Below, one piece after another: positions 1 to 41,355 of a stretch of 41,355 nt of DNA. Both the position numbers and the translations under genes were made by a program. Source of the stretch: Candidatus Omnitrophota bacterium (GTDB lineage Bacteria > Omnitrophota > Gorgyraeia > Aquiviventales > Aquiviventaceae); assembly GCA_023247215.1 (NCBI GenBank), contig JAHFGX010000011.1, positions 1 through 41,355 on the forward strand, given 5' to 3'. Positions within the stretch are counted from its first letter, which is position 1. Each line of letters starts with the position of its first letter. The notes under the pieces are model-generated. The model saw only the letters and a list, made by a program, of their open reading frames with translations, had not been told where the DNA came from and made no database searches.

Positions 1-1
1 G

Positions 2-1078
2 TGTTTGTTCGTCATCATGTTGGATACCGAACGGCCCTGGGCTGTCCGGATCGGCGCGATTCGCTCGCTTCGAACCTGGCTGCGCTCTCACGGTCTGGTT
101 GGGCCGAGCGTGTTGGGGCTGGTCCTGGAATCTTTGATGCCTCAGATACCACCGAGTCTTCGTCCTGTTGTGGCATGGCGGAGTCTTGCTGCGCTCGCCA
201 AGGACGGTCCCGACAGATCGTTGAAGGCGGTGCTGCATCTCTTCCAAGAGTTGGTGACGCTCAATGAGACGGCGCAGATGTTGGGGCCGATGGAGTTGGA
301 GATCATCCATGACACGCTCCAAGCTCACGGCCGCGAACCACTCGACCTGTGGCGCGGGATCGGCGGCCGCTGGCCCCTGGCCCAGCAACCGGTGTATGAC
401 CGGGTGGAGCGTTGGGTGGTCGAGCAAACCGGGCTGATCTGGTTGGGCCGGCTCGTCGGCCAGGTGTTGGCGCCGCTTAGCTTCGAAGGCGCGCCGGAAT
501 TGATCGTGGCCTCCAGCAGCGTTGGATTGGCGTGGTGGGCCGGCCTGCCGCTGACCCTCAGCCTGCCGCTTGCGGCGGCGCTGCTCGGTCTCGTGGGGCT
601 GCGGCATCTTCTTCACGCGTTGGTTCGCCGCGATGGCCGCGTTGCCGTGGTTCCGCGCCTGCTGCTGGCCCGTGCCCCGCTGCTCGTGACCAGTCTCACC
701 GCCTTGGGCTTAGTCGCCCTCGTCCTGTTGCGACCCGACGGGGGGTGGGCGCCCCCCGTCTTGCTCTTGAGCATCCTGCTGCTCCCGCACCTGCTGGTGA
801 ATGTGTGGCATGTCTTCGCGCGGAGGGTGCCGAGGTCGTGGTTCCGCGGAAGGATGCAGGCGCTCTGCGCCATTCCTCTGATCCTGCTGCTCGTGGGACT
901 CTCCCCATTGTTGCCAAGCGCATGGATGCTGGTTGGCTCGCTGTTCGTGGGGTGGGGGGTCTGGTGGTATCGAACGGGAAGGCCTCAGGCTGAGCCGCTT
1001 GATGATGGTGCGCCGTCGGGGCGGGATGTGGAATCGTATGCGTGCGCGACAACGATCCGGAAAGGAGGTGAAGCATGA
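2..1078 (+). CDS. Membrane protein of unknown function, 5' partial
   Basis: The frame is open to the left edge, so the true start lies outside the window. The visible 357 or so residues begin with an alpha-helical, HEAT-like stretch (about residues 10-130, with repeated Leu/Ala-rich helices). About five hydrophobic segments follow between residues 160 and 325, with Arg-rich loops between them, and then a short polar tail. I recognise no catalytic motif. The stop codon overlaps the start of the PilZ gene (ATGA at 1075-1078), so the two are probably co-translated and this may be the membrane partner of a c-di-GMP-responsive unit. The reading frame is well supported; the function is unknown. Confidence 0.75.
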   Translation, partial: CLFVIMLDTERPWAVRIGAIRSLRTWLRSHGLVGPSVLGLVLESLMPQIPPSLRPVVAWRSLAALAKDGPDRSLKAVLHLFQELVTLNETAQMLGPMELEIIHDTLQAHGREPLDLWRGIGGRWPLAQQPVYDRVERWVVEQTGLIWLGRLVGQVLAPLSFEGAPELIVASSSVGLAWWAGLPLTLSLPLAAALLGLVGLRHLLHALVRRDGRVAVVPRLLLARAPLLVTSLTALGLVALVLLRPDGGWAPPVLLLSILLLPHLLVNVWHVFARRVPRSWFRGRMQALCAIPLILLLVGLSPLLPSAWMLVGSLFVGWGVWWYRTGRPQAEPLDDGAPSGRDVESYACATTIRKGGEA

Positions 1079-1461
1079 GTGCACAGACGCTGGCTGCCGG
1101 CCGGCGGTTTGAGAAGCGGTATACGCTGCGCGTTGCCCTAGAGGCGCCGGTGTCGCTGCGGGTTGGCGGCGGAGCCAGCCCGTTAGGCGAGCCGATCATG
1201 GGGCACGCGACGAACGTGAGTCGGCACGGGTTTTATGTGGTCGTACCGGCCGGCGCCGACTTTGCGCCCGGGCAGATGGTGTCCTTCTGCCTGACGGTGC
1301 CGTGGGAATGGCGGCGGGACGTGCCGTTTGCCAGGATGTCCGGGTGGGCTCGCATCGTGCGCGTGGAGGTGGTGCAGATGCCGGAAGGCGCCTCGGCCCT
1401 GGGGATGGCCTTGGCCTTTTGCCGGGACGCCATCTTGTTAGGCTCGTTGGGCGCCTCCTGA
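1075..1461 (+). CDS. PilZ domain protein (c-di-GMP receptor)
   Basis: A 128-residue single-domain protein. Both halves of the PilZ cyclic-di-GMP binding signature are visible: an RxxxR motif (RFEKR, residues 11-15) and an (N/D)xSxxG motif (NVSRHG, about residues 45-50). A beta-barrel-like pattern and a late GMALAF strand follow, as usual in this family. The ATG overlaps the preceding stop and has a strong Shine-Dalgarno sequence, AAGGAGGTGA, at 1062-1071, which fixes the start. The family binds c-di-GMP and passes the signal to a partner; the overlapping membrane protein is the obvious candidate, by inference. A second PilZ protein lies at 18601 and a c-di-GMP riboswitch at 4231. Confidence 0.88.
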   Translation: MSAQTLAAGRRFEKRYTLRVALEAPVSLRVGGGASPLGEPIMGHATNVSRHGFYVVVPAGADFAPGQMVSFCLTVPWEWRRDVPFARMSGWARIVRVEVVQMPEGASALGMALAFCRDAILLGSLGAS

Positions 1462-1495
1462 CTCCGGCTGGACGCTGGAGCAGCGTCGTGGCAGA

Positions 1496-2653
1496 ATGAA
1501 CGGATCCTCTCCTATGGCAGTCGCATCGTCTTCTTGTCATTCCTATATCGGCGTGGACGTCGGCGGGACGAAAATCCAGGCCGGCGTTGTCGGCATCTCC
1601 GACGCGCCGCCGCATGCCTCTGCCATTCTACATCGCCTGCGCCTTTCGACGCCCGCGGCGGCTCCGGCCGCCTTCTACGACGCCATCGCGGAGCTGATCT
1701 GCCAGCTTCAAGCCCGCCTCGCGCGCGAGGGATGGGCCCATCGCTCGATCATCGGCGTCGCCCATCCCGGCCGGTTCCTGCCGGACGGCCGCGCCGCCCG
1801 CGGCACGGTGCCGAATCTGGGCGAATGGCCGGGGCAGTTCGATGAGATATGCCCTGCGAAAGAGTTGGAGCGCCGGGTGGGGTGGCGCGTGGTGGTCGAG
1901 AACGACGCCGTCGCCCAAATGCGCTCCGGGCTGCAATGGCTGCTGGACGATCCGGCCGCGCGGCCCGCGCTGCTGGGCCAGACGGTCGTCTATGTAGGGC
2001 CGGGCACCGGCATGGGCGGCGGCGCGGCCCGCGTGGCGCCGGACGGCGCGGTGACGCCGATCACCGATGGCCAACTCTTTGATCTCCAACTGGTAGGCTA
2101 TGGGGAGGGCAGGACCACCGCCGAAGAAGTGTTGACCGGCCCGGCCATCGCCCGGCAGGTCGCGGCTGCCAACCGCCAGTTGGCGGTTCCGATCCATCCT
2201 GCGAACGCGGAGCAGGTGGGGCGTCTCTTGGAGGACCCCCACGCGCTCCCTGAGCATCGGACGGCGGCGCGCCGCATCGCGGATCAGGCCGGGGAGATGC
2301 TCGGGCGCATTGTCGCGCTCCTGCATGCGGGCCAGGTGCACAAGATTCGTCTCGAGAGAACAGAGGGAGGAGTGGTCCGCCACCTGGATGAGCCTGATCG
2401 TCGCTGGTCTGAGGCGGATTGCGCGGTGGTGCGCGGCGTGCGGCGGGTGGTGCTGGGCGGATCGGTGGGCTCCAATCCCATCCTCGGCGCGCATCTGACG
2501 CGGCGCGCGCTGGAATGGCTGGCCGGGCAGGGCCTCACCGGAGTGCAGATCCTGCAGGTGCCCGGCGTATCAGCCGATGCGGGGCTGCTGGGCGCCGTCC
2601 TGGCGATCAAAGTCAAAGTGTCAGACACTTTTCGTGCGGGGAAAAGTGTCTGA
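1496..2653 (+). CDS. ROK family sugar kinase
   Basis: A 385-residue ROK (repressor, ORF, kinase) protein without an N-terminal helix-turn-helix, so a kinase rather than a regulator. It has the ATP-binding DxGxT motif (GVDVGGTKIQAGVV, about residues 18-31), the END(A) stretch carrying the catalytic aspartate (VVENDAVAQ, about residue 138), a GPGTGMGGG glycine loop and a late VVLGGSVGSNP nucleotide loop. The CxCGxxGC zinc motif of many ROK kinases is absent. The substrate cannot be read from the sequence; the convergent phosphomannose-isomerase-like gene suggests hexose phosphorylation. The last 13 residues (VKVSDTFRAGKSV) are encoded by the hairpin repeat at 2615-2659, so the native C-terminus was probably altered. 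ATG 1514 is an alternative start. Confidence 0.85.
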   Translation: MNGSSPMAVASSSCHSYIGVDVGGTKIQAGVVGISDAPPHASAILHRLRLSTPAAAPAAFYDAIAELICQLQARLAREGWAHRSIIGVAHPGRFLPDGRAARGTVPNLGEWPGQFDEICPAKELERRVGWRVVVENDAVAQMRSGLQWLLDDPAARPALLGQTVVYVGPGTGMGGGAARVAPDGAVTPITDGQLFDLQLVGYGEGRTTAEEVLTGPAIARQVAAANRQLAVPIHPANAEQVGRLLEDPHALPEHRTAARRIADQAGEMLGRIVALLHAGQVHKIRLERTEGGVVRHLDEPDRRWSEADCAVVRGVRRVVLGGSVGSNPILGAHLTRRALEWLAGQGLTGVQILQVPGVSADAGLLGAVLAIKVKVSDTFRAGKSV

Positions 2654-2659
2654 CACTTT
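2615..2659. repeat. Palindromic GTGTCAGACAC repeat, long perfect hairpin, copy 1
   Basis: AAAGTGTCAGACACTTTT (2615-2632) and its exact reverse complement AAAAGTGTCTGACACTTT (2642-2659) flank a 9-nt loop. Each arm is itself nearly palindromic. The element lies at the tail-to-tail junction of two convergent genes and supplies both TGA stops (2651-2653 on plus; 2623-2621 on minus). It could act as a bidirectional terminator. A second copy is at 28035-28073. Short palindromes of this kind resemble REP elements mobilised by Y1/RAYT transposases; no transposase is present here. Confidence 0.85.
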
Positions 2660-4168
2660 GGGACGGCTGAAGACCTGGAGCTGCGCCGGCCCGTCGGCGC
2701 GATAGCTGATCATATCGTATGGCAGGCTGGCTGGGAGCAGGGCCGGGTGGCCCGGCCGCACCACGCAGGTGTCCCTCGTCTCTCCTCGCTGCAATTCCAC
2801 TCTGACCTGGCCTTCCGTCGCGTGTAATTCGATAAAGGTATGGTGCTCCAAGGGAATCGTCGTGCGCCCAGGCCCGGCGAAGCGCAGCTCCTGCACGCGG
2901 AAATATGGCCACGCCGGCTCATCCACGGTCCGATACCACGCCGCCTGACCCTCGCGGGTTTCCCCCGGCAGGCGTGCGGGAGCGGCGGTGCGCAGGTAAT
3001 GGTCGCGCGGCCGGGGGGTCAGGTCAATCAGGCTCACAAACTCCTTCAAGGAGGCCGGGGTGATCGCCTTGCGGAAGCCCAGCCGCCCCTCGCGCCACGC
3101 GAAGGGCGTAAAAAAATCTCCCCCGCTTTCCGTCTTATCGAAGGTCCGCTGAGGCTCCACCAGGATCCATCCGGTACCGCCGTCCGGCAGCGTCAGCCGC
3201 TTGTAGATCCACAGCTCGTCTTTCGGATAGAAATTTCCCTTGATCCGAGGGTGCACCTGCAGGGAAAGGCCGGCGATCGCGTGCAGGGTCGGCGTCTCAA
3301 TCAAAATGGCCTGATCATCCGCGTAATCGATCCGGTGCAGCAGCGAGACCAGATGCCGCCGGATGGTTTGCTGCTGGCGCAAAAGCGTTTCTGCGCGCGC
3401 GGTCTCCGCGCGGCTGGCCACGAAGCCGTCCAGGTGCATGGAGGTCTCCCCGGCCCAGTCAGTTTGGGCCTGCGCGATGGCCCACTGTTTGTACGCCCGC
3501 TTGAGCTCGGCAAAGGCTTCCGGGGACGTGACGCGGGGGCGGACCAGCTCGGCCAGCGCCTCCAGCGAGGCGCGGTCCTGGCCGAATTGGTCGCACAGGT
3601 GCGCGGCGAATTGCGCCGAGTCCATCCCCAACCGCCCCACGGTGTCCGGATTGAATCCGACATACGCAAAAGGCGGGAAGTCCGACGGGTCCAGGAATTT
3701 GACAAAGAAATATTTTTGCTGATGGTGTTCCGGGTCGGCGCCGGCTGGGCCCAAGACCTCAGGCATCGTCGAGACCAAATGCTCCAGCGTCAAGTAGCCT
3801 AGGCCCTCCAGCGCGGTGCCGGCAATCACAGCCGGTTTCTGGGATCCGGAAAAGAACGGCCAAAATTCTGAAATGGGTTCGCTGGATTTGAACAGCCGCT
3901 GCAGGGCTGTGCCGGCCCATTCATAATGCGTGCCGTTGAATTCCGTCTGGATCGGCCGCGCCGTGCAGGCCAGGCATTGCAGGGCCCGGACCAGCGTCGG
4001 TGGATACGGCCCCTCGTGGCTGGCAATGGTCTCGAGCAGGGCACCCGCCGTCTTGCCATCCGCCTGTGCGCGCAGCCACGCCATCAGCGCCGACTCGTCC
4101 ATCCCGGGTTGGAATAACGCAACTACTTTCTTAAGAGTGAGTTGCAGCAGGTGGTGATGAGAACTCAT
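2621..4168 (-). CDS. Class I mannose-6-phosphate isomerase-like cupin protein
   Basis: A 515-residue protein. The middle resembles type I phosphomannose isomerase: FFVKFLD near residue 155, then LSLQVHP about 140 residues later and KDELWIY about ten residues after that. These carry the Gln, His and Glu residues that bind zinc in ManA. A C-terminal cupin-like stretch with RPGHPALLPA fits the second jelly roll. The N-terminal 130 or so residues are helical and not typical. The protein is longer than ordinary ManA (about 400), and the QVHP motif is separated from FLVKFLDA by an unusually long helical insertion. The role would be interconversion of mannose-6-P and fructose-6-P or a related sugar phosphate. 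The C-terminus (KVSDTFPRTKSV) comes from the hairpin repeat. A cupin of another specificity is possible. Confidence 0.6.
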   Translation of the reverse strand: MSSHHHLLQLTLKKVVALFQPGMDESALMAWLRAQADGKTAGALLETIASHEGPYPPTLVRALQCLACTARPIQTEFNGTHYEWAGTALQRLFKSSEPISEFWPFFSGSQKPAVIAGTALEGLGYLTLEHLVSTMPEVLGPAGADPEHHQQKYFFVKFLDPSDFPPFAYVGFNPDTVGRLGMDSAQFAAHLCDQFGQDRASLEALAELVRPRVTSPEAFAELKRAYKQWAIAQAQTDWAGETSMHLDGFVASRAETARAETLLRQQQTIRRHLVSLLHRIDYADDQAILIETPTLHAIAGLSLQVHPRIKGNFYPKDELWIYKRLTLPDGGTGWILVEPQRTFDKTESGGDFFTPFAWREGRLGFRKAITPASLKEFVSLIDLTPRPRDHYLRTAAPARLPGETREGQAAWYRTVDEPAWPYFRVQELRFAGPGRTTIPLEHHTFIELHATEGQVRVELQRGETRDTCVVRPGHPALLPASLPYDMISYRADGPAQLQVFSRPKVSDTFPRTKSV

Positions 4169-4176
4169 GGCAAATG

Positions 4177-4204
4177 ATTATACCTCCTCTTGACAGAGAT
4201 GCAA
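4177..4204 (-). promoter_or_regulatory. Sigma70-type promoter of the isomerase-like gene
   Basis: On the minus strand TTGCAT (4204-4199) and a perfect TATAAT (4182-4177) are separated by 16 nt. Only 8 nt separate the -10 box from the ATG at 4168, so the mRNA would be nearly leaderless. A GGAGG overlaps the -10 box and would lie upstream of the predicted transcript start, so it may not be used. The box lies back to back with the riboswitch promoter. Confidence 0.55.
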
Positions 4205-4218
4205 CAGATCAGGCATGT
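4190..4218 (+). promoter_or_regulatory. Candidate promoter of the c-di-GMP riboswitch transcript
   Basis: TTGACA (4190-4195) is a perfect -35 box. At 17 nt spacing lies GCATGT (4213-4218), a weak -10 match. Transcription would start near 4225, just ahead of the aptamer, as expected for a riboswitch leader. The -35 is convincing; the -10 is not. Confidence 0.4.
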
Positions 4219-4230
4219 TCTGTCTGCAAG

Positions 4231-4312
4231 ACGAACAGGCAAACCCACGGGAACGTGGGGACGCAAAGCCGCGAATCCACCAGAGATCGTTGGCGGATAG
4301 TCGGGCTGCCGA
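4231..4312 (+). ncRNA. Cyclic-di-GMP-I (GEMM) riboswitch aptamer
   Basis: The GEMM signature is nearly complete. ACAGGCAAACC (4236-4245) is followed by a stem CCCACG/CGTGGG (4244-4249/4254-4259) capped by a GGAA GNRA tetraloop. Then come GGGACGCAAAGCC (4258-4270), a second hairpin with arms ATCC.CCA and TGG.GGAT (4275-4298), and AGTCGGGCTGCCG (4299-4311). By alignment to the Vc2 aptamer, the guanine that contacts the ligand (G20) is G4238 and the intercalating A47 is A4265; both are conserved, favouring c-di-GMP over cGAMP. The 3' strand of the aptamer is also the 5' arm of the terminator. It precedes the secreted fibre-like operon, a typical target of this class. Confidence 0.9.
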
Positions 4313-4344
4313 ACGCATGTCGGCAGCCCGACTTTGCATTATTT
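4299..4344 (+). terminator. Riboswitch expression platform: intrinsic terminator
   Basis: AGTCGGGCTGCCGA (4299-4312) pairs perfectly over 14 bp with TCGGCAGCCCGACT (4320-4333) across a 7-nt loop, followed by TTGCATTATTT. The 5' arm is the last conserved segment of the aptamer, so the two folds exclude each other. Ligand binding should hold the aptamer and prevent the terminator, predicting an ON switch. The U-tract is interrupted, so termination may be incomplete. Confidence 0.75.
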
Positions 4345-4352
4345 ACATAACA

Positions 4353-4387
4353 AATTGCTTGACGAGCAATTCGTTTATTGCTAGAAT
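4353..4387 (+). promoter_or_regulatory. Second promoter with palindromic operator ahead of the fibre operon
   Basis: TTGACG (4359-4364) and TAGAAT (4382-4387) are 17 nt apart, a good sigma70-type promoter downstream of the riboswitch terminator. A perfect inverted repeat AATTGCT-TGACG-AGCAATT (4353-4371) overlaps the -35 box and is a plausible repressor operator. The local sequence is markedly AT-rich. The operon may therefore be driven both through the riboswitch and by this promoter. The leader from about 4394 to 4499 shows nothing else apart from the AGGAGG at 4485-4490. Confidence 0.6.
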
Positions 4388-4499
4388 AATTCAACTTTTA
4401 AAATCGAATCGTAATAGATTCATCTTCAAGTTGGGAAAGAAGTTTGGAAAGCTATTCGGTAGCGTGGAACAACTGGAGCACAGCAGGAGGAAGCATCGG

Positions 4500-5087
4500 A
4501 TGAGCAAGACGCAACTCATGAAGCTGGGCGGGGCACTTGCGGTGTGTACCGTCGTGGTCGCGTCGGGAGCGCAAGCGGCGACCACTCAAAGTGTCGCGTC
4601 CGTCTCCGCGTCGGTTCCAGCTCGCGCTGATGTCGCCTTGGCCCGGGATGCGAATTCCGTCTCGCGTGGTTCGGCCAGCCAGCTCGTGTTTGACAAGTAC
4701 GATGACAAAGATGTCACCGATGGCAGCACCGGGTTTATGTATGCGCCGTACCGAAGCGAAACCGGAAAAAACTGGCACGTCGCGCAGCTTGCGGCCAACG
4801 GCTCGTCCTTGACCCTCACCGTGACGGCCACCGGCACCGTCGGCTCCTCGCCCATCGCAGACCGCTTGAAGGTGTGGTGCGGAGGATTCTGGCCGGCGAC
4901 CACCGGCGCCTCCGTGGTGTCCGGGACGACCTCGACCCAGTGGGAATCGTTGTCCGGCAGCGGCTTCAGCCGTTCGCTGAGCCAGTCCTTCAACGGCACG
5001 GTGCCCTTCAGCTACCAGCTCGATATCACCGGCATTAGCTCCGGCTCCTACACCGGCACCGTTACCTTTACCCTGACCTCGAATTAA
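4500..5087 (+). CDS. Secreted pilin-like (spore coat U type) protein
   Basis: A 195-residue protein with a Sec signal peptide (MSKTQLMKLGG then a hydrophobic core, cleavage after GAQA, about residue 24). The mature part is Ser/Thr/Gly-rich and beta-strand-rich with a single cysteine (VWCGG). The C-terminal strand SGSYTGTVTFTLT matches the G-x-Y-x-G-x-V-x-F-T-L-T ending of the next two proteins and of SCPU/CsuA-type subunits. AGGAGG at 4485-4490 sits 9 nt before this ATG. Longer in-frame starts exist upstream, but they run through the riboswitch and have no signal peptide at their N-terminus. Probably the major extracellular subunit of a fibre or coat. The family assignment rests on context and the terminal strand. 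Confidence 0.75.
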   Translation: MSKTQLMKLGGALAVCTVVVASGAQAATTQSVASVSASVPARADVALARDANSVSRGSASQLVFDKYDDKDVTDGSTGFMYAPYRSETGKNWHVAQLAANGSSLTLTVTATGTVGSSPIADRLKVWCGGFWPATTGASVVSGTTSTQWESLSGSGFSRSLSQSFNGTVPFSYQLDITGISSGSYTGTVTFTLTSN

Positions 5088-5127
5088 CCATCGTGCTATA
5101 CTACTCCCCCAGCAGGGAGGAGAGTAG

Positions 5128-5694
5128 ATGGCGGTGAAGCCCTTTGCCCGGAGGAGCCGGCGGTTCTTCTACGGGTGCGCGGTGGCGCTGATCGGGCAGC
5201 TTGCCATGCCGGCGGCGGAAGCGTTGGATGAAGAATCCGCCACGTTGTCCGCGTCCGTCGAAGTCGCGCCGGTCTTCAGCCTCTCCCTCACCAATCCCCA
5301 CCTGGCGTTTGCCGAATTGCGGCCCGGCCAGCCCACCGTGTTGGGCGAGGGGCGATTCTTCAACGAAGTGGCCTGCCGCTCCAATTCCGGCCACCCGTGG
5401 CTGCTGACCGCCCAAATCCTCTCGCTCCATCATGCCCAGGGGGGCTATGCGTTGCCGGCCTCGGCATTGGAATGGAGCATCGTGGAGGCCACCGGATCCG
5501 GCCAAATCGCCCACGGCCCAGGGATCTTCAACCCGTTTTCCGACCAGTCCGTTCTCCTGTACAGCGCGCAGGGCGACGACACGAAAGGCCATCCTGTTTT
5601 CTTGCACTTCCGCTACCGCCTCACTAGCCCGCTTGATGCTCCCGCCGGCTCGTATGTGGGAGAGATCGTCTTCACCATGACGGAGAGTTTGTGA
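5128..5694 (+). CDS. Secreted pilin-like subunit 2
   Basis: A 188-residue protein with a basic N-terminus and signal peptide (cleavage near AAEA, about residue 32). It shares with its neighbour at 5696 the block F-N/Y-x-x-x-C-x-S-x-x-G-x-x-W (here EVACRSNSGHPW) followed by an alternating strand, and ends with AGSYVGEIVFTMT, the same terminal strand as the proteins on either side. GGGAGG at 5115-5120 is 7 nt from the ATG. A small hairpin (CTACTC/GAGTAG) overlaps this ribosome site, and a TATACT (5097-5102) could provide extra transcription. Probably a minor or tip subunit of the same surface structure. Confidence 0.72.
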   Translation: MAVKPFARRSRRFFYGCAVALIGQLAMPAAEALDEESATLSASVEVAPVFSLSLTNPHLAFAELRPGQPTVLGEGRFFNEVACRSNSGHPWLLTAQILSLHHAQGGYALPASALEWSIVEATGSGQIAHGPGIFNPFSDQSVLLYSAQGDDTKGHPVFLHFRYRLTSPLDAPAGSYVGEIVFTMTESL

Positions 5695-5695
5695 C

Positions 5696-6193
5696 ATGGC
5701 GGCGCGCTCTCAATCTCCCCGCATCCTCGTGGCGGTGTTGGCCTTCGTGGCCGCAGCCGGCCCGGCCTGGGCCGGCCTGACCTTCTCGACGGACAACCGT
5801 CCGCTGGTGTTCGGCGTGATGGAGATCGGCGAAGAGCGGGAGCTGGTGCAGGGGGGCGCCTATCATAACCAGCTCACCTGTTCGTCCACCAATGGCCGGG
5901 CATGGTATCTGAAAGTCAGCCTGCTCACGCCGATGACCTCCGGAAGCGACGCGCTGCCGTTCGACGCGCTGGAGTGGCAAGTCGTGCGGACCAGCGGGGT
6001 GGGGACGGTACCCTCCCTGCACCAGTGGCGTCCCTTCAGCCCGCAGCCGGAGACGGTCTATCTGGGGACCGCGGATGAAGCGGCTGGCCAACCGGTGCAG
6101 ATTGAATTGAAGTACCGGTTGAAAATTCCCGAGATTCAAGTGAGCGGACCGTATCAGGCGACCATCCGCTTCACCTTGACGGAGGTGCTATGA
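5696..6193 (+). CDS. Secreted pilin-like subunit 3
   Basis: A 165-residue paralogue of the preceding protein, starting 1 nt after its stop. Signal peptide with cleavage after AWA (about residue 25). It contains HNQLTCSSTNGRAWYLKVSL, which lines up with the cysteine block of the previous protein. The ending SGPYQATIRFTLT is the conserved terminal beta-strand. In donor-strand-exchange systems the subunits are incomplete Ig-like folds completed by a chaperone, which fits the chaperone gene that overlaps the stop of this one. Role as a fibre subunit is inferred. Confidence 0.72.
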   Translation: MAARSQSPRILVAVLAFVAAAGPAWAGLTFSTDNRPLVFGVMEIGEERELVQGGAYHNQLTCSSTNGRAWYLKVSLLTPMTSGSDALPFDALEWQVVRTSGVGTVPSLHQWRPFSPQPETVYLGTADEAAGQPVQIELKYRLKIPEIQVSGPYQATIRFTLTEVL

Positions 6194-6987
6194 CGCGACT
6201 CCTTGGCGTGCGTCGTGCTTCGGCCTGGATCGGGGCCGTCCTCGCGGTCCTCAGCGCGCGGCCAGCCGAGGTCACGGCCTTCGACTTCAGCATCGAACCG
6301 GCGCGGGTGGAGCTGGCGGTGCCCGCCGGAAAGCGGCGCGGCAAGACCGTGGTCATCAACAACAGCAAGTCTGATCACGCCACCCACCTGGCCGTGTACG
6401 TCCGGGACGTGCTCTACCTGCCGGACGGCACGCACGATTTTCCGCCGCCGGGCAGCACGGAATGGTCCTGTGCAAGCTGGCTCCAGGCCACGCCGACCGA
6501 ATTGGACGTGCCTGCCGGACAAATGGGGGAGGTGCGGATCAGCGCCCTCGCTCCCGCCGACGCGGTCGGCGGCCACTACGCGATTGTCTTTTTCGAAACG
6601 GCCCCGGCCTATGAGCAGGGCTCCATCGGGGTCAATTTCCGCGTGGGGGCGCTGGTGGAGGTGCTCGTGCCCGGCACGGAAGCGCAGGCGGCAAAGCTGG
6701 CCAACCTCTCGTTTTTACCTCCGAAGATGATCCAGGCGGACGTGTTCAACGAGGGCAACGCCCTCATCCGGCCCAAGGGCAAGATCAAGATCTTTGACGG
6801 GGCGAATCAACGCGTAGCCCAGATCACCTTCAATCCCAACCGGCTCGGGGTGCTGCCGAAAACGCTGCGAACGTTCCCTACGACGCTGGAGACCCCCCTC
6901 ACATCCGGGACCTACCGGGTGCGGGCCGAGTTGGATTACGGAACGAAGCAGTTATTGGTGGGGGAACTTCAAACCACCGTGCCATAA
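6190..6987 (+). CDS. Periplasmic PapD-like pilus assembly chaperone
   Basis: A 265-residue secreted protein (signal peptide to about residue 28). It opens with FDFSIEPARVEL-VPAGKRRGKTVVINNS, the first-strand pattern of PapD/FimC-type chaperones. An Ig-like domain containing LDVPAGQMGEVRISA and GGHYAIVFFET follows, then a second beta domain from about residue 165. It begins in ATGA overlap with the third subunit gene. Chaperones of this class bind nascent subunits in the periplasm and deliver them to an outer-membrane usher. It is more divergent than classical FimC, so I am sure of the fold type but not of the exact family. Confidence 0.7.
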   Translation: MTRLLGVRRASAWIGAVLAVLSARPAEVTAFDFSIEPARVELAVPAGKRRGKTVVINNSKSDHATHLAVYVRDVLYLPDGTHDFPPPGSTEWSCASWLQATPTELDVPAGQMGEVRISALAPADAVGGHYAIVFFETAPAYEQGSIGVNFRVGALVEVLVPGTEAQAAKLANLSFLPPKMIQADVFNEGNALIRPKGKIKIFDGANQRVAQITFNPNRLGVLPKTLRTFPTTLETPLTSGTYRVRAELDYGTKQLLVGELQTTVP

Positions 6988-7017
6988 CGGCCATCACGTG
7001 ATCCCATTCCGGCTCTC

Positions 7018-9732
7018 ATGACGTGCCTCCGCGCGCGCAGGTCGCGCCCGACACAGTGCCTGCTGTTAGTGGGAACCGGGATGTGTTTGGCGTGCCCACC
7101 CCTGGCCGCCGAAAATTTTTCCTCCCCGTCCAACGCGCCGTCCCGGCGCGACGCCGCCATTGCGGAATCACTCTACCTGGCCGAGCGGGAACAGCGCCAG
7201 CGCGTCGTGTCTCCCGCGCCGGTCACCAGCGGGGTGCAGGTCGAGTTCAATGGAGAGCCGCTGACCCTGGCTGAGCCGGTGGTGTTTGAGGAGGGGGAAT
7301 TTTGGCTGCCGCTGCGCGGCGTCGCCGCCGCCCTCTACTTCACGGTGATCGAGTTGGCCCCGGACCGGTTTGAGCTGATCTCCCGGGAAGGCCAGACGCG
7401 CACCATCACGGTGCGGCGCCGCCAGGATCGTCCGGTCGTGACCCCGGAGGAGCTGATCCAGGAATTCGGCGTCCAGGTCCACACGGATGCGGCGCGGCAA
7501 ACCGTGTCCATCCGGACGCCGGCCCCCCTCGGGTTCCAGACGACGATGATGGACAAGCCTCCGGAAGATCTGCAGGCGGAGGCGGCGGAGCAGAAGCTGA
7601 TCCGGCAGGCGACGGAGATCCCCGCGCTTCCCTCGTATCTCCCGGAAAACGCCAGGCCAGACGTGGACCTGCACGGCGGCGTCTCCACGACCTATATCAA
7701 ACGGCATGGGCTGGGGCCGCTGCGCAGCGTTGTCTCGTCGGTGGAGGGCAAATGGTATGGATTTGATGTGCACGGGCAGGATGCGCGCAAAGACGTCAAC
7801 GGAATTTTTGATCACGACTACAGCTATCTCAACCTCGAAAAGCCGAACCTCTTTCTCGGATTGTTCGATCAGCAGGTGGATTTGGCGCCGTTGCGGGCGC
7901 AGTCCCAGGGCATTGAGGGTGTGAAGCTCAGGAAGGCCTTTGGCACGGGGACGCAGTCGCTCCTGACGCTGGCCAGCGGCCAGACCGAAACAACGGTCAG
8001 CGGCACGGCCGGGTCCACCAAATATACCGGCTATCTGTCGCAAGTGACGCAGGAACTGCAGCCGGCGTCCTGGCTGCACCTGAAAGGCTCGCTGATGTAC
8101 CTCTACAATGAGGCGGACTTGCCGGAACGGTACGGGACCTCCGATTTTCCCCGGCATGCTCTGGTGTCGTTCGCCGGGGCGGACTGGAGCTTGCCGGCAA
8201 ATCTGACCTGGTCCACCCATTTGGCCCATTCGGACTACCGCCCCGATAACGCGACGGATGAGGATCACCTGAACGGCGACTGGGACTGGCGCAGCGGGCT
8301 GAACTGGGCTCAGGGCGGCTCCCGCTGGGGCGCGTTCTACGAGTCCATCGGAGACCGGTATGCCTCGCTGGGTGATCCCGCGCTGTATCAGGATTACCAA
8401 GGCTGGACGATTTCCGGCACGCATCCGATGAGCCCGGACTGGCGGCTGTCAGGCAACCTGCTGCTCTATCGCAATAACGTCGCGGATCGACCGGAGCGGG
8501 TCACCACGAGGAACCAAGCCCTCTCGCTCTCCTCCAGCTACCAGGTGACGGACCGGCAGACGCTGAACGTGTCCTTTAACGACATTCTGGCAAACCCCGC
8601 CGCGACGCGAGGGGATCCAGGCTCCAGCAGCCGCTCCTATCTCTGGCGGGCGGATTATTTCATGCCGTTTATCTTCTCCAACAGCCGCTTGCTCAACACG
8701 TATCAATATTTTCGCAACGAAGCCAGGACCACCTCCGATTCGTCCTCGCATACGGTCGGCCCCACCATCTTCAAGTCGTACGGCCGGGGCTCCAGTTGGT
8801 ACCTGAGCCCTCAGTTCACGCGAAGCTTCCGGGAAGTCGGTGATGACGAGTGGGGAGTCACCACCACCTTTAACATTGATCACTATCTGCTGCGGACGTT
8901 GAGCGTTTTTTGGAACTCCAGCTATACCTGGGACCGGGTGGAAGAGTCCAAGGCCACGGAGACGGTGTCGTGGTCGGCGGGGTTCCAGCATCGCCCGCTG
9001 CGCGACACGGCCTTCCGGGTGGAATACAGCGTCGGCTCCTACAATCTCAGGACGGAGCGGGGGAAATGGCCCCGGAACTGGTCGCTGTTATGGTACCTGT
9101 CCCAGGGGTTTGGGTTCGCGACGGCGCCGAAGTTCGGCGGGGTCGAGGGTTGGGTTTTCGAGGACCTCAACGCTAACGGCATCCGGGATGCCGATGAGGC
9201 CTGGGTGACGGACGCCCGCTTAAGCTTGGAAGATCAGCGGGAATCGGTGACGGATCAGGAGGGGCACTTCACATTTACGCGGCTGGTGCCGGGAAGCCAG
9301 GTAATCTCGCTGGATTTGGCCAGCCTTGATCCTGAGTGGCTCGTCAAGGAGCCTCGCCGGGCGGTCCAGGTGAAGGGGCGCCAGCGCACGACGGTCTCAT
9401 TTCCGCTGGTCAAGGGCGCGTCGGTCTCCGCCCGGGTCTTTATTGACGAAAATCAGGATGGGCAGTTCCAGGACACCGAGGAGCCGTTAGAAGGGGTGGC
9501 GGTGGTTCTGCTGCCCGGTGACCAGTTCCGGCGCACCAATGCGGAGGGTCTGGTCCGATTTGAACCGCTGCTGCCGGGCGTCTATACCATCCACGTGCAC
9601 CGGGAGGATTTACCGCAAGGCTATGAGCTGGTGATGGATGAGCCGAGAATTATGCAGTTGTCCCCTGGGGACCACGTGGAGGGGATGGTGTTTGGGGTTC
9701 GTTTGGTTTCGGTGTCGATCAAGCAATTCTAA
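7018..9732 (+). CDS. Outer-membrane beta-barrel protein with stalk and SdrD-B-like domains, usher-like position
   Basis: A 904-residue secreted protein. After a signal peptide (cleavage around AA-ENF, residue 31) comes a copper-amine-oxidase-N-like stalk domain (about 70-165; FNGEPLTL, FWLPLRGVAAAL). A long region of amphipathic strands rich in Tyr/Trp/Ser (about 215-705) then looks like a large outer-membrane barrel. Two SdrD-B/collagen-binding-B-like repeats follow (about 707-800 and 805-904), each with a calcium-loop motif (DLNANGIRDADE; DENQDGQFQDTEE). It fills the position of the FimD/PapC usher in the operon, but I see no canonical usher N-domain, plug or C-domains. It may export and anchor the fibre subunits, which is inference. 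It ends 6 nt before the convergent gene. Confidence 0.7.
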   Translation: MTCLRARRSRPTQCLLLVGTGMCLACPPLAAENFSSPSNAPSRRDAAIAESLYLAEREQRQRVVSPAPVTSGVQVEFNGEPLTLAEPVVFEEGEFWLPLRGVAAALYFTVIELAPDRFELISREGQTRTITVRRRQDRPVVTPEELIQEFGVQVHTDAARQTVSIRTPAPLGFQTTMMDKPPEDLQAEAAEQKLIRQATEIPALPSYLPENARPDVDLHGGVSTTYIKRHGLGPLRSVVSSVEGKWYGFDVHGQDARKDVNGIFDHDYSYLNLEKPNLFLGLFDQQVDLAPLRAQSQGIEGVKLRKAFGTGTQSLLTLASGQTETTVSGTAGSTKYTGYLSQVTQELQPASWLHLKGSLMYLYNEADLPERYGTSDFPRHALVSFAGADWSLPANLTWSTHLAHSDYRPDNATDEDHLNGDWDWRSGLNWAQGGSRWGAFYESIGDRYASLGDPALYQDYQGWTISGTHPMSPDWRLSGNLLLYRNNVADRPERVTTRNQALSLSSSYQVTDRQTLNVSFNDILANPAATRGDPGSSSRSYLWRADYFMPFIFSNSRLLNTYQYFRNEARTTSDSSSHTVGPTIFKSYGRGSSWYLSPQFTRSFREVGDDEWGVTTTFNIDHYLLRTLSVFWNSSYTWDRVEESKATETVSWSAGFQHRPLRDTAFRVEYSVGSYNLRTERGKWPRNWSLLWYLSQGFGFATAPKFGGVEGWVFEDLNANGIRDADEAWVTDARLSLEDQRESVTDQEGHFTFTRLVPGSQVISLDLASLDPEWLVKEPRRAVQVKGRQRTTVSFPLVKGASVSARVFIDENQDGQFQDTEEPLEGVAVVLLPGDQFRRTNAEGLVRFEPLLPGVYTIHVHREDLPQGYELVMDEPRIMQLSPGDHVEGMVFGVRLVSVSIKQF

Positions 9733-9738
9733 TCGGGA

Positions 9739-10014
9739 TCACCACTGAACTCTGGTGTAGCGAATAAACGAGGCGTCTCCGTCTTGCACCATGTCGGCGT
9801 CCACTTGCCTGGCAGAAAGATCCGGCCGTTGAATCACCGCACGGAGCACCTCGTCGGTGATGGATTTCACGGTCGGCTGATCATGCCGTTCCGGGATGAT
9901 GATCAGAATCTGCGCCGTCTCGCTTGAGCTCTGGGCGTACGCTGCCATGCCACCTCCGAAACACAATCCACACACGCCTGCCGCCACCCAACCGAGCACC
10001 GCTCGATGCGCCAT
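9739..10014 (-). CDS. Small exported protein (91 aa) under a leader-RNA terminator
   Basis: The start is ATG 10014. The longer open frame upstream runs through the terminator and leader RNA and is not credible. The protein has a signal peptide (MAHRAVLGWVAAGVCG... cleavage after AYA, about residue 28). A roughly 63-residue mature domain has strands ILIIIPE and FIRYTRVQW. I do not recognise the family. A GGAGAGG lies inside the 3' arm of the terminator 12 nt before the ATG, so opening the terminator would also free the ribosome site. It is convergent with the barrel gene and could be an accessory of that surface system. Confidence 0.6.
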   Translation of the reverse strand: MAHRAVLGWVAAGVCGLCFGGGMAAYAQSSSETAQILIIIPERHDQPTVKSITDEVLRAVIQRPDLSARQVDADMVQDGDASFIRYTRVQW

Positions 10015-10019
10015 GGCAC

Positions 10020-10050
10020 AAAAAAGCCTCTCCGTTGCGTGAGAGGCCTT
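10020..10050 (-). terminator. Intrinsic terminator between leader RNA and the 91-aa protein gene
   Basis: On the minus strand GCCTCTC and GAGAGGC pair around an 8-nt loop (10047-10041/10032-10026) and are extended by AAG/UUU pairs, then six U residues. This is a textbook intrinsic terminator ending 5 nt before the start codon, so it must be regulated or leaky. GGGAGGC in the upstream leader (10074-10068) can pair with the 5' arm GCCTCTC as an antiterminator. Confidence 0.85.
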
Positions 10051-10058
10051 CTCCCTGT

Positions 10059-10172
10059 GGCAGTCCAGCCTCCCGCATCTGCGGGACTGAGACTTTGCCC
10101 ACGGATCGCCCAACCCGTGGCCCTGCTGATCGCAGGGGTCCCCGCCTTACGGCGGGTTTGCGTTTCTCAACG
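10059..10172 (-). ncRNA. GEMM-like riboswitch candidate with a 39-nt two-hairpin insertion
   Basis: Read on the minus strand: TGAGA (10169-10165), GCAAACC, a stem CCCGCC/GGCGGG capped by a GUAA GNRA loop (10156-10141), GGGAC, a 39-nt insertion (10137-10099), GCAAAG, TCTCA (10092-10088, pairs with TGAGA), a hairpin CCCGCA/TGCGGG (10085-10072), then AGGCTGGACTGCC. Apart from the insertion the order and motifs match the c-di-GMP-I aptamer at 4231. The insertion forms two perfect 6-bp hairpins (CCCTGC/GCAGGG and CCACGG/CCGTGG). The base aligned with ligand-contacting G20 appears to be C, so it could be degenerate or bind another dinucleotide. A terminator follows. Confidence 0.55.
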
Positions 10173-10219
10173 GAGTTCACGAACCCAGCTTGTCAAGGGT
10201 GCAATGTGCGTACGAGTTA

Positions 10220-10250
10220 AGTATACCTGACATAACCTTCCTCCCGTCAA
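10220..10250 (-). promoter_or_regulatory. Candidate promoter of the minus-strand leader RNA
   Basis: TTGACG (10250-10245) and TATACT (10225-10220) on the minus strand are separated by 19 nt, longer than ideal. Transcription would begin near 10212, about 40 nt before the aptamer. A TTGACA further down (10192-10187) has no matching -10 box. Confidence 0.35.
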
Positions 10251-10261
10251 TATCCTATAGT

Positions 10262-10302
10262 CTTTAAAAAACATTGACAGAAATCAGACGATTCGAGAAA
10301 AT
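10262..10302 (+). promoter_or_regulatory. Promoter of the sugar ABC transporter operon
   Basis: TTGACA (10274-10279) and GAAAAT (10297-10302) are 17 nt apart, with an A/T run TTTAAAAAAC just upstream (10263-10272) resembling an UP element. The ATG lies 7 nt after the -10 box, predicting a leaderless mRNA. The in-frame TTG at 10274 is part of the -35 box, not a start codon. Confidence 0.6.
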
Positions 10303-10309
10303 AGTCGTC

Positions 10310-11197
10310 ATGCAACGACTGAACTGGCACCCAATCGGCTACCTCTTTATCGCGCCGGCCGTCGTGCTGTTTCTGGTATTTGTTGTGGTGCCAATCTTTG
10401 CCTCGCTGTTCCTTAGCTTTACCCAGTACAACGTGCTGCATCCCCCTGTCTGGGTCGGCCTGGCCAACTTCCTCACGATTATCCTGCAGGATCCGCGGTT
10501 TTGGAAAGCCTTCCGCAATACCATCTTCTACGTTCTGGGAGTGGTCCCCATCGGGATCTCGCTGGCCCTCTTATTGGCGGTGGCGCTGGAAGAGCTTCAG
10601 CGCGGCAAGCAGTTCTTCAAAGTGCTCTATTTCATCCCGACCGTGACCTCGGTGGTGGCGATTTCCGTGGTGTGGAAGTGGCTGTTTGCCGGGGAAAAGT
10701 TCGGGTTGATCAATTCCTGGCTGATCCGCCTGGGCCTGGAACCCATTGACTGGCTCCTCTCGCCCACTTGGATCCTGCCGGCCATCATGATCATGAGCAT
10801 CTGGGCGGGGCTGGGCTACAACCTGGTCTTGTTTTCCGCCGGCTTGTCCACCATCCCGCAGACGCTCTATGAAGCGGCCAAGGTGGACGGGGCCGGCTGG
10901 TGGACCCGGTTCTGGCACGTGACCGTGCCGATGCTGCGGCCGACGCTGATCTTCGTGGTGGTGACGTCCGTCATCGCGTCCTTTCAGGTGTTCGACCAGG
11001 TGTACATCATGACGTCGGGCACCGGCGAAGGCGTGGGGGGCGTGCTCGACAGCGGGCTGACCTTGGTGGCGTACCTCTATGATCAAGGGTTCCAGAGGTT
11101 CCACATGGGCTATGCCTCGGCGATCGGCTATCTGATCTTCGGATGCGTGCTGGGGTTGACCTTGCTGAACCGGCGCTTGCTGAAATCGCGGGACTAA
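10310..11197 (+). CDS. Carbohydrate ABC transporter permease, MalF/UgpA type
   Basis: A 295-residue inner-membrane protein with six hydrophobic segments. The first starts at residue 8 (YLFIAPAVVLFLVFVVVPIF, the usual opening of this family). The cytoplasmic EAA loop that contacts the ATPase is clear (EAAKVDGAGWWTRFWHVTVP, about residues 187-206). Start ATG 10310 was chosen because the upstream TTG is a promoter box. It forms a heterodimer with the permease encoded 2 nt downstream. The neighbouring hydrolase and binding-protein genes point to oligosaccharide uptake. Confidence 0.9.
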   Translation: MQRLNWHPIGYLFIAPAVVLFLVFVVVPIFASLFLSFTQYNVLHPPVWVGLANFLTIILQDPRFWKAFRNTIFYVLGVVPIGISLALLLAVALEELQRGKQFFKVLYFIPTVTSVVAISVVWKWLFAGEKFGLINSWLIRLGLEPIDWLLSPTWILPAIMIMSIWAGLGYNLVLFSAGLSTIPQTLYEAAKVDGAGWWTRFWHVTVPMLRPTLIFVVVTSVIASFQVFDQVYIMTSGTGEGVGGVLDSGLTLVAYLYDQGFQRFHMGYASAIGYLIFGCVLGLTLLNRRLLKSRD

Positions 11198-11199
11198 GC

Positions 11200-12033
11200 A
11201 TGCCCAAGATGAAACCCGAAATCGGCTGGCGGATCTGCCTGGTCATCCTGCTGGCCATTGGCGCCACAGTGATGATCCTGCCGTACTACTGGATGTTTAT
11301 TACCTCCATCAAGCCGCCGGAGGAAATCCACACCTATCCGCCCCAGTTTTTTGTGCGCCATCCCACCTGGCAGCCGTATGTGGACCTGTTTCGCCTGTTG
11401 CCGATGGGGCGCAGCCTGTTCAACAGCCTGTTTGTGGCCACCGCGGTCACGCTCAGCAATGTGGTCTTCTGCTCGTTGGCCGGCTATGCCTTCAGCAAGC
11501 TGCGTTTCCCGGGGCGGGATGGGATGTTCTTCACCTTGCTGGCCTCCATGATGATCCCGTGGCAGGTGAACCTGATTCCAGGCTACCTGATCGTCCGGTC
11601 TCTGGGGTGGCTCAACACCTTTTGGGCGCTGATCATCCCGAAGCTGGCGCTGCCGTTCGGGATTTTCCTCTGCCGCCAGTACATCATGAGCATTCCCAAC
11701 GACTTGATCGAGGCCGCGCGCATTGACGGCTGCACGGAATTCGGTATCTATCGGCGCGTGATCCTGCCCTTGATCACGCCGGCCCTGGCCACCCTCTCCA
11801 TCTTTACCTTCCTGGCGCAGTGGAACGATTTCGTCTGGCCCCTGGTCGTGATCCATTCCAGCTCCATGCGGACCGTGCCGCTAACCATCTCCGTCCTCAA
11901 CGGACAGTTCGGCACGAACTTCGCGATGGTGATGGCCGGCGCCGTGGTGGTGACGGTGCCGGTGATCGCCATTTTCCTGGTGTTCCAGCGCCAATTCCTG
12001 AAGGGCGTCGTGCTGACGACGATCCGCGAATGA
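11200..12033 (+). CDS. Carbohydrate ABC transporter permease, MalG/UgpE type
   Basis: A 277-residue second permease, also with six membrane segments. It shows the typical N-terminal YYWMFITSIKPPEEI stretch and an EAA loop (EAARIDGCTEFGIYRRVILP, about residues 171-190). It starts 2 nt after the stop of its partner; the longer upstream frame overlaps that gene and is unlikely. The ATPase (usually an MsmX/UgpC-type protein) is not encoded in this window, so a shared ATPase elsewhere is probable. Its last codons overlap the hydrolase gene as ATGA (12030-12033). Confidence 0.9.
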   Translation: MPKMKPEIGWRICLVILLAIGATVMILPYYWMFITSIKPPEEIHTYPPQFFVRHPTWQPYVDLFRLLPMGRSLFNSLFVATAVTLSNVVFCSLAGYAFSKLRFPGRDGMFFTLLASMMIPWQVNLIPGYLIVRSLGWLNTFWALIIPKLALPFGIFLCRQYIMSIPNDLIEAARIDGCTEFGIYRRVILPLITPALATLSIFTFLAQWNDFVWPLVVIHSSSMRTVPLTISVLNGQFGTNFAMVMAGAVVVTVPVIAIFLVFQRQFLKGVVLTTIRE

Positions 12034-13967
12034 CGGGATGGTCTGCAGGTGCTGGCCACGGGTCCTGCCGCCTGCGGCAGCCCGCCGGGCTCGCTGCGGC
12101 TGCGCGCGGCGGGCGCCCGCCTTCGGCGTCACCCCTGGCTTCTCCCGTGCGCCTTCAGTGGCCTCGCGTGTTCTTGATCGCCGTCGCACTCCTATTGTGG
12201 GGCAATGAGGGGTGGGCGGCGGAGCCGGTGCGCATCGTGTCGGTGCAGTTGGAGCAGCCGGTGATCGGGCTGTATGAGCGCTGCGAGCTGACCGTGCAGC
12301 TGGCCGGAGACATCATCAACCCGTACGACCCCGACGAGCTGACGCTGGAGGCGACGTTCCAGCCCACCCGCGGCCGTCCGGTCACGGTGTCGGGATTTTA
12401 TTACCAGCCATTTGAGCAGGTGACGACTTCGCGTGGCGCGCGGGCTATTCAGCCGGCCGGCGAACCGGTCTGGAAGGTGCGTTTTACACCCACTCGCACC
12501 GGCCGCTGGGCCTATCAGCTTCGTCTGCTGGCCAAGGGGACGGCGGTGGAGGGGCCCAGTGGGGCGGTGGAAGTCTCACCCTCCACCCGGCCCGGATTCG
12601 TGCGGTTGGATCGCGCCACCGGCCTGATGCGGTTCGACCGGGGAGAAACGTTTATTCCCATCGGAGAAAACCTGGCCTGGGCGCCGAGCTCGCAGCTTCT
12701 GGAGACGTACGATCGGTGGTTTGAGGAGCTCAGCCGGCAGCGCGCCAACTACATTCGGGTGTGGCTGGCGCCGTGGTCGCTTCGCCTGGAGACGAAAGAG
12801 ACGGGCGTGGGCCGGTATGACCAACTGCGCGCCTGGCAGCTGGATCAGCTCTTGGAGCGCAGCGACAAGGCCGGCCTCTACTGGCAGCTCTGCCTGCTGA
12901 GCCACGGCAGCTTCAGCCGGACGCACGATCCGGATTGGCAGAACAACCCCTACAATCACGATCTGGGAGGCATGTGCCGCCTGCCGAATGAGTTTGTGAC
13001 GGATCCCCGAGCCAAGGCGCTCTTCCGCCGGCTCTTGCAGTACCTGGTCAGCCGGTGGGGCTACAGCCCGCAACTGGCCACCTGGGAACTGTTCAATGAG
13101 GCGGATGCCAGCGATATCCGCTCGGAGGATTTTACGCCCTGGATCGGGGAAATGAGCCGGTTGTTGCGCGTCATTGACGTGAACCGCCGGCCCATCACGG
13201 TCAGCTTCCAGCGGGAGAGCGGGGACGCGGTCTGGAAGCTGCCGACGATTGACACCGTGCAGCTGCATGTCTATGACCAGCGGGATTTCGGAGAAACATT
13301 TTCCGGCCCCCTGCTCCCGCAACTGGAAGCCGAGTTTCGCAAGCCGGTCATGGTGGGGGAGTTTGGATGGATCGGGGAATTCGTGCGGGACGTGGACCCG
13401 AACGGCATCCATCTGCATGACGGCATGTGGGCCAGCTTGGTGGGTGGCTCGATCAGCTCGGCGATGCCCTGGTGGTGGGACAATTACATTCATCCGAACC
13501 ACTTGGAGCATCATTACCGCCCGCTGGCCCGGTTCTGGCGCGGCGAACAGCTGGAAGAACCGCTCAGCCGCATGACGCTGACCCCCTCGGATGCGGACGT
13601 GCTGGGATGCGCCACCGGGACTTCGAGCCAAGCCTATCTGTGGGTGAAAAACCGCACGCATAACGTTGATCAGTACTTGGCCTACCGGTGTGCATTGGCC
13701 AAGCAGCGCCTGCGGGCCGCGCGGCAGCAGCCGGCCGGGCCGTCGCCAAGCTATCCCCCGCGGGTGGTCAGCGACGCCACCGTGACTCTCTCCGGCCTGA
13801 AGAGCAACGGCCGGTATCGCTTGGAATGGTGGGACACCTATCGCGGGCGCGTCATGCGGACGAATGTGGTGACGGCGGAACGCGGGCAGGTGATGCTGAA
13901 GCTGCCGGATTTGGCGTTCGATGTGGCCGCCAAGCTGGTGCGGCTGCATTGGTGGGAGCATGGCTGA
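12030..13967 (+). CDS. Secreted DUF5060 / GH5-like glycoside hydrolase
   Basis: A 645-residue protein from ATG 12030. The N-terminal part after the signal peptide (about residues 65-155) is a beta domain of the DUF5060 type (VIGLYERCELTVQL, a fibronectin-like module with WKVRFTPTRTGRWAYQLR). A TIM-barrel hydrolase domain follows (about 185-520). The general acid/base Glu is in WELFNEADA (E357) and the nucleophile Glu in VMVGEFGW (E444), matching clan-A retaining hydrolases. A beta domain closes the protein. The first 39 codons read through GC-rich palindromes (for example CTGCCGC/GCGGCAG at 12065-12080). GTG 12147, just before a clean signal peptide, is a likely alternative start. The substrate is probably a beta-glycan, by inference. 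Confidence 0.85.
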   Translation: MTGWSAGAGHGSCRLRQPAGLAAAARGGRPPSASPLASPVRLQWPRVFLIAVALLLWGNEGWAAEPVRIVSVQLEQPVIGLYERCELTVQLAGDIINPYDPDELTLEATFQPTRGRPVTVSGFYYQPFEQVTTSRGARAIQPAGEPVWKVRFTPTRTGRWAYQLRLLAKGTAVEGPSGAVEVSPSTRPGFVRLDRATGLMRFDRGETFIPIGENLAWAPSSQLLETYDRWFEELSRQRANYIRVWLAPWSLRLETKETGVGRYDQLRAWQLDQLLERSDKAGLYWQLCLLSHGSFSRTHDPDWQNNPYNHDLGGMCRLPNEFVTDPRAKALFRRLLQYLVSRWGYSPQLATWELFNEADASDIRSEDFTPWIGEMSRLLRVIDVNRRPITVSFQRESGDAVWKLPTIDTVQLHVYDQRDFGETFSGPLLPQLEAEFRKPVMVGEFGWIGEFVRDVDPNGIHLHDGMWASLVGGSISSAMPWWWDNYIHPNHLEHHYRPLARFWRGEQLEEPLSRMTLTPSDADVLGCATGTSSQAYLWVKNRTHNVDQYLAYRCALAKQRLRAARQQPAGPSPSYPPRVVSDATVTLSGLKSNGRYRLEWWDTYRGRVMRTNVVTAERGQVMLKLPDLAFDVAAKLVRLHWWEHG

Positions 13968-14847
13968 CGCCCATCCCCTGGGGCGGGCATGGGTGGGCGT
14001 GGCATTCGGGCTGCTCTTCTGGGCGGCGCCGGCACGGGTCTGGGCCCATTCGGAGGAAGCCGGGGTGGCGGTCCAGACCTACACGCCCATCGTGGTAGAT
14101 GGTACACTTACCGAATGGGTTCGTCGCTTGGAGCGCAGCGATTGGTCGGCGCGGCTCAAGGTCAAGGGTGGCGAGGCGCTGGAATGGATGCGCGCCGCGC
14201 CGATGTACGTGAACACCTTGACCTCCAGAGTGGAAGCCGGAGCGGTGTCCGGTCCGGAGGATTTCAACGCCGTCGTCTATGCCTTATGGGACCCGACCTA
14301 CCTCTACGTGGCGGCCGTGGTGACGGATGACGACGTGATGACCGAGCACGAGGGCGAAGACATCTGGCAGGACGACGCGGTGGAGCTCTGGTTCGATTGC
14401 CGGCATGATGCGGTGACGCATACCCTGTTTCAGGAGGATGAGTACCAGATCGGCTTGTCTCCCGCCGGCCCCCAACGGAATCAGGCCGTGGGGTGGGCCT
14501 GGCGGAACCCGCAAGCGCAGGCGGTGACTCGCGCCTTGGAGGTGGCCTCAACCTTGACGCCGACCGGCTACGTGCTGGAGGCACGAGTTCCGTGGGCGGT
14601 GCTGCACGGCTGCCATCCGGCCATCGGCGGCATGATCGGGTTTAATCTCTCGGCGGCGGATAAAGACGCGGACCAGCTCTGGACGCACATCACCTGGTCA
14701 GGCAAGCTGCATTCGGATCCCAGCCAGTTCGGGCACCTCTATTTCGTGGATGCGCCGGTGGACCTGTTTCCCTCTGATGTCTTTGAGGGGACGGCCGCGC
14801 CGGTGCCATGGGAAGAATCCTCAGGAGGAGGAACGGACGGCTCATGA
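13960..14847 (+). CDS. Secreted CBM9-like carbohydrate-binding protein
   Basis: A 295-residue protein overlapping the hydrolase stop by 8 nt. Signal peptide to about residue 30 (VWAHSEE). The body reads as a family-9 carbohydrate-binding domain: VDGTLTEW (the hallmark IDGxxxEW opening), FNAVVYALWDPTYLYVAAVVTDDDV, WQDDAVELWFD, then EARVPWAVL and IGFNLSAADKD in the usual order. CBM9 binds glycan chain ends on the cell surface or in the periplasm. There is no catalytic module. It probably holds products of the neighbouring hydrolase for the ABC transporter. Confidence 0.8.
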   Translation: MADAHPLGRAWVGVAFGLLFWAAPARVWAHSEEAGVAVQTYTPIVVDGTLTEWVRRLERSDWSARLKVKGGEALEWMRAAPMYVNTLTSRVEAGAVSGPEDFNAVVYALWDPTYLYVAAVVTDDDVMTEHEGEDIWQDDAVELWFDCRHDAVTHTLFQEDEYQIGLSPAGPQRNQAVGWAWRNPQAQAVTRALEVASTLTPTGYVLEARVPWAVLHGCHPAIGGMIGFNLSAADKDADQLWTHITWSGKLHSDPSQFGHLYFVDAPVDLFPSDVFEGTAAPVPWEESSGGGTDGS

Positions 14848-15440
14848 AGCGCGCATGGCAGCGAATCCTGGCAGGGATCGCCGTGAGTTGCGGGATGGCG
14901 GTGGCGACGGTGGCCGCATCCGAGCTGGTCATTTACGGATTTGAAGGCGGCACCGAGGGGTGGGTCATTCCGGATTGGGCGAAAACATCCGCCGACTATG
15001 GGGTCACCGAGGTATCCGTCTCCACCACCCAGGTGGTTGAGGGCACATCGTCTCTGGAGATCCGCGCGGATTTCCCCGGAGGACAGTGGAGCGGGGCCTA
15101 TGTCGAGCGGCAGGTTGAGGTGACGGATTGGACGCCGTTCAGCCGGTTGGTGGTGAGCATCTATGCGCCGTCGGATGCCCCGCCGGGGCTCTTGGGCCGC
15201 ATCATCTTGACGGTCGGGAACGAGTGGACGTGGACGGAAATGAACCGCGCGATCCCGCTCAAACCGGGGGAGTGGACGGAGCTTTCCGTGAACCTCAAGC
15301 CCGGCAGCATGGACTGGAAGTTCTTCCCGGATGAAGAGTTTCGGAAGAGCGTGCGGAAAATCGGGATTCGCATCGAATCCGACAAGGAGCCGGCCTATCA
15401 CGGGTCGGTGTTCGTTGATAACGTGCGGGTTGTGGAGTGA
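14844..15440 (+). CDS. Secreted jelly-roll (CBM-like) protein, paralogue A
   Basis: A 198-residue protein beginning in ATGA overlap with the CBM9-like gene; a GAGGAGGAACGG ribosome site precedes it. After the signal peptide (to about residue 32) comes a single beta-sandwich with the pattern of galactose-binding-like or CBM11-like folds: YGFEGGTEGWVIPDWA, SLEIRADFPGG, WTWTEMNRAIPL and a terminal VFVDNVRVVE. About half of its residues are identical to the next protein. Such modules bind saccharides; no enzyme residues are recognised. Confidence 0.72.
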   Translation: MKRAWQRILAGIAVSCGMAVATVAASELVIYGFEGGTEGWVIPDWAKTSADYGVTEVSVSTTQVVEGTSSLEIRADFPGGQWSGAYVERQVEVTDWTPFSRLVVSIYAPSDAPPGLLGRIILTVGNEWTWTEMNRAIPLKPGEWTELSVNLKPGSMDWKFFPDEEFRKSVRKIGIRIESDKEPAYHGSVFVDNVRVVE

Positions 15441-15452
15441 TGTATCGACGCA

Positions 15453-15530
15453 ACTGCCAGGCGGCAGTCGAACCACGATCCGCCAACCCCTCCATGCGCA
15501 GGGCCGGTGCGTCCGGCCTGGCAGGCGGGT
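15453..15530 (+). other. Structured leader of paralogue B
   Basis: The 104-nt gap between the paralogues contains ACTGCC/GGCAGT (15453-15468). A second, nested structure follows: an outer stem ATCCGCC/GGCGGGT (15478-15484/15524-15530) encloses GGGCCGG/CCGGCCT with a 5-nt loop (15501-15519). It lies just before the AGGGAGGA ribosome site and may tune expression or mRNA stability. I see no T-tract. Confidence 0.45.
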
Positions 15531-15544
15531 AGAGGGAGGAATGG

Positions 15545-16174
15545 ATGAGACGTGACGGCACGTGGTATGGAATCCTCGCAGGGGCGATCCTGCTCAGTGG
15601 CGGCGCAGCCTCGGTCCGGGCGGAAGAGGCGCAGCCGGCGGCCGCTCCAGCTGACATCATCCTGGCCGACTTCGAAACCGGCCTGGAAGAATGGGAGATC
15701 CCGAGCTGGGCCCAGACCTCGGCGGACTATGCCTGCAAAGAGATGAAGCCGGCGACGGATTTTGTCTCCACCGGCAAAAGCGCTGCGCAGTTGATGGTGG
15801 ATTTCCCGGGCGGCGGGAAGTGGACCGGCGCCTATATTGAACGCGTCATGTACGTGACGGACTGGGGCCAGTTCAGCGCGGTCTCAGGCGACGTCTACCT
15901 GCCGTACGACGCGCCGGAAGGGTTGAGGGCGCGTTTCATCCTCACGGTGGGCGAGCAGTGGCAGTGGACCGAGATGAACCGGGCCATCCCGCTCAAGCCT
16001 GACCAGTGGACGATGATCACCGCCAACCTGAAGCCGGGCAGCCTGGACTGGAAGTTTTTCCCGGATGAAGGGTTCCGGAAGGATATCCGCAAGATCGGCA
16101 TCCGCATCGAATCGGATCGGGACCCCGCCTACAAGGGGCCGGTCTACGTGGACAACGTGCGGCTCGTGAAGTAA
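15545..16174 (+). CDS. Secreted jelly-roll (CBM-like) protein, paralogue B
   Basis: A 209-residue tandem paralogue of the preceding protein. Signal peptide to about residue 26 (VRAEE), then a short Ala/Pro linker. The same landmarks occur in the same order: ADFETGLEEWEIPSWA, DFPGGGKWTGAYIER, WQWTEMNRAIPLKP, LDWKFFPDEGFRKDIRKIG and VYVDNVRLVK. AGGGAGGA lies about 4-11 nt upstream. The strong conservation of the WTEMNRAIPL and WKFFPDE blocks between the copies marks the likely ligand-binding face. Function as a saccharide-binding protein is inferred from fold and operon. Confidence 0.72.
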   Translation: MRRDGTWYGILAGAILLSGGAASVRAEEAQPAAAPADIILADFETGLEEWEIPSWAQTSADYACKEMKPATDFVSTGKSAAQLMVDFPGGGKWTGAYIERVMYVTDWGQFSAVSGDVYLPYDAPEGLRARFILTVGEQWQWTEMNRAIPLKPDQWTMITANLKPGSLDWKFFPDEGFRKDIRKIGIRIESDRDPAYKGPVYVDNVRLVK

Positions 16175-16188
16175 CCTTCCTCGCGGGT

Positions 16189-16228
16189 CCCCGCCTTCAT
16201 CGCGTTGCGGTGAAGGCGGGGGTCTTTG
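16189..16228 (+). terminator. Hairpin terminator after paralogue B
   Basis: CCCCGCCTTCA (16189-16199) and TGAAGGCGGGG (16211-16221) form an 11-bp stem, extendable inward, followed by GTCTTTG. The T-tract is short. It lies just before the promoter of the binding-protein gene and probably separates the two transcripts. Confidence 0.6.
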
Positions 16229-16230
16229 CG

Positions 16231-16258
16231 TTGACAAGGACCGGCAAACGGTTATAGA
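16231..16258 (+). promoter_or_regulatory. Promoter of the solute-binding protein gene
   Basis: TTGACA (16231-16236) and TATAGA (16253-16258) with a 16-nt spacer. The ATG is only 10 nt after the -10 box and no Shine-Dalgarno sequence is present, so the message should be leaderless or nearly so. A separate promoter lets the binding protein be made in excess of the permeases. Confidence 0.65.
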
Positions 16259-16268
16259 CTGCCCCCCA

Positions 16269-17501
16269 ATGAAACACCGCCTGTGGTTCTTCGCCTTCCT
16301 CTGGCTGGTGCAGGGCTGTTCAGGGTCCACCAGTTCGCAGGTGCAGTTGACCATGTGGCTCGTGGGATCCGAGGCGCAAGCCAAGACCATCAACGAGCTC
16401 GCCAAGCCGTTCACCCAACGCACCGGTGTCAGCGTGCAGTGCGAAGCCATTTCCTGGGGCGAGGCACACAGCAAGTACCTCACCGCGGTGGCGGGCGGCG
16501 TCCAGCCGGATATCGGGACGATGGGGTTGACGTGGGGGGCCGAGTTCGGCCGCCGCGGGGCGCTGATCAATTTGAACGAGGAGTTTCCGAGCGACATCCC
16601 GGCCATTCAGCGCGAAACCTTTCCTGGCTTGTGGGAGTCCGTGCAGCAGGGCGGGCAGGTGTACGGGATCCCGCTGGATTTGACCCTCCAGCTCCTGTAT
16701 TACCGCACGGATCTGATTCCGCAACCACCGCAGACGTGGGAAGAGCTGACCACGCTCCTCACGACTCTCCATCAGGATGGCCGCCGCATGCTGATTGACT
16801 GGGGCAATCTGAGCTGGATCGGGTACGCCCCGTTCCTGTGGCAAGCCGGCGGGGATTTTTATACCACAGATCAGTCGGCGTCGGCGCTGGACAGCGCCCA
16901 GGCGGTGCGGGCGCTGGAGTTTTTCCGGGATCTCTACACCCGCTCTGGCGTGCCGAAGACGTCCATTCCGGTGGAGCAGGGATTGCGGACCGGCGAATTT
17001 CCGATCGCGCTCTCCGGCAATTGGAAAATCGTGAGCTTGAGCGCAGGCGTCAAGGATATCGCCGGCCGGTGGGCGGTGGGCCCGTTGCCCAACGGCCCGG
17101 CGGGGAAACGGACCTCCTTCCTCGGAGGCCGCATCATCAGCGTGTTCGCCAACTCGCCGCACCGCCAGGAGGCCTGGCGGTTCGTGCGCTACCTCTTTGA
17201 GCCCGCGGTGCAGGTGAAGCTCTACGAGACGGCCATCGAAACGCAGGACGCGTACCTGCCGCCCAACATGTCCACGTGGGAGGTCTTGCCGATGGACCCC
17301 GCAATGAAGTCCGTGCTGATCCAGCAGGCGCAGGATGCCAAAGGCCCGCCCATTGTGCCGGGCTGGAATGAATCCACCAGCCTAGTGGAGGCGGCGATCC
17401 AGCAGGTGATTCTGCATGATGCGGATCCGCAGGCCGCGTTGCGGGAAGCTGCGAAAGGCATGACCCGCCAACTGGAGCAGGCCAAGCGGGAAGGGAGTTA
17501 A
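16269..17501 (+). CDS. Extracellular sugar-binding lipoprotein of ABC transporter
   Basis: A 410-residue family-1 solute-binding protein. The N-terminus is a lipoprotein signal with lipobox LVQGC (Cys17). Family landmarks follow: LTMWLVGSEAQAKTINELAKPF, YGIPLDLTLQLLYYRTDLI, PQTWEELTTLL, then FPIALSGNWKI and FLGGRIISVFANSPHRQEAWRFVRYL. It captures an oligosaccharide in the periplasm and delivers it to the permease pair at 10310-12033. It ends 11 nt from the convergent barrel gene with no obvious terminator between them. Confidence 0.9.
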   Translation: MKHRLWFFAFLWLVQGCSGSTSSQVQLTMWLVGSEAQAKTINELAKPFTQRTGVSVQCEAISWGEAHSKYLTAVAGGVQPDIGTMGLTWGAEFGRRGALINLNEEFPSDIPAIQRETFPGLWESVQQGGQVYGIPLDLTLQLLYYRTDLIPQPPQTWEELTTLLTTLHQDGRRMLIDWGNLSWIGYAPFLWQAGGDFYTTDQSASALDSAQAVRALEFFRDLYTRSGVPKTSIPVEQGLRTGEFPIALSGNWKIVSLSAGVKDIAGRWAVGPLPNGPAGKRTSFLGGRIISVFANSPHRQEAWRFVRYLFEPAVQVKLYETAIETQDAYLPPNMSTWEVLPMDPAMKSVLIQQAQDAKGPPIVPGWNESTSLVEAAIQQVILHDADPQAALREAAKGMTRQLEQAKREGS

Positions 17502-17512
17502 GTTAAAGCGGT

Positions 17513-18487
17513 TTAGAACGACATGGACAGCTTGCCGAAGACTTCAAACGCATCGCCGGTGTTCCGGCCGGCGAACACGTCGTTGTACCCCACTTCCATA
17601 TTCACGGTCGGATCGCCGGTGCGGAAGACCGTCGCGAAGCCGTCGCCCCAGAGATTGATAATCGCCCGCAGCCCCCACTTGCCGAAGTTTTCGATCTCTT
17701 CATTGGTGCTGTTGACGCTCACCACGGATTCGACACTGCCCACCAGCATGACGCGCTTGAGGGGGGTGAATCCCGCTTCGGCTACCAACGGGAACTCGTT
17801 GGCCGGGTCTTCATTGCGCACAGCAAAACCGCCCTCCAGGTTCACGAACGCCACCTTGGCATAGCGGGTTTGCGCTTCAATCTGCGGTTTGGCGTTCGGA
17901 GCGGATCGGACCGGCACCCGCACCTCGTACGGCTCGAAGACCTTCGAGGCGCTCAACATCAGCCGGGATTCAAAATCCACCTGCCCGTCTCCCAGGCCGG
18001 GGCTGACATGCGGGTCGTACGCGCTGGGAATCTTCCAGCTGAATTGCGCGCTGCTTACCAGGGACCGCTCATCCCGCGCAATGTTCAGAAAACGCAGTTT
18101 GGTCCGCACGTAGATGTCGCCGACCCCGCTGTTCAAGAGGTCAATCCCGTTATCCTGGTAATGCGCAGACTGGTACGGGACGCTGACGAGCAGGTTGAGC
18201 CAATCGGTGATCCCGTATTCGAGCTTGAGCTCGTTGCGGATATCGCGGAAGGAGGCGGTTTTCGGTTTGCGGGTGCTGTGGCCGTCCTGGTCGAAATCTT
18301 TTTTGGCCTGGTAGAGCCGATAGAAATACTCGATGTACCAATGGTTGTGCGGCACGGTCCAGGCGCCGGCCCAGGCCGGTTGGGTGCTAGCGCACAGGAC
18401 GAGGGCGCAGCAGAGAAGTTGAAGGACGCGGCGTAGCGGCCGCCGGAAGGACGGGGATGTGAACCCAACAATCGGCTGCAGGACCAT
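17513..18487 (-). CDS. Outer-membrane beta-barrel protein
   Basis: A 324-residue protein from ATG 18487. The signal peptide is long and Arg-rich (FRRPLRRVLQLLCCALVLCAS, cleavage after AWA). Alternating strands follow throughout and the protein ends in KLSMSF, with the C-terminal Phe expected of BAM-folded barrels. The strand pattern recalls the MetA-pathway/phenol-degradation type of transporter-like barrel (pfam13557), but I cannot confirm that. The frame extends upstream to TTG 18532, but this stretch carries the promoter, so ATG 18487 or ATG 18496 is the real start. Opposite the sugar-binding protein gene, it may be the outer-membrane pore for the same substrate. Confidence 0.7.
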   Translation of the reverse strand: MVLQPIVGFTSPSFRRPLRRVLQLLCCALVLCASTQPAWAGAWTVPHNHWYIEYFYRLYQAKKDFDQDGHSTRKPKTASFRDIRNELKLEYGITDWLNLLVSVPYQSAHYQDNGIDLLNSGVGDIYVRTKLRFLNIARDERSLVSSAQFSWKIPSAYDPHVSPGLGDGQVDFESRLMLSASKVFEPYEVRVPVRSAPNAKPQIEAQTRYAKVAFVNLEGGFAVRNEDPANEFPLVAEAGFTPLKRVMLVGSVESVVSVNSTNEEIENFGKWGLRAIINLWGDGFATVFRTGDPTVNMEVGYNDVFAGRNTGDAFEVFGKLSMSF

Positions 18488-18499
18488 TGCAACCATCAT

Positions 18500-18528
18500 A
18501 GTGTAAGCCAAGCAGTTACGTCGGTCAA
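18500..18528 (-). promoter_or_regulatory. Promoter of the outer-membrane barrel gene
   Basis: On the minus strand TTGACC (18528-18523) and TACACT (18505-18500) are 17 nt apart. The nearest ATG beyond the predicted transcript start is 18487, 12 nt after the -10 box, again predicting a leaderless mRNA. Confidence 0.6.
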
Positions 18529-18564
18529 GCAACTCTTTTTTCTTAGGTTTCTTAGGGAAAAAGC

Positions 18565-18592
18565 TTGCAACTGAAGTCAGACTTGTTAGAAT
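18565..18592 (+). promoter_or_regulatory. Promoter of the PilZ/ROK repressor pair
   Basis: TTGCAA (18565-18570) and TAGAAT (18587-18592) with a 16-nt spacer, 8 nt before ATG 18601. The in-frame TTG at 18565 is this -35 box. No Shine-Dalgarno sequence is visible in ACCTAAAG. Confidence 0.6.
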
Positions 18593-18600
18593 ACCTAAAG

Positions 18601-18990
18601 ATGCGCAACGTCTTCGAACGGCGTCGGTTCCGTCGGGCCTCTATTGAGGCGGTTCCGGTCACCCTGCGTACGTGTTCTGATCCTGTAGCTGACGGCTCGG
18701 TGTCCGCCGTCCAGGCGCATGCACGCGATGTGTCATTGGCCGGCATGTATTGTTACGTGAGCGAGCCGGTGCCGTGGTCGGTGGGAGAGCCGGTGCACTG
18801 CACCATCGTCATTCCTCCGGAGCAGGCGGCCGGCTTCCCCTTTGCGCGGGTGTTGGGGCCGGGATGGGTCGTCCGGGTGGATCAAATCCCCCGGGGCCGG
18901 CGCGCCGGAGAAAATCCTTCGGGAGAAGAGCGCTACGGTGTGGCCGTGGCGTTTGCGCCTGATGTCACGGCGCTGGCGGCTGTGCAATGA
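18601..18990 (+). CDS. PilZ domain protein (second copy)
   Basis: A 129-residue PilZ protein. The N-terminal basic motif is RRRFRR (residues 7-12) and the second signature is RDVSLAG (about residues 42-48). A strand-rich body and a late YGVAVAF strand follow, equivalent to GMALAF in the copy at 1075. Start ATG 18601 is set by the promoter just upstream. It overlaps the repressor gene as ATGA (18987-18990), an unusual coupling of a c-di-GMP receptor to a sugar-type regulator. The c-di-GMP role is known for the family; the link to the regulator is inferred. Confidence 0.85.
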   Translation: MRNVFERRRFRRASIEAVPVTLRTCSDPVADGSVSAVQAHARDVSLAGMYCYVSEPVPWSVGEPVHCTIVIPPEQAAGFPFARVLGPGWVVRVDQIPRGRRAGENPSGEERYGVAVAFAPDVTALAAVQ

Positions 18991-20219
18991 TTCGACGACG
19001 CGCGTTACTTGACGATCACCGCCTGACGGAGCGGGAGCAGAAAAGCCTTAGTTTGCTGGAGCTCATCCGGCAGCGGGGGCCGCTCACGCGCACCGAGCTG
19101 TCGCAGGGCACGGGGTTCAACATCGTGACCGTGTCCAACTACATCGCCGAATTCATCACCCAGGGGTGGGTGGTCGAGCGCGGGTTTGATATTTCGACGG
19201 GAGGACGAAAGCCGGTCTTGGTGGAGTTGAATGCCAAGGCCGGTTTTGCCGTCGGGGTGGATGTGGGGCCGGCGGACGGCGGTGTGCCCATGACCGGCGT
19301 CATCACGGACCTGCGGGGGAGCCTGGTGCACCGGTTGGTCAAGCCGCGCGCCGCGACGAGCATGGACCAGATGCTGGAGGCAGCCGGCGCGTTTCTCCGC
19401 GAGCTGTTGCGCACCAGCCCGGTGGAGGCGCAAAAGATTCAAGGGGTCGGCATCGGCGTCCGGGGGATTTTGGATGAGCGCGCCGGGACGGTGCGGGAGC
19501 TTTCACAGCGCGGGGTGCGCACCAGCTATGTGGCCCAGCGCGATCGCTGGGAAGCCGAGTTCCGCATGCCCGTGCTCATCGGCAATGAGGCGGCGTTGGC
19601 GGGCTATGGGGAATACCGGCTCGGGCTGGATCGCCCGGTGGAAAATATGGTGTATCTGTATTCCGATATCGGCGCGAGCGTGATCCTGCACGGCCATGTC
19701 TACTGGGGCTCCTCCGGAAGCGCGGGCGGGGTCGGCGTGCAGGTCACCTCCGGGGACGATTATTTGGCCTGGGTGAACAGCCCGGCGTTCGTGCTGTCCA
19801 ACGTGTGGGACTTGGGGTTGACCTCGCAGGCCAAGAAGCTGATCGAGCAGGGCAATCCCACGGCGATGACCGCCCTGCTGGAGGAGCAAGGCCGGCAGGA
19901 GGTCACGATGGACACAGTGATCCGCGCCGCCCACAGCAGTGATCCCTTGGCGAAAGAGCTGATCGAGCACAGCGCGCTGCAGTTGGGCATCCGGATTGCG
20001 TCCATCGTGAATTTGTTGAACCCGGAAGTCGTCGTGATCGGTGGCGGGATTGAGCGGGCCGGCTCCTTGCTGCTCGAGCCCGTGTGGCGGGCGGTCAAAC
20101 GATACGCCTATGAAGAGCCTGCCAGCTTGGTGGACGTCTTGCCGGCCAAGCTGGGGGAAAACGCGGTGGCGCTGGGCGCGGCGTCGTGGGTCGTACGGGA
20201 AATTTTCATCCAATCATAA
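18987..20219 (+). CDS. ROK family transcriptional regulator (NagC/XylR type)
   Basis: A 410-residue protein with an N-terminal winged helix-turn-helix (about residues 20-70; GPLTRTELSQGTGFNIVTVSNYI) and a C-terminal ROK domain (about 85-410). The kinase phosphate loop is replaced by GVDVGPADGG, and the CxCG zinc cluster is missing (WGSSGSAGGVGV), so it should sense a sugar rather than phosphorylate it. The C-terminal GGGIERAGSL loop is kept. The likely targets are the adjacent sugar uptake genes. The operator is unknown. Confidence 0.88.
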   Translation: MIRRRALLDDHRLTEREQKSLSLLELIRQRGPLTRTELSQGTGFNIVTVSNYIAEFITQGWVVERGFDISTGGRKPVLVELNAKAGFAVGVDVGPADGGVPMTGVITDLRGSLVHRLVKPRAATSMDQMLEAAGAFLRELLRTSPVEAQKIQGVGIGVRGILDERAGTVRELSQRGVRTSYVAQRDRWEAEFRMPVLIGNEAALAGYGEYRLGLDRPVENMVYLYSDIGASVILHGHVYWGSSGSAGGVGVQVTSGDDYLAWVNSPAFVLSNVWDLGLTSQAKKLIEQGNPTAMTALLEEQGRQEVTMDTVIRAAHSSDPLAKELIEHSALQLGIRIASIVNLLNPEVVVIGGGIERAGSLLLEPVWRAVKRYAYEEPASLVDVLPAKLGENAVALGAASWVVREIFIQS

Positions 20220-20259
20220 AGCTGCGCCCCCGCCGGTATTGACAAATCCCGGATGGAGG

Positions 20260-21165
20260 ATGTCTCCTCAGGTTTCGGTTGGTCGCCTGCCCATCCTGCT
20301 GTTCGGGCTGGTGATTGTGGCGGTCCTCGGCGGCTTCGCGCTCACCTCGACGATGCAAGTGTCGGGGTTGCGCCAGCAGCTTGAGCAGAAAGAGCGGGCT
20401 CTTCGAGAGCTCCAGGCGCAGCACCAGACGCTGCAAGAGCAGCTGGGCGGCGTCGAGCAGGAGCGCGAGGACCTTGAGCAGCGCCTCGAGGGGTTGCGCG
20501 GCCAACTCGCCAGCTCGACGCGCGAGCTGCAGCAATTGCAAACGACCCTCGCCGAACTTCAAACCCATTCCGAACTGCTGAATGCGGATAATGCCCGGTT
20601 GGAAAAGCAGGTCGCCCAACTCCATGATGACCGCGACAACGCCGCGGCGCGCATGCGCCAGCTTGAGCAGGAAAAAGACACGTTCGAGCAGGCCGCGACC
20701 CGGCTGCGGGAACGCCTGGCCATGACGGACCACGACTACCAGCTGCTGTCCCAAAAGCTGGTGGCGCTGCAACAACCTCAGGGGCTCGCGCAGGCGGCGG
20801 CTCCGGCTGCGTCGGAACTGGCTCCAGCCGCGGACAGCTCCGGTGCGATCACCCTCCCCGACCCGTCGAGCGAGTCCCAAGCCGTCCAGCTGCCGCCGAT
20901 CGTGGTTCGCAAGGGGCAGGCCCAATTCCCGATTCGCGCGCAGGTGGTGGAGGTCAACGAGCCGCATCGCTTTGTGATCCTGGACAAAGGGGAATCCCAC
21001 GGGGTGCGGCGGGGCATGGCGTTTGATCTGCTTCGAGCAGGAGAGACGATCGGCCGGGCGGTGGCCACCCGCGTTCGGCCGCAACTGACCGCATGCGAGG
21101 TGCAAGCCTCCCGCTCGCTGAGCTTCCCGCAACCAGGCGATACCGCTCGTGAGCGCACGCCCTAG
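20260..21165 (+). CDS. Membrane-anchored coiled-coil protein with C-terminal beta domain, copy 1
   Basis: A 301-residue protein. It has one N-terminal transmembrane helix (ILLFGLVIVAVLGGFAL, about residues 11-27), a long heptad-rich coiled coil rich in Gln/Glu/Leu (about 30-180), an Ala/Pro linker, then a small beta domain (about 225-290; RAQVVEVNEPHRFVILDKG, SHGVRRGMAFDLLR). The same architecture occurs in the protein at 39170, with a GxVLVVNREYDFIVFNLGKN counterpart, so they are paralogues. A TTGACA at 20239 lacks a clear -10 box. It precedes the pilus-like genes and may be a periplasm-spanning scaffold; that role is a guess. Confidence 0.7.
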   Translation: MSPQVSVGRLPILLFGLVIVAVLGGFALTSTMQVSGLRQQLEQKERALRELQAQHQTLQEQLGGVEQEREDLEQRLEGLRGQLASSTRELQQLQTTLAELQTHSELLNADNARLEKQVAQLHDDRDNAAARMRQLEQEKDTFEQAATRLRERLAMTDHDYQLLSQKLVALQQPQGLAQAAAPAASELAPAADSSGAITLPDPSSESQAVQLPPIVVRKGQAQFPIRAQVVEVNEPHRFVILDKGESHGVRRGMAFDLLRAGETIGRAVATRVRPQLTACEVQASRSLSFPQPGDTARERTP

Positions 21166-21166
21166 A

Positions 21167-21197
21167 CTCCCAGGCGCTCGCGCCCGGGAGGGGTTTT
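21167..21197 (+). terminator. Intrinsic terminator after coiled-coil gene copy 1
   Basis: Outer stem CTCCC/GGGAG and inner stem GGCG/CGCC around loop CTCG (21167-21190), then GGGTTTT. A second perfect 8-bp hairpin CGCGTCCG/CGGACGCG with loop ATAC follows at 21213-21232, in the leader of the GspF gene. Confidence 0.65.
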
Positions 21198-21255
21198 GGG
21201 GTACGCGTAGAGCGCGTCCGATACCGGACGCGGAATCCAACCAGAGAGACGCCGG

Positions 21256-22323
21256 GTGAGCCGAACGCGACGGGGTCGTCTCTTTTCCGGAAGCGGGCGC
21301 GGGCAGATGGTCATCGCCACGCGGCAACTCGCCACGTTGGTGAAGGCCGGCATGCCGCTGCTGCGCGCGCTGCGCACGGTCCGGGATCAATTGGAGCCCA
21401 GCGCGCTCCAAGATGCCTTCGCGCAAGTGGCCAGCGGCGTGGAGGCCGGCGTGAAGCTCTCCGAGGCGCTGACCCACCATCCGCGGTTTTTCCCCCAGTT
21501 CTACGTCAACATGATCCGGGCCGGCGAGGTGGGCGGCTTCCTGGACGAAATTCTCAAGCGCCTGGCCGATCTGATGGAAAAGCAGCGGCGGATCCAGGAT
21601 CGTGTGCGCAGCGCCCTGATGTATCCCGCATTCGTGATGGTGGCGGCGGTCAGCATTTTGATTATTCTCATGGCGTTCGTCGTACCGACCTTCCTGGGGA
21701 TGTTCAACGAATTGGGCTCGGCGCTGCCGCTGCCGACCCGCATCCTCGTGGTCGCCTGCTCGGCCCTCCGGCAATGGTGGTGGGCGGTGCTGGCCGGCCT
21801 GGTCGGGCTCGTGTTCCTCTTTCAGGCGGCGATGCGCACCCCGTCCGGCCGGCGGGCGATGGACCGGTTGCTCTTGAGGCTGCCGGTGTTCGGCTCGTTG
21901 CTCCAGCGGCTTTTGATCGCCCGCTTCTCCCGGACCTTCGGCACGTTGCTCTCCAGCGGGGTGCCGATCCTCGGCGCGCTGGAAACGGTGGAAGCTACGG
22001 TGACCAACTCCGTCCTGACGGACGCGCTGCGGGATATCCAGCGCAGCCTCAAGGGAGGGGAATCGCTGGCCCGGCCCATGGAGCTCTCGGGAGCGTTTCC
22101 GCCGCTGGTTTCCCGGATGGTGGCCTTGGGGGAGGAGACCGGGCAGCTGGACCGCATGCTCGTCCAGTTGGCGGATAGTTACGAGGAGGAAGTGGAAATC
22201 CAGCTCAGCGGGCTCACGCAGTTGCTGGAACCGCTGCTGATTGTCGGGGTCGGAGGCATCGTCGGGTTTATCGTCGTGGCGATGTTCCTGCCGCTGCTGT
22301 CCTTGACCAAGATTTTGGGGTAG
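21256..22323 (+). CDS. GspF/PilC-type inner-membrane assembly platform protein
   Basis: A 355-residue protein with the duplicated T2SSF fold: QMVIATRQLATLVKAGMPLLRAL at the start of the first copy and IARFSRTFGTLLSSGVPILGAL at the start of the second, each followed by a four-helix domain. Membrane helices lie near residues 130-155, 170-195 and at the C-terminus (IVGVGGIVGFIVVAMFLPLL). This is the core polytopic component of type II secretion and type IV pilus systems and contacts the assembly ATPase, which is not in this window. The GTG start at 21256 is likely; ATG 21307 is the alternative. Confidence 0.9.
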   Translation: MSRTRRGRLFSGSGRGQMVIATRQLATLVKAGMPLLRALRTVRDQLEPSALQDAFAQVASGVEAGVKLSEALTHHPRFFPQFYVNMIRAGEVGGFLDEILKRLADLMEKQRRIQDRVRSALMYPAFVMVAAVSILIILMAFVVPTFLGMFNELGSALPLPTRILVVACSALRQWWWAVLAGLVGLVFLFQAAMRTPSGRRAMDRLLLRLPVFGSLLQRLLIARFSRTFGTLLSSGVPILGALETVEATVTNSVLTDALRDIQRSLKGGESLARPMELSGAFPPLVSRMVALGEETGQLDRMLVQLADSYEEEVEIQLSGLTQLLEPLLIVGVGGIVGFIVVAMFLPLLSLTKILG

Positions 22324-22334
22324 GCGAGGGACGC

Positions 22335-22844
22335 ATGCCGTTCCCCCGACCGAGCTGGGGGCCCCACCTGCAGGTGGGGTGGCGAGGCCGGAGGCCCGTC
22401 GCCTCCGGCATTCCGCGGCCACCTCGATGGTGGCCGCCGCAGAAGTGCCGCCGATGCCGATCGGCCGGTCGCCCTCGCACAGGGTTTTCCCTCATCGAAG
22501 TCGTCATCTCCATCGCGATCCTCTCCATTGGGCTCGTCGGCGCCACGCGCGTGTTCCCGGTGGGGTTGCGGGCCTCGCAGCGGTCTGAGCTGGCCAGCCG
22601 GGCGACCCTGGTGGCGCAGCGGACTATGGAGTCGCTGAAGCTCAGTCCGTGGAACGACCTGGCGGTGGGATCCTTCACCGACCATGAAGAGCGATTTGAC
22701 GTGGCCGTGACGGTGGACCAGCCGGCGGTCGCCGGGGTGGTGGATGCCACCTCATTGAAGCGATTGACGGTGACAGTGAGCTGGGTGCAGGACACGCGCC
22801 GCCAGGCCGTGACATTGGTGACCTATGTCTACCACCCGGTCTGA
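22335..22844 (+). CDS. Minor pseudopilin, GspI/PilV-like, with unusual long leader
   Basis: The prepilin peptidase site is G-FSLIEVVISIAILSIG, with the conserved Glu at +5 and a following hydrophobic helix; the mature protein is about 120 residues. The frame upstream gives a leader of about 49 residues from ATG 22335, much longer than the usual 6-30 and rich in Arg/Pro. This leader is encoded almost entirely by the palindromes at 22362-22437. No in-frame ATG lies closer to the cleavage site; GTG 22374 is the only near alternative. The leader may therefore be a by-product of the inserted RNA element. Confidence 0.75.
   Translation: MPFPRPSWGPHLQVGWRGRRPVASGIPRPPRWWPPQKCRRCRSAGRPRTGFSLIEVVISIAILSIGLVGATRVFPVGLRASQRSELASRATLVAQRTMESLKLSPWNDLAVGSFTDHEERFDVAVTVDQPAVAGVVDATSLKRLTVTVSWVQDTRRQAVTLVTYVYHPV
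22362..22379. repeat. Perfect 18-bp palindrome in the prepilin leader
   Basis: CCCCACCTG followed immediately by its reverse complement CAGGTGGGG. It lies 8 bp upstream of the twin-hairpin element and could extend its structure or be a dimeric protein-binding site. Confidence 0.6.
22387..22437 (+). other. Twin-hairpin RNA element, copy 1
   Basis: Two perfect 9-bp hairpins with 5-nt loops. The first has arms GCCGGAGGC/GCCTCCGGC and loop CCGTC (22387-22409). The spacer is ATTCC. The second has arms GCGGCCACC/GGTGGCCGC and loop TCGAT (22415-22437). The same architecture, spacing and flanking bases recur at 39092-39143 with paired base changes. The element lies between the GspF gene and the prepilin cleavage site. 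Confidence 0.65.
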
Positions 22845-23445
22845 GGGACGGGCTCTAGGGTTTACCTTGGTGGAGCTGCTGGTGGCGATCACGATTTTGG
22901 TGATCGTGATGACCTCGTCCATGGTGATCTTCCGGGGAGTGACCCGCGCCTGGCAGACGGGGCAGTTGCGCACGGAGCGCTATCAGCAGGCCCGGCTCCT
23001 CTTTGACCTGTTCGCCCGCGAGATCAGCTCCTGCACCGTGAACACCCACTACCCGTTTCTGGGCTTGAACGCCGGGGCCGGCGCGCCGTTGAAATCCGGC
23101 AGCCAGCAGGACGAGTTGTTTTTTGTGGCCACGCTGCCTGGGCGCGGCGGGCTCGTGGAGCGCGGCTACTGGGTGAATGCGGCCGGCGATCTGGTCTGCC
23201 ACGACGATGAACCGGCGGACGGGGACTATGCCGCCACGGGCCGGGACGAGCTCTGCGGCAACGACATCCAAGGATTCGACGTGAGATATTTCAACGGCAT
23301 GGAGTGGTTCGACCAATGGGACAGCCGTCCCGGCGGGCCTCAGGCCGAAGAGCTGCCTAAAGCGTTGCAGGTGACGGTGACGATCGGCCGCGAGCATCCG
23401 GAATCGTTCGACATCATTATCGCGGTCCCGACGAGCTCCTCATGA
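22825..23445 (+). CDS. Minor pseudopilin, GspJ/PilW-like
   Basis: A 206-residue protein with a prepilin site G-FTLVELLVAITILVIVMTSS (cleavage about residue 12, Glu at +5). An extended helix and a beta-rich C-terminal domain follow, with QARLLFDLFAREISS typical of GspJ. It overlaps the preceding pseudopilin gene by 20 nt and the GspK-like gene by 4 nt (ATGA), so the three minor pseudopilins are translationally coupled. In T2SS, GspI-J-K form the pseudopilus tip. Confidence 0.85.
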   Translation: MSTTRSEGRALGFTLVELLVAITILVIVMTSSMVIFRGVTRAWQTGQLRTERYQQARLLFDLFAREISSCTVNTHYPFLGLNAGAGAPLKSGSQQDELFFVATLPGRGGLVERGYWVNAAGDLVCHDDEPADGDYAATGRDELCGNDIQGFDVRYFNGMEWFDQWDSRPGGPQAEELPKALQVTVTIGREHPESFDIIIAVPTSSS

Positions 23446-26400
23446 TCCCTCCGCCCAGTGGGGGGGTGATCTCGCCGCGCGGCAATCGTGGCATCGCGCT
23501 CCTCATCGTGGTCAGCGTGCTGACCGTCGTCGCCATCCTCGGCGTCTCCTTCGTCTTCTCCATGTATCTTGAAACCCATGCCTATCGGCAGTTTTCCGCA
23601 ACCGTGCGGGCCCGGTATGTCGCGGAAGCCGGCATCAGCCACGGCCGCGCCCTGCTGGCCGAGGATCGGGCCGCGTCCTCCTTGGATGACCTGCAGGAGG
23701 CGTGGGTGACGGGTCTGGCCGGGACCGAGGCCGATGTGGACGGAGACGGCCAGATGGAGTCGAAATGGAGCCCGCTGACCGATGCGCAAGACGCGCCGAT
23801 CGGACGGTATGCCGTCCGCATCCAGGATGAGGCGGGCAAGGTGCACATCAATACGGCCCTGGCGGATCCCCACCAGGCCGGCGTGGACGCCGCCAACCTG
23901 ACGACGGCCCTCAGCCGGGCCGGGGTGGCGAATGCGGGAACCGTGGCGGTGGCCATCGAGCAGGCGCGCTACGGACCCGACGGCAAGCCGGGCATCGCCC
24001 TCATTGATGACGACCGGGATGGGAGCGTCGACGAGCCGGACGAATATCAAGCCATGGCGCTGCGCGGAGACGATCGCCGGTTTGAGACCGTTGAGGAGCT
24101 CTTAGGCCTGGGCGGGCTGGATGCGGCGGGGATGCGGAAGCTCTCGGACGTCGCCACCACCTACAGCTGGGACGCCAACACCACCATGCAGGGCGCGCCT
24201 CGGTTTAATCTCAACACGGCCATTGCGGATGAGCTGCTGGCCGTCTTGTTGGATACCGGGGTGGACAACCCCTGGCAGGTGGCCGCCAACATGGCCGATT
24301 ATGCCGATTCGGATCTGGCGATCTCGCGCGTCAGCAAGATGACGGTGCGCTACGCGGTGCCCAACCAGGGCCCGCTCGGGGCCTGGGCGTGGCAGGCGGA
24401 GCCGGTGCCGCACTACGAGACCACCGTGAAGGGAGAAACGCTGACGTGGCAACTGGCGGTGCCGGCCGGCACCTTCCGCGTGTTGGTGCACGGGTTGCCG
24501 GGTGTGCTGATCGGGGACGTGGAGATCCAAGGAGAGCGCAAGACCGCCATGGTTTCCGGCGAGTCGTTCGGGGCAATGCAGCTGGGGGGCACGATCACCA
24601 TCCAGGTGACCGGCCAGGCGGCTGAGGGCACGCGCTGCGCGTTTCAAGGGATTGAGCTCGTCGTCCCGGAAGGGACGTCAGGGTTTGCGCGGGTGCCCAT
24701 ACGGGGGGTGGAGGCGATCCGGTTCAATGAAGTCATGGTTGCGCCCACCAAGGAATTGCCGGTGACCAGCGCGGTGTTTGACGGGCAAGCGTCGGCGTGG
24801 GCCTGCCCGGTGGGGTCCGCCAACTGCTTCAACAGCGGCGCCGGGCAGGCGCGGTGGACCTGGACCGATCCGACCGTGCCCCCGGGCAGCTATTACGTCC
24901 GGGTCTTCGGGACCGAGGCCGGCCAGACGGTGGGAGACGTGCGCGTGGGCACGACGACCACCCTGCTGACGCATGGGGCGCGGCATCCGGCCACGCTGAC
25001 CGTGGGCGACGACCACAAAATCACCCTGGCTATTGGCAAGACCGCAGCGGATGGGACATACTTTTTCCAGAAGGTGATGTTGTCCCTGGAGCCGGACGCC
25101 GAGTACGTGGAGCTGATCAATCTGAGCGAGGAGGAGATTGATCTCAGCGGCTGGGTGATTGAAGGGGACGCGACGCAGGGCCGTCAGGGCCGGTTCCCCA
25201 CGGGAACCGCGGTGCCCCCGCACGGGCTGGTGGTCGCCGCGGTGGATGCGGCAGACGCTCAGGGGGAGCTGGCGGGAAACCATATCAGCGTCCGGGCGGC
25301 ATGGCAGGTGCCGGAGACGATCCCGATCGTGCAGTTGGAGTTCCCTGGCGGGGACCTCACGCCGGACATGGACTGGTTGACGGTGGACGTGCCGGGGAAC
25401 GCCACGCTGGTGCTGCGCGCAGGGGAGTGGGTCGTGGATGAGGTGGAGCTCCCGCGCCCCCTGCCGACCTCCAGCGGGTTTCAAAGCGTGGAAAAGGGGG
25501 ATCCCAGCGAGATCCGCGATGAGGACGCCGACGGCGTGGATGAGGGCTGGTATCCGGCATTGCAGTTGTACACGCCTGGCGCGCCAAATGACAACGAGGG
25601 ATTGCATGAGCTGCGGGACCTGCAGTTGGTGACGCACGACCCGATGCGGGACGTGACGGTGCTGAATCGCCCCCTCACCTCCGTGGGAGAGCTGGCCGGA
25701 TTGTCGACGGGAACGGCCTGGCAGACCGTGACCAGCCAGGATTTGGCCAAGGTGGCGGACCGCTTCACCGTTGAGGGGATTCGGTTGGAGCCGGAGGGCC
25801 ATGTGCAGGAGGGCAGCGAGAGCTGGCACGAAACGCTCGACGGCTACGAGACGACGATGAAGGGCGCCGTGGCGACGTGGCAATGGACGGACGTGCCGGA
25901 CGGCTACTATCGCCTGAGCCTGATCGGTTGGAGCGGGGAGCAGCTGGCCGTCCGGTGGCAAGGCGCGGATCGCGCCTATACGGACTGGATTCCCAGCCGG
26001 TGGACGGATGAGCAGGGCCGGATTGTCGTGGGACAGATCGCGGTGGGCGTGGGCGGCGCGCCGTCTCGGACGCTGACCCTCCAGGCCCGGTGCGATTCCA
26101 CCAGCGGCGTGTGCCACGTGGATCACTTGTGGCTGGACCCGCGGCCCATCCTGGTGGGCATGATCAACGTCAATACGGCGTCCCGGGACGTCTTGCTGGC
26201 GCTGCCGGGCGTGACCGAGACCGTGGCGGACCGCCTGGTTGCCGGCCGCCCGTATGGCAACCAAGACGGAAAAGGGCGCGGCATCGGCGATCTCCTGATG
26301 GGCTCCATCTTGGGCGAGACTGAAGCGGATCGGCTCGACCGGTTCCGGCAGATGGCGCATCTGATCACCGTCCGGTCGAATGTCTTCCGGGTGATGAGCT

Positions 26401-26468
26401 TGGGCGAGTCGTTGCAGGTGGAACAGCCGGCCGGCATCCAGCGCATCCAGGCCGTCGTGCAGCGGTAG
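23442..26468 (+). CDS. Giant GspK-like tip protein with inserted lamin-tail and beta domains
   Basis: At 1008 residues it is about three times the size of GspK. Residues 12-50 form a pseudopilin-type helix (RGIALLIVVSVLTVVAILG) lacking the usual Glu+5. The GspK alpha-domain with an N-terminal-type helix-hairpin-helix (FNLNTAIADELLAVL, about residue 250) ends near 310. Then come three copies of a beta module of about 90 residues (about 321-408, 440-547, 795-900), each with W-x-W/L..VP.G.YR. A lamin-tail domain begins at IRFNEVMVAP (about 424) and resumes at EYVELINLSEEEIDLSGW (about 553), so module 2 is inserted inside it. A second HHH (INVNTASRDVLLALPGV, about 907-925) closes the GspK fold. 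Probably the tip adhesin or cargo-binding part of the pseudopilus. Confidence 0.75.
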   Translation: MIPPPSGGVISPRGNRGIALLIVVSVLTVVAILGVSFVFSMYLETHAYRQFSATVRARYVAEAGISHGRALLAEDRAASSLDDLQEAWVTGLAGTEADVDGDGQMESKWSPLTDAQDAPIGRYAVRIQDEAGKVHINTALADPHQAGVDAANLTTALSRAGVANAGTVAVAIEQARYGPDGKPGIALIDDDRDGSVDEPDEYQAMALRGDDRRFETVEELLGLGGLDAAGMRKLSDVATTYSWDANTTMQGAPRFNLNTAIADELLAVLLDTGVDNPWQVAANMADYADSDLAISRVSKMTVRYAVPNQGPLGAWAWQAEPVPHYETTVKGETLTWQLAVPAGTFRVLVHGLPGVLIGDVEIQGERKTAMVSGESFGAMQLGGTITIQVTGQAAEGTRCAFQGIELVVPEGTSGFARVPIRGVEAIRFNEVMVAPTKELPVTSAVFDGQASAWACPVGSANCFNSGAGQARWTWTDPTVPPGSYYVRVFGTEAGQTVGDVRVGTTTTLLTHGARHPATLTVGDDHKITLAIGKTAADGTYFFQKVMLSLEPDAEYVELINLSEEEIDLSGWVIEGDATQGRQGRFPTGTAVPPHGLVVAAVDAADAQGELAGNHISVRAAWQVPETIPIVQLEFPGGDLTPDMDWLTVDVPGNATLVLRAGEWVVDEVELPRPLPTSSGFQSVEKGDPSEIRDEDADGVDEGWYPALQLYTPGAPNDNEGLHELRDLQLVTHDPMRDVTVLNRPLTSVGELAGLSTGTAWQTVTSQDLAKVADRFTVEGIRLEPEGHVQEGSESWHETLDGYETTMKGAVATWQWTDVPDGYYRLSLIGWSGEQLAVRWQGADRAYTDWIPSRWTDEQGRIVVGQIAVGVGGAPSRTLTLQARCDSTSGVCHVDHLWLDPRPILVGMINVNTASRDVLLALPGVTETVADRLVAGRPYGNQDGKGRGIGDLLMGSILGETEADRLDRFRQMAHLITVRSNVFRVMSLGESLQVEQPAGIQRIQAVVQR

Positions 26469-26483
26469 TGTGAAGGATGGTGG

Positions 26484-28028
26484 ATGGGGAACACGAGGCG
26501 GAGCGACAATCAGGCGCATGGCGGGATGCGGACCGTCCTGTGGTCGGCGGCGGGGGTCGCCGCCTGCCTGGTGTTGCTGGCCCGGATCACGGAAGGGGCG
26601 GTGACGAAGAGCGAGAAATACCAGATGGCCGTCAGCTCCATCAGCGAAGGTGGCGGGGGAAAAATTACCAGCCCGAAGTTCGGGACCCGCGGCGGCGTGG
26701 GGGAAGTGTTCGCGGGAGCCAAGGCCTCCTCGACAAAGCTCACCACCCAAGCGGGATTCATCGCCTCCGCCTTTCCGGGGCGCCGCCAATCCCCTGTGGA
26801 TCAGCTGGTGATGACGGTGCTGTATGCGAAGACCGATCCGCTGGGCTCCCAGATCCCGCCCGAGATCTGGCAGCGTGACGCCGATCCCATTTTCATCTGG
26901 CAGCCTCCGGCGCTCGACACCCATCTGGCCGGATATAGCCATGCCATGGATGAGCCGCCGGATGACGTCGTGGATACGGCCGGCACCTCGTGGGACGTCG
27001 CCCAGGATCCCCAGCGGGAATTGGCGGACGGCCAGCGGACATTTTTTGTGAAGGCCCTCAACACCTCCGGCCGGGCCGGGCCGCCGATCTCGTTTGGGCT
27101 GTGGGTGGACACGACCCCGCCCGTGATCGGCGCCTACGCGCCGGCGTCCGGCGTGCTGCTGAATACGCTGGCCCCCACCGTGACGGCCGCCATCTCGGAT
27201 GCGCTGAGCGGGATCGCCGCCGGCGACGTGAGGCTCTCCGTCAATGGCGCGAACGTTCCGGTAACCTGGGACGAAGTGACCGGCCAGCTCACCGTGTCCG
27301 GGCGCACGATGCTCAGCGAGGGGTCCAACCGCCTGCAGGTGGATGCGACCGACCGCGCCGGCAACGCCCAAACGCCGGTGGTCTGGAGCGTCCGCGCCGA
27401 TGTGACCCCGCCGAGCGGCTCGGTCCTCATCAATGGAGGCGCGCAGACCACAACCAGCGTCTATGTGACGCTCGGCCTGTCCGCGTCGGATGCCATCTCC
27501 GGGGTCTCGCATGTCCTCATCAGCAACGACGCGGCGACGGGCTACGTCCAGGAACCGTATGCGGCCGTGCGGGAGTTGTGGCGCGTGAACGCGGTGCGGG
27601 GCGAGCAGACCGTCTACGTGAAGTTCGTGGACGTCGCCGGCAACGTGTCGGAGCCGGTGGAAGACCAAATCGTGCTGGAGCTGTCGGCGCCCGAGACGCT
27701 GATCGTCAGCGGGCCGGCGGGGATCACGCCGACGACGACGGCGCAGTTTACCTTTAGCTGCCCCGGCGGCGGCTGCGTCTTCTCCTACGCGTTCGATCAC
27801 GATCCCTGGTCGGATTGGAGCGCGGACAGCACCGTGGCGAGCGCGGAGCTGGGCCCGGGCAATCATTACTTCAAGGTGAAAGCGGCCAAGGAAACCAACG
27901 GCATCGCCGGCATTCAAGCGGACGAGGAAGATCCGACGCCGGCCGAGCGGACATGGATTGTGGGCGTGGAGCCGCCGATGATCCTGGTGCCGCAAGGCCC
28001 GCCGATCAAGCTCTGGCGGATCGAGTAA
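26484..28028 (+). CDS. Secreted Ig-like repeat protein
   Basis: A 514-residue protein with an N-terminal hydrophobic segment (VLWSAAGVAACLVLLARI, about residues 18-35). Several bacterial Ig-like modules follow, recognisable by DTTPPVIGAYAPASG, DALSGIAAGDVRLSVNG, DRAGNAQTPVVWSV, VTPPSGSVLINGG and DVAGNVSEPVEDQI. A predicted beta domain with two cysteines (SCPGGGC) precedes a short C-terminal tail. ATG 26526 is an alternative start nearer the signal. It follows the GspK-like gene by 15 nt, so it is likely a surface partner or substrate of this secretion/pilus machine. No enzyme motif is seen. Confidence 0.7.
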   Translation: MGNTRRSDNQAHGGMRTVLWSAAGVAACLVLLARITEGAVTKSEKYQMAVSSISEGGGGKITSPKFGTRGGVGEVFAGAKASSTKLTTQAGFIASAFPGRRQSPVDQLVMTVLYAKTDPLGSQIPPEIWQRDADPIFIWQPPALDTHLAGYSHAMDEPPDDVVDTAGTSWDVAQDPQRELADGQRTFFVKALNTSGRAGPPISFGLWVDTTPPVIGAYAPASGVLLNTLAPTVTAAISDALSGIAAGDVRLSVNGANVPVTWDEVTGQLTVSGRTMLSEGSNRLQVDATDRAGNAQTPVVWSVRADVTPPSGSVLINGGAQTTTSVYVTLGLSASDAISGVSHVLISNDAATGYVQEPYAAVRELWRVNAVRGEQTVYVKFVDVAGNVSEPVEDQIVLELSAPETLIVSGPAGITPTTTAQFTFSCPGGGCVFSYAFDHDPWSDWSADSTVASAELGPGNHYFKVKAAKETNGIAGIQADEEDPTPAERTWIVGVEPPMILVPQGPPIKLWRIE

Positions 28029-28034
28029 CCACCG

Positions 28035-28073
28035 GAAGTGTCAGACACTTTCCCCAAAAGTGTCTGACACTTC
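28035..28073. repeat. Palindromic GTGTCAGACAC repeat, copy 2
   Basis: AAGTGTCAGACACTTT (28036-28051) and AAAGTGTCTGACACTT (28057-28072) form a perfect 16-bp stem, closed by a further G-C pair, around the loop CCCCA. The core is identical to the repeat at 2615-2659. It lies 7 nt after the stop of the Ig-like gene and before a promoter, so it probably also ends transcription. Confidence 0.85.
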
Positions 28074-28085
28074 TCCTGTGCAGGG

Positions 28086-28114
28086 TTGACGGACGCTGTG
28101 AAACGCGATACAAC
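28086..28114 (+). promoter_or_regulatory. Promoter of the PilMN-secretin operon
   Basis: TTGACG (28086-28091) and TACAAC (28109-28114) are separated by 17 nt. The first ATG (28122) is 7 nt after the -10 box and opens a 14-codon leader peptide. Confidence 0.55.
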
Positions 28115-28121
28115 CTGAGTC

Positions 28122-28166
28122 ATGGCGTTCTTGTCTGACATCCCGCCCCAGAGGACTTCGCGGTGA
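28122..28166 (+). CDS. Leaderless 14-residue leader peptide coupled to the PilMN gene
   Basis: ATG 28122 opens MAFLSDIPPQRTSR and the TGA stop (28164-28166) overlaps the GTG start of the next gene as GTGA (28163-28166). Together with the promoter, this suggests that ribosomes load on the leaderless end, translate the peptide and reinitiate on the pilus gene. A PAR-rich peptide with PP could also slow ribosomes. The arrangement is visible; the mechanism is inference. Confidence 0.4.
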   Translation: MAFLSDIPPQRTSR

Positions 28167-29758
28167 GCGTTGGCCTCGAGATCGGCTCCTCTAGTGTGCG
28201 CGCCGTGCGCGTGGCGCGGCAGGGCAACGTCGTGCAGGTCCTCGGCATCGCTCGCGCGGCGTGGTCCGGCACTCCTGAGGAGCTGATCAGCGCCCTCAAG
28301 CACGTGCGTCGCAGCCTGCCGATCCGCGCGCCCGTGGTGCTGGGTGTTCCCAGCGCCGCCGCCATTGTCACCACGGTCACGCCCCTGATCGTCAGCCGTT
28401 CCCGCGCTTCCCTCGGCGTCGCGTTTGAGCTGCAGCAGCATCTGCCCTACGACGTGGCGCACGCGTCTTGGTCCTCCCGCTGGCTCAATGGGACCGCCGC
28501 GCCCCGCGCCGCCAATATGATGCCGGCCGTGGTCGCGGCGATGAAGCAGGACGTGCTGGCCGAGCGGCTGCGCCTGTGCCAGCGGGCCGGGATCGCGGTG
28601 CATTCGGTCCAGGTGGCCGCGCTGGCCGCCGCCAATGTGTGGCTGCAGGAGCATCGCGCGCGCGAATTGCCGCGCGGCATCTTATTGATGGTGGACCAGG
28701 GGTCCCTTGAGTGGATCGTCATCGCGCCCTCGAGTGTGCAGGTGTTTCCCGCGCTGGTTCCGACCGGCGGAGAACCCGCGTTGACGGAAGCCTTACAGGC
28801 CTCCTGGGAGGGGCTGCAGACGGTGCTCGGCGCGTCCGCGCCAGGATCCGTCGGGGCCTCGCCGGAGGTGTCCGCGGCCAAGACGGTGTGGATCGTGAGC
28901 GCGCCCGTCCCTCCCGCGCCGCTTGCGATGCGCCTGCGGGGCCTGTGCGCCGGCTATACGGTCGACGTGCTGGATCTGGCGCGCGCGGGCATCCGGGCCG
29001 CGAATCTGACCGAGCAGGCGGATGTGACCACGGCCGTGGGCCTGGCGCTGCAGGGGACCGGCATGGCGAGGCTGCCGGCCAATCTGCTGGCCCGGTTCCA
29101 GCAGGAACAGCGGGACCGGCAGCTCACCCGCGTCGCCTGGGGGGGCGCCGTCGTGAGCGCCATGCTGGCGGCCGGGTTGACCGCCCGCGGGATGATGACG
29201 ATCGTTCGCGCGCGCGAGGATCGGCTGGGCCAACTCACGAAGCAGGAGCGGGTGTATCAGCAATCCCGCCAAGAGGTGCGGGCCGCCCTGCAGCGCCATC
29301 AGCGTTTGGAAGCGAGGCTGCAGCAGCTCCAGGGGCTTGCGCGCCGCCGGCGCGCGGTGTCGGATGCGGTGCGCCAGGTCGTGGCGGCGTTGCCGGACGA
29401 TGCCTGGCTGACGAAGCTGGAGTTGACGAAATCCGGCGCGCTGGAAGGCGTGTTCGAAGGGCATGCGCGCTCCTTCCAGAGTGTCACGCGGCTGATCGAG
29501 CAGCTCAAAAGCTCAGGGGTCTGGGCGGTGGTCAAACCGCTGGCGACGACGGTGAGCACCGATGCTGAGACGGACAAAGATCTCATTGACTTCACGATCC
29601 AGGCCCAATCTGTTCCAGGGGTGGAGAGCAAAAACACGCTCCCCGGCGCCGGCCGCGCCGCGCCTCGCGCGCCGTCCGGCGCGGCAGCGAAACCCCGGCC
29701 CGGGGTGCGGCCTCCTCCTCGCGGCAGCCGTTCCACCAGCCAGCCGGAGTCGAAGTAA
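28163..29758 (+). CDS. PilM-PilN fusion (GspL-like) assembly protein
   Basis: A 531-residue protein. Residues 1-300 form an actin-like PilM/GspL cytoplasmic domain (GLEIGSSSVRAVRVAR; FELQQHLPYD; LLMVDQGSLEWIVI). A transmembrane helix follows at about 328-348 (VAWGGAVVSAMLAAGL), then a coiled coil (about 350-410) and a PilN-type ferredoxin-like domain (about 410-480; WLTKLELTKSGALEGVFEG). The tail is Pro/Ala/Arg-rich and disordered. In type IV pili PilM and PilN are usually separate proteins, whereas GspL fuses the two parts, so this gene looks GspL-like. GTG is the start, overlapping the leader peptide stop. Confidence 0.8.
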   Translation: MSVGLEIGSSSVRAVRVARQGNVVQVLGIARAAWSGTPEELISALKHVRRSLPIRAPVVLGVPSAAAIVTTVTPLIVSRSRASLGVAFELQQHLPYDVAHASWSSRWLNGTAAPRAANMMPAVVAAMKQDVLAERLRLCQRAGIAVHSVQVAALAAANVWLQEHRARELPRGILLMVDQGSLEWIVIAPSSVQVFPALVPTGGEPALTEALQASWEGLQTVLGASAPGSVGASPEVSAAKTVWIVSAPVPPAPLAMRLRGLCAGYTVDVLDLARAGIRAANLTEQADVTTAVGLALQGTGMARLPANLLARFQQEQRDRQLTRVAWGGAVVSAMLAAGLTARGMMTIVRAREDRLGQLTKQERVYQQSRQEVRAALQRHQRLEARLQQLQGLARRRRAVSDAVRQVVAALPDDAWLTKLELTKSGALEGVFEGHARSFQSVTRLIEQLKSSGVWAVVKPLATTVSTDAETDKDLIDFTIQAQSVPGVESKNTLPGAGRAAPRAPSGAAAKPRPGVRPPPRGSRSTSQPESK

Positions 29759-30621
29759 TGGCCTCCGCCGCGCGGCAGCCCGCCTCCTGGTCATGGGCCA
29801 TGGTCACCGCGGCGGTCGCGGGCGCGGTCGCGGGCGTGGTGGCGTGGCAGCTGCGCTTGCATGCCATTGACGACATGATCACCCACAAGCGCTCGGCCAT
29901 GAAACAGCTGCAATTGAAAGGGGTGCCGCCGGATCCGGAAGTCGTGGACTATCTCACGAATCGCGAAACCCAGCTTGAGAGCCAATATCGCGAGCAGTTG
30001 GCCGCACTCGCGCCTTCGCTGCCCACCGGCGAAAGCCAGGCCAATTCGCAGCTCTATTTTCAAGAGCGCGTCCATGATATTCAGCAGACGTTGGACCATC
30101 TCGCGACCGCGCAGGGCCTGGAGCTGCCGACCGTGCTGGGATTGCCGAAGGAGCTGCCGCCGGTCGATGCGGTGCCGCGCTTCCTGACCCAACTGGGCAT
30201 TATCGAAGATACGGCCAAGCTCCTGGCGGCTGTGAACGGCATCTCGCAGGTTCGCTCATTCAAGGTGGACGATCCTCAACCCGTGCCGGCCGTCGAGGGC
30301 GCGGAGTCGTTCCTCGTCGCGTTGCCGGTGCGGATCCGCTTGACGTGCTCGCTTCAAGCCGTCAGCCGCCTGCTGGGCGTGTTGGACCGGGCCACCCCCG
30401 CGATGGACTTGGCCGGGGTCCGGATCGTGACGCCGCCGACCCCGCCCTCATCGGACGCGCCCGCCGGCCCCGCGTCGGAGCCGGTCGGGCTTGATGTCGA
30501 ATTGGTGGTCGCCCGATACCAGGTCACGGCTCCGGAACTTGGACCCTCCACCGAAGAGCCGGCCACCGTCCCCGCCGGTTCGCGGCGCAAGCCGGCGGCG
30601 GAGGCCGCGGGGGAGAAATGA
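29758..30621 (+). CDS. PilO/GspM-like inner-membrane protein
   Basis: A 287-residue protein starting in TAATG overlap with the fusion gene. It has one transmembrane helix (AMVTAAVAGAVAGVVAWQL, about residues 14-32), then a coiled coil (about 35-125) and a ferredoxin-like periplasmic domain (about 130-255; FLVALPVRIRLTCSLQAVSRLLGVLD). The C-terminus is Pro/Ala-rich. Position and architecture match PilO, which dimerises with PilN and links the platform to the secretin through PilP. Confidence 0.75.
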   Translation: MASAARQPASWSWAMVTAAVAGAVAGVVAWQLRLHAIDDMITHKRSAMKQLQLKGVPPDPEVVDYLTNRETQLESQYREQLAALAPSLPTGESQANSQLYFQERVHDIQQTLDHLATAQGLELPTVLGLPKELPPVDAVPRFLTQLGIIEDTAKLLAAVNGISQVRSFKVDDPQPVPAVEGAESFLVALPVRIRLTCSLQAVSRLLGVLDRATPAMDLAGVRIVTPPTPPSSDAPAGPASEPVGLDVELVVARYQVTAPELGPSTEEPATVPAGSRRKPAAEAAGEK

Positions 30622-30705
30622 TCCCACGCCCTGACGCTTCACCGCAGGTGATCTGCGGCCTGCGGCCGCAGTTGCCGCGTCGCGGCACGCGACAGGGCGC
30701 GGGAT
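30621..30705 (+). other. Multibranched intergenic RNA structure ahead of the PilP-like gene
   Basis: ATCCCACGCCCTG (30621-30633) pairs with CAGGGCGCGGGAT (30693-30705) over 13 positions with one A-C mismatch. It encloses CCGCAG/CTGCGG with a 5-nt loop (30642-30658), the palindrome TGCGGCCGCA (30661-30670) and TGCCG/CGGCA (30673-30687). The first base is the last base of the pilO-like stop and the 3' end includes the first two bases of the next ATG (30704). It could limit translation of the PilP-like protein or protect the mRNA. Confidence 0.55.
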
Positions 30706-31231
30706 GAGCCGGTCCCCCTGGGGCGTGCTCGGGTGTGCGGTGGTGCTGGCGGGGGTGGCCCTGGCGAGTTGGCGATGGGAAACGCAGGTGCCCCGGCAGG
30801 CCGCGCCCCGTTCGACCAACGCCGGCGAGTCGCTGCAATTGGCGCTCAAGCAATTTCCATTGCCGGTTCCGCCGCCTCCGTCTGAGGACGTGCCGGCCTC
30901 GGCCTGGGACGGCGTCGTCAAGGCCAATCCGTTTACGCCGGAGCGCTGGCATGCGCCGGCGCCGGATGCGCAGGACGACACGGCTCCGCGAGCGCCCGCT
31001 CCGCCGCCCCGGCCGGTATTCGTGTATAAAGGCCGCATCGTGATGGGGGCCGCCCAGCGCGCGATCCTCGAAGAAACCGGCACCAAAAAAACCTATTTTC
31101 TTCAAGTCGGACAAGAAGTTGCGGGGTTCAGGGTGCTTGACATTTCCGAAACGCAGGTGGTATTATCGGAAACCTCAACCCAGCACGAGGTGGTGGTATC
31201 GTTGACTACCAAGCCTCAAGGTACGCCCTAG
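30704..31231 (+). CDS. PilP/GspC-like periplasmic linker protein
   Basis: A 175-residue protein with an N-terminal membrane anchor (LGCAVVLAGVALASW, about residues 8-23), a Pro-rich linker (about 50-105) and a small C-terminal beta domain (about 106-165; FVYKGRIVMGAAQRAILEE, YFLQVGQEVAGFRVLDIS, EVVVSLTT). This is the HR/PilP fold that docks on the secretin N-domain. It directly precedes the secretin genes. The start codon sits inside the structured RNA described separately. Confidence 0.75.
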   Translation: MSRSPWGVLGCAVVLAGVALASWRWETQVPRQAAPRSTNAGESLQLALKQFPLPVPPPPSEDVPASAWDGVVKANPFTPERWHAPAPDAQDDTAPRAPAPPPRPVFVYKGRIVMGAAQRAILEETGTKKTYFLQVGQEVAGFRVLDISETQVVLSETSTQHEVVVSLTTKPQGTP

Positions 31232-31271
31232 GTGCGCCGCATGGCTGGAGCGAGCGGGGAGATTCACCATT

Positions 31272-33557
31272 GTGAAGCGGTGGCGTGTTCGTCTCATTAT
31301 TACGCTGACGGCAGGCCTGAGCATGGCTGCCATCAATCCGTGCGTGTGGTCTGAGTCCTTTCAGTTGCTCCGCAAGTCCTCCGAACCCGAAGCCTTCCAA
31401 TTGCTGCGCGGCAATCACAACGATGAGCGCGCGTCCTCATCCGGGCAGTCCGAGCCGGACACGCTGGAGGCGATTACCAATCAGCTGATCGCCGAAAAGC
31501 AGGCGCAGCGCGTTCAGACGCGGACCGCGCGGCAGCAAGCACAGATGCGCGAGGATGCGACGCGCATTGCCGTGCAGGTGGCGCGGGAAAAAGCGCACCA
31601 ATTGGAAATCAGCGAGCGGGAGGCGCAGCGCCAACTCGCGCTGGCCCGCGAGCGCCAGCTCAAGTTCCTCTACAGCCAAGCCCTCACGCTCTACCGGCAG
31701 GGCGCCTATCAGGATGCCATTGACCAGCTGCAGCAGATGGCCTTGCTGGATCCCGCGCACCCCTTGGTGAAAGCCGCGCAGCAGCTCATGACGCAAGCGG
31801 AAGCCAAACGCTTGGAACAGCGCGGGCGCGCGTATGCCGCGCTTCCGCCTCAGCGCAAGGCCGCGCCGGCCGTGTCCGATTTGGAGCGGATGCTGACGGA
31901 GAAGCGCATCCAACGGGACACGCTGATGCAGTATGCCAAGGCGGCGATGAAGGAGCAGCGCTATGACATGGCCATGGAGCTGGCCTACCGGATTCTCCAT
32001 GACGATCCGGAGGACCGGCCGGCGCAGCAGCTGGTGCATGAAGCGAAGCTGGCGACGCTGAAGGACGATGGCCAGCGGTTGAGTCGCTCGATCGCGGTGG
32101 ACGAAGCCAACATGATGAACGATGTGTTGGAGCGGGAACTGTTGACGCCGCCGGCCAAATCCTCAGCCGGCGTCGTGCCGGCCGCGCAGGTCTCCGGCCC
32201 GTCCGCCGAGCTCTCCGGGCGGTTCACCCAGCCGATTAGTTGCGAGTTCCACGACGTGCCCTTGGGCGACGTGCTGGAGTTCTTGGGCGACGCCGCCAAC
32301 GTCAGCCTCATCCCGTCGCCGCGGCTGGACTTGAAAGGCACGCTGGTGTCGTTGAAGGCCGACAAGCTGCCGTTCGATCTTGCCCTGAAATATCTGTCGA
32401 AGAGCGAGGGGTTGGCGTACCGCCAGGAGGACAATGTCATCCTGATCTCCACGGAGGAAGAGCTGGCGAATGAGCCGCTGGAGACGCGCGTCTTCTTCCT
32501 GCGGAACGGGCTGGGCCCCTTCGCGCTGGAGACGGCGGCGGTGGAACCCAATGCCACGCTGAAGATGGAGTCCATCAAGAGCCTGATCGAGCAAACGATC
32601 ACGCAGCCGGCGTCCAGCAAGCTCGTCGTGGACGAGCGCAGCGGGTCGCTCATTATTACGAACACCGCGGAGAACCTGCATAAAGTTGAGACGCTGCTCA
32701 GCCGCATTGACACGACGCCGGTCCAGGTGCTTATCGAGTCGCGGTTTATCGAGCTGACGCTGACGGACTTGCAGCAGGTCGGGTTCGAATCCGTCCTCAA
32801 CGGCGACTACGCCTTGAGCAAGGTCAAAACGAATACCGACGGCACCCAGGGGTTATCACCAGAGCACACCATCGCCAAGGGCGGCGGGATCAAATTTCCG
32901 GCGCTGGCCCGCGAGAGCGAGAGCTTGAATGTCACGCTGCAGGGCGTGCTCACCGGCATGCAGTTTGAGTCGGTCCTGCACCTGTTGGAGGAAAACCAGA
33001 AGAGCAAGACGCTCTCCGCGCCCCGCGTCACCACCCTGAACCACCAGGCGGCGTCCATCAAGGTGGTGGATGAGTTCCGCTATCCCACGCGGTACGAGCT
33101 CTCCCTGGTGCAGTTTGACGCCAACGGCGACGGCGATTTCGACGACGCCGGCGAGGCGGAGTTCGTCAACGTCCCGCAGGATTTCCAGAAGCGCGATGTC
33201 GGCATTCTCCTCAACGTGACCCCGAGCGTTGGCAGCGACCTGAAGACGATCACGCTGGTGCTGGCACCCGAGGTCAGCTCCTTCAGCCAGTTCCGGGACT
33301 TGGGGGGCGGCGTGACCGTGCCGGAGTTCACCTCCAGCCAGTTGACGACCAGCGTGGTGATGCAGGACGGGGAGACGGTCGTGCTGGGCGGGCTGATGAA
33401 GGACAGCCGCTCCGAACAGATCACGAAGGTGCCGCTGCTGGGCGACCTGCCGCTGATCGGCGGGCTGTTCCGCCAGCGCGAAGAATCGCAGACGCGCAAG
33501 AACTTGCTCATTTTTGTGACGGCGCGGATCCTCGCCCCCCGCGGTCCCACGATTTAA
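31272..33557 (+). CDS. Secretin with N-terminal TPR region (PilQ/GspD-like), copy 1
   Basis: A 761-residue protein. Signal-type N-terminus, then two short repeats of FQLLR (about residues 31 and 42) and a Gln/Arg/Ala-rich helical part (about 60-130). A TPR-like segment follows (about 135-270; FLYSQALTLYRQGAYQDAIDQL). The secretin N-domains (about 317-490) come next, then the secretin barrel domain (about 570-755) with LNVTPSVGSDLKTITL, GETVVLGGLMKDS and VPLLGDLPLIGGLF. A calcium-loop-like insertion DANGDGDFDD lies at about residue 616 inside the barrel region. It forms the outer-membrane channel of the machine. GTG 31272 is the start. Confidence 0.88.
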   Translation: MKRWRVRLIITLTAGLSMAAINPCVWSESFQLLRKSSEPEAFQLLRGNHNDERASSSGQSEPDTLEAITNQLIAEKQAQRVQTRTARQQAQMREDATRIAVQVAREKAHQLEISEREAQRQLALARERQLKFLYSQALTLYRQGAYQDAIDQLQQMALLDPAHPLVKAAQQLMTQAEAKRLEQRGRAYAALPPQRKAAPAVSDLERMLTEKRIQRDTLMQYAKAAMKEQRYDMAMELAYRILHDDPEDRPAQQLVHEAKLATLKDDGQRLSRSIAVDEANMMNDVLERELLTPPAKSSAGVVPAAQVSGPSAELSGRFTQPISCEFHDVPLGDVLEFLGDAANVSLIPSPRLDLKGTLVSLKADKLPFDLALKYLSKSEGLAYRQEDNVILISTEEELANEPLETRVFFLRNGLGPFALETAAVEPNATLKMESIKSLIEQTITQPASSKLVVDERSGSLIITNTAENLHKVETLLSRIDTTPVQVLIESRFIELTLTDLQQVGFESVLNGDYALSKVKTNTDGTQGLSPEHTIAKGGGIKFPALARESESLNVTLQGVLTGMQFESVLHLLEENQKSKTLSAPRVTTLNHQAASIKVVDEFRYPTRYELSLVQFDANGDGDFDDAGEAEFVNVPQDFQKRDVGILLNVTPSVGSDLKTITLVLAPEVSSFSQFRDLGGGVTVPEFTSSQLTTSVVMQDGETVVLGGLMKDSRSEQITKVPLLGDLPLIGGLFRQREESQTRKNLLIFVTARILAPRGPTI

Positions 33558-33562
33558 CACCG

Positions 33563-35086
33563 ATGCTCGCATCGCTGGGGCGTCAGCCTTCCGGTTTCCG
33601 GTGTCTCCTGGCCATGATCTGCTGCAGCGCGGCCATAGCGCCGGCGTGGGCGGCTGCGACCGCGCTGCCGCTGGAACGGCTGCGGGAGCCGGTGACCGCC
33701 AAGCTCCGAGACGTGGATTTTGAATCCGCCATGAATTTCTTGGCGGAAGCGTCCGGGATCAACATCGTTCTCTCCCCGAAGGCCAAGGAAGTCGCCCAAC
33801 CGGTCTCCGTCCATCTCGTGGACATCCCGCTGCAGCGAGCGCTGGACTACCTCGTCAAAGGACAAAACCTGGTCTATCGCTTCGATGACGCCGCCATCTT
33901 CGTGGCGACCCTGGATGAGATGGAGGCTGAGCCGCTGGAGACGCGCATCTTTCCCCTGACGCGAGGCTCCGGCCTGTTCGCGGACTTCGAGCCGATCCAG
34001 GGCACTCGCGAGAGCGTCGCCCTCCAGTCCGTCGGGCTGCGCAAGCTGCGGACCGTCAAAGACGTGCTGGAGCAGATCATTCCGCAGGTGGAATCCAGCT
34101 CGTTCCTGCTGGATGAGCGCACCGGCGCGTTGATCGTCACGCACGTGCCCTACTACCTGCAAAAGACCGAAGAGCTGCTGCGCGCGCTGGATATCCTGCC
34201 GTTGGAGGTGCGCATCGAAGCCCGGTTCGTCGAGCTGACCGTGACGGACACGGATGAGTGGTCCCTGGACGCCCAGCTCACGGGCAACGTGCCCCTGACG
34301 AAGTCCAAGGACCGCGACGGCTCGACCAAAAGCCCGGGGATTCAATTCTCCTCCGTCGGCTCGGACCTGCGCCGGGGCACCAAAATTGATTTCTCGGATT
34401 TTTCGCGGCAGACGTCCGGCGACGCGCTGAACTTGACGCTCCAGGGCGTGCTGAGCAGCACGCAGTATTCCTCCGTGCTGCACGCGTTGACCGAAACCAA
34501 GAAAGCCAAGACGCTCTCGGCCCCGCAGGTGACCACGCTGAACAACCAAACGGCGACCATTAAAGTAGTCACCGAGTTCGTCTATGCCAGCCGGTACGAA
34601 GCGTCCGTCAAGCGGGAAGACCTGAACGGGGATGGGAAGTTTGACGCCACCGTCAACGGGGTGCGGGAGACGCGGTTCGTGAACGTGCCGCAGGATTTTG
34701 TGACCAAGGATCTGGGCATTCTCCTCAACGTGACCCCGAGCGTGGGGAGCGACCTGCGGACCGTCACCCTGGCGCTGAAGCCGGAGGTCAGCGAAAAGAA
34801 GACCGATGACACGTTTGCCGGCGAGATCAAGCTACCGAGGTTTACCTCGCGCTATCTGACCAGCAGCGTCGTGATCGAGGACGGCGAGACGGTGGTCCTC
34901 GGCGGCCTGATGAAGGACACGACCACCGACGTCGTCACCAAGGTGCCCTTCTTCAGCAGCCTGCCCATCGTGGGCAAGGCCTTCCAGAAGCGCTCGAACG
35001 GGACGGAGCGCTCGAATCTGGTCATTTTTGTCACCGCGCACGTCATGCAGTCTCAGCCGCAACTGGCGCAGTCTCCGAACCCATGA
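33563..35086 (+). CDS. Secretin, copy 2, without TPR region
   Basis: A 507-residue paralogue lying 5 nt after copy 1. Signal peptide (cleavage AWA, about residue 31), STN/N-domains (about 35-220; INIVLSPKAKEVAQPVSVHLVD, TGALIVTHVP), and the secretin domain (about 225-500) with LNVTPSVGSDLRTVTLALKPEV, GETVVLGGLMKDT and VPFFSSLPIVGKAF. The same EF-hand-like insertion is present (DLNGDGKFDA, about residue 354). Two secretins in one operon is unusual; they may build a mixed ring or serve different substrates. It overlaps the LacI gene as ATGA, which is odd for a secretin-regulator pair. Confidence 0.88.
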   Translation: MLASLGRQPSGFRCLLAMICCSAAIAPAWAAATALPLERLREPVTAKLRDVDFESAMNFLAEASGINIVLSPKAKEVAQPVSVHLVDIPLQRALDYLVKGQNLVYRFDDAAIFVATLDEMEAEPLETRIFPLTRGSGLFADFEPIQGTRESVALQSVGLRKLRTVKDVLEQIIPQVESSSFLLDERTGALIVTHVPYYLQKTEELLRALDILPLEVRIEARFVELTVTDTDEWSLDAQLTGNVPLTKSKDRDGSTKSPGIQFSSVGSDLRRGTKIDFSDFSRQTSGDALNLTLQGVLSSTQYSSVLHALTETKKAKTLSAPQVTTLNNQTATIKVVTEFVYASRYEASVKREDLNGDGKFDATVNGVRETRFVNVPQDFVTKDLGILLNVTPSVGSDLRTVTLALKPEVSEKKTDDTFAGEIKLPRFTSRYLTSSVVIEDGETVVLGGLMKDTTTDVVTKVPFFSSLPIVGKAFQKRSNGTERSNLVIFVTAHVMQSQPQLAQSPNP

Positions 35087-36096
35087 CCGCCTCGAGGACG
35101 GTCCGCATCGCCGAAGTGGCCAGGGCGGCCGGCGTCTCCACGACGACGGTGTCGCGCGTGCTCAACAACGTGCCGACGGTGGATGAGGGCAGCCGCCGCC
35201 GGGTGCTGGCGGCGATCACGCGGCTGCATTACCGGCCCAACACCAACGCCCAACGCCTGGCCGCCGGCCGCAACAACACCATCGCCCTGGTGATTCCGCG
35301 CTTCGCGGATATGTTCCGCTCGTTTCACGTTATGGAGATGCTCAAGGGGGTCGGGACGGCCGCCGAGCGCCTGCACCTGGATCTCCTGCTGCATGTGACG
35401 GATGGGCGGTCGTTGCTCAACGTCGGGGCCGCCGCCGGGATCTTGTTCGCCGACATCGACGGCAACGAAGAGCAGCTTGATTGGGCGCTGCAGCAGGGCA
35501 TTCCCTGCGTCGTCATGTATCAATTCCTGGAAGAGCTGCCGGTGAGCTGCGTGGCGGTGGATAACCGGGGCGCCGTGGAGGACGTGGTCGGCTACCTGGC
35601 GAAGCTGGGGCACCGCGAGATTGCCACCATCACGGGGCATTTGCGCACCTCCATCGGCATCGAGCGGTTGGACGGCTATGTGCGCGCGATGCAGGCGCGC
35701 CAGCTGGAGGTCAAGCCGCATTACGTCCAGCACGGGGATTACACCCGGGCGTCCGCCCGGCCGCTGGCCAAAGAGCTCCTGGCGCGTGACGATCGCCCGA
35801 CCGCCGTGGTGGCGGCGAGCGACGACATGGCCGTGGCGGTGATTGAGGCGGCGTCGGAGCTGGGGCTGCGGGTGCCGGAGGATCTCTCGGTTGTGGGGTT
35901 CGATGACAGCCCGATCGCGTCGTTTTCCAAAGTCCCGCTGACGACCGTCTGGCAGCCGATGAGCGATGTCGCCGGACGGTCGCTCGAGATTCTGCACCGC
36001 CTGCTCTCAGGCGCGAAGCGCCCGGTCAAGCAGCGGTTGGGCACGAGATTGGTGGAACGGCAATCCTGCCGTCAGACCTGGCTCGATCCATCCTAA
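35083..36096 (+). CDS. LacI family transcriptional regulator
   Basis: A 337-residue protein with the canonical LacI headpiece (RIAEVARAAGVSTTTVSRVLNN, about residues 8-29), the hinge RPNTNAQRLAAGRNNTIALVIP and a periplasmic-binding-protein-like sensor (about 62-325; AVVAASDDMAVAVIEAASELG and GLRVPEDLSVVGFDDSP). The ligand is unknown, usually a sugar or nucleobase. It is translationally coupled to the second secretin, so it may report on or control the pilus operon or the sugar genes. Confidence 0.92.
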   Translation: MTASRTVRIAEVARAAGVSTTTVSRVLNNVPTVDEGSRRRVLAAITRLHYRPNTNAQRLAAGRNNTIALVIPRFADMFRSFHVMEMLKGVGTAAERLHLDLLLHVTDGRSLLNVGAAAGILFADIDGNEEQLDWALQQGIPCVVMYQFLEELPVSCVAVDNRGAVEDVVGYLAKLGHREIATITGHLRTSIGIERLDGYVRAMQARQLEVKPHYVQHGDYTRASARPLAKELLARDDRPTAVVAASDDMAVAVIEAASELGLRVPEDLSVVGFDDSPIASFSKVPLTTVWQPMSDVAGRSLEILHRLLSGAKRPVKQRLGTRLVERQSCRQTWLDPS

Positions 36097-36121
36097 ACGA
36101 CTAACAGGAGGCCTCCGCTTC

Positions 36122-37090
36122 ATGGAACGTCCAATCAGAATCGCCGTCTTGGGAGCCGGCGGGTTGGGGCGCGCGGCCTGTCGCTTGCTGGCAGCCAAGC
36201 GCGAGCTGCAGTTGACCGCCATCTGCGACAGCAAAAGCTTCCTTGCGTCGCCGGAGGGGTTGAATTGCCGGGAGCTCGGCTCGGGCTCCGGCGAGCTGGC
36301 GGCCCAGCGGTGCGACGATTCCATCGGCGCGGTCCTGGAGCATGCCGCCTGGTTTGACGCGGTGCTGATCACCTTGCCGAATATGCCGAATGAGTTTATC
36401 CCCGGCGTGGTGGGCCGGTCATTTCGCGCGGCCCCGGGCGCGGTGTGCGTGGACGTGTTGAAGCGGACGCGGGCGGTGGAGCTGATGTGCGCGCTTGACG
36501 CCGAGGCCAAGGCCGCGCGGAGCGTCGTGCTCACCGGGTGCGGTGCCACGCCAGGGTTATTGAGCGCGGCCGCGGTCCTGGCGGCGCAATCATTCGTTGA
36601 GGTCGAGCGGGTGGACATCTGGTGGGGCGTGGGGATCGCAAATTGGGAGGCGTACAAAGCCACGATTCGGGAAGACATCGCGCACCTGCCTGGCTACAGC
36701 GTCGAGCGCGCCAAGGCCATGACGGACGCCGAGGTGGAGGCCTTGCTGGGGCGGACCAACGGCCTGCTGGAATTGCGCCACATGGAGCATGCCGATGATC
36801 TGCTCCTCGAGCGGGTGGGTGTCGTGCGTTCGCAGGACCAGGTCGAAGTCGGCGGCGTGATGGACACCCGGCATCCGAAGAAGCCGGTTTCCACCACCAT
36901 GACCCTCACGGGGATCACTCTTGACGGCAAGCGCGCCTCGCACCGGTTTATCCTGGGGGATGAAACCAGCATGGCGGCGAACGTGCTCGGGCCGGCGCTG
37001 GGCTATCTCAAGCGGGGCTGTTGGCTGCAGCGCCACGGCCTCTATGGCGTCTTCGGTTCGACCGAGTTCTTGCCGATGGTGGTGTGTTAG
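36122..37090 (+). CDS. bioU: BioU-like Rossmann enzyme (KAPA to DAPA conversion in biotin synthesis)
   Basis: A 322-residue protein with an N-terminal NAD(P)-binding Rossmann motif (IAVLGAGGLGRAACRLL, residues 7-23) and a saccharopine-dehydrogenase-like body with DVLKRTRAVE, VVLTGCGATPGLL, NWEAYKATIREDIAHLPG and MEHADDLLLERVGVV. AACAGGAGG sets the ATG. It lies directly before bioF and bioD, and bioA is absent here. From memory of the family, cyanobacterial BioU is a single-turnover enzyme that donates an active-site lysine amino group to KAPA; Lys114 in DVLKRT is the candidate equivalent. The identification rests on motif memory plus operon context; a generic saccharopine-dehydrogenase-like oxidoreductase is the alternative. 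Confidence 0.72.
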   Translation: MERPIRIAVLGAGGLGRAACRLLAAKRELQLTAICDSKSFLASPEGLNCRELGSGSGELAAQRCDDSIGAVLEHAAWFDAVLITLPNMPNEFIPGVVGRSFRAAPGAVCVDVLKRTRAVELMCALDAEAKAARSVVLTGCGATPGLLSAAAVLAAQSFVEVERVDIWWGVGIANWEAYKATIREDIAHLPGYSVERAKAMTDAEVEALLGRTNGLLELRHMEHADDLLLERVGVVRSQDQVEVGGVMDTRHPKKPVSTTMTLTGITLDGKRASHRFILGDETSMAANVLGPALGYLKRGCWLQRHGLYGVFGSTEFLPMVVC

Positions 37091-37122
37091 CCCCTTCATC
37101 GCGCGTCGGCGCGTGTGATTGC

Positions 37123-39070
<1,948 letters not shown>

Positions 39071-39091
39071 CAGCCGATTCAACCCACAGAG

Positions 39092-39143
39092 GCCGAGCGC
39101 CCATCGCGCTCGGCATTCTCGCGGCTACCCTGATGGTAGCCGC
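39092..39143 (+). other. Twin-hairpin RNA element, copy 2
   Basis: First hairpin: arms GCCGAGCGC/GCGCTCGGC, loop CCATC (39092-39114). Spacer ATTCTC. Second hairpin: arms GCGGCTACC/GGTAGCCGC, loop CTGAT (39121-39143). It differs from copy 1 (22387-22437) at several stem positions, always with the partner base changed too. It lies in the 5' leader of the coiled-coil gene, just upstream of the GGGAGGGG ribosome site. Confidence 0.65.
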
Positions 39144-39169
39144 TTCAGAGGGAGGGGAAGCACATCCGC

Positions 39170-39991
39170 ATGACGCGTTCTGGTCGAGCCATGGTGATTT
39201 TGTTGGCCGTGGTGGCGGTGTTGGCCATCGGGGTCGCTGGGGTAGCCATGATGTTCCAGATGAAGGAGCACGATCTTCGTCTGGCGAAAGAGCGCGAGCT
39301 GCTGATGGTCAAGTCCGAGAACGAGGACCTGACGCACCAGGTGGATCAGGTGAAGACGGCCAAGGCGAAAGCCGATCAGGATTTGGCGAAAACCGCCGCG
39401 CAGCTGGAGCAGATCGTCCAGCAGTTGGCCGAGGAGCGCACCGCGAAAGAGGCCCTCGCCAAATCCGTGGATGACCGACAGCACGAGATTGACCGCCTGA
39501 CCAAAGATTTGGAGCAGGCGCGCACCGAGAAGATCGCGCTGGGTGATCAGCTCGCTGCGCTGAAGAATCAGCAGGAAGGCCTCCAGAGCCAGCTGGTCAA
39601 AGCGCAGGAGGCGAAAGCGGCCCTGGCGGCGAAAGTTGAAGCCCAGGCGGCTCCTGACTCGACGGTTGAGCTCGACAAGGTCGTCGTAGCCAGCCCGGCC
39701 GCGTTCGGTGCGAGCGCCCCATTCGCATCGTCTTCATCATCGTCCTCCCAGACAGTGTCCGCGCTGCAAGGCCAAGTCCTCGTCGTCAACCGCGAGTACG
39801 ATTTTATCGTCTTCAATCTGGGCAAGAACCAAGGGCTGCAGGTGGGTCAGGAATTTCAGGTGCTTCGCGGCCAGGAAGTCCTTGGCCGGGTGAGGGTCGA
39901 AAAGGTCTACGACGAACTCTCCGCCGCCGCCCTCTTGCCGGATGCGAAGGAAGACGCGATCCATGAGGGCGACGTGGTTCGTCCTATTTAG
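39170..39991 (+). CDS. Membrane-anchored coiled-coil protein with C-terminal beta domain, copy 2
   Basis: A 273-residue paralogue of the protein at 20260. It has one transmembrane helix (MVILLAVVAVLAIGVAGVAM, residues 8-27) and a long coiled coil rich in Lys/Glu/Gln/Ala (about 33-165). A Ser-rich linker with a run of seven Ser follows (about 183-194), then the beta domain (about 199-272; GQVLVVNREYDFIVFNLGKN, GLQVGQEFQVLRG, IHEGDVVRPI). The last part recalls FlgT-C/SH3-like domains that recognise cell-wall or assembly partners. GGGAGGGG lies 12 nt upstream. Function unknown. Confidence 0.72.
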   Translation: MTRSGRAMVILLAVVAVLAIGVAGVAMMFQMKEHDLRLAKERELLMVKSENEDLTHQVDQVKTAKAKADQDLAKTAAQLEQIVQQLAEERTAKEALAKSVDDRQHEIDRLTKDLEQARTEKIALGDQLAALKNQQEGLQSQLVKAQEAKAALAAKVEAQAAPDSTVELDKVVVASPAAFGASAPFASSSSSSSQTVSALQGQVLVVNREYDFIVFNLGKNQGLQVGQEFQVLRGQEVLGRVRVEKVYDELSAAALLPDAKEDAIHEGDVVRPI

Positions 39992-40043
39992 TATGCCTTC
40001 CGGTTGTGCCTGATCTGCATCCCGACACGGATGCTCTGCCTGC

Positions 40044-41354
40044 ATGGACGCCATCCTTCGGCCATCGCCTACCCTCACCGGCACGCTTCGAGCCCCGCCT
40101 GATAAGGCCATCGCGCATCGGGCGGTCTTGCTGGCGTCTGTCCTAAACGGCGTCACAGAACTGGCGCCGTGGTCGCCGGCTGATGACTGCCAACGCACCC
40201 TGGAGCTGGTCGAGCGGCTGGGGGTGCCGATCGAGCGCGCCCAGGAGACCGTGCGCATTACCGGGCAGGGCTTCCGCGGGTTGCGCGCCCCTCAAGGTGA
40301 GCTGTGGTGCGGCGAATCCGGCACAACCATGCGGTTGAGCTGTGGCTTGCTCGCTGGACAGCCTTTTCGCGCCCGATTAACCGCGAGTCCCTCATTGTGC
40401 CGCCGGCCCATGGGGCGCGTGGCTGAGCCGCTGACCCGGATGGGGGCCCAGGTGCAAGGCGCCGGCGGGGCGGCGGAGAATGAGGTGTATCCGCCATTGG
40501 CGATTCAGGGTCGCCGGTCGCTAACCGGGATCACGCACCGCCCGTCGGTGGCCAGCGCGCAGGTCAAGTCCGCCGTGCTGTTTGCCGGGTTATGGGCCGA
40601 GGGCCCGACGACCGTGGTTGAGACGGTGCTAACTCGCGATCATACCGAGCGGCTGCTGGCGCGCGTGGGCATTCCGCTCGCTCGGCAGGGATTGAGCGTG
40701 ACGGTCACTCCGCCGCCCGCGGCCCCGGCCACCCCGGGACGCTTGCGCATTCCAGGCGACCCGTCGAGCGCGGTGTTCCTGGTGGTGGCGGCCGCCGTGC
40801 TGCCGGACGCCCGCCTCGTGCTGCAGGATGTGGGGCTGAACCCGACGCGCATCCATGCGCTCCATCTGCTGCGGCGCATGGGCGCGTCCGTGAGCTGGGT
40901 GATCGAAGACGACACTTGGGAGCCACGCGGGACGATCACGGTGGAGTCCAGCCGGCTCACGGGTGTGACGGTTCCGGCGCAGGAGATTCCCTTGGTGATT
41001 GACGAGCTGCCGATCCTGATGGTGGCGGCGTGCGCTGCCACGGGCGTCACGCGGTTTGAAGGGGTCGGAGAGCTGCGCGTGAAGGAAACCGACCGGCAGC
41101 ATTCCATGACGGAAGGGTTGTCCCGCCTCGGGGCGTCCTTGAGCCCGCACGGGGCCGCCGGGATTGCGGTGACGCCGGGCCGTTTGACCGGCGCCGTGGT
41201 GGACAGCTACGGCGACCACCGGACCGCCATGAGCTTGGCGGTGGCCGGCCTGTTGGCCAGCGGGGAGACCCGCATCCGGGGAGCCGAGTGCGTGTCGAAG
41301 TCGTTCGGCAGCTTTTTCAACGCGCTGGCGTCGGTCACCGCTCCCGGTTCCGTC
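40044..41354 (+). CDS. aroA: 3-phosphoshikimate 1-carboxyvinyltransferase (EPSP synthase), 3' partial
   Basis: An open frame of 437 codons runs off the right edge, so nearly the whole enzyme is visible. Motifs: PPDKAIAHR (Lys21, Arg26), GESGTTMRL, PSVASAQVKSAVLFAGL, PGDPSSAVFLV, DELPIL, RVKETDR, YGDHRTAMS and SKSFGSFF near the C-terminus. It joins shikimate-3-phosphate and PEP in the aromatic amino-acid pathway. The usual DKS(I/V)S/N motif reads DKAIA, so the serine equivalent to E. coli Ser23 (a phosphate contact) is Ala22; the proline of SKSFP is Gly. The 52-nt gap upstream holds a small hairpin GCATCC/GGATGC (40017-40034). Confidence 0.93.
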   Translation, partial: MDAILRPSPTLTGTLRAPPDKAIAHRAVLLASVLNGVTELAPWSPADDCQRTLELVERLGVPIERAQETVRITGQGFRGLRAPQGELWCGESGTTMRLSCGLLAGQPFRARLTASPSLCRRPMGRVAEPLTRMGAQVQGAGGAAENEVYPPLAIQGRRSLTGITHRPSVASAQVKSAVLFAGLWAEGPTTVVETVLTRDHTERLLARVGIPLARQGLSVTVTPPPAAPATPGRLRIPGDPSSAVFLVVAAAVLPDARLVLQDVGLNPTRIHALHLLRRMGASVSWVIEDDTWEPRGTITVESSRLTGVTVPAQEIPLVIDELPILMVAACAATGVTRFEGVGELRVKETDRQHSMTEGLSRLGASLSPHGAAGIAVTPGRLTGAVVDSYGDHRTAMSLAVAGLLASGETRIRGAECVSKSFGSFFNALASVTAPGSV

Positions 41355-41355
41355 T

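Follow-up and report, generated by a model that had tools for sequence, protein, structure and literature searches.

A gene set in the Omnitrophota appears to be a remote and so far uncatalogued relative of the machinery by which bacteria assemble hair-like surface fibres. In the window (the whole analysed stretch of 41,355 nt from a Candidatus Omnitrophota bacterium), a c-di-GMP-I riboswitch aptamer is followed by genes for three secreted β-rich proteins, a chaperone and an outer-membrane barrel (Table 1). We lean toward reading this locus as a new branch of chaperone/usher-like assembly system under c-di-GMP riboswitch control. The genes, their conservation, the kinship of the chaperone, the predicted barrel architecture and the overlap of aptamer and terminator were computed; the remainder, including the roles of fibre and stopper, we infer. 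The original prediction of a riboswitch-led operon with a barrel in the place of the usher agreed with our results, as the aptamer and the five genes were located and an AlphaFold2 model and SdrD_B matches confirmed the barrel protein.

Table 1. Positions of the features of the locus in the window
Feature	Position	Strand	Basis or remarks
Possible promoter of riboswitch transcript	4190-4219	+	TTGACA 4190-4195, 18 nt, CATGTT 4214-4219; read from sequence
c-di-GMP-I riboswitch aptamer	4229-4314	+	Rfam RF03167 and parent family RF01051
Intrinsic terminator hairpin, 14 bp	about 4299-4333	+	RNA folding and hairpin scan
Second promoter-like site	4359-4387	+	10/12 consensus matches (promoter scan); 3' of terminator
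Subunit 1, secreted, β-rich, N-terminal extension	4500-5087	+	Translation; L052 homolog
Subunit 2, secreted β-sandwich with N-terminal extension	5128-5694	+	AlphaFold2, alignments
Subunit 3, subunit 2 family, without N-terminal extension	5696-6193	+	Homology, alignment
Chaperone gene	6190-6987	+	EcpB/WxLIP-related, two-domain, periplasmic
Barrel gene, 904 aa	7018-9732	+	AlphaFold2, Foldseek, Pfam SdrD_B
Small secreted "mini-subunit," 91 aa	9739-10014	-	Convergent with barrel gene
Terminator before small gene	10020-10049	-	GGCCUCUC...GGAGAGGCUUUUUU; sequence and hairpin scan
Degenerate c-di-GMP-I-like aptamer remains, upstream of small gene	10056-10159	-	RF01051, RF03167

Many Omnitrophota relatives keep the core of the gene set. 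The chaperone gene lies directly upstream of the barrel gene at 21/21 inspected Omnitrophota loci, and a profile of the chaperone matched 73 of 193 genomes; because of these counts, we regard the barrel and its chaperone-usher-like neighbors as a real system. Absence of the cluster from relatives, which the original prediction had named as evidence against a system, was not what we found, and the gene order is kept. Related chaperone loci are also carried by Deinococcus plasmids. Our literature search on Omnitrophota and chaperone-usher systems found no paper. A distinct but related set across the Omnitrophota, together with the related chaperone of the Deinococcus plasmids, would widen this kind of machine beyond the reach of usher-based searches, since the set goes undetected by every usher, chaperone and pilin model. 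A putative new branch of fibre-building machinery is now open to testing.

The chaperone is kin to EcpB, an alternative chaperone-usher chaperone, and to the Gram-positive WxLIP proteins, and not to the PapD type. Profile matches in the PDB were to EcpB (E = 1.5e-6) and EfmWxLIP1 (E = 1.1e-5), with the latter alignment spanning both Ig-like domains in the same order, and HHalign gave 94.1% against the EcpB family. The description "PapD-like" had to be given up, as none of the chaperone models in Pfam and NCBIfam match this chaperone and PF00345 matched none of 20 chaperone homologs; WxLIP_PGBD was matched by 5 of the 20 family members. Pro60 of EcpB is the invariant domain 1 proline of the chaperone-usher chaperone superfamily (PMC4654587). 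Pro102 occupies this position here, and column counts showed proline in 27/30 homologs. The G1 donor motif has an alternating hydrophobic pattern (I146-V148-F150-R151-V152), with the G1 Arg kept in 29/30 chaperones and the hydrophobic P0 residue (position 152) in 30/30. Arg89, which anchors the subunit carboxylate and marks archaic/alternative chaperones (PMC4654587), aligned with A131 and was Arg in 0/30 homologs. This kinship supports a presumed dependence of the subunits on the chaperone and suggests that pilus chaperones and WxLIP are linked.

The original prediction held that the three secreted proteins share the same terminal strand. A common C-terminal strand motif is present (YTGTVTFTLTSN in subunit 1), but homology was detected only between subunits 2 and 3 (E = 4e-20), this motif being all that subunit 1 has in common with them. 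Subunit 1 has a homolog in L052, the closest relative (E = 1.9e-51). Its start is most likely the ATG at 4500 behind an AGGAGG box, giving 195 aa, in favor of which a start at 4215 was set aside. In donor-strand pilins, an N-terminal extension completes an incomplete Ig fold. The AlphaFold2 model of subunit 2 (pLDDT 86.4, core mostly >93) predicts a confident β-sandwich core and a disordered N-terminal extension at about residues 30–49. Most subunits across loci carry such extensions, and alignment showed that the extension is missing throughout the subunit 3 family; subunit 3 is a candidate for the tip, or first-exported, subunit. The subunit profile matched nothing in the PDB or Pfam, a structural search with the subunit 2 model returned no confident fold (CfaB at E = 0.034), and for none of the subunits was there a confident match to a known pilin family or fold. 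In the assembly that we propose, Sec would carry the three subunits across the inner membrane, and the chaperone would hold each of them by lending its G1 strand. The N-terminal extension of each subunit would then displace the chaperone strand in a neighboring subunit to form a fibre, with the extensionless subunit 3 exported first and placed at the tip.

The WxLIP kinship also raises the idea of a non-polymerising surface display, a diderm counterpart of WxL/WxLIP in which β-sandwich proteins are clamped by the chaperone-like protein, while the barrel serves to anchor or export subunits singly and no fibre forms. The EfmWxLIP1 alignment over both chaperone domains and the WxLIP_PGBD matches speak for this idea, as does the predicted insertion of a WxLIP strand into WxL (PMC10599100). 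WxLIP (DUF916-DUF3324) belongs to Gram-positive WxL clusters, whereas here the chaperone gene adjoins that of an outer-membrane barrel in a diderm. The several subunits, most with N-terminal extensions, the slightly better match to EcpB than to WxLIP, the usher-like barrel architecture and the WxL domain matched by 0/19 subunits make surface display improbable.

In the AlphaFold2 model of the barrel protein (pLDDT 76.7), an N-terminal domain (residues 74–166) is followed by 26 consecutive strands (residues 216–701) and two C-terminal SdrD_B domains (Pfam, E = 1.2e-15). No plug was seen in the model, no inter-strand segment within 216–701 being longer than about 16 residues. The predicted order NTD-barrel-CTD1-CTD2 is that of FimD and PapC, and the 13 best PDB matches in Foldseek were all FimD/PapC (E = 1e-20 to 1e-11), with other large barrels beginning near E = 1e-7 and low TM-scores to FimD (0.25–0.32 by query length). 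The isolated FimD barrel scored no better than TonB-dependent receptors in the structural search. As for sequence, the usher family PF00577 had no match in the barrel protein or anywhere in the genome. HHalign gave 70.9% probability for a resemblance of the C-terminal domains to E. coli ushers but only 3.2% and 0.7% for the barrel segment, with 97.3% for FimD-type versus EcpC-type ushers as a positive control; this comparison used a five-member EcpC alignment, with which the control works. An earlier comparison with a single EcpC sequence was discarded, as its positive control (classical ushers versus EcpC) also failed. The claim that the barrel is unrelated to FimD is therefore too strong: the barrel segment indeed lacks a usher sequence signal, yet the predicted structure best matches FimD/PapC. 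The model fits a usher-like, plug-less barrel of a new branch, which would take in chaperone-subunit complexes and pass the subunits outward.

These matches bear on whether the locus is an ordinary, very divergent archaic/alternative chaperone-usher pilus locus, with a true usher that has drifted in sequence and whose C-terminal domains score as SdrD_B. Such a locus would account for the FimD/PapC matches, the C-terminal resemblance and the EcpB-like chaperone adjoining the barrel, as in ecpB-ecpC. We nevertheless consider it unlikely in view of the barrel-only profile scores beside their control, the 26 predicted strands without a plug, the missing Arg89 and the behavior of the isolated FimD barrel. 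The locus shares with the E. coli common pilus (EcpA-EcpB-EcpC-EcpD, alternative pathway) an EcpB-related chaperone followed by a barrel gene, the superfamily proline and the G1 donor pattern; it differs in Arg89, in a barrel segment with no sequence link to EcpC (1.7%, HHalign), in subunits outside known families and in a c-di-GMP riboswitch at the locus. With type 1 and P pili (FimC-FimD, PapD-PapC; PF00345/PF00577) it shares the predicted N-terminal domain, large barrel and two C-terminal β domains, whereas strand number, plug, SdrD_B domains and the missing usher Pfam match set it apart, and its chaperone reaches only 18.4% against the classical type (HHalign).

Returning to the assembly system proposed above, we turn to its control. 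The predicted GEMM aptamer was recovered at the Rfam threshold of RF03167 (59.3 bits versus gathering 59) and well above that of RF01051 (66.3 versus 35). The variant name of RF03167, c-di-GMP-I-GGC, could be read as a change of ligand. We dropped this reading and keep c-di-GMP as the likely ligand because the aptamer core, GACGCAAAGC, has an A where the GGC consensus has a G. The terminator (-29.1 kcal/mol for the fold of 4298–4345; weak U-tract, UUUGCAUUAUUU) takes the 3' strand of the aptamer, and the two are therefore mutually exclusive, as originally predicted. This overlap is a predicted ON-switch geometry, in which c-di-GMP bound to the aptamer would block the terminator and turn the operon on. 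The possible promoter of the riboswitch transcript at 4190–4219 has a weak -10 and was absent from the promoter scan output; the candidate promoter-like site at 4359–4387 could allow riboswitch-independent expression of the operon.

In 16/21 genomes, a c-di-GMP-I riboswitch lies no more than 7 kb from the barrel, versus 0.8 expected, an enrichment whose P value of about 4e-20 assumes independent genomes, which these are not. The geometry at the operon supports switching by c-di-GMP. A riboswitch ahead of the operon is unusual, and L052 has none at the Rfam threshold, which speaks against the proposed control. Having surveyed the loci, we gave up the idea that the operon is what the riboswitch normally precedes; in most relatives, its target is a small gene convergent with the barrel.

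The original prediction had missed this small secreted gene. A gene of the same kind is convergent with the barrel at 19/26 loci, and its product consists of an N-terminal strand, a linker and a C-terminal strand that resembles the subunit C-terminal strand in alignments. In the window, the degenerate aptamer upstream of it gave 27.5 bits for RF01051 at 10056–10132 (below gathering 35, E = 0.0026) and a partial RF03167 match at 10138–10159 (21.2 bits); the 3' arm of its terminator contains the likely Shine-Dalgarno box of the gene. Free-standing terminators were found by hairpin scan at 12 of the 17 small-gene aptamers tested, and antiterminator pairing reached p ≤ 0.05 in 5/11. Judged by terminator position and the weak pairing statistics, the small-gene terminators are predicted to sit mostly as in OFF switches. 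With one strand like a subunit start and one like a subunit end, the mini-subunit would cap or block assembly, and its riboswitches (degenerate in this genome) would shut this stopper off at high c-di-GMP.

The small gene might instead encode an independent c-di-GMP-controlled secreted protein with no role in the fibre, placed here by shared regulation alone, an alternative that bears on the stopper part only. The low identity between clades (10–30% in alignments) and the lack of any family match to the small protein are consistent with it; its recurrent convergence with the barrel, purifying selection in relatives (dN 0.14 versus dS 0.7–1.0) and the subunit-like C-terminal strand argue against it, and we regard it as quite conceivable if short of probable. 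The locus offers a testable case in which riboswitches at a single locus may let the same second messenger act in opposite directions on a fibre operon and on a putative assembly stopper. The aptamer class at the Rfam threshold and the terminator-based ON geometry are those of known c-di-GMP-I (GEMM-I) riboswitches, whereas the locus is set apart by predicted switch geometries that oppose each other at its two ends; our literature search found no paper placing a c-di-GMP-I riboswitch at a chaperone-usher-type locus. It is doubtful that the fullest version applies, namely a plug-less 26-strand gate of independent or very early origin, a chaperone lineage bridging pilus chaperones and WxLIP, and opposed riboswitch outputs with the fibre operon on and the mini-subunit stopper off. 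Elsewhere in the genome, other aptamers stand upstream of pilus-type genes, which speaks for the proposed system.

No likeness to PapD, which had been proposed for the chaperone, could be recognised by sequence: in a profile-profile comparison, the chaperone matched the EcpB family alignment (EcpB being the chaperone of the E. coli common pilus) at 94.1%, and classical chaperones at 18.4%. Its profile found solved structures of two kinds only, EcpB (E=1.5e-6) and the Enterococcus WxL-interacting protein, WxLIP (E=1.1e-5). Because a single profile (chaperone family alignment A1) reaches both, this relationship at the sequence level suggests a common origin of EcpB-type pilus chaperones and Gram-positive WxLIP. 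One proline is invariant throughout the chaperone superfamily, and Arg89 marks the archaic and alternative chaperones (EcpB/CsuC study, PMC4654587). Among 30 homologs, the proline was present in 27, an Arg in strand G1, at the position that aligns with EcpB Arg116, in 29, a hydrophobic P0 residue in all 30, and Arg89 in none (0/30). These counts fit a donor-strand chaperone at every residue tested save Arg89, which defines the archaic/alternative group; the family shares the proline with EcpB and its group, but lacks their Arg89.

The AlphaFold2 model of the barrel protein, built on an alignment of ten relatives (pLDDT 76.7), comprised a small domain at the N terminus, a run of 26 strands, none separated from the next by a long insertion, and two SdrD_B domains. 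In a Foldseek search of the PDB with this model, the classical ushers FimD and PapC made up the 13 best matches (E=1e-20 to 1e-11), followed by other large barrels from near 1e-7; the isolated FimD barrel ranked at a similar level, no better than these, so the extra signal comes from the barrel and C-terminal domains combined. HHalign matched the protein to E. coli ushers at 70.9%, restricted to the C-terminal domains, and the barrel alone at 3.2%; the match to the family of EcpC, the common pilus usher, was 1.7%. As positive control, one usher family against the other gave 97.3%. The original reading of an apparently unrelated barrel is too strong: the barrel segment showed no sequence link to ushers, but FimD and PapC are the closest PDB entries to the predicted structure of the whole protein. 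We conclude from the model that the protein is usher-like in architecture, which does not imply membership of the usher family. The N-terminal part in relatives matched T2SS-T3SS_pil_N, a pilus-formation domain, in 14/21 and TPR_2 in 8/21.

The barrel, or its SdrD_B part alone, was found in 90 of the 193 Omnitrophota genomes searched, and the chaperone profile matched in 73. Gene order is conserved: in 20/20 regions of 14-20 kb and in the window, the barrel gene has a chaperone gene on its upstream side (at L041, the chaperone was detected by profile only). Ahead of the chaperone are one to several secreted proteins, many with a C-terminal strand of the GxYxxxVxFTLT type. The five genes in the window are as described, with a correction for the subunits besides that for the chaperone: subunits 2 and 3 are homologous, and subunit 1 has just the terminal motif in common with them. 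A homologue of the chaperone (profile E to 8e-49) is encoded on three Deinococcus plasmids (L072, L073, L074), flanked by two secreted proteins and near a protein of 1,013-1,090 aa that has SdrD_B or CarboxypepD_reg domains. This large protein matches the barrel family in its C-terminal domains only and not in the barrel, so a Deinococcus barrel of the same family is not established. All annotations at these plasmid loci are hypothetical or generic. The parts would work like a known kind of system, to which the chaperone appears to be related; the library searched contained no literature linking Omnitrophota to chaperone-usher systems, and only two general reviews in which a c-di-GMP riboswitch is mentioned alongside pili and chaperone-usher systems.

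The genome carrying the window (1.46 Mb, 92% complete) has exclusively Candidatus Omnitrophota as closest named relatives. The c-di-GMP-I aptamer before the operon proved real, matching the GGC-variant model RF03167 and, at the same site, the parent family RF01051 (66.3 bits). A 14-bp terminator hairpin is formed with the aptamer's own 3' strand, so that terminator and ligand-bound aptamer are mutually exclusive; by ordinary riboswitch logic, this predicts an ON switch. A promoter-like second site 3' of the terminator could allow bypass of the riboswitch. Across 21 barrel-carrying genomes (16 genera), RF01051 gave 87 matches, and in 16/21 genomes at least one match fell no more than 7 kb from the barrel (0.8 expected), an association whose P value overstates its strength because the genomes are related to one another. 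Further aptamers in the window's own genome lie upstream of PilB/PilC-like, PilT-like and Flp/Tad-pilin-like genes and sensor kinases, named by eye from translations, a pattern such as a surface-attachment regulon would show. Aptamers in this genome and in L080, L083, L084, L085 and L088 also precede PilT-like plus GGDEF-like genes and genes for large repeat surface proteins.

A gene missing from the original description, for a small secreted protein (91 aa in the window), is convergent with the barrel gene at 19/26 loci (the window, L031, L032, L037, L038, L041-L047, L050, L052, L055-L057, L059 and L061). The protein starts with a signal peptide, and a variable linker joins its two strands, of which the first resembles the start of a subunit and the second its end. 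Close pairs gave dN 0.14 against dS 0.7-1.0. From the computed sequence relations and predicted structures we infer every step of assembly: subunits would be exported by Sec, receive a strand from the chaperone and be handed over to the barrel, and their N-terminal extensions would carry out donor-strand exchange between subunits. Subunit 3, without an extension and kept beside the chaperone among relatives, would be the tip. The small protein may act as a cap or stopper, a role proposed with low confidence and the least secure step.

An aptamer precedes the small gene at 17/19 loci, 16 over the Rfam threshold and L046 just under; those of L031, L032, L037 and L050 sit past the barrel on the opposite strand. 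The window retains only degenerate remains there (27.5 bits), and its full aptamer precedes the operon; the operon side of L039, L040 and L041 carries an aptamer as well. One L041 site shares with the window operon an ON-type terminator that uses the aptamer strand. Of the 17 aptamers tested at small genes, 12 are followed by a free-standing hairpin with a U-tail, in OFF-switch style; two others had weak hairpins only and three none. An antiterminator requires pairing of the aptamer 3' strand with the terminator 5' arm. This pairing exceeded shuffled sequences at p<=0.05 in 5/11 small-gene cases and not in the other 6. Terminator placement and pairing are suggestive only, and by them the small-gene aptamers may be OFF switches. 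Near the small gene, on the same strand, L037, L050, L056 and L061 have a small regulator-like ORF (RVVTFLxRxEVDFLDKxGKDALF type). Tandem aptamers precede the small gene in L031 and L032. Some aptamer matches are over-long (113-180 nt; usually about 87) and score low, just over gathering.

Positions of features in the window and in homologous Omnitrophota loci
Feature	Sequence	Position	Strand	Remark
Flank	window	1496-4168		sugar-related ORFs, by eye (both flanks): ROK-type kinase-like, mannose-6-phosphate isomerase-like, ABC sugar permease-like
Operon aptamer	window	4229-4314		RF03167
Operon terminator	window	about 4299-4333
Subunit 1	window	4500-5087		most likely start 4500
Subunit 2	window	5128-5694
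Subunit 3	window	5696-6193
Chaperone	window	6190-6987
Barrel	window	7018-9732
Small gene	window	9739-10014	minus
Flank	window	10274-13967
Tandem aptamers	L031	13-89, 213-291
Tandem aptamers	L032	5337-5420, 5478-5564
Over-long aptamer	L039	15043-15155
Over-long aptamer	L043	8785-8919
Over-long aptamer	L055	6481-6650
Over-long aptamer	L059	8942-9121
Over-long aptamers	L061	1253-1420, 16541-16709
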